A DNA stretch of 46,592 nt from a virus. Positions 1 to 46,592 of the stretch are shown in pieces. Positions within the stretch are counted from its first letter, which is position 1, and the number at the start of each line of letters is the position of its first letter. The notes beneath the pieces were generated by a model. It was given only the letters and a program-made list of their open reading frames with translations. It was not told where the DNA came from and ran no database searches. The stretch covers positions 1 through 46,592 of the IMG/VR virus record IMGVR_UViG_3300047175_000274; one strand, 5' to 3'. A program made the translations under genes and the position numbers.

Positions 1-534
1 ATGAGAACAGAGATAGTTAGCACGACATCGGTACGCGAGCAGATCGAGGCCTTGCGCCAGATGACCGTCAGGCAGCTCAAGGACAAGTACCGAGACGTCT
101 TCGGTGAATCCAGCCGGTCGAATCACAAACAATTCCTTTTCCGGCGTATTGCCTGGCGCATACAGGCGAACGCTTACGGCGGCCTTTCGGAACGCGCGCG
201 CCGACGCGCACTGGAGATCGCCAACGACGCCGACCTCAGAATCCGGGCTCCCAAGAACTTCTTGAAGGAGGACTTGGACGAAACGCGCACGATTGAAGCG
301 CGCGTCGCGCCGACTGAGGACCCGCGGCTCCCGATGCCCGGCACCGAACTGGTGCGACGCTACCGGGGTAAGGATGTGGTTGTTCGCGTTCGGGAAGACG
401 GCTTCGAGTGCAGTGGCCAGATCCACCGTTCCCTCAGTTCCGCCGTGCGCCAAGCTACCGGCACGCCGTGGAACGGGTTCGCGTTTTTCGGGCTGGGCGG
501 CAAGCCGGGGAGGAAGCATGGCAGCCACCAGTAA
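1..534 (+). CDS. DUF2924 family protein
   Basis: A 177-residue basic protein that I recognise as DUF2924. The N-terminal half carries the family's K-Q-F-L-x-R-R-I-A-W-R-I-Q core (about residues 43-55), and the C-terminal third has G-T-E-L-x-R-x-Y-x-G-K followed by the V-x-V-x-x-D-G-F-E and Y/F-S-S-L-S-type stretch typical of the family. The molecular function is unknown. From family knowledge these genes usually lie directly upstream of a large serine recombinase on prophages and integrative elements, as here: the last 17 bases overlap the recombinase start, so the two are probably translated together. The window opens on its ATG, so the promoter is not visible. The family call is fairly sure; any role in integration is inference from neighbourhood. 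Confidence 0.85.
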   Translation: MRTEIVSTTSVREQIEALRQMTVRQLKDKYRDVFGESSRSNHKQFLFRRIAWRIQANAYGGLSERARRRALEIANDADLRIRAPKNFLKEDLDETRTIEARVAPTEDPRLPMPGTELVRRYRGKDVVVRVREDGFECSGQIHRSLSSAVRQATGTPWNGFAFFGLGGKPGRKHGSHQ

Positions 535-2056
535 CGGCACGCCCGCGCCAAAGCCCGTCCGATGCGCGATATACACGAGGAAGTCAACGGACGAAGGACT
601 CAACCAGGACTTCAACTCGCTCGATGCACAACGGGAAGCGGCCGAGGCGTACATCCTCAGCCAGCGACACGCGGGTTGGACACTGGTTCCCAACGAGTAC
701 AGCGACGGCGGATACACCGGCGCGAACATCGAACGGCCCGGCGTGCGGCAACTGCTGGCCGACATCGAAGCCGGCAAGGTCGATTGCGTGGTCGTCTACA
801 AGGTCGATCGCCTCAGCCGTTCGCTGATCGACTTCGCGAGAATGATGGGGTTGTTCGAAAAGCATGGCGTGTGCTTCGTTTCCGTCACGCAGCAGTTCAA
901 TACCAACACGCCTCTCGGGCGCCTGACGCTGAATATCCTGCTGTCTTTCGCGCAGTTTGAGCGCGAGATTATCTCTGACCGCACACGCGACAAGCAAGTC
1001 GCCGCGCGCAAGAAGGGCAAGTGGACCGGTGGGCACATCCTCCTGGGCTACGACCTCGACTCGCGCGCCGGGAAGTTGACCATCAATCCCGAGGAGGCCG
1101 ACCGCATCCGCGAGATGTTCCGCCTCTACCTGGGAGGGACGCCGGTCTCGGAAATTGTCCAGCGGTTCGACAAGCTCGGGTGGCGCAACAAGCAATGGAC
1201 CACGCAGGACGGCAAGCTCTACGGCGGCAGCCCACTCCGTCGCTGCCACATTTACAAGCTACTCGGCAACATCCTCTATACCGGGCAGGTGAAGGTCGAC
1301 GACGAAATCTTCCCTGGCGAGCATGCGGCAATCATTGATCAACAGACCTTCGATCTGGCACATAAGCGGCTCGAACAGAACGCGTGGACGCCGGGCAACT
1401 CCCATCGTGTGAAATTCGAGGCTCTGCTACGTGGGCTCATCTACTGCTCCTGCTGTGGCTCCGGCATGTACTCGACGTACTCGGCCAACAAGGAACGCCG
1501 CTAACGCTACTACGTCTGCTACCGCTCGCAGCAGAAACTTGAAGGCTATTGCACGTCGCGCGCGGTGTCGGCACCGCCTGTCGAGGAGGCGGTCGTCGAG
1601 AGCATACGGCGGGTCGGCGTACACCCGGAGGTGCTTGCAGAGACCGCGCGCCTGGCGCGGCAGCAGCTCGCGGAAATTACTGCTGGCCTGCGCGAGGAAC
1701 TGAACAGGACGAACGGTCGCGTCAAGAATTTGAAGTCGCAGATCGCACGGATTCGAAACCCAGAGGCTGCCCGGTTGGCAGAGATCCGGGAACAACTCGC
1801 AGCAGGCGAAACGCGCGCAGAGGAGCTTCGCAAGGAGATTCTGCGGCGTGAGAAGCAGCGGATCGATGAGAAGGAGTTGCGCCGCACGATGGAGTCTTTC
1901 GAAGACGTGTGGAAGGCCATGAACCTTGATGAGCAGCGGAACCTCCTGCGCCAACTGGTGGAGAAGGTCGGTTACGACGGCCGCACTGGCAAGATCACGG
2001 TGAGCTTCAAATCGGCCGGCGTGAAGGAACTGGTTCAGAAGGAGGCAGTCCGATGA
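518..2056 (+). pseudogene. Large serine recombinase, interrupted by one in-frame TAA
   Basis: The start ATG at 518 follows a GGGGAGGA ribosome site. The intact reading would be about 512 residues. The resolvase domain comes first (Y-T-R-K-S-T-D-E-G, catalytic Ser23; D-R-L-S-R-S near residue 100), then the recombinase domain (about 180-290), then a zinc ribbon and a C-terminal coiled coil (about 360-440). Codon 329 (1502-1504) is TAA. Reading continues in the same frame immediately after it as R-Y-Y-V-C-Y, so the lost residue is most likely Tyr (TAC or TAT to TAA). The stop lies inside the zinc ribbon: C310 and C313 are before it, C334 and C345 after. The N-terminal product would keep the catalytic domain but lose half the zinc ribbon and the coiled coil that controls directionality in this family. 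This is probably the integrase of the element. Confidence 0.85.
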
Positions 2057-2460
2057 AGAGCGCGAACCAAACGCTCCAGATCGAAATCACCATTGCCCCG
2101 GCGAATGGCCACAAAGGTGGCCGCCGCAGACCGGCTGTGCCCGAGGCGACCGACCCACCACGCATTACTCGAATCACTCGGCTGATGGCTCTCGCCATCA
2201 CGTTCCAGGACATGGTTGACCGTGGCGAGGTCCGGGACTACGCCGACCTTGCACGTCTCGGCTACGTCTCTCGTGCGCGGATCACCCAGATCATGAATCT
2301 GCTGAATCTGGCACCCGACATCCAAGAGGAACTGCTGTTAGCGACCGCTGATTCGGCAGGCTCGGCATTGGCCGAGCGGCACCTTCGCCGAGTGTCATCC
2401 CCCACACATTGGGGTGAACAGCGGAAGCTGCTCGGCCAGGAGAAGAGATTGAGGCGATGA
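2053..2460 (+). CDS. Small helix-turn-helix protein downstream of recombinase
   Basis: The 135-residue product begins at an ATG overlapping the recombinase stop (ATGA, 2053-2056), so it was built to be translated with it. After a basic, proline-containing N-terminus (residues 18-40) there is a helix-turn-helix at about residues 60-85 (D-Y-A-D-L-A-R-L-G-Y-V-S-R-A-R-I-T-Q-I-M-N-L) followed by L-A-P-D-I-Q-E-E-L, the arrangement seen in KorB/ParB-type DNA-binding segments. Similar small HTH proteins often follow large serine recombinases on integrative elements. A role as regulator or recombination accessory factor is inference. If the upstream TAA is real, its translation may be reduced because coupling would be lost. 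Confidence 0.75.
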   Translation: MKSANQTLQIEITIAPANGHKGGRRRPAVPEATDPPRITRITRLMALAITFQDMVDRGEVRDYADLARLGYVSRARITQIMNLLNLAPDIQEELLLATADSAGSALAERHLRRVSSPTHWGEQRKLLGQEKRLRR

Positions 2461-2532
2461 GGCACTGCTATAAGCGCCGTTTGACGGTAGAGTAGGTTCC
2501 GCGAACCGCTTGCTGGACTACCGATGCGTCAC

Positions 2533-2561
2533 TTGCACTAGGACCGGCCCTACTGTATCAT
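2533..2561 (+). promoter_or_regulatory. Candidate sigma-70 promoter for HTH-vsr-dcm operon
   Basis: TTGCAC (2533-2538) and TATCAT (2556-2561) are separated by exactly 17 bases, in the only sizeable gap (131 bases) before the next gene, whose GTG lies 31 bases beyond the -10 box. Each box matches the sigma-70 consensus at four or five of six positions. It would drive the small HTH gene, vsr and the methyltransferase. Sequence match only; no transcript evidence. Confidence 0.5.
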
Positions 2562-2591
2562 AGTGTCTCAAGACGTATCGGGACGGTTCCA

Positions 2592-2822
2592 GTGCCCTTG
2601 TTAATCGGAGGCAGAAAGTTGTATCGGATAGGGGAGGCCCTCGCATCGGCTTCGGTGAGCCGGGCAACGTATTTTCGCTGGCTCAAGCTTGGTCGACTGA
2701 AGGACACGCAGTTCAAGGATCGGAACGGGCGCCGAGTTTTCACCGAGGAGGAACTGAACGACCTGAAGCGAGAAGCCCAGCGCTTAGTAGAGGCTCCACA
2801 GATCCCGCTGACGTTTGGATGA
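2592..2822 (+). CDS. Small MerR/AlpA-like HTH protein
   Basis: A 76-residue protein starting at GTG 2592. Residues 11-37 form a helix-turn-helix of the excisionase/MerR type (Y-R-I-G-E-A-L ... S-R-A-T-Y-F-R-W-L-K-L-G-R-L), followed by a winged stretch ending in G-R-R-V-F-T-E-E-E-L. It is the first gene after the candidate promoter at 2533 and ends five bases before vsr, so it is likely co-transcribed with the restriction-modification genes. It could be the controller of that cassette or an excisionase-like factor of the element; the sequence does not decide between them. Its GC content is lower than that of the recombinase, as in the vsr and methyltransferase genes that follow, which suggests they arrived together. 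Confidence 0.7.
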   Translation: MPLLIGGRKLYRIGEALASASVSRATYFRWLKLGRLKDTQFKDRNGRRVFTEEELNDLKREAQRLVEAPQIPLTFG

Positions 2823-2826
2823 TGCC

Positions 2827-3243
2827 ATGACTGACATGTTCACAGCGGAACGCCGGAGCGAAATAATGGCGAACATCCGTTCTGTCGATACTGTACCTGA
2901 GGTTGAGTTACGCCGTCTGGTGCACACGCTCGGCTACAGGTTTCGGCTGCATCGGTCGGACCTGCCTGGAAAACCGGACGTGGTTCTTCCGAGACATCAT
3001 GCTGCGATCATGATGCACGGCTGCTTTTGGCACGGCCACACATGTAAGGATGGGCGTAAGCCGGGGAGCAACACGGAGTACTGGAACAGCAAGCTCGATC
3101 GCAACGCACAGCGCGACAAGAAGAACGTCGCCGCTCTGCGGCGGCTTGGATGGAAATGTCTGGTTGTCTGGGAGTGCCAGTTGAAGAACAAAGAACGATT
3201 GACGGAACGGATAATTCGGTTTCTGGAAGGGACGCCGAAATGA
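2827..3243 (+). CDS. vsr: Very short patch repair endonuclease (Vsr)
   Basis: Nicks 5' of T:G mismatches produced by deamination of 5-methylcytosine, protecting the host from mutation by the neighbouring C5 methyltransferase. Using ATG 2827 (138 residues), the catalytic residues fall exactly on the numbering I know for the E. coli enzyme: E25, D51 in L-P-G-K-P-D, H64, F67-W68 and H69 in H-G-C-F-W-H-G-H. The mismatch-recognition cysteine and histidine segment (H-G-H-T-C-K-D) follows. A longer reading from TTG 2815 overlaps the previous stop and is less likely. The stop overlaps the methyltransferase ATG (ATGA at 3240-3243), so the two are translationally coupled. The family call is confident. 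Confidence 0.95.
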   Translation: MTDMFTAERRSEIMANIRSVDTVPEVELRRLVHTLGYRFRLHRSDLPGKPDVVLPRHHAAIMMHGCFWHGHTCKDGRKPGSNTEYWNSKLDRNAQRDKKNVAALRRLGWKCLVVWECQLKNKERLTERIIRFLEGTPK

Positions 3244-4217
3244 AGCCGACGCTGGCCTCATTCTTCTCCGGCATCGGCGGTGTTGACCTAGGATTTATCA
3301 ACGCTGGGTTCAAGGTCACGATGCAATGCGAGGTTGATAAGTTCTGTCAGTCGATCCTAGCGGCCCATTGGCCCAAGACACCGAGATTCAAAGACATCAA
3401 GGAGGTTACTAATGCAGATGTCCCTGTTTCAGATGTTTGGGCAGGAGGATTCCCCTGCCAAGACGTCTCGCTTGCGCGGATGGGGCCGCGAGCTGGGCTT
3501 AAAGGGAAAAAGTCTGGACTGTTTTTTGAGTTTGCTCGCCTACTTGAAACAGGACGTCCCAGAGTTTTCCTCATCGAGAACGTTCCAGGCCTCCTCTCTA
3601 GTCACGGAGGAAGAGACTTCGGAATCATCCTTCGAACGCTGGCCGACCTCGGGTATGGTGTGGGATGGCGCGTGCTTAACAGCAGGTATTTCGGAGTCGC
3701 CCAGTCACGTCAAAGAGTCTACATTGTCGGCTGTCATCGAGACTGGCGAGGTCCCGGAGAGATACTTTTTGAGTCCGAATGCGGCCAAGGGGATGATACG
3801 TCGAACGGACAGGATGGGAAGAAACCTGTTTCCCCCTTTAAGAAAAGCATTGGAGATCCTCTCACAGGACCAATAACTCCGAGCCTTGCTTACTGCCTCT
3901 ACGCCTGCTCTGCACGACACACAGGCACGGATTGGAGCCGCAATTATGTGTCTTATCCGGATGGCAGGGTCAGGCGGTTGATGCCAATTGAGTGTGAGCG
4001 ATTGCAGGGTTTCCCTGAGAACTGGACGATTCCAGACGTCCTTGATGTTACCGATCCTGACAAGGTGGATACACTGCGCTACAACGCGCTGGGCAACGCA
4101 GTCACGGTAACGGTTGCCGAGTGGATCGCAAGGCGGATCAAGACATATCTCCAGGCCGCAGACCAAAATGACGAACGCCATCAGGAACCTGAGCTAGCCG
4201 GTGTTCTCGCGAAGTAG
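3240..4217 (+). CDS. DNA (cytosine-5) methyltransferase, Dcm type
   Basis: The 325-residue product transfers a methyl group from AdoMet to C5 of cytosine in a specific duplex site. All core motifs are present in order: motif I F-F-S-G-I-G-G (residues 8-14), motif IV G-G-F-P-C-Q-D with catalytic Cys73, motif VI E-N-V, motif VIII Q-S-R-Q-R-V, then a variable target-recognition segment, motif IX R-L-M-P-I-E-C-E-R-L-Q-G-F-P and motif X G-N-A-V-T-V. ATG 3240 overlaps the vsr stop. A Vsr partner suggests the methylated site gives mutagenic T:G mismatches, as in Dcm systems, but the target cannot be read from sequence. The convergent HNH gene overlaps the 3' end by 24 bases and may be its restriction enzyme. 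Bases 3412-3876 are open in a second frame with a strong ribosome site (see the nested gene). Confidence 0.95.
   Translation: MKPTLASFFSGIGGVDLGFINAGFKVTMQCEVDKFCQSILAAHWPKTPRFKDIKEVTNADVPVSDVWAGGFPCQDVSLARMGPRAGLKGKKSGLFFEFARLLETGRPRVFLIENVPGLLSSHGGRDFGIILRTLADLGYGVGWRVLNSRYFGVAQSRQRVYIVGCHRDWRGPGEILFESECGQGDDTSNGQDGKKPVSPFKKSIGDPLTGPITPSLAYCLYACSARHTGTDWSRNYVSYPDGRVRRLMPIECERLQGFPENWTIPDVLDVTDPDKVDTLRYNALGNAVTVTVAEWIARRIKTYLQAADQNDERHQEPELAGVLAK
3399..3405 (+). promoter_or_regulatory. Internal ribosome binding site AAGGAGG for nested ORF
   Basis: AAGGAGG, a near-perfect anti-Shine-Dalgarno match, lies six bases before ATG 3412, inside the methyltransferase reading frame where it encodes Lys-Glu-Val. 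Its strength and spacing match an initiation site for the overlapping frame, not for the methyltransferase. Confidence 0.6.
3412..3876 (+). CDS. Nested overlapping gene inside the C5 methyltransferase
   Basis: A 154-codon ORF read one base out of register with the methyltransferase (its +1 frame) and entirely inside it, from before motif IV to the target-recognition segment. It has its own AAGGAGG six bases upstream. The product opens with M-S-L-F-Q and G-Q-E-D-S-P-A-K-T-S, has a central R-W-P-T-S-G-M-V-W-D-G segment, and ends with V-P-E-R-Y-F-L-S-P-N-A-A-K-G-M-I-R-R and a basic tail. From memory this resembles a widespread family of uncharacterised phage proteins marked by S-P-A-K-T-S and R-Y-F-L-S-x-x-A-x-x-G-I-L-R-R that are annotated next to or over C5 methyltransferases. 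S-P-A-K-T-S is what motif IV (G-F-P-C-Q-D) gives one base out of register. Function unknown. Alternatives are a chance open frame, or a family that exists in databases only as alternate-frame translations. Confidence 0.6.
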   Translation: MQMSLFQMFGQEDSPAKTSRLRGWGRELGLKGKSLDCFLSLLAYLKQDVPEFSSSRTFQASSLVTEEETSESSFERWPTSGMVWDGACLTAGISESPSHVKESTLSAVIETGEVPERYFLSPNAAKGMIRRTDRMGRNLFPPLRKALEILSQDQ

Positions 4218-5372
4218 CTCAAGGTAGCGTGCTTTGGGCCGGTCCTCACGACGCCTTGGAAGGCGAGCCTCTGGTATGGGACCTGCAAAATCACTCAGGG
4301 AGGCAAGTCCGAAATTTCGATCCTCAGCGAGGATGGCCTGGGACTTCTCTGCCGGAACCTCGATGCGGTAGACACCGTTCTCAGCGCGGATCAGGACCAA
4401 GCCCTCGTCGAACGCCCAGTGATGGTGCTTGCAGAGACAGATGCCGTTGCAGACATGATCCAGGTCGTAGTCGGCCCAGGGAAGTATGTGTGCAGCATCG
4501 ACCCCTGCGGAAGTGTTGTGGGAGGTCGATGGGAGATGCAGGCCGCAAACTGCACAGGTAGACTTCCACGCTTGGCGCACAGCCTGGCGGAATCTCGCAC
4601 TGGCGGCACCTCTTGATGCTGCCCACCGTTTCCACTCCTTCACTGTCCGGCGCCGGATCTCTGTCTCGTCCGGGTCCACATCTGCGACCGCGATGGGCGG
4701 AGCAGCAGGCGGCTCGCTGAGCGACGCGAGTAGGTCCGGCAAGGCATCTTGGCCCTCGCTGCGGTACAGGATGCCGAGGTCAGCAGCGCTCTCGGTCACG
4801 GCTCGTTGAATTGCCTCGACTACTCGTTCTGCTTCTTCGGGAACAGGCTGGCCAGACCGAGTGAGCTTACGGTGAGTGGCAACCAGGGTCGCCATTGCTT
4901 CCGGTAGCTGATTGCGGTTGCTCCACACATGATCGAGGTTCGTGAGGCGCTCCACGAGTCCGAGTTGTTCGGCATGATGACTAACGTTCAGCAGAATAAT
5001 CTCGCCAGCACGTAGTCGAACCGCGTCGGCGCCAATCAGTTCTGCGTCGCTGATCTCAATGTGCTCGATCGCATAGCGGTTCGCCTGCAATATCGGCATG
5101 CCTCTGCCAAGAGGAGCGTCAGCTCTGACCGAGTGCGGCATCATCAGTGCTGCGGCGACCTGGCGTTGTAGCTGGATGTCGGCATCAAGGCGCCTGAGCC
5201 TGCGCTTACCGCCCTGGTTCGTAAGTTGGATGCCCGTGTTAATGACCCAGGAATTGTTGAGCACGAGCAATATTCGGCGATGAAACAGGTCGCGCGGAGT
5301 CAGGCCGTTCGGCGCCGACTCGCTGATCTCGTACTCGCCACGTCCGCCGCTCGTGCGGCGGGATATTCGCAT
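4194..5372 (-). CDS. HNH endonuclease, candidate restriction enzyme
   Basis: A 392-residue protein with an HNH nuclease domain near the C-terminus: C273-x2-C276, then A-A-H-I-L-P-W with H295, N309 in V-C-N-G-I-C, and H318 in K-H-H-H-W-A-F-D-E-G. The alternating Cys pairs (273/276 and 312/314) suggest a structural zinc. This is the fold of many type II and McrA-like HNH restriction enzymes. The N-terminal 260 residues are not recognised and would hold DNA recognition. It converges on the C5 methyltransferase with a 24-base overlap, a common restriction-modification layout, so I infer it is the cognate endonuclease. A methylation-dependent or homing-type HNH enzyme is possible instead. The start at 5372 has no strong ribosome site; the 118-base gap to the next, divergent gene must hold its promoter. 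Confidence 0.8.
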   Translation of the reverse strand: MRISRRTSGGRGEYEISESAPNGLTPRDLFHRRILLVLNNSWVINTGIQLTNQGGKRRLRRLDADIQLQRQVAAALMMPHSVRADAPLGRGMPILQANRYAIEHIEISDAELIGADAVRLRAGEIILLNVSHHAEQLGLVERLTNLDHVWSNRNQLPEAMATLVATHRKLTRSGQPVPEEAERVVEAIQRAVTESAADLGILYRSEGQDALPDLLASLSEPPAAPPIAVADVDPDETEIRRRTVKEWKRWAASRGAASARFRQAVRQAWKSTCAVCGLHLPSTSHNTSAGVDAAHILPWADYDLDHVCNGICLCKHHHWAFDEGLVLIRAENGVYRIEVPAEKSQAILAEDRNFGLASLSDFAGPIPEARLPRRREDRPKARYLELLRENTG

Positions 5373-5490
5373 TCTTTAAAGATCTCACCCGTGAGCAGCC
5401 GCTGCAAGACCACGCACAGCCCCACCACCACCGCACGGGACCCTTGAATTCCGAAGTGAGAGGTGGAATCCTTGCTAAGGACATCTGGGC

Positions 5491-8400
5491 ATGAAAATCG
5501 AGCCGGACGGGATTCGCTTATCGGCCACCGATCTGACGAATCATTTGGTCTGCCACCACCTAACCTCGCTGGATCTGGCTGTTGCGACCGGTGAGAGACC
5601 GGCACCGGCATGGAGATCGCCAGACCTTTGGGTTCTTCAGAAACGGGGGGAGGAGCATGAGGCCACCTATCTTGCCCATTTGCAGGATGCTGGACTCACA
5701 GTATTGAATCTGCGAGATGTTGACAGCGAGGAGCGAGCAATCGCGGAGGCGTATGCTGCGATGACAGCTGGCGCTCCAGTTATTGCCCAGGCTACGTTCG
5801 CGGATCACCGCTGGTTCGGCCGAGCGGATGTGCTCCGCCGGGTTGAACGACCGAGCAAACTCGGCGCCTGGTCCTACGAGGTCTACGATTGCAAACTCGC
5901 TCGCGAAACCAAGGCGACTACCGTTCTGCAACTATCCCTTTACTCGGAGCTTTTGGCTGCTGTTCAGGACATCCTGCCGGAGTCAATGTACGTGGTGCCG
6001 CCTAGTGCCGATTTTGAGGCCGAGCCTTACCGTGTGCTGGACTTCGCGGCCTACTACCGCTACATCAAAGCGCGATTAGAAAACGTAGTCGACGGGGCGT
6101 CTCGTAGCCTGCCGACGTACCCGGAACCGAATCTTCATTGCCCCCTCTGCCGCTGGTGGCAGGAGTGCGATGCCCAGTGGCGTCGCGACGATCATCTCTC
6201 GCTGGTGGCGGGCATCAGCAAACTGCAACGCAAGCAACTCCAGATCTGGGAAACCAGCACGGTCGAGCAACTTGCGCAACTGCCGTTGCCAATCCAGCAG
6301 CGTCCCGAGCATGGATCAACAGAAGGATACGTCCGCGTCCGAGAGCAGGCGCGCGTCCAGGTCCTCGGACGCAGGAAGAATGGCCCTGTGCATGAGGTGC
6401 TGGACATTACCGACGACCGGGGGCTGTCGCGGCTCCCTGATTCTTCGCCTGGAGACATTTTCTTCGATCTGGAGGGTGATCCGTTCGTGGGGCTGTCAGG
6501 CCGGGAGTACCTATTTGGATTCGTCGTCGAGGACGGAGGTAAGCCCGTGTACGCATGCCGTTGGGCTCCGAGTGCCGAAGAGGAGAAGGAAGCCTTTGAA
6601 TGGTTCGTGGACTCGGTGATGGCGCGTTGGTCGCAGCACCCGGGATTGCACATCTACCACTTCGCGGCTTATGAGCCATCGGCGTTGAAACGGATGATGG
6701 GACGCCACGCCACGCGCGAAGACGAGGTGGATCGAATGTTGCGCGCAGGATTGCTCGTGGATCTCCACGCGATTGTGAAGCAGACAGTTCGCGCCAGCGT
6801 CGAGGAATACTCGTTGAAGGCATTGGAAATCTTTCACGCGTTTGAGCGTGCTGTGCCGCTCAAAGACTCGCGCCAGGCGATGCATCGCGTTGAGCACGGC
6901 CTGGAATTGGGGCTGTTCACGGACATCGACGCGACCACCAGGAAAACGATCGAAGGATACAACGCTGATGACTGCCTTTCCACACGATCTCTCCGAAACT
7001 GGCTTGAGCATGAGAGAGGAGCGCTGGAGGAAGCCGGCCACAAGATAGGCCGGCCCGCGCCATCGAAAGGCGCGCCCCCTGAAGCGGTCGGTGAACGCCA
7101 ACAACGTGTCGCGGCCCTCATTCAGCAGCTCACCCAAGATATTCCGGCAGACGACCAGGAACGTACCGACGAACAGAGAGCGCTCTGGTTGCTCGCGAAT
7201 CTTCTCGACTGGCATCGGCGGGAAAGCAAAGCAGACTGGTGGGAATTCTTCCGATTAAAGGACCTGCCTGAAGAGGAACTTCTGTACGACAAGTCGGGGT
7301 TGGGCGGACTGACGCTGATCCGCCGGCTTGGTCTCAATGGAAAGCTTCCCGTTGACCGCTACTCGTTCCCTAAGCAAGAGACAGAAATACGCGAGGGAGA
7401 TGCGGTTCTTCAGAAAGGCGACAAAATCGGCGAGGTGTTGGCGATAGACTTCGCGGATTGCACGGTCGATATTAAGAAAACTAAGAAGACCATCGACACG
7501 CATCCGTCCTCTGTGTTCCTGGATACCAGGGGGCCGAACTGGGAGTCCTTGGCCGAATCCTTGTTCCGCCTGGCGACGTGGGTTAGAGACAACGGGATCG
7601 ATGCGCCTGGTGCTCACCGTGCCGGTCGGGACCTTCTGCTGCGCCGACCGCCACGGCTCACTGGAGAAGGAGAACTCGCTCGCCCAAATGAATCCACCGT
7701 GGATGCTGCCAAGAGGGTCGGTATGTCGCTCGATCATTCCGTGCTAGCTATCCAAGGACCGCCTGGCTCAGGCAAGACCTTCACCGGTGCGCGAATGATC
7801 TGTGAGCTGGTCCGCCAGGGGAAAAAGGTAGGGGTTACGGCCGTAAGCCACAAGGTAGTTCGAAACCTGCTGGACGCGGTGCTCGAGGCCGCCGACGAAA
7901 CTGGTTTGAATTGGCTGCGCTGTGTACAGAAGGTGAGTGAAAAACCGGAAGAAGACCCGCCGGAGAGGATAGTTCTGACGACCCGAAATGAGGACCCTTT
8001 GACGACGCTCAACGAGGGCGCTGCTCAGGTCGCCGCGGGCACCGCATGGATGTGGTCAAGAGAAGAGTTCTTCGAAGCGGTCGATGTCCTGTTTGTAGAT
8101 GAAGCAGGGCAGATGTCTCTGGCGAACGCGCTGGCAGTGGTCCAAGCTACAAAGAGCATCGTTCTCTTGGGTGACCCACAACAATTGGACCAGCCGCTGC
8201 GAGGAAGCCATCCCGAGGGTGCCGAGGCTTCCGCACTCGGGCATCTGCTCGCCGGGGCTAAGACGATTGCAGCCGACAAGGGCCTGTTTCTTGAGAAGAC
8301 CTGGCGGCTACACCCAGAGATATGCAAGTTCACTTCCGAGGTCTTCTACGAAAACCGCTTGCAGTCACGAAGCGGCTTAGAGCGCCAGCAGATCGACGGG

Positions 8401-8931
8401 CATCCGTGGATCGGTCCCGCGGGTTTGTGGTTTGTGCCCGTGAATCACCAAGGCAATCAGAACTCTTCCCCGGAAGAAGTGGCGCGAGTTGCCGGCATCG
8501 TTGACAGTCTCCTCGCCCCCGGCGTCATCTGGATTGATGACGCTGGCAACGCCAGGCAGGTCCAACTCGACGACATTTTGATCGTCGCGCCGTACAACGC
8601 GCAGGTTTCCGATTTGGCGAATCGCTTGAATGGCGCGCGGGTAGGGACGGTCGATAAGTTCCAGGGGCAGGAGGCGGCGATCGTGATCTATTCGCTGACC
8701 ACGTCCTCGCCGGAGGACGCTCCTCGTGGAATGGAGTTTCTCTACAGCTTGAATCGGTTTAACGTGGCGACCTCGCGTGCCCGGGCCGTCGTCCTCGTTG
8801 TAGGAAGTCCTCGGCTCTTGGAGCCGGAATGCCGCACCCCACGCCAAATGCAGCTGGCGAACGCACTCTGTCGCTACGGCGAACTGGCCTCCGTCATCGA
8901 AACAGCCACTGTAACCGGCACGATCCGCTAG
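5491..8931 (+). CDS. RecB-like nuclease / RNase H-like exonuclease / SF1 helicase fusion (TM0106 family)
   Basis: A 1146-residue three-part enzyme. Residues 1-230 are a Cas4/RecB-like PD-(D/E)XK nuclease: D113, D133-x-K135, then a Q-L-S-L-Y-S motif, with C21 plus C217, C220 and C226 placed to hold an Fe-S cluster. Residues about 315-510 look like a DEDD-type RNase H-like exonuclease: F-F-D-L-E-G-D-P (D326, E328), H-F-A-A-Y-E, and Y-N-A-D-D-C. Residues about 735-1130 are an SF1B Dna2/Nam7-like helicase: G-P-P-G-S-G-K-T (K762), D-E-A-G (870-873), D-P-Q-Q-L-D, and the C-terminal V-D-K-F-Q-G-Q-E and N-V-A-T-S-R-A-R motifs. It is predicted to unwind and degrade DNA ends. ATG 5491 follows AAGGA. 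Neighbours suggest a defence role, but a host recombination or repair role is possible; the substrate is unknown. Confidence 0.88.
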   Translation: MKIEPDGIRLSATDLTNHLVCHHLTSLDLAVATGERPAPAWRSPDLWVLQKRGEEHEATYLAHLQDAGLTVLNLRDVDSEERAIAEAYAAMTAGAPVIAQATFADHRWFGRADVLRRVERPSKLGAWSYEVYDCKLARETKATTVLQLSLYSELLAAVQDILPESMYVVPPSADFEAEPYRVLDFAAYYRYIKARLENVVDGASRSLPTYPEPNLHCPLCRWWQECDAQWRRDDHLSLVAGISKLQRKQLQIWETSTVEQLAQLPLPIQQRPEHGSTEGYVRVREQARVQVLGRRKNGPVHEVLDITDDRGLSRLPDSSPGDIFFDLEGDPFVGLSGREYLFGFVVEDGGKPVYACRWAPSAEEEKEAFEWFVDSVMARWSQHPGLHIYHFAAYEPSALKRMMGRHATREDEVDRMLRAGLLVDLHAIVKQTVRASVEEYSLKALEIFHAFERAVPLKDSRQAMHRVEHGLELGLFTDIDATTRKTIEGYNADDCLSTRSLRNWLEHERGALEEAGHKIGRPAPSKGAPPEAVGERQQRVAALIQQLTQDIPADDQERTDEQRALWLLANLLDWHRRESKADWWEFFRLKDLPEEELLYDKSGLGGLTLIRRLGLNGKLPVDRYSFPKQETEIREGDAVLQKGDKIGEVLAIDFADCTVDIKKTKKTIDTHPSSVFLDTRGPNWESLAESLFRLATWVRDNGIDAPGAHRAGRDLLLRRPPRLTGEGELARPNESTVDAAKRVGMSLDHSVLAIQGPPGSGKTFTGARMICELVRQGKKVGVTAVSHKVVRNLLDAVLEAADETGLNWLRCVQKVSEKPEEDPPERIVLTTRNEDPLTTLNEGAAQVAAGTAWMWSREEFFEAVDVLFVDEAGQMSLANALAVVQATKSIVLLGDPQQLDQPLRGSHPEGAEASALGHLLAGAKTIAADKGLFLEKTWRLHPEICKFTSEVFYENRLQSRSGLERQQIDGHPWIGPAGLWFVPVNHQGNQNSSPEEVARVAGIVDSLLAPGVIWIDDAGNARQVQLDDILIVAPYNAQVSDLANRLNGARVGTVDKFQGQEAAIVIYSLTTSSPEDAPRGMEFLYSLNRFNVATSRARAVVLVVGSPRLLEPECRTPRQMQLANALCRYGELASVIETATVTGTIR

Positions 8932-9017
8932 ACCATCCGCACGCCAGGCGATCAAAACAATTCTCCAAGCCCATGTTCTGATTGATAAAATGAAGTTTTG
9001 CGTTTGGTAAGAGCCCG

Positions 9018-9116
9018 ATGAACGCGTACCTGCCCGAATGGGAGGCGCGTGATGCAGGGCGTGCCAGCACTCTGCAGGACATCAGGATTCGCGTCCGGGG
9101 AGGTTCACTCGCATGA
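9018..9116 (+). CDS. Short coupled ORF (32 aa), first of an unrecognised operon
   Basis: ATG 9018 follows GGTAAGAG and encodes 32 residues (begins M-N-A-Y-L-P-E-W). Its TGA overlaps the next short ORF's ATG (ATGA, 9113-9116), and that ORF is joined to the 349-residue gene in the same way. No family recognised. It lies in the 276-base gap after the helicase gene. A chain of two ATGA overlaps, each with a ribosome-site-like sequence, favours real translation, possibly as a leader peptide. Confidence 0.35.
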   Translation: MNAYLPEWEARDAGRASTLQDIRIRVRGGSLA

Positions 9117-9211
9117 CCAGGCGTCACATTCTGTGCCACGCCGCGCGGTTTTATTTCGGTGAGGACGCGATGCCTTCCCAGCTGCTCTCTGACAGGAGGT
9201 GGCGTCAATGA
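9113..9211 (+). CDS. Short coupled ORF (32 aa), second of an unrecognised operon
   Basis: ATG 9113 follows a strong GGGGAGG site (9097-9103) at nine bases. The 32-residue basic product begins M-T-R-R-H-I-L-C-H. Its TGA (9209-9211) overlaps ATG 9208 of the larger downstream gene. Within its 3' end lies the AGGAGG that serves that downstream gene. No family recognised. The ribosome site and the double coupling are the only evidence that it is a gene. Confidence 0.4.
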   Translation: MTRRHILCHAARFYFGEDAMPSQLLSDRRWRQ

Positions 9212-10254
9212 AGCTGCTCGGTCCGCCCGACTACAGTCCCGAAGAGCGACAGGCGTTGCTCGATTTTGTCCTGGCGCTCCGGAAGTCTCACATTCAGGGT
9301 TTTCTCAAGGAGGTCGAGCTATCCGGGTATTCCGGGACAAAGCAGAAATTGCGCGACAGGCTTCAGGAAGCTCTTGACGGCGATGAGATTACCTGCGAGC
9401 AACTGGTGGAATTCCTCGACTCCGAGGCTCCGTGGGGGAAACAACACGTTTTGCTCTACCACGGTCCTCAACATGATGTCCAGGCATGGAAGGACCCCAA
9501 TCACGTCCACGGTCTCCTGAAACGCCATCGCGTTGGTAAGTTCTTCAACGCGAACTTTCCGTTGATCCTCCCTGATAAGCTCACGCTGTCGTCGGTAACC
9601 CACGCCAATGGGAAGTTGCGCGTCACAGCCATCCAGAAGCGTGAATACCGGGAACGAGCGTCCGAGCACGACACGGAGAAAGACATCAACGGAGAGAGAA
9701 TATTCCTCAAGGCCTATAGGGACCACCTGACGCGCACGCTCGCTGCGTTCGAGTGGGACTTGAATGCGAACGTTGCGATGCTCCAGATTACGCAACTCCA
9801 AGAGGACGGAGACTATGAGAAACTCGTCGAGCAGTTCTCTCAGCTTGTCAAACCCTGGCTCGACATCAAGCAGTTCAGTACAGTTGACTTCCATTCGGTG
9901 ATCCGTAAGCTTCACGAGCTTGAGAAGAATGGCCAGGCCGAGGCACGTTCTCACGGAATCGACTATCGCTCGCCTGGAGGCAGGCGGGTGTCGGCACGCA
10001 GTCCAAGCCCACAAGACTCCGTACATGGCGAGCAATACATAGATGAGGCGATGGATAGCGTGCGGAAAAACAGCGTCGGCCAATTGGGCAACTTCTACTG
10101 GCTTGCGGCCAAGAAGCCGGGCCCCGGCGTGAATCCCTTGCGCGAAGACGTTCACGTGATCATCGTGGGCAGGAGATCACGTGTCAACTTCCCGACGCCG
10201 AACACGGAGGAAGTATTGAGGTATGTCCTTCACAGAATGCGCGCGCTTAGCTGA
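9208..10254 (+). CDS. Unrecognised 349-residue protein with SAP-like N-terminus
   Basis: ATG 9208 is chosen because AGGAGG (9194-9199) sits eight bases upstream; GTG 9199 would overlap that site. I do not recognise the family. Residues about 30-60 (I-Q-G-F-L-K-E-V ... G-Y-S-G-T-K-Q-K-L-R-D-R-L) resemble a SAP DNA-binding helix pair. The middle has a long charged helical stretch rich in Glu and Lys, and there are no membrane segments or obvious nucleotide-binding motifs. The last 32 bases overlap the next gene, so the two proteins are probably made together. Position directly after the nuclease/helicase fusion makes a defence or replication-linked role possible, but the sequence gives no activity. 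Confidence 0.75.
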   Translation: MKLLGPPDYSPEERQALLDFVLALRKSHIQGFLKEVELSGYSGTKQKLRDRLQEALDGDEITCEQLVEFLDSEAPWGKQHVLLYHGPQHDVQAWKDPNHVHGLLKRHRVGKFFNANFPLILPDKLTLSSVTHANGKLRVTAIQKREYRERASEHDTEKDINGERIFLKAYRDHLTRTLAAFEWDLNANVAMLQITQLQEDGDYEKLVEQFSQLVKPWLDIKQFSTVDFHSVIRKLHELEKNGQAEARSHGIDYRSPGGRRVSARSPSPQDSVHGEQYIDEAMDSVRKNSVGQLGNFYWLAAKKPGPGVNPLREDVHVIIVGRRSRVNFPTPNTEEVLRYVLHRMRALS

Positions 10255-10891
10255 ACAACACCCGGATCTTGCGCGCGTCTTCGAGCGGCTCGAATCCCAG
10301 TTGGGCGCAATGGGAACAGCCGTGGTCATCCGGCCTGATGATCTGGCCAGCCTCCTGAATGTCGATCCCAATCAGATGCACTCGACCCTCGATCTGCTCG
10401 CGCAGGAGGAATTGCTCCTGCGAATTGAGATGATTGAGTGCGCGTATTGTGAAATGGCGGCGCCTCTGTCAGGTTACCAGGAAGCGATCGATGAGGAAGA
10501 GGATTACCGATGCACGAGTTGCGATCGTCCGCTCACTGATAGGACGATTCGGATCATTACAGCTTACCGGCGCGGAGCGAAGTGGCCGGAGATCCCAAAG
10601 CTAAGGGATGGTTCCGGAGATGTAGACCCCGTGCAGTTCACATCGAGTATCTCGATCCTTGGGCTGGATGAGCACGGATGGTACACGCACAGTCGGCTTG
10701 CTGAGGTCTTTAATTTGGGGAAGGAAGCGTTGCGCAAGAGACTGGATCGCTATCGGGAACAGAAACCACTCGGCGGATGGAAGCAGAATGACGACCGGCG
10801 ACCCAGGGAATCAAAGTACCTTTACCAGTTGCGAGCAGTTAAGGTCGTCATTGAGGAGCTTCGTGCGTCCAGCCAACGTCCAGCGAAATAA
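10223..10891 (+). CDS. Winged-helix and zinc-ribbon protein
   Basis: A 222-residue protein overlapping the previous gene by 32 bases. Residues about 38-70 read as a winged helix (D-D-L-A-S-L-L-N-V-D ... S-T-L-D-L-L-A-Q-E-E-L-L), followed by a likely zinc ribbon with C-A-Y-C near residue 74 and C-T-S-C near residue 97. A second HTH-like stretch lies at about 155-185 (S-R-L-A-E-V-F-N-L-G-K-E-A-L-R-K-R-L), ending in a basic tail. It is therefore most likely a DNA-binding partner or regulator for the 349-residue protein. No family name is recognised. It is the last gene of the 9018-10891 operon; a 118-base gap follows in which I see no clear promoter or terminator. Confidence 0.7.
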   Translation: MSFTECARLAEQHPDLARVFERLESQLGAMGTAVVIRPDDLASLLNVDPNQMHSTLDLLAQEELLLRIEMIECAYCEMAAPLSGYQEAIDEEEDYRCTSCDRPLTDRTIRIITAYRRGAKWPEIPKLRDGSGDVDPVQFTSSISILGLDEHGWYTHSRLAEVFNLGKEALRKRLDRYREQKPLGGWKQNDDRRPRESKYLYQLRAVKVVIEELRASSQRPAK

Positions 10892-11009
10892 TCTTGCTGC
10901 TTGATAGCCGCGTCGAATAGGCCCGCCCGGCATCCAGCAACCGTCCGCTGACAACACGAGATTCGCATAACCACGTATTCTGCAATCGATTCCTCGATGG
11001 AGGGTATTG

Positions 11010-11135
11010 ATGAAGCAGGAGTGGCGATGCGAGAAACTCGACATGCTTCTCGGCGTTATGCGCGGAGCACGGCTCCAGTGCTTTCAGCGAGCAAAGTACG
11101 TCCAGTATCGTCTTGAGGATGGGACCGTGCGATGA
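11010..11135 (+). CDS. 41-residue phage protein, possibly degenerate Com-like
   Basis: ATG 11010 follows GGAGG (10999-11003) at six bases, and its TGA overlaps the next ATG (ATGA at 11132-11135). The peptide starts M-K-Q-E-W-R-C-E-K-L-D-M-L-L-G. This recalls the N-terminus of small Com-like zinc-finger phage proteins (W-R-C-x-x-C-x-x-L-L-G), but the second cysteine of the first pair is Leu and the C-terminal pair is missing, so it could not bind zinc in that way. A small hairpin (ATCGA/TCGAT, 10985-10998) abuts its ribosome site. The placing and ribosome site support it as a gene; the family link is a guess. Confidence 0.55.
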   Translation: MKQEWRCEKLDMLLGVMRGARLQCFQRAKYVQYRLEDGTVR

Positions 11136-11482
11136 GCAAGCCTACCTCCACACACGACCTGCGACCGTCGGAGCGCGCATTTGTGACCGCTATGCAGCGG
11201 CTATGCTTCGGCCGCTTCGAGTCTCTGGGAATAGAGCGTGGCGAACTGGTGCTCGATCCCTGGCCGACGATGGTGCGCAGCGTGAAGTTCGCCGGCGAAG
11301 AGTCTGCGGTCCGTCGAATGTCGCGAGACGAATTCACACTCAAGCGCCAGGTCATCGAGCTGTTTGAGTACGTGCGCGCGGTCGAAGCTGGGGAGATTCG
11401 TTGTCTCGAAGTGCGACATGGCCTCCCGTTTTCGATGGAGGTCGAGCACCATACCAACTCAAGCGGAGCCGAGCGTGGTTGA
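11132..11482 (+). CDS. Hypothetical phage protein (116 aa)
   Basis: A 116-residue protein of the early phage operon, coupled to the 41-residue gene upstream (ATGA) and overlapping the sigma-factor start downstream by eight bases. The sequence is mixed alpha/beta, with R-P-S-E-R-A-F-V-x-A-M-Q-R-L near the N-terminus and two basic amphipathic stretches. I recognise no domain, catalytic motif or membrane segment. Its place, directly before a sigma-70-like factor and a primase-helicase, suggests a role in early transcription or replication, which is inference only. Confidence 0.7.
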   Translation: MSKPTSTHDLRPSERAFVTAMQRLCFGRFESLGIERGELVLDPWPTMVRSVKFAGEESAVRRMSRDEFTLKRQVIELFEYVRAVEAGEIRCLEVRHGLPFSMEVEHHTNSSGAERG

Positions 11483-12023
11483 GGGTATCTTCGAGCAGTC
11501 TTTTTCCGCCACCTGTCGTCTCGCAGCCGTGCGCGCGGCGGCGACCGTTACCCTCTGCCAGCTCCCGACCGACACCCGCGAGGACCTCGAGCAAGAGGCC
11601 TTGTTGGAACTCTGGCGAAAACGTCCAGCCTATGATCCGCAGCGCGGGAGTTGGCGCACGTTCTCGGAACGAGTTGTCGCCAACAGAATGACGTCGCTGG
11701 TGCGTGCGATGCGTTCGGAGCGATCCGGCCAATTCCGGGAAGAGTCGATTGAGGAGCTCCTTGGGCTGGCAGCGCCGAACAGACTCGCCGACCTGCCGGC
11801 CGCTGTCTCGCAAGTCTTGGCCGGCTTGTCCTCGTTCGACCGGAGCGTGGCGCGGTGCTTGGTCGGTTACTCGGCCATCGAGATCGGCCAAAAGCTGGGC
11901 GTTTCCCGCGCGACAGTCTATCGCGCCATCGGGCGGCTCCGGGCAGCATTCACAGAGGCGGGCTTATCCCCGTCGGGGCGTGATCATGCATGCGACAGCG
12001 AACGGGCCTTCACCAGTGAATGA
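11475..12023 (+). CDS. Sigma-70 family (ECF-like) RNA polymerase sigma factor
   Basis: The start is GTG 11475, supported by GGAG six bases upstream; the upstream open frame overlaps another gene. The 182-residue protein has a region-2-like helix set (about residues 35-80: E-D-L-E-Q-E-A-L-L-E-L-W, then W-R-T-F and R-M-T-S-L-V-R) and a region 4 HTH near the C-terminus (A-I-E-I-G-Q-K-L-G-V-S-R-A-T-V-Y-R-A-I-G-R-L). Such two-domain proteins bind core RNA polymerase and direct it to dedicated promoters. It could switch on late or replication genes of this element. It overlaps the primase-helicase start by 38 bases. A role as a plain DNA-binding regulator is possible because region 2 is weakly conserved. 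Confidence 0.75.
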   Translation: MVEGIFEQSFSATCRLAAVRAAATVTLCQLPTDTREDLEQEALLELWRKRPAYDPQRGSWRTFSERVVANRMTSLVRAMRSERSGQFREESIEELLGLAAPNRLADLPAAVSQVLAGLSSFDRSVARCLVGYSAIEIGQKLGVSRATVYRAIGRLRAAFTEAGLSPSGRDHACDSERAFTSE

Positions 12024-14079
12024 GGGAACCGGGCCGGCGCTCACGGATGCGGACTACGCAAGTCTCGCGGGGCGATGGATTGATCGCGGACTTGCCGCAG
12101 CAGCCAAGATCCGGCGCGTCGATTCCGGCACGGGGCGTTCCCTCGTTGGCCGACAGGATCATGCTTCGTATGAGGGTCTGGCGATCCCATACTTCTTGCC
12201 GGGTGAATCCCGCATTCGGGAGTGGCGCCTGCGCCGCGACCACCCCGAAATAGAGTATAAGGACGGCAAACCAAGGGAGCGCGGGAAGTATTTGTCACCG
12301 CCTGGACGAAAGAACATGATCTATTTCGTGCCGGGCACTTCTCAGGACTTGGTGAAGGCAGTCGCCACACCAGTGATCGTGACTGAGGGCGAGTTCAAAA
12401 CGCTCGCGCTCTGGCGTCTCGCCAATCACGAATCGGCCGCTCCTCGATTCTTGCCGCTCGGATTGGCGGGCGTTTGGAACTGGCGTGGCACGGTCGGTAA
12501 GACCACTGGCCCGAACGGCGACCGACGCAATGTTAAGGGTGTGATCCCCGACCTCGACCTCGTACTCTGGGAAGGTCGCCGCGTGATCATCGCCTTTGAC
12601 GCAGACGCCGACAAGAACGAGCAGGTTGAAATCGCCAGAAGCCTCCTGGCGCGCGAACTGCGGACCCGTGGTGCGGAAGTCGCGTTCGTCACCTGGGACA
12701 TCGCTCAAGGGAAAGGAATAGACGATCTACTGGCGAACGTCGGACCGGAAAAGGTCCTGGAGTTGGTGGAAACCGCCGACTTCGAGAAACCAGCAGACGA
12801 TGACGAGATCAGCGTTCATCAGATTGCCGAACTGATCTCAGGTCGGCACCGATTTGCCCAGGACGTCGGCGGACGGCTGTACATTTTCCGCGGCGGAAAC
12901 TATCACTCGGATGGCGCCTCCTTTGTTCGTCAGCAGGTGAAACAGCTTCTGGAGCGCATGCGGCTATCGTCAAAATGGAGTAGCCACAAGGCCGAGGAGG
13001 TGGTGAAATACATCGAGGTCGATGCGCCCCTGCTATGGGAAAGGCCAAAAGTCGATGTCGTTAATTTGCTGAACGGTCTATTAGATGTCAACACGCGGAC
13101 GCTCTCGCCGCACTCAGCCGATTTCCTCTCGCCCATCCAGCTCCCAGTGAAGTTCGACCCCGCCGCGCAGTGTCCAGCCTGGGATAAGTTCATCAGCGAA
13201 GTGTTCCCCGGCGATTCAGAGGCCATCGCGTGGGAGATCCCCGCCTGGCTGGCGACGCCGGATACTTCGATTCAGAAGGCGGTCTTGCTGATGGGCGACG
13301 GGGCGAACGGAAAGTCCACCTACCTGCGCGCCGTACTGGCGTTCGTTGGCCGGCAGAATGTGGCGGCCATCAGTCTTCATCGGCTGGAGAACGATCGCTT
13401 CTCGGTCGCGCGCCTTGTCGGCAGACTCGCGAACATCTGCCCCGATTTGCCCAGTGAGGATCTTTCCAGCACCTCGATCTTCAAGGCGATCACAGGCGGC
13501 GATGCCCTGTTGGCTGAGCGGAAGTTCGAAGAGTCCTTCGAATTCGTGCCGTTCGCGCGGCTGATCTTTTCGGCCAACCACCCGCCCAAGAGCCAGGACG
13601 CATCGTCGGCGTTCTTCCGCCGGTGGGTGGTCGTTCCCTTCGAGCGAACATTTCACGCGGGCGATCCAAGCACACTACCTCGCGACCAGTTGGATGCGAT
13701 GTTGGCCGATCCCGCCGAACTCAGCGGCGTGTTGAACAAGGCCCTCGAATCCCTCAAGGCGATCCGCGCCAACGGGCTCAGTGAAAGCGAATCCATACGG
13801 CGCGCAATGGACGAATTTCGGCAAACAACTGATCCTGTCGCGGTCTGGCTCGACCGCAACACGGTGCTCGAACCCGATGCGCTGATCCCGGCCGACCGGC
13901 TTTGGCAGGACTACAACCAGGACCGCGTGGCGAAGGGCCGGCCAACGGTCAGTAAGACGGCGCTCGGCCGCGCCATTGCCCAGTTGCGGCCAACCCTTGA
14001 GAAGCGCCAGCGGACTGTAAACAACAGGCTCTCATGGTGTTACATCGGAATTGGGTTAATCGTGAAGGACCACGGGTAG
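11986..14079 (+). CDS. Phage/plasmid primase-helicase, DUF3854/D5 (P4) type
   Basis: A 697-residue replication protein. Residues about 125-215 form a TOPRIM-like fold (V-T-E-G-E with E134; A-F-D-A-D-A-D with D205 and D207) in the manner of DUF3854. A D5-type N-terminal segment comes next (about 330-420). The SF3 helicase follows with G-D-G-A-N-G-K-S-T (K443) and the S-A-N-H-P-P / F-F-R-R-W-V-V-V-P-F signature near residues 525-550. A C-terminal winged helix closes the protein. It should prime and unwind DNA at the phage origin. ATG 11986 is chosen; GTG 11980 is also possible. The start lies inside the sigma-factor gene. The iteron-like region directly downstream fits the P4 arrangement of such a protein with its origin. 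Confidence 0.9.
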   Translation: MHATANGPSPVNEGTGPALTDADYASLAGRWIDRGLAAAAKIRRVDSGTGRSLVGRQDHASYEGLAIPYFLPGESRIREWRLRRDHPEIEYKDGKPRERGKYLSPPGRKNMIYFVPGTSQDLVKAVATPVIVTEGEFKTLALWRLANHESAAPRFLPLGLAGVWNWRGTVGKTTGPNGDRRNVKGVIPDLDLVLWEGRRVIIAFDADADKNEQVEIARSLLARELRTRGAEVAFVTWDIAQGKGIDDLLANVGPEKVLELVETADFEKPADDDEISVHQIAELISGRHRFAQDVGGRLYIFRGGNYHSDGASFVRQQVKQLLERMRLSSKWSSHKAEEVVKYIEVDAPLLWERPKVDVVNLLNGLLDVNTRTLSPHSADFLSPIQLPVKFDPAAQCPAWDKFISEVFPGDSEAIAWEIPAWLATPDTSIQKAVLLMGDGANGKSTYLRAVLAFVGRQNVAAISLHRLENDRFSVARLVGRLANICPDLPSEDLSSTSIFKAITGGDALLAERKFEESFEFVPFARLIFSANHPPKSQDASSAFFRRWVVVPFERTFHAGDPSTLPRDQLDAMLADPAELSGVLNKALESLKAIRANGLSESESIRRAMDEFRQTTDPVAVWLDRNTVLEPDALIPADRLWQDYNQDRVAKGRPTVSKTALGRAIAQLRPTLEKRQRTVNNRLSWCYIGIGLIVKDHG

Positions 14080-14210
14080 TGTCACTGAGTTCACGCGGTT
14101 AACGCGGTTCACTCTATCTTGTATTCACGCACGAGAAAGGACGTTTTGGACGGTTTCCCAATCCAGAAACAAATAGAGCGGAACCGCGTGAACTCTGTGA
14201 AGTGCGTGAA
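14062..14210. repeat. Iteron-like inverted repeat region, candidate replication origin
   Basis: The non-coding stretch after the primase-helicase holds a perfect 14-base inverted repeat, GAGTTCACGCGGTT (14087-14100) and AACCGCGTGAACTC (14182-14195), 81 bases apart. The pentamer GTGAA or its complement TTCAC occurs seven times: 14062, 14090, 14108, 14124, then 14188, 14197 and 14206 with exact nine-base spacing; about 0.3 copies are expected by chance. The block between the arms is AT-richer than its surroundings. From memory the P4 alpha protein binds iterons containing GGTGAACA, which these resemble. The rest of the 316-base gap up to 14395 shows no further repeat or promoter I can support. 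Confidence 0.55.
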
Positions 14211-14395
14211 GCGTGCGAGGTTCATTCGAGTGACGGCGTGAGACAGAATCGGCTTCGCGTGCGTATATAGTGTCGAAGCCGTTCAACAGGCCAGCGCCGA
14301 GCGCACCCTCCGAAGGCCGAGCTACTCCGAGCGTCGGGACGCTCTTGAATCCAGTCCCGCAGCATTTCCTGCTGTCCTACGTGTGCCCAACAGTC

Positions 14396-14740
14396 ATGAA
14401 GCCTATTTTGATACCGGTGTATCGTGCTGACCATAGCCTGTACGCGCATGTGAATGAGCAACGGTTGGGGCGGCTTCAATCCGCGGGATTGATCGACCGC
14501 CTAGTGCGCAGCCGGAAGGGACACGTCATGCGGGCGATTCTCTTCCTGCGAGTTGGCGAGCCGAAGCCGACATCGGCGAATTCCGTGGCTGGCACTAAAT
14601 ACAGCTTCAAGGAGCGACTTGAGCACGGGCGGTCATGGGACTTGAGGCGCCTCGGCGGAAACCACGAAGGCAAGACTTATGCGCCACCCGAGGTGCGTGC
14701 CGCCTTCTTGCAAGTTGTTGCTGATTGTACGGTCAAATGA
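14396..14740 (+). CDS. Hypothetical phage protein (114 aa)
   Basis: The product read from ATG 14396 is 114 residues, beginning M-K-P-I-L-I-P-V-Y-R-A-D. A longer reading from GTG 14270 adds 42 residues of low-complexity, proline-rich sequence and would run into the origin region, so the shorter form is preferred, although it has no good ribosome site. It contains R-L-G-R-L-x-x-A-G-L-I and a basic R-K-G-H-V-M-R-A stretch that could touch nucleic acid. I recognise no family. It lies between the candidate origin and the methyltransferase genes in a typical phage accessory slot. Confidence 0.6.
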   Translation: MKPILIPVYRADHSLYAHVNEQRLGRLQSAGLIDRLVRSRKGHVMRAILFLRVGEPKPTSANSVAGTKYSFKERLEHGRSWDLRRLGGNHEGKTYAPPEVRAAFLQVVADCTVK

Positions 14741-14865
14741 AAAGCCAACGACGACAAATCGGCGCGCGTTACATCGCGCGTGTTCGCGGCGCGTTCGTCC
14801 GGAATGGTAGGCGCCCGCGAGTGAAAGGCATAGGTACTTCCCGGCGACTTTCGGCGGCGCGTTGA
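14737..14865 (+). CDS. Very basic 42-residue peptide ORF
   Basis: ATG 14737 overlaps the previous stop (ATGA, 14737-14740). The product is 42 residues, about one third Arg or Lys, beginning M-K-S-Q-R-R-Q-I-G-A-R-Y. The coupling is the main support; there is no independent ribosome site and no recognised family. The 214 bases between it and the next gene are very GC-rich and hold three copies of GGCCAAC or its complement (14967-14973, 15004-15010, 15028-15034), the last two forming an inverted repeat; I see no promoter there. Confidence 0.35.
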   Translation: MKSQRRQIGARYIARVRGAFVRNGRRPRVKGIGTSRRLSAAR

Positions 14866-15079
14866 AGAGTAGCGCAACTTCGCTAGCGTCAGCCGAAAAA
14901 AGAGGTGGTCGGTGGTCACCCCACCCGGCGCGCCCCGTTCGCGCCGCCAGACGGGCTGGCACCACTGGCCAACCCGCCGCGACGGGCGCGACACGGGCCA
15001 GCCGTTGGCCACCGGGCGCGGGATCTCGGCCAACGCCGCGAGCGGGAACCCGGCACTGGGAAAGACAAGAGGAGTACCA

Positions 15080-15454
15080 ATGACGGCGGATCGCGATTCC
15101 ACATTCACGGCGAAACTTGCCTCCTCCAATGCTCCCTACGTCTGGGCTGTGGTGATTCTCACTGCCGTCGCGGCGGTTCTGGTGCTTGTGATTGTCTGGC
15201 TCCGTCCGAAAGCCGATGCGCTGGACGTCGTTGCGCAGGTGGCCAAGGGGCTGGCTCCGACCGTCGCGGGCGTGATGGCTTATCTGAAGGCGCAGGAGAC
15301 GCACCTGTCCGTGAACTCACGCCTCGACGCATTCATGCGGGAGAACGCCGCTCTGGCGCGCAGAGAAGGGCAGATTCAGGGCATGGCCGATGAACAGGCC
15401 CGCCAGGCCGCGCTGGACGTGGTGGCCCGCAAAAACGAGGCTTCAGGCAATTGA
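15080..15454 (+). CDS. Small single-pass membrane protein
   Basis: A 124-residue protein starting at ATG 15080 with GAGGAG just upstream. Residues about 20-42 are a strong hydrophobic helix (V-W-A-V-V-I-L-T-A-V-A-A-V-L-V-L-V-I-V-W-L) followed by a positively charged R-P-K. The rest is mostly helical, with an Ala/Arg/Glu-rich coiled-coil-like C-terminus (about 85-120). It could be a holin-like or membrane-anchoring phage protein, but lysis genes normally sit near the tail genes, so this is not claimed. Its TGA overlaps the TTG start of the following methyltransferase. Confidence 0.7.
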   Translation: MTADRDSTFTAKLASSNAPYVWAVVILTAVAAVLVLVIVWLRPKADALDVVAQVAKGLAPTVAGVMAYLKAQETHLSVNSRLDAFMRENAALARREGQIQGMADEQARQAALDVVARKNEASGN

Positions 15455-16980
15455 CCACAACATCCATCGCTCCGCAGATGGCTCGGCGCATCGAGATCTG
15501 GCCGGTGGGCCGCCTGGTCCCGTACGCGCGGAATGCGCGCACGCACTCGGACGCCCAGGTTGCGCAGATCGCGGCATCCATCGCGGAGTTCGGTTTCAAC
15601 GCTCCAATCCTGGTGGACAGCAACGCCGGGATCGTCGCCGGCCACGGTCGTTTGCTGGCGGCGCGGAAGTTGGGCCTGCCAGAAGTCCCCGTCGTCGTGC
15701 TGGACCATCTGAGCGACACTCAGCGGCGAGCGTACATCATCGCGGACAACAAGCTCTCGGAGAACGCTGGATGGGACGAAAAGCTCCTGGCGGCGGAACT
15801 CACCGATCTGGAACATGAGGGTCTGGACCTCCGGCTCGTTGGATTCTCTGACGACGAGTTGGAAGCGCTGCTGGCGAATGACGGTGATGGTTCTGAACCG
15901 GAAGACGAAGAACCGATTCCGGAACCACCCAGCCAGCCGATCACCCAGCCCGGCGACGTGTGGTTGATCGGAAACCATCGGTTGATCTGCGGCGACTGCC
16001 GCGACTTCGATGTCGTCGAGAGGGTCCTCGAAGGGAAGCGCGCGAACGTGGTTATTACTTCGCCGCCCTACGCCACGCAGCGCGAGTACGATCCCACCAG
16101 CGGCTTCAAGCCAGTGCCTCCGGAAGAGTACTGCGATTGGTTTCGCGATGTCGCCGCCAACATCCAAGCGATCCTGGCACCCGACGGCTCGTACTTCCTC
16201 AACATCAAAGCTCATGCTGATGAAGGCGAGCGCAGTCTCTACGTGATGGATCTCGTCCTGGCGCACAAGCGGGAGTGGGGCTGGCGCTTCGTCGATGAAC
16301 TTTGCTGGCGCAAGACGGACAACGGTGTGCCAGGCGGCTGGGGCAATCGATTCAAGAATGCGTGGGAGCCGGTCTTCCACTTCTGCCGCCAACCCGAGAT
16401 CAAGTTTCGGCCCAAGGCGGTCGGACACGTTTCGGAGGATTGCTTCGACTACTCGCCCGACAACCCCAAATCGACTTCCGGCAGCGGACTGCTGGGCACG
16501 GGAGCGCGCGGAAGTGCGGCGAAGAAAGCGGGCGCAGCCGACGATGATGGACGCTTCCGTGGCGTCGCGCGACCGAGCAATGTGATCGAGGCCAGGACGG
16601 AGTCCAACCAGGGATCACACTCCGCTCCTTTCCCGCGCGGCCTGGCTGAGTTCTTCGTTAAGGCGTTTACGGACAGCGGAGACGTGGTGTTCGATCCGTT
16701 CCTGGGAAGCGGGACCACGATGGCCGCCGGGGAAATACTCGGGCGGATCGGATTGGGTTGCGAGATCAGTCCATCCTATTGCGATGTGATCCTGCGCCGG
16801 ATCTCGAACCTGAGCGGCGAGATTCCGATTCTGCTCGCCACCGGTCAGGCGATCAACGAAGTCGCTACCGCACGCGGCGTCCCGCTGGAGCAGGTTGACA
16901 ATCCCCGCGCACGGGACGCGCGGCGCATTCAACACCACGGGCCGGCACCGTTCTACGGGAGCCGCCGGAAGGTTTCCTGA
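15451..16980 (+). CDS. ParB-N / DNA methyltransferase fusion 1
   Basis: A 509-residue protein. Residues about 15-125 are a ParB/Srx-type nuclease-like domain (Y-A-R-N-A-R-T-H-S, then V-A-G-H-G-R-L-L-A-A, I-I-A-D-N-K-L). After an acidic linker (about 148-165) comes an amino-methyltransferase domain with T-S-P-P-Y at 203-207 and D-P-F-L-G-S-G-T at 415-422. S-P-P-Y favours N4-cytosine and D-P-P-Y N6-adenine, so this copy leans to N4-cytosine. Catalytic motif first and AdoMet motif last is the beta order. It may methylate phage DNA against host restriction. TTG 15451 is coupled to the gene upstream; ATG 15478 is an alternative. The Asn-Gly-rich insertion at about 355-385 is unusual. Confidence 0.9.
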   Translation: MTTTSIAPQMARRIEIWPVGRLVPYARNARTHSDAQVAQIAASIAEFGFNAPILVDSNAGIVAGHGRLLAARKLGLPEVPVVVLDHLSDTQRRAYIIADNKLSENAGWDEKLLAAELTDLEHEGLDLRLVGFSDDELEALLANDGDGSEPEDEEPIPEPPSQPITQPGDVWLIGNHRLICGDCRDFDVVERVLEGKRANVVITSPPYATQREYDPTSGFKPVPPEEYCDWFRDVAANIQAILAPDGSYFLNIKAHADEGERSLYVMDLVLAHKREWGWRFVDELCWRKTDNGVPGGWGNRFKNAWEPVFHFCRQPEIKFRPKAVGHVSEDCFDYSPDNPKSTSGSGLLGTGARGSAAKKAGAADDDGRFRGVARPSNVIEARTESNQGSHSAPFPRGLAEFFVKAFTDSGDVVFDPFLGSGTTMAAGEILGRIGLGCEISPSYCDVILRRISNLSGEIPILLATGQAINEVATARGVPLEQVDNPRARDARRIQHHGPAPFYGSRRKVS

Positions 16981-16984
16981 GCTT

Positions 16985-18229
16985 ATGAAGACCGAACTCC
17001 ACGTGCAGCAGTGGCCAGTTGAAAAACTGATCCCCTACGCCCGCAACGCCCGCACGCACTCCGAGGAGCAGGTGGCGCAGGTGGCGGCGAGCATCGTCGA
17101 GTTCGGCTGGACAAATCCGATCCTGGTCGGCGCGGACGGGGTGATCATCGCCGGCCACGCGCGGTTGGCGGCGGCCAGGAAGCTAAAGCTGACCGAGGTG
17201 CCGGTCATAGTCTTGGATCATCTGACTCCAACGCAGCGCCGGGCCCTGGTGCTCGCGGACAACCGGCTGGCACTCAGCGCCGGATGGGACGAAGAGATGC
17301 TGCGCGTGGAATTGGAGTCGCTCGAAGAGGACGGGTTCGACCTCGACCTAGTTGGATTCACCGACGAGGAGGTTGAGGAACTCCTGCGCGATCCGGAGGA
17401 GTCCAATGTTGGACTGACCGACGACGACGCGATCCCTGAAGAGGAGGAGCGCGCGATCACCGTGCTCGGGGACGTCTGGGTGATGGGCGAGCACAGGCTC
17501 CTGTGCGGTGATGCCACCAGCATGGACGCAGTGCAGGCCGTTCTATCCGGCGGCTTGGCCGACATGGTCTTTACGGACCCGCCGTACAACGTCGATTACG
17601 AGGGCAAGACGGCGAAGAAGCTCAAGATCGGCAACGACACGCTGGGCGGCAAGTTCTATGAGTTCCTCCGCGATGCGTGCGCGAACGTGTTGGCGGTCAC
17701 CAAGGGCGCCATCTACATCTGCATGTCGTCGTCGGAGTTGCACACGCTCCACCAGGCATTCACCGATGCCGGCGGCTATTGGTCCACGTTCGTGATCTGG
17801 GCGAAGCACCATTTCACGCTTGGCCGGTCGGACTACCAGCGGCAGTACGAACCGATTCTCTATGGCTGGCGAAAGGGCACGGATCACTTCTGGTGCGGCG
17901 CGCGGGACCAGGGCGATATCTGGTTCATCAAGCGGCCAGCATCGAGCCAGGCCCATCCGACCATGAAGCCTGTGGAGTTGGTGGAGCGGGCCATTCGGAA
18001 CAGCAGCAAGACGCGTGACACCATCCTCGATCCGTTCGGCGGATCGGGCACGACCATGATCGCGTGTGAGAAGTCGGGACGGCAAGCGCGGCTGATCGAA
18101 TTGGAGCCGAAGTATTGCGACGTGATCGTTCGTCGTTGGCAGGCGTTCACGGGGCGAGAAGCGAAGCTTGAGTCCGACGGGAAGAGCTACCGCGAAATCG
18201 CCGGAGCGCGAAGCGCAGTGGCAGCGTGA
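16985..18229 (+). CDS. ParB-N / DNA methyltransferase fusion 2
   Basis: A 414-residue relative of the gene just upstream, starting at ATG 16985 four bases after its stop. The ParB-like N-terminus is closely similar (Y-A-R-N-A-R-T-H-S, I-I-A-G-H-A-R, L-A-D-N-R-L), so the pair arose by duplication. The methyltransferase part differs: D-P-P-Y at 198-201, typical of N6-adenine enzymes, and D-P-F-G-G-S-G-T from 349. An acidic linker (about 140-165) joins the two domains. With the previous gene it gives the element two base modifications, presumably for protection from host restriction; the target sites are unknown. The 3' end overlaps a 66-residue ORF by 62 bases. Confidence 0.92.
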   Translation: MKTELHVQQWPVEKLIPYARNARTHSEEQVAQVAASIVEFGWTNPILVGADGVIIAGHARLAAARKLKLTEVPVIVLDHLTPTQRRALVLADNRLALSAGWDEEMLRVELESLEEDGFDLDLVGFTDEEVEELLRDPEESNVGLTDDDAIPEEEERAITVLGDVWVMGEHRLLCGDATSMDAVQAVLSGGLADMVFTDPPYNVDYEGKTAKKLKIGNDTLGGKFYEFLRDACANVLAVTKGAIYICMSSSELHTLHQAFTDAGGYWSTFVIWAKHHFTLGRSDYQRQYEPILYGWRKGTDHFWCGARDQGDIWFIKRPASSQAHPTMKPVELVERAIRNSSKTRDTILDPFGGSGTTMIACEKSGRQARLIELEPKYCDVIVRRWQAFTGREAKLESDGKSYREIAGARSAVAA

Positions 18230-18368
18230 AGTGGAGCGGTGCCACGCCGAGATCGCAACTGCGGAAGCGCTGCTTCGCGCCGGCCATCCGGACGTCGAGG
18301 GTCTTTGCATGGCGCTGGCTGACTGGTCGGCCGAGTTGAGAATTCTCGAACGTGACCGCGATGAATGA
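18168..18368 (+). CDS. Small helical phage protein (66 aa)
   Basis: A 66-residue ORF from TTG 18168, overlapping the end of the methyltransferase by 62 bases and the next gene by eight. The product is a charged amphipathic helix (W-Q-R-E-V-E-R-C-H-A-E-I-A-T-A-E) with a C-terminal L-A-D-W-S-A-E-L-R segment. The family is not named, but small phage proteins of this look are common near terminase genes. The start is uncertain because the upstream part lies in methyltransferase sequence and lacks a clear ribosome site. Confidence 0.5.
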   Translation: MSPTGRATAKSPEREAQWQREVERCHAEIATAEALLRAGHPDVEGLCMALADWSAELRILERDRDE

Positions 18369-18624
18369 TCCCATCCTGCAAGTGCTCGTACCCATGGTCG
18401 GGCTGGTTTCCGGCCTGATCGCCACCTACGTGAGCCTCCAAAACCGGGCGCTGCTTGCAGAGGTCCGGAAGGAGATCGCGGAGTTAGAGAACCGGATCAT
18501 CGCCAGGATCAACGGCACGTATGTCCGTGCGGGAGAGTGCAAGCTCCGCGAAGAACTCGTGCAGGAGAGGATCAACGCGCTGGCGGCTGGAGTTCACAAA
18601 GCAGAACCGCCGCCGGATCGTTGA
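18361..18624 (+). CDS. Small membrane-anchored coiled-coil phage protein
   Basis: An 87-residue protein from ATG 18361. Residues about 5-24 form a transmembrane helix (L-Q-V-L-V-P-M-V-G-L-V-S-G-L-I-A-T-Y). A charged coiled coil follows (E-V-R-K-E-I-A-E-L-E-N-R-I-I-A-R-I), then C-K-L-R-E-E-L-V-Q-E-R. The layout matches many small phage inner-membrane proteins of unknown function, and a spanin-like or holin-accessory role is only a guess. Its stop codon lies in the loop of a strong terminator hairpin, so it ends the rightward early operon. Confidence 0.65.
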   Translation: MNDPILQVLVPMVGLVSGLIATYVSLQNRALLAEVRKEIAELENRIIARINGTYVRAGECKLREELVQERINALAAGVHKAEPPPDR

Positions 18625-18641
18625 ACCCGGCGGCGGCTTTT
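18607..18641 (+). terminator. Rho-independent terminator ending the early operon
   Basis: A perfect ten-base stem, CCGCCGCCGG (18607-18616) and CCGGCGGCGG (18627-18636), with a ten-base loop is followed by CTTTT (18637-18641). The loop contains the TGA of the preceding gene. It separates rightward early transcription from the convergent DUF3489 gene. Confidence 0.8.
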
Positions 18642-18661
18642 GGTGGGCAGGTGGGAAGGCT

Positions 18662-19102
18662 CTACTTTGCGACGCGGTAGGTCCGCTCGCCAGCCTCGTT
18701 CTTGGTGGACTCGACCGTGAGGCCCATTTTCTTGGTGAGGTTTCCGCTAATGAAGCCCCGGATGCTGTGGTTCTGCCAGTCTGTGGCCTTGGCGATCTCG
18801 GCCATCGTCGCGCCCTTGGGCCGGCGCAGGAGGTCCAGGATGATGTTCTTTTTCGAGAACTCGCGCGGCACTTTGGCCTCCTTCACTTTGGCGGCCTTCT
18901 TGCTGGCGACCTTCGCCTTGGCCTGCTTCTTCGGCGCGGCCTTGGCTTGCTTGGCGGCTTTCTTCGCGCCCTTGCTGGCCTTGGGCGCGCCCTTCTTCTG
19001 GCTGGCAGCCTTCTTCGAGGCGGCCTTCTCCGGCGCGACCTGCGCGCCCTGTTCCGCAACGGCGGCGGTTTCGGTGGTGTTGGTGGCTTCTGCGTTTTTC
19101 AT
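18662..19102 (-). CDS. DUF3489 protein with histone H1-like tail
   Basis: On the reverse strand. ATG 19102 gives 146 residues; the AAAGGA at a workable distance favours it over ATG 19138. The C-terminal 70 residues are DUF3489 (S-K-K-N-I-I-L-D-L-L-R-R-P-K-G-A-T, then A-T-D-W-Q-N-H-S-I-R-G-F-I-S-G), which reads as a winged-helix DNA-binding domain. The N-terminal half is almost pure Lys, Ala and Gln, like a eukaryotic histone H1 tail, so strong DNA binding is likely. DUF3489 genes are common on prophages; function unproven. It is the only convincing reverse-strand gene of the phage block, sitting between the early terminator and the terminase genes and divergent from TerS. A repressor or DNA-compaction role is inference. 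Confidence 0.85.
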   Translation of the reverse strand: MKNAEATNTTETAAVAEQGAQVAPEKAASKKAASQKKGAPKASKGAKKAAKQAKAAPKKQAKAKVASKKAAKVKEAKVPREFSKKNIILDLLRRPKGATMAEIAKATDWQNHSIRGFISGNLTKKMGLTVESTKNEAGERTYRVAK

Positions 19103-19195
19103 GGTTGTGTTTATCCTTTCGGCGGTTGATCCGCGCATGACGATTCATCACTCCGGTGGCCCCGGAAGGCAAGGGCTTTTTTCGGGAATGAACGC

Positions 19196-19684
19196 ATGCC
19201 AGCAATGAGCCAGCGGGCGTATGCCCGCCATCGCGGAGTCGCGCTGTCCGCCGTGCAGAAGGCGATTGAAACAGGGCGTATCTCCAAGCTGGCAGACGGG
19301 CGGATCGACTCCGAACAGGCCGATGTCGAGTGGGAGAAGAACACGAGGCGGCACGCGCCGCCGGTCGCCAAGCGTGAGCAGGAGGATGACGACGTTTCGA
19401 TCTTCGGCGCTTCGCAATACGCGAAGGCGCGTGCTGTGCGGGAGCACTACCAGGCGCGACTCGCCAAGATCGAGTACGAAGAGCGCGTGGCCACGCTGGT
19501 CCCGAAGGACGAAGTTCAAGTGGCCGCGTTCAACAAGTTCCGGCAGTTCCGCGATCACATCCTGAACATCCCGGATCGCGTGGCGGCAATGGTAGCCGCC
19601 GAAACCGATGCAGCGAAGTGCTACGAAGTCCTGGCGACCGAGATTCGAAGGGCGCTGAATGAGTTTGCAGACTCCAACGGCTGA
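19196..19684 (+). CDS. Terminase small subunit
   Basis: A 162-residue protein that would recognise the packaging site and load TerL. The N-terminus is a HTH (Y-A-R-H-R-G-V-A-L-S-A-V-Q-K-A-I-E-T-G-R-I) followed by G-R-I-D-S-E-Q-A-D-V-E-W, as in Nu1-like small subunits. The middle (A-R-A-V-R-E-H-Y-Q-A-R-L-A-K-I-E-Y-E) is the oligomerisation coiled coil. ATG 19196 is used; ATG 19205 is equally possible. The 93 bases before it, shared with the divergent DUF3489 gene, must hold the late promoter and possibly cos, but I see no clear box. The last 26 bases overlap the TerL start. Confidence 0.85.
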   Translation: MPAMSQRAYARHRGVALSAVQKAIETGRISKLADGRIDSEQADVEWEKNTRRHAPPVAKREQEDDDVSIFGASQYAKARAVREHYQARLAKIEYEERVATLVPKDEVQVAAFNKFRQFRDHILNIPDRVAAMVAAETDAAKCYEVLATEIRRALNEFADSNG

Positions 19685-21581
19685 AGAGATCTACTCGGCA
19701 GCGGCGGCGGCTGGAGCGCGGCCGGACCCGATGCTGACGGTCTCGCAGTGGGCCGACAAGTACCGCGCTCTCTCGCAACGGGCCTCGGCTGAGTCAGGCC
19801 CATGGCGAACGGAGCGGACGCCGTACCTGCGCGAGATCATGGATTGCCTCTCGCCGTCGTCGCCCGTCGAGCGAACGGTCTTCATGAAGGGCGCGCAGAT
19901 CGGCGGCACGGAGTGCGGCAACAACTGGATCGGCTATGTGATCCACCAGGCGCCCGGCCCCATGATGGCGATCCAACCCACCGTGGAGATGGCCAAGCGC
20001 AACTCGAAGTAGCGCATCGATCCGCTGATCGAGGAATCGGAGGTGCTGCGCGCGCTGGTGAGCGATCCGCGGTCGCGCGACTCCGGGAACACGGTTCTAT
20101 CGAAGGAGTTCCCCGGTGGCGTGCTGGTGATGACCGGCGCGAACTCTGCGGTAGGCCTCCGCTCCATGGCGGCGCGGTATCTGTTCCTGGACGAAGTGGA
20201 CGGGTATCCCGGCGATGTGGAGGGCGAAGGCGATCCGGTCAACTTGGCGACGGCTCGCACCAGGACGTTCGCGCGACGCAAGATCTTCATGTGCTCGACG
20301 CCGAAGATCACGGGCATGTCCCGAATCGAGGCGGCGTATGAAGAGAGCGATAAGCGGCTCTACTGGGTGCCGTGTCCGGTTTGCCGCGCGTTCCAGACTC
20401 TTAAGTTTGCTCAATTGCGTTGGCCGAAGGGCGAAACGGAAAAGGCGGTTTACGTCTGCGAGCATTGCGGGCAGGAGGTTCATAACCACCAGAAGCAGTC
20501 GATGCTCGCTTGCGGCGAGTGGCGGCGCAGTGCTGTTGGTGATGGCAAGACGGCTGGCTTCCACCTTTCCAGTCTTTACTCGCCGGTCGGGTGGTTCGCG
20601 TGGTCGGATGCAGCCAAGCAGTTTGAGCAGGCGCAGAAGAATCCCGCGCTGCTACAGGTCTTCGTTAACACCGTGCTGGGCGAGACGTGGACACTCTTGG
20701 GTGAAGCGCCGGAGTGGCAGAAGCTGTATGACTGCCGGGAGTCGTACAAGGTTGGGACCGTACCGACTGGCGGGCTGTTCCTTACGGCTGGTGCGGACGT
20801 GCAGAAGGACCGCATCGAGGTTGAGATCACCGCGTGGGGCCGTGCCAAGGAGTCGTGGTCGGTCGATTACCGGGTGTTCGAAGGGGATACATCACGGCCG
20901 CAGGTCTGGGAGAAACTCACCGGCCTGCTGAACGAATCCTTCTCTACTGAGTCCGGTTTGGAGTTGCAGATCCTGCAACTCGCCGTGGATTCGGGCTTTG
21001 CCGCCATCGAGGTGTACCAGTGGGCGCGACGCCAGGGCGGGCGGGTGCTGGTCATCAAGGGCGATTCGCGGACGCCCGCGCTCATCGGATCGGCCGCGCC
21101 AGTGGAGGTGGGGCCGGCAGGCGCCAAACTGAAGCGCGGCGTGCGGGTGTGGCCGGTCAATTCCGGCATGGCCAAGGAGGAGTTGTACCGATGGCTCCGA
21201 CAGGATCGCCCGACGGACGAGGACGTGGCGAAGGGGATTCCATTCCCTCCTGGGTATTGCCACTTCCCGCGCTATAGCGAAGAGTACTTCAAGCAGGTCA
21301 CCGCCGAGCAATTGGTGACGAAGATCGTCAAGGGCTATCGCCGGCACGAGTGGCAGAAGATGCGCGAACGCAACGAGGCGCTCGATTGCCGGGTGTATGC
21401 GCGCGCGGCGGCTGGACGAGTTGGCATCGACCGTTTCCAGGAGAAGCACTGGGCCGACCTCGAGCGGCGGGTTGGCAGACCTCCGGTGAAGGAAGTCAAA
21501 CAAGCACCGCAGCAGCAAACGCAGCGGGCGGACGGTAGGCAAGCCGCGCGTAACCGTGTGCGATTCAGGATGGATCTCTAA
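19659..21581 (+). pseudogene. Terminase large subunit (GpA family), broken by in-frame TAG at codon 118
   Basis: The full reading is 640 residues, almost the 641 I recall for lambda gpA. The N-terminal ATPase contains M-K-G-A-Q-I-G-G-T (Walker A-like, about residues 90-98). Codon 118 (20010-20012) is TAG where the frame continues R-I-D-P-L-I-E-E-S; CAG to TAG is the simplest change. Beyond it lie Walker B (F-L-D-E-V-D), two zinc-finger Cys pairs (C-P-V-C and C-E-H-C) and the nuclease domain (A-D-V-Q-K-D-R-I-E-V-E and later acidic residues). Walker A and Walker B fall on opposite sides of the stop, so neither fragment could package DNA alone. Other genes of the same operon end in TAG, which argues against recoding. 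True decay, suppression or a sequence error remain possible. Confidence 0.9.
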
Positions 21582-21793
21582 TGGCATTCACTCAGACCGA
21601 CCTCGATGCTCTCGACGCCGCGCGCAAGCAGGGGGCGAGGCGAGTTCGCTTTCAGGATCGTGAGTTCGAATTCGATTCCGTAGATGACTACTTGAAGCTC
21701 CGGAATCTGATCTTGAACGACATCGCCCAGCAGAGCGGTCCGCAGCAAGTGCGCCAGGTTCGCATCTACACGACGAACGGTTGGGGCCACTAA
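21581..21793 (+). CDS. Head-to-tail joining protein, gpW-like
   Basis: A 70-residue protein whose ATG overlaps the TerL stop (TAATG). It is in the lambda position of gpW (68 residues), between terminase and portal. Sequence features agree: an N-terminal helix (Q-T-D-L-D-A-L-D-A-A-R), then R-R-V-R-F-Q-D-R-E-F-E-F-D-S, then Y-L-K-L-R-N-L-I. gpW-type proteins close the portal and permit tail attachment. The call rests on length, position and this pattern. Confidence 0.85.
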   Translation: MAFTQTDLDALDAARKQGARRVRFQDREFEFDSVDDYLKLRNLILNDIAQQSGPQQVRQVRIYTTNGWGH

Positions 21794-21800
21794 AAGAGCC

Positions 21801-23399
21801 GTGCCAATTGAAACGCTGATGACGCTCGCCCGCCAGGCTGGGCACGAGCCGATGCCGATCCCGCGCGTGCCGCGCACCCGCGCGATGGGAACGTTCCCGT
21901 TCGATGCTGCCGGGCGCGGGCGTCGGGGAATCGGATGGAATCCGCCGTTCCTGGGCCTGAACACGCTCCTGTTTTCGCACGGGCTGGAGCTGCAATCGCG
22001 GAACCGGGACGCGGTTCGAAACAGCGCGTGGGCGGCGGCAGCCGTGGATTCGTATGTGGCGAATGCAATCGGTCGCGGCATTCGCTTGGTACCGCACCAC
22101 CCGGACGAGAATGTGCGCGACCTGATCACCAGGAAGTGGAATCGATGGACTCGGGAGTGCGATGTCGAGTACGACCCGCGGAATCCTGCATCTGGCCAGA
22201 CGGATTTTTACGGCCAGCAGATGGTGATTGCCCGCGAAGTCATGGAGGCCGGCGAGTGCTTCGTCCGGTTCCGCCCGCGCTCGGTGAAGGAAGGGCTTAC
22301 GGTTCCGCTGCAACTCCAGTTGATCGAAGCCGAGCAGTTGCCCCTGTGGCGCACGGCGGTCGAGCAACTCCCACCAAAGAACTCGGTGCGGTGTGGAATC
22401 GAGTTTCAGCCAGACGGACGGCGCGCGGCATACCACTTTTGGAAGGCGCATCCGGGCGAGACGATTTTCTTCCCGATGGACGCGCTCTCGGTCGAGCGAG
22501 TGCCCGCCACCGAAGTGCTGCACGTTTACAAGCCGATTCGCGCCGGGCAGTTTCGGGGACAGCCGTGGCTGACCTCGGTGATCGCGAAGCTCTACGAACT
22601 GGAGCAGTACACCGACGCGGAGATCGTCCGCAAGAAACTCGCGGCGATGATCACCGGGTTCATCACGCAAGCCAGCCCGGACAATCCGATCATCCCGCCG
22701 GATCAGTATCAGAACGGGCCGAGCCAGACCGAGCAAGGGACGCAGATCAGCAAGCTCGAACCCGGCACGTTTCAGGTATTGAACTTCGGCGAAGAAGTGC
22801 AGTTCGCCGAAGCGAAGGATAGCGGCGATTTCAAATCGTTCATCAGGAGCTGCCTGCAAGCTTTCGCGAGCGGTGCCGGACTTGCCGAGTACCAGATCAG
22901 CGGCGACCTGTCGGGGATCAACTACTCGTCGATCCGCGCCGGCCTGCTGGAGTTTCGCCGCAAGTGCGAGCAGTACCAGCATTCGGTTTTCATCTTTCAA
23001 GTCTGCCACCCGGTTTATAAGCGCTGGCTGCGCGACGCAATGCTGGCGCTGGTGTTCGGCATTGACCTGTTGAACGCATACAACAAAGACCCCGAGCCGT
23101 TCGAGGAAGTGCAGTGGGTCACGCCCGGTTGGCCGTGGGTTGATCCCGAGAAGGACATCAAGGCTTCCAACGATGCCATCCGCAGTGGTCTCTCGACGCG
23201 CTCCGGCGAAGTCGCGGCGCAAGGACGCGATTCCGGGGCGGTTGACGCGGAGCAGGCCGCAGACAACAAACGCGCCGACAAGCTCGGGTTGTCCTACGAC
23301 AGCGATGGCCGGAAGGTCCTCACCGGGCGCAACGCCGGATTGACGGAAGGCGAGATCCAGACGGACGCGAGCAAGGGAGAGGTGGATGTGAAGCCGTGA
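21801..23399 (+). CDS. Portal protein, lambda gpB family
   Basis: A 532-residue protein (lambda gpB is 533) that forms the dodecameric portal through which DNA enters and leaves the head. The start GTG 21801 has AAAGAG upstream. Diagnostic features include R-N-S-A-W-A-A-A-A-V-D-S-Y-V-A-N-A-I-G near residues 73-91, E-A-G-E-C-F-V-R-F-R-P-R about 148-159, and F-R-G-Q-P-W-L-T in the middle. The C-terminal tail (about 440-532) is charged and probably disordered. The 3' end overlaps the protease start by four bases (GTGA). No break is seen in this gene. Confidence 0.93.
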   Translation: MPIETLMTLARQAGHEPMPIPRVPRTRAMGTFPFDAAGRGRRGIGWNPPFLGLNTLLFSHGLELQSRNRDAVRNSAWAAAAVDSYVANAIGRGIRLVPHHPDENVRDLITRKWNRWTRECDVEYDPRNPASGQTDFYGQQMVIAREVMEAGECFVRFRPRSVKEGLTVPLQLQLIEAEQLPLWRTAVEQLPPKNSVRCGIEFQPDGRRAAYHFWKAHPGETIFFPMDALSVERVPATEVLHVYKPIRAGQFRGQPWLTSVIAKLYELEQYTDAEIVRKKLAAMITGFITQASPDNPIIPPDQYQNGPSQTEQGTQISKLEPGTFQVLNFGEEVQFAEAKDSGDFKSFIRSCLQAFASGAGLAEYQISGDLSGINYSSIRAGLLEFRRKCEQYQHSVFIFQVCHPVYKRWLRDAMLALVFGIDLLNAYNKDPEPFEEVQWVTPGWPWVDPEKDIKASNDAIRSGLSTRSGEVAAQGRDSGAVDAEQAADNKRADKLGLSYDSDGRKVLTGRNAGLTEGEIQTDASKGEVDVKP

Positions 23400-25060
23400 A
23401 GAATCTGACTCGTCTTGCATCGCGGTTCGTGAACACGCCGCTCATGATTCATCCGCCCAAGCTGGATGTGATCGTCCAGGCGGTGGGGCCACGGTTGGGG
23501 ATCGTTCCGGTGGCCGGCGTGAAACTCGCGGAACCGTTCGCCGCCGCGTACATGGAGCAGGCCGACGACAGCGGTTACCAGGTGATCGACGGCATCGCCG
23601 TGATTCCGATCCAGGGCGTGCTGACGAAACAGGAGTCATGGGTTTCGGCGTTGAGCGGTTGCAGTTCCTATGCGCAGATTGGGAGCTATGTTCAGGACGC
23701 GGTGAACGACGCCGGAGTGCGGGCGATTCTCCTGCAGGTGGATTCGCCTGGCGGCGAGACCACGGGCTGCCTGGAACTGTCCGACTACATCTATTCGCTG
23801 CGAGGCGCGAAGCCGATCTATGCCGTCGCCGACGACTTCGCGTTCTCAGCAGCCTACGCACTCACCAGCGCGGCCGACAAGATCTTCGTCACGCGCATGG
23901 GAGCGGTCGGCTCGGTCGGCGTGGTGGTGCTGCATACCGAGGATTCGAAGTTCAACGATGAGCAGGGGTTCAAGTACACCTACATCTTCAAGGGCGACAA
24001 GAAGGTTGACGGGAACCCGCATGAACCGCTGTCGGAGCGGGCAGAGAAAGACATCCAGTCCGAAATTGACCGGCAGTACGACCAGTTCGTAGCAACGGTC
24101 GCGCGGAATCGGAAAGCCGATCCCGACAAAATCATCGGCACGCAGGCCGCCGTGTGCTGGTCGGAGAACGCGATCCCGCTGCTGGCAGACGAGGTCGGAA
24201 CGCTTGGCGATGCCATGAATGCGCTTCGTCAACTGCTCGGCGAGCCGGTCCAGAGTTCCACGGCGGCGATTGCCGCAAATTCAACAACCAAGGAGGTAAC
24301 AGCAAGTATGCCCAACGAAACGCTCACAATCGCCGCCGAGGGTAAGAAGCCGGGCGACGGTGACGGCGACGAGAAGACCAACAACGAACCGAAGTACTGC
24401 CATGCATGCGGAACCAAGCTCCACGCGGACGCGACGTTCTGCCATGCCTGCGGCACGAAGGCCGAAGGCGAGGCGTCTGGCAAGTTCTGCCACGCCTGCG
24501 GTGCCGAACTGCGCAAAGGTGCGGAGTTCTGTCACGCCTGCGGCGAAGGCGCAAAGAGGGACTCCAAGAAACCGGAAGGCATGGCTCCGCTTGCCGGCCT
24601 CGCAGCGATGCCGCTGAAGATGCGTCCCGAAGGCGACATCGAAGCCATCGGCGCGCTTTGCAAGATGGCCGGCTGTCCCGACAAGACCGCGGAGTTCCTC
24701 ACCAAGAAGAAGTCCAGCGGCCAGTACTTCAGCGTGGCGGACGTCAGCGAAGAGTTGACCGCCGCCCGCGTGATCGAAAGCGAGAGGAGCATGATTACAT
24801 CGCACGTCAATCCCAACCAGGGCGCGGTTGGTTCGCTTCAAGAGATTGAAGCGCAAGCCACCACTTATGCCCGCCAGAATCGCGGCAAAGAGACTCCGAA
24901 TCTTTACGCCGAAAGCGGTACCACCAAGCTGACCAAGGAGCGCGCCTACGCCCTCATGCTCGAAGAGCATCCCGAGGTTTACGGCGCGTTCGTGGCGCAG
25001 CACAACGCGAAGGGCCTGATCGCCACGCTCGAGCGGGCTGGCATTCGCCTCGCCCGGTAG
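23396..25060 (+). CDS. S49 head maturation protease with zinc-ribbon scaffold domain
   Basis: A 554-residue protein, lambda gpC position. Residues about 60-290 are an S49/ClpP-like peptidase: D-S-P-G-G near 117-121, nucleophile Ser151 in F-A-F-S-A-A-Y-A, and R-M-G-A-V-G-S-V-G-V-V. This enzyme cleaves scaffold and portal during head maturation. Residues 300-554 correspond to the scaffold part, but hold four C-H-A-C or equivalent knuckles: C335/338, C349/352, C365/368 and C379/382, i.e. a double zinc ribbon that I do not know from lambda-type proteases. The C-terminal half is helical (about 400-550), as expected for scaffold. The start is GTG 23396, coupled to the portal stop. It contains a nested in-frame start at 24308. 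Confidence 0.88.
   Translation: MKNLTRLASRFVNTPLMIHPPKLDVIVQAVGPRLGIVPVAGVKLAEPFAAAYMEQADDSGYQVIDGIAVIPIQGVLTKQESWVSALSGCSSYAQIGSYVQDAVNDAGVRAILLQVDSPGGETTGCLELSDYIYSLRGAKPIYAVADDFAFSAAYALTSAADKIFVTRMGAVGSVGVVVLHTEDSKFNDEQGFKYTYIFKGDKKVDGNPHEPLSERAEKDIQSEIDRQYDQFVATVARNRKADPDKIIGTQAAVCWSENAIPLLADEVGTLGDAMNALRQLLGEPVQSSTAAIAANSTTKEVTASMPNETLTIAAEGKKPGDGDGDEKTNNEPKYCHACGTKLHADATFCHACGTKAEGEASGKFCHACGAELRKGAEFCHACGEGAKRDSKKPEGMAPLAGLAAMPLKMRPEGDIEAIGALCKMAGCPDKTAEFLTKKKSSGQYFSVADVSEELTAARVIESERSMITSHVNPNQGAVGSLQEIEAQATTYARQNRGKETPNLYAESGTTKLTKERAYALMLEEHPEVYGAFVAQHNAKGLIATLERAGIRLAR
24290..24297 (+). promoter_or_regulatory. Internal ribosome binding site AAGGAGGT for nested scaffold
   Basis: AAGGAGGT lies ten bases before in-frame ATG 24308, in the middle of the protease gene. 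It is the strongest ribosome site in the head module and has no function in reading the full-length protein, so internal initiation, as for lambda Nu3 inside gene C, is the natural reading. Confidence 0.7.
24308..25060 (+). CDS. Nested in-frame scaffold protein (Nu3-like)
   Basis: Initiation at ATG 24308 from the internal AAGGAGGT would give a 250-residue protein identical to the C-terminal part of the protease fusion. It includes the four CxxC knuckles (residues about 30-80 of this product) and the helical tail, and excludes the peptidase. In lambda, Nu3 is made from a start inside gene C and acts as the assembly scaffold; position, frame and ribosome site all match that. The zinc ribbons are the odd part, as known Nu3-type scaffolds do not have them. 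Whether both forms are made is inference. Confidence 0.7.
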   Translation: MPNETLTIAAEGKKPGDGDGDEKTNNEPKYCHACGTKLHADATFCHACGTKAEGEASGKFCHACGAELRKGAEFCHACGEGAKRDSKKPEGMAPLAGLAAMPLKMRPEGDIEAIGALCKMAGCPDKTAEFLTKKKSSGQYFSVADVSEELTAARVIESERSMITSHVNPNQGAVGSLQEIEAQATTYARQNRGKETPNLYAESGTTKLTKERAYALMLEEHPEVYGAFVAQHNAKGLIATLERAGIRLAR

Positions 25061-25076
25061 CAGAGAGGAGACAGAC

Positions 25077-25460
25077 ATGGCATTCGAACAGACATTACGT
25101 AATGTAGGGCTTCCGGCGGCGGCCGACCTCACGAGCAACGGGACTGTGAATCCGCAGTTCTACTTCGTGACCGTCAACTCGTCCGGACAGATCAACTTCA
25201 CGGGCGCTGGCGCCGTCGCCGATGGCGTGGTCCAGGACAAGCCCAACGCGCAGGGAGTGGAGGCGGAGGTCGCAATCCTTGGCATCACCAAGCTGCTGAC
25301 CGGCGCGGCGGTCAATGCCGGTGATCCGCTCATGGCCAACGCGAGCGGCCAGGCCATCACCGCGACTACCGGCAATTTCGTGCGTGCGCGCGCGCTGGCT
25401 GCATCGGCGGGCGCTGGCGTAATCATTCCCGCGCTGCTGCTCGGCCCGTACAAGATGTAG
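25077..25460 (+). CDS. DUF2190 capsid decoration protein
   Basis: A 127-residue protein with ATG 25077 after GAGAGGAG. It is in the lambda gpD slot between protease/scaffold and major capsid protein. The sequence has the Gly/Ala-rich beta style of DUF2190 capsid proteins (D-G-V-V-Q-D-K-P-N, G-D-P-L-M-A-N-A-S-G-Q-A-I, A-L-A-A-S-A-G-A-G-V-I). Such proteins form trimers on the expanded capsid lattice and stabilise it. The family call is fairly sure, and the role follows from position. Confidence 0.85.
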   Translation: MAFEQTLRNVGLPAAADLTSNGTVNPQFYFVTVNSSGQINFTGAGAVADGVVQDKPNAQGVEAEVAILGITKLLTGAAVNAGDPLMANASGQAITATTGNFVRARALAASAGAGVIIPALLLGPYKM

Positions 25461-25487
25461 CGATTCATCAATTAGGAGAAATCACAA

Positions 25488-26501
25488 ATGCCTCAGCCAA
25501 CACTACAAGACGTTCACGTCAACCGACCGCTGACGAACATCTCCGTGGCCTACCTTCAGGAGGCCGCCGGAGTCGAATTCGTCGCGGACAAAGCCTTTCC
25601 GGCGGTTCCCGTCGAAAACAAGAGCGATCTCTACTACACCTACGCGCGGGCGGATTTCAACCGCGATGAGATGCAGAAGCGCGCGCTTTCCACCGAGTCC
25701 GCCGGCACGGGTTACAACCTGAATTCCACCGGCACGTACAACTGCGACGTCTGGTCGCTGCACAAGGACGTGGATGACCAGATCCGCTCCAACAGCGACT
25801 CGCCGCTCGCACCCGACCGTGACGCCACCATTTTCCTGACGCAGAAGGCTCTGATCCGCCGCGAGAACCAGTGGGTCTCCAGGTTTTTCGGCACGGGGAT
25901 CTGGACCAACAACGTCAGCGGCCAGGCGACCGCGGACTCCACCCATGTCATCTATTGGGACGCCGCGAACTACCCGAACGGCAGCCCGATCACCGACATT
26001 CGCAACGCGAAGACCCAGATGCGGCTGTCGAGCGGCGGCTTCGCGCCCAACATCTTCGTGGTGAGTCGCCCGGTCTTCGATAAGCTCGTGGATCACCCCG
26101 ACTTCATCGACCGCACCAAGTACGGCCAGACCGCGCCGAACCCGGCAGTGGCCACCCGCCAGATCATGGCCGAGATTCTCGAACTGGACGAGATCCTCGT
26201 AATTGACGCCGTGTACAACACGGCTGCGGAGGGTGCAACCGAATCCAACGCGTTCATCGGCGGCATGAGCGCGGCGCTGTTTTACCGCCCCAAGAATGCC
26301 GGCCTGATGACGCCCAGCGCCGGGTACGTGTTCAACTGGACGGGCCTGATCGGAACCACCGGCGGCGCCGGCGTCCGCATCAAGACCTTCCGCATGGAGC
26401 ACCTGGCTTCGGATCGCGTGGAGATCGACTCGGCGTTCGATATGCGCCTGGTCTCTGCGGATCTCGGCTTCTACTTCAACAACGTGATCTCGGCGGTGTA
26501 G
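25488..26501 (+). CDS. Major capsid protein, lambda gpE family
   Basis: A 337-residue protein (lambda gpE is 341) from ATG 25488 with TTAGGAG upstream. The N-terminus (V-A-Y-L-Q-E-A-A-G-F/V-E-F-V-A-D-K-A-F-P-A-V-P-V) and the domain A tail (A-L-F-Y-R-P, R-I-K-T-F-R-M-E-H) fit the HK97-fold gpE type. The R-P-V-F-D-K-L-x-D-H-P segment near residues 190-200 is typical. It forms the icosahedral shell. It is intact, so the late operon apart from TerL looks functional. Confidence 0.88.
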   Translation: MPQPTLQDVHVNRPLTNISVAYLQEAAGVEFVADKAFPAVPVENKSDLYYTYARADFNRDEMQKRALSTESAGTGYNLNSTGTYNCDVWSLHKDVDDQIRSNSDSPLAPDRDATIFLTQKALIRRENQWVSRFFGTGIWTNNVSGQATADSTHVIYWDAANYPNGSPITDIRNAKTQMRLSSGGFAPNIFVVSRPVFDKLVDHPDFIDRTKYGQTAPNPAVATRQIMAEILELDEILVIDAVYNTAAEGATESNAFIGGMSAALFYRPKNAGLMTPSAGYVFNWTGLIGTTGGAGVRIKTFRMEHLASDRVEIDSAFDMRLVSADLGFYFNNVISAV

Positions 26502-26503
26502 CC

Positions 26504-26794
26504 ATGATGCTTCGTCGTGAATCATGGGCGCGGCTGACCAGGGGTTTGGTTCCGCCGCTGTACGTTCTGCGCCCGTTGCGGGGCTTTACGCCGTCCGACA
26601 TCGGCGACGAGTATCCCGCGCCGGATGCCACCAACAAGGTCCAGTTGACGCGCGCGCGGCAACTCTACGAGCAACGCAGGATCGGGACGCGGGAGGAAGT
26701 CGAGCGAGCGCTCTCCAGGCTTCCGAAGAATGAACCGGCGAAGCCGGGAAAGGAAAAGAGGCATGGCAGTCAAAGTGGAAAAAACACCCGTTAA
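26504..26794 (+). CDS. Small head protein, lambda FI position
   Basis: A 96-residue basic protein starting two bases after the capsid gene stop. The N-terminal half is R/L-rich with P-L-Y-V-L-R-P-L-R-G-F-T-P-S-D-I-G-D-E-Y. The C-terminal part is a charged helix (R-A-R-Q-L-Y-E-Q-R-R-I) ending in Lys-rich sequence. It overlaps the next ORF by 32 bases. I do not recognise a family. Position alone matches the small gpFI-type or other head-associated genes that follow the major capsid gene in lambda-like phages. Confidence 0.6.
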   Translation: MMLRRESWARLTRGLVPPLYVLRPLRGFTPSDIGDEYPAPDATNKVQLTRARQLYEQRRIGTREEVERALSRLPKNEPAKPGKEKRHGSQSGKNTR

Positions 26795-27071
26795 CGCTCC
26801 GGAGTTTCAGAGCGCGGGTCCGCAGCCGAACTTCAAGGGCAGCTATCCCTCGAAGCAAAAGCTGTTCTTGTCAGCGGTGCAAACGGGCAATGGCGCGCAG
26901 CAGAGCATCGCGCACGGGTTGGGCGCAGTGCCCGCAGGCGTGCTGGCATCCTGCACAGACAACAGCGGGAGCACCAACGTCTTCACGGTGACCGAGGGTA
27001 CGCACACCGCGACCAACGTGCTCGTGACGGTGACCACGGGTGCCAAGTACAAGGTCCTGGCCTGGCTCTGA
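26763..27071 (+). CDS. Hypothetical phage head protein (102 aa)
   Basis: ATG 26763 follows GGAAAAGAGG. The 102-residue product has K-L-F-L-S-A-V-Q-T-G-N-G-A-Q-Q-S-I-A-H-G-L-G, a pattern I recall from a small phage family that precedes connector genes, and then a Thr/Val-rich beta-strand half. No catalytic or metal motifs are present. It lies between the capsid and connector genes, so a structural role in the head vertex or decoration is likely but unproven. Confidence 0.65.
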   Translation: MAVKVEKTPVNAPEFQSAGPQPNFKGSYPSKQKLFLSAVQTGNGAQQSIAHGLGAVPAGVLASCTDNSGSTNVFTVTEGTHTATNVLVTVTTGAKYKVLAWL

Positions 27072-27076
27072 TTCCG

Positions 27077-27403
27077 ATGAAAGCAAACTCGTTTGGCAAT
27101 ATCCCAGTGCCGACGCCCGGCACGCCAGTCCCCGTTTCCAGTGACCCGAATCTGCGGGTGGAGCGGATGCGCTTCGCAGCAGTGATCGGTCAGACAGGAC
27201 GCGTGTTTCTCGGCGTCTCTGGCATGAACAAGGCGAACGGCACGGGCGTGGTCAAGGAGTTCTGGCCGACCGGGTCTGGTGGCGGCATCGCGGATTCGTT
27301 CGACATCTGGGCGGAAGATGCGCGCCATTTGCTGTTGCCATCTGATTACTACATCGATGCCAACAACGCGGGCGAGGGACTGATCGTCGCCTATTGGACG
27401 TGA
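27077..27403 (+). CDS. Hypothetical phage structural protein (108 aa)
   Basis: A 108-residue protein six bases after the previous stop. It is Gly/Val/Pro-rich and predicted mostly beta, with R-V-F-L-G-V-S-G-M-N-K in the middle and D-Y-Y-I-D-A-N-N-A-G-E-G-L near the end. It resembles the previous protein in style but not clearly in sequence. No domain is recognised. The place in the operon, tightly packed between head genes and the connector gene, supports a virion role. Confidence 0.6.
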   Translation: MKANSFGNIPVPTPGTPVPVSSDPNLRVERMRFAAVIGQTGRVFLGVSGMNKANGTGVVKEFWPTGSGGGIADSFDIWAEDARHLLLPSDYYIDANNAGEGLIVAYWT

Positions 27404-27404
27404 G

Positions 27405-27731
27405 ATGGGGAACTGGCCCACCATCGAGGCGCTGGTAGACGGCGTCATGTTGCAGACATTCGGCGAGCCGGTGGTGTACCAACCGGTGCAGGCCGGCGCG
27501 GCCCAAGGCGACCCGTTCACGGTAACAGGCATCCGCCACCTTCGCCCGCGCGAGGAGTCGGGCGCGGTGGCGAACTTCGAGGAGATCTCAGTGAATCCCT
27601 CCGACTTCTCGAATCCGCCGGCGAAGGGCGATTGGGTGACTGCCTGGGGCACGCAATACGTGGTGACGACGGTGCGGCAGCCGGATGCCTACGGCATGCT
27701 CAACCTGGCACTGCTGCAGCGCGCGAGTTGA
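27405..27731 (+). CDS. Head-tail attachment protein, gpFII-like by position
   Basis: A 108-residue protein (lambda gpFII is 117) whose ATG is one base after the preceding stop. It has alternating beta strands, with V-V-Y-Q-P-V-Q-A-G and a P-A-K-G-D-W-V-T-A-W-G-T-Q-Y-V-V-T-T-V-R segment like that of stopper and FII-type attachment proteins. These sit at the portal exit and receive the tail. The call depends on length, position and the G-D-x-V strand pattern, not on a specific signature. Confidence 0.6.
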   Translation: MGNWPTIEALVDGVMLQTFGEPVVYQPVQAGAAQGDPFTVTGIRHLRPREESGAVANFEEISVNPSDFSNPPAKGDWVTAWGTQYVVTTVRQPDAYGMLNLALLQRAS

Positions 27732-27738
27732 CGCTTCT

Positions 27739-28242
27739 GTGATCAATCCGAAAACAATACTTGGCGAGTGGGTCACCGCGATCCAGTCCTGCCCGGACCT
27801 GGTGACTGCGGTTGGCGGCGACAGCAACAACATCCGCGCGTTCATGGAAGGGCTGGCTACCGACAACAATCTTCGGCTGGCTATTCTCCAGATGCCCCCC
27901 GGCTCGATCCTGGTGGCGTGGAACGGTACGACGCCGCGGCGTCTTACGGGCGGCGCACTGCATTTCGCGCATCGCTTCTCAATTTACTTGCGCGCGCCGG
28001 AGCAGAATTCCACCGCCACGTATGCCGCTCTGTTCTGGCTGCTGGTGAGCGCGGTCCCAACGGGTGCTCCATCGTGGTCTTCGCTCTTGCATTTCCAGGT
28101 CGACCCCAATTGTTACCCGATGGACATGGATCTTCCGTCCGCGCAGCGAAACACGGTTGTGGTGAGCGCAGACGGCGCGACGCTCGATTATTTCGAGGTG
28201 CAAGCAACGCTGGTGGAGCAAGGTAATCCTGGCGGGGAGTGA
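27739..28242 (+). CDS. Tail completion/terminator protein, gpZ/gpU position
   Basis: GTG 27739 gives 167 residues and avoids overlapping the connector gene. It contains N-P-K-T-I-L-G-E-W-V-T-A-I-Q-S-C-P-D-L-V near the N-terminus, hydrophobic strands and A-L-F-W-L-L-V-S-A-V-P near the middle, and ends in strand-like sequence (L-D-Y-F-E-V-Q-A-T-L). This order and size match the tail completion or terminator genes that cap the tail tube. The family is not recognised with certainty; the ribosome site is weak. Confidence 0.6.
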   Translation: MINPKTILGEWVTAIQSCPDLVTAVGGDSNNIRAFMEGLATDNNLRLAILQMPPGSILVAWNGTTPRRLTGGALHFAHRFSIYLRAPEQNSTATYAALFWLLVSAVPTGAPSWSSLLHFQVDPNCYPMDMDLPSAQRNTVVVSADGATLDYFEVQATLVEQGNPGGE

Positions 28243-28254
28243 AGGAGAAACGTT

Positions 28255-28413
28255 ATGGATTGGGTTTTCATGCAATCGCCCGAGGGCGAAGTGAAGGAAG
28301 TCGAAGCGACAGCCGCAGAGCTCACACCGCTCATGGTCGCCGGGTGGCGTCAGGTTCCCCCGCCAGCGGCCACTGGCCCAAAACCGGCAACTCCGGTTCA
28401 GGAGAAAAAGTAG
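28255..28413 (+). CDS. Short phage protein (52 aa) before the tail tube gene
   Basis: ATG 28255 follows GAAGGAG at about eight bases, and the stop (TAG 28411) is one base before the tail tube ATG. The peptide begins M-D-W-V-F-M-Q-S-P-E-G-E-V-K-E-V-E and ends with a Pro/Lys-rich tail. It has the same arrangement as short reading frames that precede tail genes in many siphophages, but I recognise no function. It is well supported by ribosome site and packing. Confidence 0.7.
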   Translation: MDWVFMQSPEGEVKEVEATAAELTPLMVAGWRQVPPPAATGPKPATPVQEKK

Positions 28414-28414
28414 C

Positions 28415-29443
28415 ATGGCAAACATCAATGAACTGCTGAACGGCTGGGGATTCGGTAAGCAGACCGCCATCGGGACGGCGAATGCTTCCACTGCCATCTG
28501 GCGGCACACGAACCTCAATACCAAGCCGTGGGCCAAGGTCCCGGTGAACGAGGACGACCGCGCCGAGATCGGCAAGGGCCACGAGTTCCCGACGCAGCTT
28601 TTCAAGTCGCACTACAACATGCCGACTTACGAGATCTCGAAGTACGCTTCGTCGGAAATCCTCGCGTGGGCGATGGCGTTCTCACTGGGCAATGTGACCG
28701 TGAGCGGCAGCGGTCCGTACACATACACCATCATTCCGGCTCTGGGCGCGACGAATCCGACCGGCCTCGAGTTGCCCTACTTCTCGTTCGTGCAGCAGAT
28801 CCGGCCCGGTGGCTCGGCGGTGCTGGACGAGATGCTGGTGGGCTGCGCCGTCAAATCGTGGAAGCTGTCCATCAAGAACTCCCCTGGCCGCGCCAGCGCG
28901 ATGTGCGCCGCGGAATGCGTCACCACCGGCCAGTACACCTCGCCTAGCGGTATCACGCTTCCCGCCGTCTACGCGCCGCATGAGTTCAACGCCGGCATGA
29001 TCAGTGCGTTGACGTTCAACGGCATCAACTACCTCTCCGGCGGCAGTGCCAAGGACTTCGTGTCCATGGAGGCGTCGTGGGACAACAACTTCCGGCCCGG
29101 CTTTTTCCCCGGCTCGGGAACGCAGGATGGCTACCAGGTCCAGGGGCGTTTCGAGTGGGGCGACCGCGTTTTCGCGGTGCAGTTCGTGGTGCGCGTCGAG
29201 GCAGGATCGGCCGAGTATTCGAACCTGATCAACCTGACCACCGGCACGGCCACGTTCACCGTGACCCGCGACGCCAACAATTCCTTCACGATGCTCATTC
29301 AAAAGATGGGCTTCAACGTCGCGGAACTCAGCAACACCGACGGAATCGTGACGCTCCAGATCACCGGCGTGCAACTCTACGACCCCACCAACGGCCTGGT
29401 GACGATGACCATCATGACGCCGCAAACGGGTATCTGCCAATAG
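28415..29443 (+). CDS. Major tail tube protein
   Basis: A 342-residue protein in the gpV slot; ATG 28415. It has a beta-rich, Thr/Gly/Ser-rich composition typical of tail tube subunits, with G-F-G-K-Q-T-A-I-G-T-A-N near the N-terminus, a W-K-L-S-I-K-N-S-P-G segment about residue 150, and a C-terminal domain resembling an Ig-like addition (L-T-T-G-T-A-T-F-T-V-T-R). At 342 residues it is longer than lambda gpV (246). It would polymerise into the non-contractile tail. It ends with TAG, showing that TAG is a normal stop in this operon. Confidence 0.8.
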   Translation: MANINELLNGWGFGKQTAIGTANASTAIWRHTNLNTKPWAKVPVNEDDRAEIGKGHEFPTQLFKSHYNMPTYEISKYASSEILAWAMAFSLGNVTVSGSGPYTYTIIPALGATNPTGLELPYFSFVQQIRPGGSAVLDEMLVGCAVKSWKLSIKNSPGRASAMCAAECVTTGQYTSPSGITLPAVYAPHEFNAGMISALTFNGINYLSGGSAKDFVSMEASWDNNFRPGFFPGSGTQDGYQVQGRFEWGDRVFAVQFVVRVEAGSAEYSNLINLTTGTATFTVTRDANNSFTMLIQKMGFNVAELSNTDGIVTLQITGVQLYDPTNGLVTMTIMTPQTGICQ

Positions 29444-29452
29444 GAGGCTTGA

Positions 29453-30061
29453 ATGGAAACCGAAAAGAAAGCGGGCTTCGATGCGTCGAAGCCGTTTGTG
29501 GTGCCGATTCTTTCGGGCGGCGAGAAGAGCTGCGAGGTGCGATTCCCTTCGGACGAAGAGTGGTGTGCCTGGGCACGGGCGCAGCGCACGGTGCGGCACT
29601 TTCTCGGACGCGGGAAATCGCAGAGCGAGGACGTGGACCTGCCGAAGATCAACGCTGAACTGTTCGCCAAAATCCGCACCGACAAGGAAGGCCCGGAGTT
29701 CGATGATGCCGAGGCCGGCATGGTGATCGGCCGCATCGAGCGTTGCGCCGTGGCCAACGTGGAGCGCGAGGGAATCAACTACCGGATCGAGATGAAGGTG
29801 CCCGGCTCCCGCGTGGTTCATGTGCTGCGCATGCCGACCGCCAAGGAGATGCAGGACCACGAGCGGGCTTCCACCAGCGTCGTCGCCGCGCGCCGGTCCG
29901 TCGAGACGCGGGCCTTCCTGGAGCCGAGCGGCGCGCTGTATGACAAGCTGCACATTTCGCACGACGGCTACGCCGGCGCTGTGCCCATCGTGCATAAGTC
30001 GGCTGCGGTGTCCGAGGTCATTGCGCAACTGGCAATCGAAGCCGACGAAGACCCGGAATAA
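29453..30061 (+). CDS. Tail assembly chaperone, gpG-like
   Basis: A 202-residue protein with AGGAGG upstream of ATG 29453. It lies directly after the tail tube and before the T-like ORF, the lambda G/GT place. The sequence is charged and helical (E-E-W-C-A-W-A-R-A-Q-R-T-V, then E-M-Q-D-H-E-R-A-S-T-S). Lambda-type chaperones coat the tape measure during tail assembly. The overlap with the next ORF's frame is 64 bases (29998-30061), in which I see no X-XXY-YYZ slippery heptamer, so a lambda-type frameshift is not supported here. Confidence 0.7.
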   Translation: METEKKAGFDASKPFVVPILSGGEKSCEVRFPSDEEWCAWARAQRTVRHFLGRGKSQSEDVDLPKINAELFAKIRTDKEGPEFDDAEAGMVIGRIERCAVANVEREGINYRIEMKVPGSRVVHVLRMPTAKEMQDHERASTSVVAARRSVETRAFLEPSGALYDKLHISHDGYAGAVPIVHKSAAVSEVIAQLAIEADEDPE

Positions 30062-30093
30062 CCGCGCCCGGCGAATGGCCGGAAGAGCCGGGC

Positions 30094-30462
30094 GTGCGAT
30101 TCCTGATCCGGTCGGTGCTGCACCAGGGCGGGCTGTGCGGAGCCGAGGAAGAGTGCCCCGACCGCGTCTTCCGCTGCCGGAAGTGCGGCTACTCGGCGCA
30201 GACGGAATTGAATGGCTGCCCCGCTTGCGGCGCGGATTGGAAGGCCATCGACGTCAGCCACGGGCCAGGCTGCCCGAAGAACCTGCTCGAAGAGGCTATG
30301 GACACGCCGAATGGCACGCTGGTGCGGTGGTGCTTCCGCATTCTCAACGCGAAGAGCATCGGGCTGACGATCACGCTGGCGGATATCACCGAAGAGGAGT
30401 TCCGGGTGTTGGAGTTGATCGAAGCAGAACGTCAGGAGCAGATCAAGGGCGGTACAATGTGA
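30094..30462 (+). CDS. Tail assembly protein, gpT-like, with zinc ribbon
   Basis: A 122-residue protein from GTG 30094, with GGAAGAG close upstream. It carries a clear zinc ribbon, C-R-K-C-G ... C-P-A-C-G-A-D-W (about residues 29-49), with further cysteines on both sides. The C-terminus is helical, with I-T-L-A-D-I-T-E-E-E-F-R-V-L-E-L-I-E. It lies in the frame one base back from the preceding gene, as lambda T is to G, but has its own start. The role as a tape measure chaperone is inferred from position. A zinc ribbon is not a feature I know from T proteins. Confidence 0.65.
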   Translation: MRFLIRSVLHQGGLCGAEEECPDRVFRCRKCGYSAQTELNGCPACGADWKAIDVSHGPGCPKNLLEEAMDTPNGTLVRWCFRILNAKSIGLTITLADITEEEFRVLELIEAERQEQIKGGTM

Positions 30463-30584
30463 TTCACGGAACACCGTATGGCGGTTCCTGGATTACCGAC
30501 CAAACTGTCGAGAGAAGCTGGGAAGCCAGCGTTACCGCCTGGAAATGCCGTTCGTTAAAGTGCCGTCTATAGTGCTCACTCAGT

Positions 30585-31589
30585 ATGAATTCATCATCAC
30601 GTGTCGCGGCCGGCTCGATTCCACCGCCTGAGCCTACTGTTGGCCGGCTCCTACGAAAACGCCACTCCCAGTTCTTGGTTGAACTTCTTCTTTTGAGTGT
30701 CCTGTCGGCTGGCCTTTGGTTCGTTGCTGGCGTTGGGCTGGGTGATGTTGACAAGGTTCCGCCCGCGTACCGCATCGAGCTCTATATTCACTCCTGGGAG
30801 AGGTTCGCAGCCCTGCTGGGCGTCGGGTGGACCTTCCTGTTAATCGTGTACTACGGAACTTCATACGAGGTGACCCCACTTCGCTTCATCGTGAAGAGAG
30901 GAAGGTCAGGGTCTCTCGCTCTGCAGTCGCTTCTCCTTGCTCGAGACGACAGAGGAGGCGACATGGCGACGAAACATGTCGCTGCAGAGGAGATTCAAGA
31001 TCGTGTTGCGGACGCCATCGTCGAACCGTTGGCAAAATACGACACGGTGAACACCGTCCTCCACGGCTCCTCTCACTCGGCTGCGAAGCTTGCCGCGAAA
31101 ATGGAGCGACGAATCAACACTCACCTAATATTAGGTGTTCTGGTCGGCCTCGTAGGGCTGTCGGTGTGGTACTACAGTTTCTTCGGCATTGCACCTAAGA
31201 TTGATAAAGACAACTGGCTTCAGCAAACCGTGCCTCGTATTACCATCCTTTTTTTCATTGAACTTCTGGCTGGTTTCTTCTTGCGACAATATCGAATCGG
31301 AGTAGAGGATTTGAAGTATTTCTTGGAGCTGCAGAGGCGAGCTGATGCAAAGAGGATTGCATATGCAATTTTTGACCAGATGGATGACAAGGAATCAAAG
31401 CGTGCCTTTGCGACAGCACTCATGCAGGAGCGTTCCGACACAAGGCTGAGTTCAGGCGAAACCACAACTTCGATTGTCGCGATGGAGAAGGAGCAAAATG
31501 AAATCCTTAAGGCGTTCACGGTCGCAGGGGACAAACTCTCGGAAGCGGCCAAGCTATTAAAAGGCGAAACGTCCAAGGGTTCTAAGTAG
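30585..31589 (+). CDS. Cargo membrane protein inserted in tail operon
   Basis: A 334-residue protein in clearly lower GC than the genes around it. Hydrophobic segments lie at about 30-52, 74-90, 180-200 and 219-233; a cytoplasmic helical stretch (120-178) separates the pairs, and a charged coiled-coil C-terminus follows the last helix (F-F-L-R-Q-Y-R-I-G-V-E-D-L-K-Y-F). No nuclease or ATPase motif. The 122-base gap before it holds a TATAGT box at 30568 without a convincing -35 box. It stands between the G/T-like genes and the tape measure region, where lambda has no gene, so it is probably a moron. Superinfection exclusion or phage defence is a reasonable guess but nothing in the sequence proves it. 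The 159 bases after it show no clear terminator. Confidence 0.75.
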   Translation: MNSSSRVAAGSIPPPEPTVGRLLRKRHSQFLVELLLLSVLSAGLWFVAGVGLGDVDKVPPAYRIELYIHSWERFAALLGVGWTFLLIVYYGTSYEVTPLRFIVKRGRSGSLALQSLLLARDDRGGDMATKHVAAEEIQDRVADAIVEPLAKYDTVNTVLHGSSHSAAKLAAKMERRINTHLILGVLVGLVGLSVWYYSFFGIAPKIDKDNWLQQTVPRITILFFIELLAGFFLRQYRIGVEDLKYFLELQRRADAKRIAYAIFDQMDDKESKRAFATALMQERSDTRLSSGETTTSIVAMEKEQNEILKAFTVAGDKLSEAAKLLKGETSKGSK

Positions 31590-31748
31590 CGTCCCGCGCA
31601 ACAAATTCAACAGGCCAAGCCAAACCCGGCACCTAAAGGCCTTGGACTTCGGCTCTCCTGCATGTCGATACCGACCACAATCGTTAAATCCAAATAGAAC
31701 GTGCACTCAGATTTGCTGAACGCTGGCTGCGCCGCGCGGCAAGGTGCC

Positions 31749-32207
31749 ATGCTGAGGTTCCAAACCGTCATAAAGAGCGCTCGCTTCGTTTACTCGCCCT
31801 ACACCGCGACCGAGATGCAGGGCTTCGCGCAGGTGCTGACGGATGCGATCCGGGCCCGCATCCAACACGGCCAGAACATCTACGACCAGGCGGCCGCGCC
31901 GCTGAAGCCCGGACTGCCGGGTCGGCGCGGATATCCAGACTACAAGGCGGCGCGTGGTCTCCAGCCCATCCGCGATTGGACCTGGAGCGGGCACACCCTG
32001 CGCTGCCTAAAGGTCCTCACCGCAAATGAGAACCGCGCGGCGATTGGGTTTCTCGACGAGACCCTGCCTGGCCGGCGACTGACCGCTTCGCAGATCGCAG
32101 CCTTCAACAACCGGCGCGAGGCGCAGTGGGGTGTCTCGCCTCGCGACCGCCAGGCGGTTCTCGCCGCGTTCCAGGCACGTCCCTTCGTGATGCTCAAGGC
32201 AGCGTAA
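31749..32207 (+). CDS. Phage tail-associated protein (152 aa)
   Basis: ATG 31749 with AAGGTG upstream is preferred to GTG 31701. The 152-residue product has an N-terminal Y-S-P-Y-T-A-T-E-M-Q-G-F-A-Q-V-L-T-D-A-I-R-A-R-I, a G-Y-P-D-Y-K-A-A-R-G-L-Q-P-I-R-D-W-T-W-S-G segment and a helical end. It ends one base before the tape measure ATG, so it was originally part of the tail operon. I recall similar small proteins in phages with this tail type but cannot name a family. Confidence 0.65.
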   Translation: MLRFQTVIKSARFVYSPYTATEMQGFAQVLTDAIRARIQHGQNIYDQAAAPLKPGLPGRRGYPDYKAARGLQPIRDWTWSGHTLRCLKVLTANENRAAIGFLDETLPGRRLTASQIAAFNNRREAQWGVSPRDRQAVLAAFQARPFVMLKAA

Positions 32208-32208
32208 A

Positions 32209-35200
32209 ATGGCAGACCAAGCAGAGCGCGTAATCCTCGAAGCCGAGGACCAGGTCACGCCAATAGTAGACAAGGCTAACGCCGGCCTGGACAGCTTCGA
32301 GAAGAAAGCCGAATCGTCGCATGGCAAGGTGATCCGGATTTCGGACCAGACGCGAACCAGCGTCCAGCGCCTGATTGCCTCCCTGGAAAAACAGGCCGAG
32401 ACGTATGGCAAGTCGGGGGTGGACCGGCTGATCACCCAACGGGACCAACTTCTCCAGCGGTACAACCGCGAGCCGCAGGCCATCGACGCGATCACCCGCT
32501 CCTACGAAAAGATGATCGCCATGGAGGAGAAGGCCGCACGCGAAGCTCTCGCCGTCAAAGCGGCCAAGGAAGCTGAAGAGGCGTTACGGAAGCAGGCCGA
32601 ATCCATCACATCGTTTGGCGAGCGCGTCAGCCAGTTCATGGAGAACCCGCTTCAGGGTGCGAAAGGCGCGCTCTCGTCCGTGCTTACGGCTCTCGGCCCC
32701 TTTGGTGTCGCGGTCGCGACCGGCGCGGCCGTCCTTGGCACCATTGCGGTTTCCGCATTCGAGGCGGCGAAGAGTCTCGGCGAGTATGGCACGCGAGTGA
32801 AGGACGCGGAACTGCGCACCGGTTTAGCCGCGAAGGAAGTCGGGCAGTTCGGCTTCGCGGCGCGCGCGGTGGGACAGGACATTTCGATTGTCGAGCGGCT
32901 CATGCGCGGTCTCTCGCAGGCGGCCGACGACAATTCCCAGGAGGGCGAGAAGGTGCGGACCACCCTGCGCGGGATGGGCATCGATCTGCACACCGCTACC
33001 GGAGAGATGAAACCCACCTCCGAGATCCTGGTTGAGATTTCCGAGGGCTTGAACAAACTTCCGGAAGGGCTTCAGCGGGACGCTGCCGCCATGGACCTGT
33101 TCAAGCGGGTGGGCGTGGAGGCGATTCCGTTCATGACGGAACTCAACGAGAACCTGCGCGTGGCTCACGAGCAGGGCTTCGGGCCGACCGAGGAAGACAT
33201 TCGCCGATTCTCCGAATACCAGCGCGAAGTGACCGTGCTCGAAACCAAGTGGGACTCGCTGGTCCGCAAGTTCAAAGAAGGGCTGGTTGTCACCGTAACC
33301 TGGGTCGGGAAGGGCGTCGATTGGTTCCTCAACAACATCTCGACTGCCGGCGATGATGAACGGCAACGCCGCGAAGAGGAACAGGCGATGCAGGATGCCG
33401 CTGACATTCGAGCGGCGGGCGGCATTGGGGCGAAGATGTCGATCTCCGGTCATCGCCAGGAAGTGGCCGACCTGGAGCGCCGGGCGCCGGACATCATGAA
33501 GAACCGCGATGCCACCTTGAAGCGCATCGAGGATTTACGGGCCCAACAGCAAGGGCTGGTCGGCGACTTCGGCATTCTGCAAGCCATCGCTCCCACGCGC
33601 GACGAGGAGGCCCGAGCGAAGCGTGCGGATGACATTCAGGGCCAGATTCAGCAGTTGCAGAAGATGCTGGAGGATGCCGAGGCCGTCACCAAGCGGAAAG
33701 ACCTGCGGGCCGGCAAGGAAGAGACGGATCGCATTCGCGCCCGCTTCTTTGGCACGCACGAGGGCATGGAGAAGGCCTACGCGGATGCCAAGAAGGACGT
33801 CGAGCGGCTCCAGAAACAACTGCTCGAACCGGACAAGCCGTTGACGAAGGCTCAGGCGCAGGATCTGGGCCAACAACTCCAGGTCGCGGAAGCCACCGAA
33901 GCGCGTCGCAAGGCGGCACTGGACGCGGTCACAAAAGGCGCGGAGCAGCTCAAGGACTTTCGTCGCCAAGCGGCCGAGTTCGAGAAGAAGGGTGATGAAT
34001 CTGAACTGGACGCGATTGGGAAAATCTACTATCAGCGGGACCAGCTTCTGAAGCAGGCCGCGCAAGTGAAGGCGTCGGAATCGGAGATTGCGGCGATCCG
34101 CAAGGCGGCGGACGAACAGGCAGCCGTCATATCGAAGAAGGCATGGGAGGAATTCGAGAAGTACGAAGAGAAGCAAAGGGCAGAGCAAAGCAAGAAGATG
34201 CTGGCCCTCATGATGCCATCCAAAGAGCAGATGAAGGAGTGGGAGGAAGGCTTCGCCGCGCAGGAACGGATCGAGGACATCGGAGTCCAGGAGCAGCGGG
34301 ATGAGTTGCGGCGGCGCGCCGCGCGATCCGCGCGCATGGCGGAACTGACTGCCGGTCAGGAAACGCCGATGGCAATGTCCGAGGCCGAAAAGCGGGAGAT
34401 GGCGGCGCGAAAAGAAGAGGCAGCAGCGCAGGAAGCCTACCAAATCCGACTCGACCTGGCCGTCCAGTTGGCCGGAATCGAAGCCGAGCGGATATCGAAG
34501 GAAGAGAACGCGGCCAAGCGCTCCGTCCTGGCGGCGCAGGCGCAGAAGGACCTGTTCACTGAAATCGCCCAGGCGCAGGATCAGTTCGAGGAAAAGGAGG
34601 CGCAGCTCCAGCAGAAACGCCAGCAGGAGATCCAGTCGCAATTCGACAACCTGCAGAAACAGGCCGAGAAGTTGATCGACGTTCTATTCACGAAGCCTAA
34701 GAACTTCGGCAAGGACCTTGTGAACACGATTCACGCTGCGGTGCTCAAGCCGGTCACGGAGACGCTGGGCGGCGCGGCGGCGAATATTCTCCATCCGATC
34801 ATCTACGGGCCGGACGGACAGGGCGGACTAAACGGGATGTTGCGCGGCACATCGAAGGACCCGGTGCGCGTATCCACCGACCAGAACACCGCCGCGACCA
34901 TGCAGAACAGCGCGGTGATGGCGGCGTTGACGGGCATTCTCGCCGCCGGGATGGGGATCGCGGCTCCGCACGTGTCTGCCGGAAGTGGCGGAGTGCCGAG
35001 CATCGCCATTCCATCGATTTCGGCGGCTGCGCCGGCCAGCGGTGGCATGCAAGTGGCGTGGGGCGGCTATTCCCCGGCTCCCTGGAGTTCCAGCGGCGGG
35101 GGCGCTCCGGTCTCTTCCGGCGGTGCCGGTGGGGTGGCTTCGGTGTCCGGGCCGAGTTTCGCCGACCTGGCCAACCTGCCGGTCACCCATTCCGCCGCCA

Positions 35201-36141
35201 GCATGAACCCGCTGGCGATGATTCTGGGGAGCGGCGGGGCCGGTGCGAAGGGCGGGACCTCCGGCATTTACAGCATGTTCTCGAAGGATGGCTTCTCGAA
35301 GACGCTGTCCAACCTGAAAGGAACGGTCTGGAACCAGAAGGCTTGGGACGCTTCCGACAGCAACTTCTGGGGCGGCGTGCAGGGCGTCGCGAAGTCGCCC
35401 GCAGCCGGTGCCGCCGGAATGATGCTCGCGACCAGCGGTCTCTTCGGATCGAATCGCGGGACGTGGACCGGCGCTCTTGAAGATACGGCCGGAGGCGCGC
35501 TGATCGGCGAGCAGATGGGCGGTCCACTGGGAGCCGCAATCGGAGCGGCGGCAGGTTTCACTGCCGGAGTGGCCGAAAAGCTCCTCGGGATCGAGTCGCC
35601 GCAAAGGAAGGCTCATGACGACATCAAGAGCATATACGGTGTGGACATCCCGCAGAACAGCGGCACGATCAAGCAGGTGGTGCAGATCGCGCAGTCGCAA
35701 TTCGGTGGCGATATCGCGGTGGCCGTGCGGTCGCCGAGCGTGCGTCAACTCGTGATGCTGTACTCGGAAGCCACGGGCCAGAAGATGCCACTGTCTGCCA
35801 CGACGCCTTACGCCGGGAGCTTGGTGGAGCAGGGCGGCAAGCTCTATCAACAGGCCAGCTACCAGGATGGCCAGGCGCACGTCTACGCTTCGAACATCCC
35901 GACGCTCGGCGGGATCGCGGCCGGGACCTATCCCACGCCGGGCAACCCAAACACCGCAGGTGGCACCGGCGCGACGTACATGTCGCTGAGCATCAGTGGC
36001 AATGACGCCGCCAACTTCATGACCGGCCAGTTCGTGACGCCGCAGTTCGTCACCGACCAGGCGATGGCGGCGCAGTATTCGAGCTACGGGCGCACGCAGC
36101 AATCGGCCAATATGCAGCTACCCGGATTGACGGTGGCGTGA
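32209..36141 (+). CDS. Tail tape measure protein
   Basis: A 1310-residue protein that spans the tail lumen and fixes its length; with about 0.15 nm per residue the tail would be near 195 nm. Residues 1-140 are a charged coiled coil. A hydrophobic pair at about 160-185 (L-G-P-F-G-V-A-V-A-T-G-A-A-V-L-G-T-I-A-V) follows. A long helical Glu/Gln/Lys/Arg-rich region runs from about 300 to 830, then a Gly/Ser-rich segment (about 900-1100) with hydrophobic stretches suited to membrane insertion during DNA ejection. No peptidoglycan hydrolase motif is seen. It is intact and is by far the largest helical protein in the window. Confidence 0.93.
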   Translation: MADQAERVILEAEDQVTPIVDKANAGLDSFEKKAESSHGKVIRISDQTRTSVQRLIASLEKQAETYGKSGVDRLITQRDQLLQRYNREPQAIDAITRSYEKMIAMEEKAAREALAVKAAKEAEEALRKQAESITSFGERVSQFMENPLQGAKGALSSVLTALGPFGVAVATGAAVLGTIAVSAFEAAKSLGEYGTRVKDAELRTGLAAKEVGQFGFAARAVGQDISIVERLMRGLSQAADDNSQEGEKVRTTLRGMGIDLHTATGEMKPTSEILVEISEGLNKLPEGLQRDAAAMDLFKRVGVEAIPFMTELNENLRVAHEQGFGPTEEDIRRFSEYQREVTVLETKWDSLVRKFKEGLVVTVTWVGKGVDWFLNNISTAGDDERQRREEEQAMQDAADIRAAGGIGAKMSISGHRQEVADLERRAPDIMKNRDATLKRIEDLRAQQQGLVGDFGILQAIAPTRDEEARAKRADDIQGQIQQLQKMLEDAEAVTKRKDLRAGKEETDRIRARFFGTHEGMEKAYADAKKDVERLQKQLLEPDKPLTKAQAQDLGQQLQVAEATEARRKAALDAVTKGAEQLKDFRRQAAEFEKKGDESELDAIGKIYYQRDQLLKQAAQVKASESEIAAIRKAADEQAAVISKKAWEEFEKYEEKQRAEQSKKMLALMMPSKEQMKEWEEGFAAQERIEDIGVQEQRDELRRRAARSARMAELTAGQETPMAMSEAEKREMAARKEEAAAQEAYQIRLDLAVQLAGIEAERISKEENAAKRSVLAAQAQKDLFTEIAQAQDQFEEKEAQLQQKRQQEIQSQFDNLQKQAEKLIDVLFTKPKNFGKDLVNTIHAAVLKPVTETLGGAAANILHPIIYGPDGQGGLNGMLRGTSKDPVRVSTDQNTAATMQNSAVMAALTGILAAGMGIAAPHVSAGSGGVPSIAIPSISAAAPASGGMQVAWGGYSPAPWSSSGGGAPVSSGGAGGVASVSGPSFADLANLPVTHSAASMNPLAMILGSGGAGAKGGTSGIYSMFSKDGFSKTLSNLKGTVWNQKAWDASDSNFWGGVQGVAKSPAAGAAGMMLATSGLFGSNRGTWTGALEDTAGGALIGEQMGGPLGAAIGAAAGFTAGVAEKLLGIESPQRKAHDDIKSIYGVDIPQNSGTIKQVVQIAQSQFGGDIAVAVRSPSVRQLVMLYSEATGQKMPLSATTPYAGSLVEQGGKLYQQASYQDGQAHVYASNIPTLGGIAAGTYPTPGNPNTAGGTGATYMSLSISGNDAANFMTGQFVTPQFVTDQAMAAQYSSYGRTQQSANMQLPGLTVA

Positions 36142-36563
36142 TCGCCGTGCCAGGCAACCTCACACAAGTCGAGCCCAACGGGGTGATGCCGGCATCGCTG
36201 TGCACGGCGTTCACGGAGTTGCGGGAGTACGCGCAGCTTCAGAATCAGTATCACGACGGGACGGTCCAGCGGTCGCAGCTCGCCCAGACCTCGCGGCGGA
36301 CATTCCGGCTCAGCAAGCGATTGAGTGCGTCAGTGCTTTCGGCGCTCTACACGTTCTGGGTCTCGCAGAACGCCGGCCTGACCCCGTTCGCCTTCTACAA
36401 TCCGTTCGACGTGGCGTCGGGTCAGCAGATCGGGAGCAACTACGACCCCACCGGCAACAACACGCAGGGTCGCGTGACGGTCGTGTTCCGCGGCAACTGG
36501 GCGCAGGCAACGGATCTCGCGCGCACCAATGTGCAAGGACTGGAATTAGTGGAAGTTGCGTGA
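36138..36563 (+). CDS. Minor tail protein, gpM/DUF2460-like
   Basis: A 141-residue protein whose GTG 36138 overlaps the tape measure stop; GTG 36147 is an alternative. The pattern R-R-T-F-R-L-S-K-R-L-S-A-S-V-L-S-A-L-Y-T-F-W followed by P-F-A-F-Y-N-P-F and V-V-F-R-G-N-W matches the gpM/DUF2460 group (a two-sheet tail-tip ring). It is in the lambda M slot after H. The N-terminal region of the 1543-residue protein at 38868 has the same layout, so the two are likely distant paralogues. Confidence 0.75.
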   Translation: MIAVPGNLTQVEPNGVMPASLCTAFTELREYAQLQNQYHDGTVQRSQLAQTSRRTFRLSKRLSASVLSALYTFWVSQNAGLTPFAFYNPFDVASGQQIGSNYDPTGNNTQGRVTVVFRGNWAQATDLARTNVQGLELVEVA

Positions 36564-36679
36564 GGAAGCCTCCTGTGTCGCTGGAGCATTTTCTCATTTG
36601 CTGGACGATGTATACTAATCCGAGTGCCAAAATGGAAATCCTGGTTCAGAATACAGTTTTTAACCTAACGGCGCACACG

Positions 36680-37825
36680 ATGATCCATTCCTACCGACGC
36701 CTGCTTTGGATAGGCTTTGCGATGCTCGTGGCCCCATTCGGGGTTCCGGTCGTGGCGCAAGCACAGGCCGTTGATTCGGCGACCGCTGCCAAGCTCGATT
36801 TCTTAAATGACCGGCTGAACGCGTTGTTCGCAACCGGGCCCAGCGGCCTGGTGACTGGCAACTTTTTTGTGCCGCAGAGGATCTACGGAAACACCGATGC
36901 CGCTAGCGCCGGCCCGCCGCCCGAGGGGAAACCACAGTTCGCGTTTAATGTTCTGGCCCCCTTCAGCTGGGATTCGAATGCGAATTCGCTGCCGTCAGGC
37001 GGGACCTCAGCGCTCCAGTTTTCACCCGACGTTCGTCTGGGGTTTACCGATCACTTCGCCGGACTAGGGGGCGTCAAGATCAGCGGAGTAACCGACCTCG
37101 TAATCAATCGGTACTCCAACAGCGCCGGAACCGACACTTCGCCTGCATCGTATAGTTTCGAAATCCAACACGTCTCCGGGAAAAACGACCAAGAATACCA
37201 GCCGTTCCTCGCCTTTTCTTCCCAGACGGCCTACAACTCAGATTTTTCGACCGATGCCGGCACGGTGCGCAAGCTCTACGGGGGTCTCGACAAACTCTGG
37301 GATTGGGGCTATTGGGAGCGCGGAAGAGGATTGGAGCGCGATCCTCAGGATCAGCCGATCTCCAACCGGTTCGTCACGCTGCAGGCTGGATTGTCCGCCC
37401 AAGTCGGCCGCAGTTTTGCGACGTCTTCGCCGGACAGTACATATCTGAAGGTCTCGCCTTCATTTGGCTACAACTCCAACAACGGCCTGGATTCTTACGG
37501 CTACGCTGCCCACTGGAGCGTAAGTCTCGGCGCAAATATTACACGCGTATGGAAGGACACCGCTGCTGCGGCGGCTGGGACGCCGCAGACTGCCGCCGAG
37601 CGGGACTGGACCGTCAGCCCGTTGTTAACGGTGCTCTTTTCGCCGCCGGTGCGCTGGTTTCGGCGGGATCCACCAGACACCGCACAGGCTCGCGTAGCTG
37701 AGCACTTCGGCAGTCCGACCATCACGCTACAGATCGCCTATTCACGACTTTCTTCTAACGTCACTGGCAAGTCTTACGACGCATGGGCGATCGGGCCGAG
37801 CGCCGGCGTATCTTGGAAATTTTAA
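36680..37825 (+). CDS. Outer-membrane beta-barrel-like protein (cargo gene)
   Basis: ATG 36680 begins a 381-residue protein with a clear signal peptide: Y-R-R-L-L, a hydrophobic core (W-I-G-F-A-M-L-V-A-P-F-G-V-P-V-V) and an A-Q-A cleavage site near residue 30. The mature part is Ser/Thr/Gly/aromatic-rich with repeated alternating strands and ends in S-W-K-F; a terminal Phe is the mark of BAM-folded outer-membrane proteins. It is therefore a host-surface protein, not a virion part. Upstream ATG 36608 in the same frame would spoil the signal peptide. A TATACT box sits at 36611 with no good -35. It interrupts the tail operon and forms a cassette with the next gene. Receptor masking, adhesion or transport are all possible roles. 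Confidence 0.75.
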   Translation: MIHSYRRLLWIGFAMLVAPFGVPVVAQAQAVDSATAAKLDFLNDRLNALFATGPSGLVTGNFFVPQRIYGNTDAASAGPPPEGKPQFAFNVLAPFSWDSNANSLPSGGTSALQFSPDVRLGFTDHFAGLGGVKISGVTDLVINRYSNSAGTDTSPASYSFEIQHVSGKNDQEYQPFLAFSSQTAYNSDFSTDAGTVRKLYGGLDKLWDWGYWERGRGLERDPQDQPISNRFVTLQAGLSAQVGRSFATSSPDSTYLKVSPSFGYNSNNGLDSYGYAAHWSVSLGANITRVWKDTAAAAAGTPQTAAERDWTVSPLLTVLFSPPVRWFRRDPPDTAQARVAEHFGSPTITLQIAYSRLSSNVTGKSYDAWAIGPSAGVSWKF

Positions 37826-37839
37826 CTCGGGAGTGCAAA

Positions 37840-38577
37840 ATGGCCGCTGGTTTACCGCAAAACTACGATCCTATCGGCAAAACGACCCATTTTCAGTTTT
37901 TTGTTGAGCATAGTCTTCCCGGAGGGGCGGAAGGCGTCGCGGCGGATCTGGCGGCGACTTGCGAGTCCGACTACGGCAAGCTCCTAGCTATCTTTGCCGG
38001 AAGCGTTCCGAGTCACTTGCCCTTTAACGTCTACCTCGACGACTTCACCAAGGGCGCCAGCCACGGGAGCTGCGCCAGCACAGAGATCAGCATCGGCTAC
38101 GTGGCGCAGGCAGCGCAAACGCCGGCCGGCGTGACCGATTACCACGCGATGATGTTGATGGCCGAGGTGGTCGAGGTGTTCTCTTGCAAGTTAACCGGCT
38201 GGCCATGCGCTGAAAACACAGGCGAAGGATTGTCGCGAGTTCTGGCCAGAGAGCTACACCCAGGCGGCGAGTCCAAAGCAACGGTCAGCGCGCCCATCTG
38301 GCTCAAACAAAACCCGAGGCCAGACTGGATTAGCCGCACGCGGCTAAGCGATGTCGATCCGATTGCCGTCGGCTGCAGCGTGCTGTTCTTGAACTGGCTG
38401 AACCGCGTCAAGATGATGGCGTGGTCGGACATCGTCGCCTGCGGTGGCCTTACACTGGCGGCCACCTATCAGGCATTGACCGGAAATGGAAACGCCTGGT
38501 CGGACTTTTCCGCCGATATGCAGGCTAGGTGGGCGCCCGGTACAGCTTATACAGCCGTGACCGACCAACCGTTCTAG
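37840..38577 (+). CDS. Metallopeptidase-like protein in cargo cassette
   Basis: ATG 37840, CGGGAG at seven bases, 14 bases after the barrel gene: 245 residues. It recalls, from memory, an uncharacterised soil-bacterial family with a zincin-like H-E-x-x-E segment, then G-E-G-L-S-R-V-L-A-x-E-L and a C-terminal I-G-C-x-x-L-F-L-N-W-L and L-A-A-T-Y-Q-A-L-T. Here the equivalent of H-E is A-E (M-A-E-V-V-E-V-F, about residues 108-115), so a metal-binding histidine appears to be lost. No signal peptide is seen. Six cysteines lie in the middle. A role linked to the preceding outer-membrane protein is suggested by their tight spacing. Function not established. Confidence 0.6.
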   Translation: MAAGLPQNYDPIGKTTHFQFFVEHSLPGGAEGVAADLAATCESDYGKLLAIFAGSVPSHLPFNVYLDDFTKGASHGSCASTEISIGYVAQAAQTPAGVTDYHAMMLMAEVVEVFSCKLTGWPCAENTGEGLSRVLARELHPGGESKATVSAPIWLKQNPRPDWISRTRLSDVDPIAVGCSVLFLNWLNRVKMMAWSDIVACGGLTLAATYQALTGNGNAWSDFSADMQARWAPGTAYTAVTDQPF

Positions 38578-38730
38578 CGTTTCGCGTGACAGCGATGGGC
38601 ACACACCTCGCCGGTTAAGTACCGATTGGGCTTCTGACACTCGGAGCAACAGGTCTGTCGTGCTTTAGTGTTTCAGCGCCGGGTTCCATTCGACGCGGCG
38701 TCGCCCCGTCTTCGTCCGGCTTTCAGCCAT
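38574..38730 (-). pseudogene. Possible remnant of a small zinc-finger gene
   Basis: Reverse strand. ATG 38730 starts a 21-codon reading (M-A-E-S-R-T-K-T-G-R-R-R-V-E-W-N) that stops at TAA. In another frame the same region continues as C-C-S-E-C-Q-K-P-N-R-Y-L-T-G-E and C-A-H-R-C-H-A-K-R before TAG, a convincing CxxC/CxxxC zinc-binding pattern. The two parts would make one 50-residue basic zinc-finger protein if a frameshift separated them. The rest of this 290-base stretch (38578-38867) shows no promoter or terminator I can support. Weak evidence. Confidence 0.25.
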
Positions 38731-38867
38731 CTTGCTTTTGATGGATTGATGATCAAAGCGTTATGACACATTAATGTCGGTTCGAATGCAATCCGCGGAC
38801 TATTCGTGGCGGGTGCTCTGAATATGAAACGGCATTGAGAGCCTCTTTTCCGGGTAAGCCCTAGTCT

Positions 38868-41800
38868 ATGCCCGACACCATCGGCCGCATCGCCGTCCCC
38901 ACTGTTATCAATTCCGGCCAGACATTCCCGCTGACGACACAATACCCGTTCGGCTTCTCTGTCGAGCGCCCCGTGATCGTTCACCGCTTCGGCAGCCTCG
39001 ATGCCAAGCAGGAGCAGCGGTATTACGTCGGTATCGGCCCGCGCAAGTTTCAGTTCAAGCGGTCGAACCTGGGCTGGACGGAAGCCAACCAGCTCAAAGC
39101 CTTCTGGGAGTCGATGCAGGGGCCGTGGCAGGCATTCACCTACACCGTCCCGAACGCCGACGGAACGACCACCGGCGTGCTGGTCACATTCGAGCAGGTG
39201 CCGATCTCGTTTGAGTACTTGCGCACTGCCGTCCAGGTTGGACTGAACTTCATCGAGGTTGTCGATCCGACCCAGGCGCCCAGCTACACCGTCAACTCTA
39301 CCTGTCTGCGATTCCCCTCGCCCGCGCTCTCCACCGCCCTGCTCTCCGAAGTCCCGCAGATCGTTCCGCTGGTCCACATCCGCGTGCGCGAGGCCGCCGT
39401 CGCGGACATCTTTGTCTCCGACCGGCGCGTCACGGTGGGCGGCCAGCTATACCTGCCGCGCCTGATCGGGATCGGCGAGCCCGGCTCCGACGTCCTGATT
39501 TCGCAGGACATCAAAGGCACGTCCGATAACGTCCGCTTCACCTTCGGCAACGGCGACCGCGTGATGACGCAGCTTGCCAACGATACGGACCTGAAGTACG
39601 CCGAGATCGACCTCTGCCTCTTCCACGTGAACTCCGGGATTCTGTTGCAGCTTTGGAAAGGTGTCATCCAAAACTTCACCAGCGACGGGACATCGATCTT
39701 CCCGGTGACCTGCTCCGACGGGTTCTTCCAGATCATGAACCAGTACCCGGAGCGGCAGGTCAGCCGCCAGTGCTGGAAGACCTACAACGATGGCGTGAAC
39801 TGCCCGTGGGCCAGCAAGGGGCGCAGTGCCTCGGCGGTGACGGCGGCTGGCGGCGATCCCACGAGCTGCGACTACTACCTTGAATCGGCGAACGGTTGCC
39901 AGGTGCATGGCATGTCTCCCTATTTCGGCGGGCAGCAGGCCGATCCGCAGGGCGTCGTTATCAAGGATGACTCCACCGGCTTCCTCGGCTTCGGCCGGAA
40001 CACCGTCACGGCGACTTCGATCATCTCCGATACGGTTTGGGGCCTGGCACTGCCGGAGATCTGGTGCAACTCGGGCGGCAATCCGCTTTATGCGTTCATG
40101 GCTACCGCGCTGATGGTGGATTACCGCGATGAATCGGGCTATGCGGACTCGCTCGGCATCTTGAGCGCCGGACCTCTCGGTGGATTCACCCCTTCGGCTG
40201 TCGTCACGAACGCGGATGGCTACAAATACGTGGTCGCTCCGATGGTCGATGGCTACCTCTGGCAAGGACTGGCGGTCAACGGCAACCTGAACATCACGAA
40301 ATACCAGCCTGGCATGGGGCTCCGCTACGTCACCGGCAACGACCCGGCGAACGCGAGCAGCGACTACTTCTCGCTGGGCCAAGGATCGCCGCAAGTTTGG
40401 GAGCCAAATGTTTACGCGGCTGGCACGGCGGCTTGCGAAATTCGAATCGTCAAGTCCACCACGATTCAACCGAGCACGCCGGACCAGCACCAGATGACGG
40501 TCCCCATCGACTACGGCATGTGGGGCTGGACCTGGGACCAAAGCGGCAACCGAACAGGGGTCAGGGGACTGATCAATCCATTTTGGATTGCGGTCAACAT
40601 GCTGCTGCGCGCGATGGGTTTGTTTGGCGATCCGTCCACGGGATCGAACCCCGCCGGCGGGACCGGCCCGACGTCGTCCGCGCAGCTCGCTACGTTCGTG
40701 CTGCCGTCGCTGATAGTGGGTGACGGAAGTGGCGCGGCCGAAATCGCCGCGGCGCAAGTGACCCCGATCCTGGGCGTCACGTCGCCAATCGTGAACTATG
40801 CTCTCACCACCGCAGGGGAGGCGCTCACCGCTCCGCAGATCAATCTCAACCCCGACGGCAGTTACTCGTTTTCGTATTGGACCAGCCCGCCACCGCCGCC
40901 TCCGGAGGGAACCGGAGTGCAGACCACCATGTCGATTACGGAGGCGCTCTCGCTTGGGTATGTCACGGAGAGCAGCGTCCAGGGCACCGAAACCCAGTTC
41001 CAATTCCAGGGAGTCATCAGCAGCCAGAAGCCGTTCCGCGACTGGCTCACCGAGGTGCTCAACTGCTGCCTGGGCTTCTATACGTGGGAGTTCGGGAAGC
41101 TGAAGCTCGGCTGCCGGATCAACGCCAGCGCGGTGGATGCGTACACGCTCGCGAATTCTCTGTTTCAGACCCTGCGGCTGACGCCGATCCAGGCTGGTTT
41201 CGAGCACCTGGTGCTTTCGTTCGCCGATGTTGCTTATCAGTACCAGGCAAACACGGCTGACTATTGCGACAAGAGCCACGCGGCTTACTACGGCCGCGCC
41301 GGATCTCCGCTCACGACTCAGATGCACTCGGTGGGCTGTTCGTCACTCAGCCAGGCGCTGCGGATCGCGGCCACACGGACGCGCGAAGAAGTCGGCGGCG
41401 TGACTCCCGCGGAATGGCGCGACGCGCGAACGGCGGCGTGGCAGACGACGTTACTCGGCCTCGGCAACGAGGTCGGGCAAGTGGTCTCGATGACCCACCC
41501 GGACATTCCGGGCCTCCATGGCACATGCAACGTCTCCGGCAGCACTGCAACGTGGGTAAGCGGCGATCCGTGGACCTATGCCGGAAGCGCGACCGGGGAT
41601 TCGGAATTGGTCAACAAGGAAATCGTGATCGGCGGCGCCCAGGTGACGATCACCGCCGTCAGCAGCGACGGTTCCACGATCACCACGTCGCCAGCGCCTC
41701 CATCCGGGAGCGGCCTTTCGTTCCAGGTCATCACGATGTGCTTCCGCATTCAGCGATGGAGCCTGAAGAAGGACTGGTCAGTGCAGATCGAGGGGCAGAC

Positions 41801-43499
41801 CGTCACCGACTCGATGTACGACCTGGACGTTGGCCCGAAGCCGATGGACGTGGTGCCCGCGCCCCTTCCGGCCTTGTATTATGCGATCCCGCTCGCCCCC
41901 GCGTGGGCACCGTACCAGGTGCAGGCGGCGGCGAATGACGCGCTGTTTCCGGGCGAGTGGACCTTCGATACCGACCAGTCCTACGCACAGATGGCCGACG
42001 GCAGCATGCTTGCGAACCTGGTTGTGACCGGGAAGCTGCCGGTGAACGAGTTCAGCGCCACCGGCGCGGGTGCGCCCGGTATCGGATCGGTCTCGCAGTC
42101 CGCGACGGGCGGATCATTGCCAGCCAACGCGACGCTGCGCGTGGCTATCTGCGCGATAGATTCAAGCGGGCTTCCTTCGGCCCCGTCGAATATCGCCATC
42201 ATCGGAACCTCGGCCTCTGGAACGGACACGTTCACGTTGGAAGGCATCACCTGGCCGGCGGTCGCGGGTCTCGTTTCTTACGTGCTATTCGTCGCGACGC
42301 AGGACGATCTGATCTGCGCGCAGGCCACTGGAACGTTGACGGCGGGCGCGAACAACACCTACACGCCCGGCTCAATCACGTTCGCCGGGCCGCTGGTGCG
42401 CTCGACGTGGGCCCTCCCGTCGCCCTACGTCAGCAAGGTCCGATTGAAGGCCAAGCATGAGATTCACGGTGGGATCATCGGTGGGTCCGTCGACAGCGTG
42501 TCGGCAGGCACGCTCGTCACTGGGTATCTCCAGGGCGCGCCGCCATCCACGAATCCATCGTGGACGCCGGTGGGCCGTATCATCTCGATCATCGGCAGGC
42601 CGGAAGCCTCCACGCCGTATTTCAGCGCGAAGATTACCTCGTGGGACCAGACCACCGGTACCGTCGGCGTCACTCCCGACCCTAACGGCATCGTGCAGGA
42701 GGGCGACTGCTTCGTTCTGCGGTTCAACGCCGACGCCTCAAATTCCGCGAACCTTACCTCGATCACGGACTCCGGGTGCCAGAACATCGCCTATCCCACG
42801 GGGATGACGCCCGGAGCGGAGGTCGGCAACCTGATCCGCGTGATTCAGGGCGCCTCGCGCGGCACGCCGCCGCGCAAGATCGTCTCCAACACGGCGACCA
42901 CACTCACGTGGGACCTCCCCATGCTTATCAACCCCGGCGATGTGTGGATCGTCGAGGAGCCGATGTGGCCGTACTCCTGCGACACGACCTCGCTCGACAA
43001 CGGCAACCCACTGGCGGTAACGACGATCAACATGCCCACGAACAATTTCGTGGACGAGACGCTCGTGATCGCAGGCTTCACGGTGGACGTGAACGGCAAC
43101 GAGTCGCCCGACGGCGACGCACCCATCCGTGAAGACTGGGTGTTCGGCGCGGAGGGACTCTCCAAGGTCGCCGGCCTCGTCTTCCAGATGCAAGGGACGC
43201 TCGGCGTCGAGTCCAATGCATCCCAGCCTCTGTATTTGAATCGCCCGGTCACCGTCGGCGACGTGAAGGGCTATGTGCAGGCCGCCCCGACCGGCTCAGG
43301 GATCACATTCACGATCTATGTGGGCACCACGGCGTGGTTGACATTGACCATTCCGGCAGGCCAGACCGTGGTGGTCGCAACGCCGTCGCAGATTGGCGCT
43401 TTGTCGCAGATCCCGGCCAATACAGCGGTCTCAATCGGCATCACGGCGGTTGGAACCACATTCCCCGGATCGGACCTCTCGGTGTTCATTTACTCGTAA
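38868..43499 (+). CDS. Giant fused tail-tip protein (gpM-, gpL- and gpJ-like parts)
   Basis: A 1543-residue protein from ATG 38868. Residues 1-135 resemble the gpM/DUF2460 fold. Residues about 160-360 match the gpL/DUF2163 group (V-R-E-A-A-V-A-D-I-F-V-S-D-R, then G-T-S-D-N-V-R-F-T-F-G-N-G), with C302/C312 and C334/C344 in two CX9C pairs, placed like the Fe-S cysteines of lambda gpL. Residues about 660-1030 look like the hub part of gpJ-type proteins. An Fn3-like domain follows (about 1065-1180: A-T-L-R-V-A-I-C-A-I-D-S-S-G-L-P-S-A-P-S), and a jelly-roll-like end (about 1400-1540). It would form the tail tip and touch the host. Proteins K and I have no counterpart in the window. Confidence 0.8.
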   Translation: MPDTIGRIAVPTVINSGQTFPLTTQYPFGFSVERPVIVHRFGSLDAKQEQRYYVGIGPRKFQFKRSNLGWTEANQLKAFWESMQGPWQAFTYTVPNADGTTTGVLVTFEQVPISFEYLRTAVQVGLNFIEVVDPTQAPSYTVNSTCLRFPSPALSTALLSEVPQIVPLVHIRVREAAVADIFVSDRRVTVGGQLYLPRLIGIGEPGSDVLISQDIKGTSDNVRFTFGNGDRVMTQLANDTDLKYAEIDLCLFHVNSGILLQLWKGVIQNFTSDGTSIFPVTCSDGFFQIMNQYPERQVSRQCWKTYNDGVNCPWASKGRSASAVTAAGGDPTSCDYYLESANGCQVHGMSPYFGGQQADPQGVVIKDDSTGFLGFGRNTVTATSIISDTVWGLALPEIWCNSGGNPLYAFMATALMVDYRDESGYADSLGILSAGPLGGFTPSAVVTNADGYKYVVAPMVDGYLWQGLAVNGNLNITKYQPGMGLRYVTGNDPANASSDYFSLGQGSPQVWEPNVYAAGTAACEIRIVKSTTIQPSTPDQHQMTVPIDYGMWGWTWDQSGNRTGVRGLINPFWIAVNMLLRAMGLFGDPSTGSNPAGGTGPTSSAQLATFVLPSLIVGDGSGAAEIAAAQVTPILGVTSPIVNYALTTAGEALTAPQINLNPDGSYSFSYWTSPPPPPPEGTGVQTTMSITEALSLGYVTESSVQGTETQFQFQGVISSQKPFRDWLTEVLNCCLGFYTWEFGKLKLGCRINASAVDAYTLANSLFQTLRLTPIQAGFEHLVLSFADVAYQYQANTADYCDKSHAAYYGRAGSPLTTQMHSVGCSSLSQALRIAATRTREEVGGVTPAEWRDARTAAWQTTLLGLGNEVGQVVSMTHPDIPGLHGTCNVSGSTATWVSGDPWTYAGSATGDSELVNKEIVIGGAQVTITAVSSDGSTITTSPAPPSGSGLSFQVITMCFRIQRWSLKKDWSVQIEGQTVTDSMYDLDVGPKPMDVVPAPLPALYYAIPLAPAWAPYQVQAAANDALFPGEWTFDTDQSYAQMADGSMLANLVVTGKLPVNEFSATGAGAPGIGSVSQSATGGSLPANATLRVAICAIDSSGLPSAPSNIAIIGTSASGTDTFTLEGITWPAVAGLVSYVLFVATQDDLICAQATGTLTAGANNTYTPGSITFAGPLVRSTWALPSPYVSKVRLKAKHEIHGGIIGGSVDSVSAGTLVTGYLQGAPPSTNPSWTPVGRIISIIGRPEASTPYFSAKITSWDQTTGTVGVTPDPNGIVQEGDCFVLRFNADASNSANLTSITDSGCQNIAYPTGMTPGAEVGNLIRVIQGASRGTPPRKIVSNTATTLTWDLPMLINPGDVWIVEEPMWPYSCDTTSLDNGNPLAVTTINMPTNNFVDETLVIAGFTVDVNGNESPDGDAPIREDWVFGAEGLSKVAGLVFQMQGTLGVESNASQPLYLNRPVTVGDVKGYVQAAPTGSGITFTIYVGTTAWLTLTIPAGQTVVVATPSQIGALSQIPANTAVSIGITAVGTTFPGSDLSVFIYS

Positions 43500-43505
43500 A
43501 CCACC

Positions 43506-46500
43506 GTGGACCAGATTTACAAACTGCAACCGCATCGCACCATTGCGCTGCAGGGCTTCGACGACTATGGCGCGGCGGCGGCACTATGGGGTGCGTCCGA
43601 CACAGGGTTCACCGTCTCCGGCGTATTCCGCGACCTCGCCGATTTTGCTGTACTGGTCCTGTTCCAGAAGGACGATCCGTTCGGACACCCGCTTTTCTCG
43701 TATCTTCCCGACGGCGATCTCACTGGGCTCGTTCTTGATTTCGACGTCACATGGCAGGGCATCCAGTCCTGGGAGTCGCTCAAGAACGCCTGGACCGACT
43801 GGAACACGCTCGACTGCACCGTAAACGGGGCGGGCCAGAAGGTGCCGTGGTTCGGCACCAGCGGTATCACGATCACCTGCAACACGACCGGCCGCACTGG
43901 CGCGTCGGCCACCTACACGCTCAGTCTGAACAGCCCGCAAGCCGGCGACAAGGTGACGCTTTGGTATCAGAACCAGTCCTTTGTCAGCCCGACAATTTCG
44001 GCGTCGCATGCGACGACCGATCAGGCGATGTGGTGGCAGGGCAACGCTGCGTACAACCACTGGGTCACAATCGGATCGGCCACGTACTCCTGCTTGGAGG
44101 ATTCGCTGAACAGCGCCGGCGTGGCGATCAACATCGCCGGACAGATCAACGCGTCCGATCCGAATTGCACGGCCACCACGGGCGGAACCTATGGCAACGA
44201 GATCTTTATCACGTTGAAAAGTGGAAGCTCCGGGCCGGTGGCGGTTTCGAGTTCGGACGGATCGGCCGCGGACTCTCTCACGCAGACAACCGCCGCATCT
44301 ATCCTGCTGTCCATTGCCCAGCAGATCAACGCCGTCAATTGGGTGCTGAACGGCCCCGCCGTGCTCGCCGCCGCCGTGGTGCTGCCGAACCAGTTGGTGA
44401 TCACCGCGACGCCGGGCGCTGACGGCAACATGGTGGCGTTCTACCAGACGGACAACAACAGCAGCAGCCGTCTGAACTTCACCGCCACCAACTGGAACTT
44501 ATCCGGCGGCTCCTCCGACAACGTATCCTGGCACGTTCACATCGACTTTACGGCGCTCGGCTGGAGCAGTGTGGACAAGGTCTGGTGGACCATCGCGCCC
44601 GCGCTCCCGAACAGCCAGGCTTACCAGTCAACCGAGTGGCAGATGGTCGTCACCAACTGGACGATCGCCAGCACGCCAGCGAGCCAGCGCATGCTCAATG
44701 TGGCCGGGCCGGGGTCGGTCCGAATCGAAGAAGACAGTACGTGGGTGAGCACTTCCGGGTATTGGGAGCAAGCCCCCGGCAACGATCCAGTGAACGGCGC
44801 GTTCGCCTTCTGGAGCCAGGGACGGGCGATCCGGGCGGCGGCTTCCGGCGCCAGCGTCACCATCGAGACGCACTGCCAGTACACGCACGACATCTACGTC
44901 GGCACACGCCTCGATACGACCTGCGGCATTGTGACCGCAACGCTCGACGGCGGCGCGCCGGTGACGCTCGACTGCTACTATCCCACTGCCACGACTACCC
45001 AGACGCGGCGCCTGCTCTTCTCCGGTGTCGCGGCGGGCCAGCACAGCGTGGTGATCACGCTCTCGGGAAACAAGAACGCGTCGAGCCAGGGATGGTACTT
45101 CTATTTCGACTTCCTCGAATGCGCCGTGGCGAGCGCCGTTCCCGATCCGGCGACGACGACCACAGCCGTGGGGGTCGCGACCGACTTCGACACGGACAAC
45201 ACGTACAAGCTGTCGCCTCAGAGGCTGGTGTGGAACATTCAGAAGCTCGGGCTGCTGGGCGAGATCGACCACTACTGCGGCGTCTTCTGGTGGAAACAAT
45301 CGGTCGCGTCCAATCCCGCGTATCCCACATGCACGGTCACGTTCTCCGGGAGTTGGAACGATCAGGATGTGGTTTGGCTGTACATCGGCGGCTCCGCGAT
45401 CGGCAAAACGGTGTTCGGCGGGCAGGACAACAGTACCACCATAGCCCGGCACTTTGCCAACTTCATCAACGCGATCTTCGACGGGGTCTGGGCCACGGCG
45501 TCCGGCAGCGTCCTCACGATCACTTCCCATTCGTTCGGGAGCGTGTGGCAATACCACGTGTACACGGCGCTGCCCGACTCGAACACCGGCAGCGGCCAGG
45601 CTTCGGTGACCGGAGATCTTCAGGGCGGAACCTATGGGGTGACGTGGGTGATCGATCCAACCCAGACGCCGGTGCTCAACCGCGCGTTCCGCGACTGGAG
45701 CACGGATTTCTTCAACCAGCTCGTGGCGAACGGTCTGACGGCGGTCTGCTCGTTTTCGCAGGAACTGGTGCAGCCACCAGACAATCCCGCCGGCGGCGCG
45801 GTGTGGGTTCAACGCTTCCCCGACGGCACGGCGGTCGAAACCGCCACCGGCTTCGGCACGCTGAACAGTTCGCAAGTTGCCTTCAGTTCAGGACCACAGA
45901 ATTACATCGCGCAGGCGCATGCCGCGATGGCGGGCTTGATGCTGGCGGCGGGGCTGACACCCAAACTCCAGTTCGGCGAGATCCTCTGGTGGTTCCAGGC
46001 GAACTCGTCGGGAATGGCGTTTTACGACGCCGACACGCAGGCCGCCGCAGAGTCGGCCCTCGGCCGCGCGCTGGCGACCTTTTTGACGCCGGATGACGAT
46101 CCATCGGTCAACAGCTACGCCGACGCGAACTTCCTGCGGACGCGCCTGTATAACTACGTGGCCGCCATCCAGAGTTCCGTTCTCTCGCAATGCTCATCTG
46201 CCGTGTTCGAGTTGCTCTGGCCAATGGATGTGAACGACCCGGACAACTGCAAGCTGATGCGGTACATCAACCTGCCATCGCAATGGACGACGCGCGCGGG
46301 ATCGGGCTTCGACACGTTCCTCATCGAGGGCTATCAGTATCCGGGGATCAACCACGATCTGGACCAAGCGACCCGCTGCGCGCAATACCCGTGGACGGAA
46401 CTGGCCTGGGACCAGGCCCACTGCCGCTACCTGATGGGCCTTTACTACGCCACGTGGCCGTGGATGCGCGAGTTCGTGAACATCAACCGTCTCGGGCTGC

Positions 46501-46592
46501 CGATCATCAAGCTCTGGGCCTACGACCACGTCTGCCTGTTCGGATGGCCGGTGCCGCTACCTACGAACGATGACTGGTCCTTCATTTACTGA
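43506..46592 (+). CDS. Giant tail fibre/host-interaction protein
   Basis: A 1028-residue protein from GTG 43506, six bases after the previous stop, with its TGA at the window end. Residues about 100-330 are Thr/Ser/Gly-rich beta repeats, and 400-550 resemble a carbohydrate-binding jelly roll. The last 330 residues (about 700-1028) contain W-V-I-D-P-T-Q-T-P-V-L-N-R-A-F-R-D-W and L-Q-F-G-E-I-L-W-W-F, and look like the TIM-barrel type of domain known from GTA and phage tail-tip proteins. It is Trp- and aromatic-rich, as expected for sugar contact. No chaperone or fibre assembly gene lies in the window. Receptor binding is inference from position and composition. Confidence 0.7.
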   Translation: MDQIYKLQPHRTIALQGFDDYGAAAALWGASDTGFTVSGVFRDLADFAVLVLFQKDDPFGHPLFSYLPDGDLTGLVLDFDVTWQGIQSWESLKNAWTDWNTLDCTVNGAGQKVPWFGTSGITITCNTTGRTGASATYTLSLNSPQAGDKVTLWYQNQSFVSPTISASHATTDQAMWWQGNAAYNHWVTIGSATYSCLEDSLNSAGVAINIAGQINASDPNCTATTGGTYGNEIFITLKSGSSGPVAVSSSDGSAADSLTQTTAASILLSIAQQINAVNWVLNGPAVLAAAVVLPNQLVITATPGADGNMVAFYQTDNNSSSRLNFTATNWNLSGGSSDNVSWHVHIDFTALGWSSVDKVWWTIAPALPNSQAYQSTEWQMVVTNWTIASTPASQRMLNVAGPGSVRIEEDSTWVSTSGYWEQAPGNDPVNGAFAFWSQGRAIRAAASGASVTIETHCQYTHDIYVGTRLDTTCGIVTATLDGGAPVTLDCYYPTATTTQTRRLLFSGVAAGQHSVVITLSGNKNASSQGWYFYFDFLECAVASAVPDPATTTTAVGVATDFDTDNTYKLSPQRLVWNIQKLGLLGEIDHYCGVFWWKQSVASNPAYPTCTVTFSGSWNDQDVVWLYIGGSAIGKTVFGGQDNSTTIARHFANFINAIFDGVWATASGSVLTITSHSFGSVWQYHVYTALPDSNTGSGQASVTGDLQGGTYGVTWVIDPTQTPVLNRAFRDWSTDFFNQLVANGLTAVCSFSQELVQPPDNPAGGAVWVQRFPDGTAVETATGFGTLNSSQVAFSSGPQNYIAQAHAAMAGLMLAAGLTPKLQFGEILWWFQANSSGMAFYDADTQAAAESALGRALATFLTPDDDPSVNSYADANFLRTRLYNYVAAIQSSVLSQCSSAVFELLWPMDVNDPDNCKLMRYINLPSQWTTRAGSGFDTFLIEGYQYPGINHDLDQATRCAQYPWTELAWDQAHCRYLMGLYYATWPWMREFVNINRLGLPIIKLWAYDHVCLFGWPVPLPTNDDWSFIY

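Follow-up and report, generated by a model that had tools for sequence, protein, structure and literature searches.

Does the long open frame inside the Dcm-type methyltransferase gene of this element encode a second protein, and what might such a protein do for the enzyme that surrounds it? The window, which is the whole stretch of DNA analysed, is a prophage-like IMG/VR contig of 46,592 bases, in which a large serine recombinase gene stands at one end and genes for capsid and tape measure proteins follow further on. Long, fully nested gene pairs in which both members are under selection are rare in DNA phages. The locus comprises the following features.

2815 to 3243, plus strand: Vsr-type mismatch endonuclease, with a four-base overlap with the alpha start (Pfam Vsr, E 4e-29; PHROG 13076, E 4e-49)
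3240 to 4217, plus strand: alpha, a C5-cytosine DNA methyltransferase of 325 aa (Pfam, TIGR00675, PHROG, motifs)
3399 to 3405, plus strand: Shine-Dalgarno sequence AAGGAGG, separated by six bases (3406-3411) from the beta ATG
3412 to 3876, plus strand: beta, a nested gene of 154 aa in the +1 frame, whose product is a putative subunit partner of alpha (PHROG 16143, class-2 profile, codon-position test)
3724 to 3867, plus strand: basic C-terminal helical mini-domain of beta, residues 105-152, in the DNA of the alpha linker that follows motif VIII (AlphaFold2)
4194 to 5372, minus strand: HNH endonuclease, candidate cognate restriction enzyme, convergent with alpha (Pfam HNH_2, E 2e-11)

The outer product, alpha, matches Pfam DNA_methylase (E 8e-61), TIGR00675 (E 3e-66) and PHROG 116. 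Besides these profile matches it carries the motifs by which a C5-cytosine DNA methyltransferase is recognised, namely I (nt 3258), IV with PCQ (3444), VI with ENV (3573), VIII with QxRxR (3702), IX (RRLMPIECERLQGFP, at 3972) and X (4092), all within a single chain. ATG 3240, which overlaps the end of the Vsr gene, is the likely start of alpha, though the longest ORF begins at 3150.

Beta runs from an ATG to a TAA stop over 154 codons. Its start lies 172 bases beyond that of alpha (3412 minus 3240), which places it in the +1 frame. An earlier note on this DNA had described a 154-codon ORF in that frame inside a Dcm-type gene, with AAGGAGG six bases ahead of its ATG, and both descriptions are correct (3412-3876 within 3240-4217; 3399-3405). 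It had also taken the early SPAKTS of the product for motif IV read one base out of register; GGFPCQD at nt 3444 indeed gives DSPAKTS. The late motif that it reported, RYFLSPNAAKGMIRR, is present, but its placement over the target-recognition segment was slightly off: the motif stands directly past motif VIII of alpha (nt 3702), over the linker preceding that segment, and beta ends within the linker. The beta sequence holds no motif IX, and its C-terminal part has a pI of 9.7.

The open frame in the window sequence is by itself weak evidence for a gene (P about 0.05). Shuffling the codons of alpha produced a +1 run of 171 codons or more in 5.3% of trials, and shuffling synonymous codons did so in 5.6%; one antisense frame is nearly as long, with 162 codons open, so that openness in this one sequence proves little. 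Although the window alone leaves this margin, a chance open frame is rejected by the comparative evidence.

Beta matches PHROG 16143 (E 6e-13), so that the conserved phage protein family to which the earlier note referred does exist; no model in Pfam or NCBIfam covers it. A tblastn search with beta gave matches in 141 phage and 499 plasmid records, and a scan of viral contigs with the single beta protein gave none. Locus scans were made with subgroup beta alignments, the pooled alignment being too diverse, and they yielded loci in viral contigs and in bacterial genomes of several phyla, among the matches listed. Among these matches, a beta product was identified at 260 of 261 loci. Mapping each hit to its frame, the check proposed alongside the original observation, showed that beta occupies the +1 frame relative to a Dcm-type gene at all 260 beta-positive loci among the matches listed, and no stand-alone beta was found among them. 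Judged from the relatives examined, each of them a +1-frame product of a C5 methyltransferase gene, PHROG 16143 is not a stand-alone family. PHROG 16143 (L011) and PHROG 1008 (L005) are both labelled 'DNA methyltransferase'; their beta products are without catalytic motifs I to VIII.

When alpha was used as the query, which avoids the bias of a beta search, 160 of 160 loci carried beta in the +1 frame (155 of the window type, or class 2, and five of a second class, class 1, described below); these sets were chosen by similarity to beta-bearing queries, some loci recur between them, and a beta in every phage C5 methyltransferase does not follow from them. The beta frame is free of stops from motif IV to VIII+35 at 139 of the 146 testable alpha-selected loci. 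Each of the other seven has a single stop close to motif IV, and all five of those inspected start beta further downstream. The same arrangement has been kept in hundreds of phages and prophages. In the alpha tree, all class-1 and most class-2 enzymes form one clade (99/94) and the streptococcal-type class 2 stands apart; the overlap may have arisen once or several times.

Conservation of alpha and its codon usage could, as passive by-products, yield both an open +1 frame and an apparent family, with no second protein made. The non-significant length of the frame in the window would fit this explanation, as would the N-terminal similarity among beta products, which is partly imposed by the alpha motifs; ordinary methyltransferases read in the +1 frame score up to 29 bits with the beta profile. 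Beta carriers, however, have scores between about 70 and 258 bits, members of the second class 31-72 bits, and the window beta reaches 148 bits with a class-2 family profile that was built without it. In most ordinary C5 methyltransferases this region is broken by 1-11 stops when read in +1, and in two of 32 by none.

Were alpha the sole coding frame, most of the variation would be expected at its third codon positions. Across 109 independent pairs, the difference at position 3 of alpha is 0.48 upstream of beta. It falls to 0.33 and 0.27 on the way from motif IV to motif VIII and to 0.20 and 0.22 from there to the beta stop, and is back at 0.52 immediately past that stop. Along the last stretch of beta, position 1 of alpha, which is the wobble position of beta, differs more than position 3 (0.285 against 0.221), the beta frame being more conserved than the alpha frame beyond motif VIII. 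The same course is seen in the clade formed by the window and its nearest relatives (L358 and L002), where position 3 goes from 0.70 to 0.18 and then to 0.69, with position 1 at 0.39 where position 3 is 0.18. In a control of 15 pairs of ordinary betaproteobacterial C5 methyltransferases, position 3 is flat, at 0.54-0.61, and shows no dip. The substitution comparison suggested earlier has therefore come out as predicted for two coding frames, with position 3 suppressed over beta and recovering at its stop, and protein-level selection on the beta frame is seen in the 109 pairs and in the window clade and is missing from the control. A passive echo of alpha is ruled out by the control methyltransferases, through their bit scores, their stops and their flat third positions, and we regard it as barely credible. 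Since the codon-position pattern, the profile scores and the stops in the controls agree, beta is to be read as protein-coding and as the dominant frame in its C-terminal part. By these sequence comparisons it is a real second gene, with both frames coding under selection.

Independent initiation is, from the start-site signals, the likeliest route to beta. Of the family loci, 64% have in the beta frame an ATG preceded by four or more matched Shine-Dalgarno bases, against 8.5% in the +2 control frame; for window-type loci the counts are 36 of 66 and 4 of 66. Together with the independent loci and the controlled codon-position tests, this enrichment bears out the earlier suggestion of a dual-coding pair that recurs across phage methyltransferases. 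Some family members, P1 among them, are without a clear beta start, and the open frame of beta often reaches upstream of the start, as would be expected if beta were made only as an alpha-beta fusion through programmed +1 frameshifting, without internal initiation. We consider this highly improbable given the strong AAGGAGG and ATG in the window, the enrichment of such sites in the beta frame, and the exceptional loci in which the start of beta is shifted downstream and not lost.

Arrangements of this kind are already known, if under-recognised, from streptococcal phages and Tn5252. In phage MM1 (MM1 1998), ORF13 and ORF14 are annotated as alpha and beta subunits of a C5 methyltransferase, and C5 methyltransferases that overlap in different frames have been described in the Streptococcus thermophilus 5093-group phages, with reference to MM1 and Tn5252 (PMC5601072). 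The window pair is of this type, which is defined by a PHROG 16143 family product in the +1 frame inside alpha: in all of them a homologous beta is nested in the +1 frame and alpha has its own motif IX. It differs in coming from a clade distant from MM1, with about 37% identity between the betas, in a longer C-terminal helical domain of beta (GMIRR...LRKALE) that is missing from the MM1 beta, and in its Vsr and HNH neighbours, which set it apart from the streptococcal pairs. Because such overlaps are published (PMC5601072), the finding is less novel than the earlier note proposed. What appears to be new is the breadth of the arrangement, which extends to P1 Dmt, the proof that both frames code, and the Vsr/HNH neighbourhood. 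In the openly searchable literature, subscription papers aside, we found neither a description of how widely it is spread over phages of many phyla, nor the nested frame of P1 dmt, nor a selection test.

The beta subunit of M.EcoHK31I is nested in an alternative frame of its alpha. This enzyme, which recognises YGGCCR, is a C5 methyltransferase of two polypeptides according to PMC3404938, where Lee, Kam and Shaw 1995 is cited under a title stating that two proteins are required for in vitro methylation. Its motif IX is in the small subunit, whereas in the window motif IX (RRLMPIECERLQGFP) is in alpha and beta has none, and membership of the window in the M.EcoHK31I type is rejected on this ground. 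The published M.EcoHK31I layout is matched instead by the second class (PHROG 1008; L005, L262-L275, L425, L427, L432-L434 and L471), in which alpha ends with motif X and is without motif IX, and the nested +1-frame beta terminates in motif IX, NPRFVEQMMGFP. A class-1 search of plasmids gave two Paracoccus matches only. Homology between the class-1 and class-2 betas was not accepted on an hhalign probability of 97.8% over the N-terminal 102 columns, because the alpha motifs force similarity over that region.

M.AquI is also a two-subunit C5 methyltransferase (PMC3404938). It consists of one chain simply split in the variable region, with motifs IX and X on the second subunit and no nested extra protein; such a split is rejected for the window, where both motifs are in alpha. 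In Mycobacterium phage Lucky2013 (genes 113-114; L009 1275-2475), alpha ends before motifs IX and X, and these are found in the next ORF, in another frame, as in a split or frameshifted enzyme. The Dcm half of P1 Dmt (AF234172 dmt) holds an unannotated nested +1 frame of 163 open codons (L506 2429-2917) that carries the C-terminal motif of beta, IPQRYFLSSKACAGILRRGEKRRKSLPPLLQMALQ. P1 Dmt is unlike the window in that its Dcm half is fused to a Dam domain, making a Dam-Dcm bifunctional enzyme, and in that the nested frame has no clear start codon.

AlphaFold2 was run on beta alone, with 91 relatives in the input. Residues 1-100 have a pLDDT of about 50, and residues 105-152 form a confident basic helical domain with a pLDDT of about 97 at its core. 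The core of alpha (residues 1-180) is predicted with a pLDDT of about 95, and its residues 181-214 (pLDDT below 50) and 222-233 are not confident. Residue n of beta sits over alpha codon about 57+n, so that the folded part of beta falls mostly over the unresolved part of alpha, and vice versa; in these models each product is ordered mainly where the other is not. Disorder is a known way in which overlapping proteins ease their mutual constraint (PMC8227390). Searches of the PDB with beta gave no similar structure by fold and no match by sequence.

We propose that the product of the locus is a C5-cytosine methyltransferase of two proteins, nested as alpha and beta, with beta as a subunit, and give this reading a probability of about three in four. 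By analogy, a subunit working with alpha is the likeliest role of beta, and M.EcoHK31I, with its need for two polypeptides (PMC3404938), makes such a partnership plausible. Alpha (3240-4217) would supply the catalytic core with motifs I-X, and beta (3412-3876) would be initiated at its own ribosome site within alpha, in the +1 frame. The extended N-terminal part of beta may pack against alpha and its folded, basic C-terminal helical domain may make a structural contact or one with DNA, through which the subunit would enable or tune methylation; the overlap itself might couple the synthesis of the two proteins. Alpha might be active without beta, since unlike the EcoHK31I enzyme it retains motif IX.

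Beta could also be a genuine nested gene with a role separate from methylation. It might, for instance, bind DNA and regulate its own operon, or act against restriction, and the overlap would then do no more than couple expression. Its basic (pI 9.7), arginine-rich C-terminal domain is compatible with this, and with all the motifs in alpha itself beta is not obviously required for catalysis. Independent movement would, however, be expected of a free-standing regulator or inhibitor, and beta was never found apart from alpha at the 260 beta-selected loci among the matches listed; the two-polypeptide precedent, moreover, requires both chains (PMC3404938). A separate role seems unlikely to us, though less so than the other alternatives.

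The neighbours of the pair suggest a restriction-modification-like module. An HNH protein adjoins alpha and beta in all three members of the window clade (the window, L358 and L002), the homologues being 38% identical to the window HNH in L358 and 30% identical over 186 aa in L002, and Vsr is present in two of the three (the window and L002); the common neighbourhood is based on these three loci. With Vsr upstream and the HNH nuclease downstream, the proposed alpha/beta methyltransferase would most likely serve such a module on the prophage.

The inner gene is usually omitted by gene callers despite its recurrence in hundreds of genomes. A cloned alpha always brings beta with it, and a codon-optimised synthetic alpha silently destroys beta, so that activity measured on synthetic genes may be misleading. 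For P1 Dmt, for example, it can now be tested whether the Dcm half depends on the unannotated inner product. More tentatively, and in our view less likely than not, nested beta, whose fold is unmatched, may be near-universal in one large clade of phage C5 methyltransferases that includes P1 Dmt and may control how active or how specific they are; work on many phage Dcm enzymes that were considered inactive, or whose specificity is unknown, would then have been done unaware of beta.

Elsewhere in the window, a DUF2924 gene followed by the large serine recombinase (1-1504) is a likely integration edge. Beside the methyltransferase module lies a gene (5491-8931), possibly related to defence, whose 1146-aa product combines an RNase_H_2 domain with a superfamily-1 helicase domain. 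Two neighbouring genes at 15451-18229 are of the ParB-domain plus N6/N4 DNA methyltransferase type.
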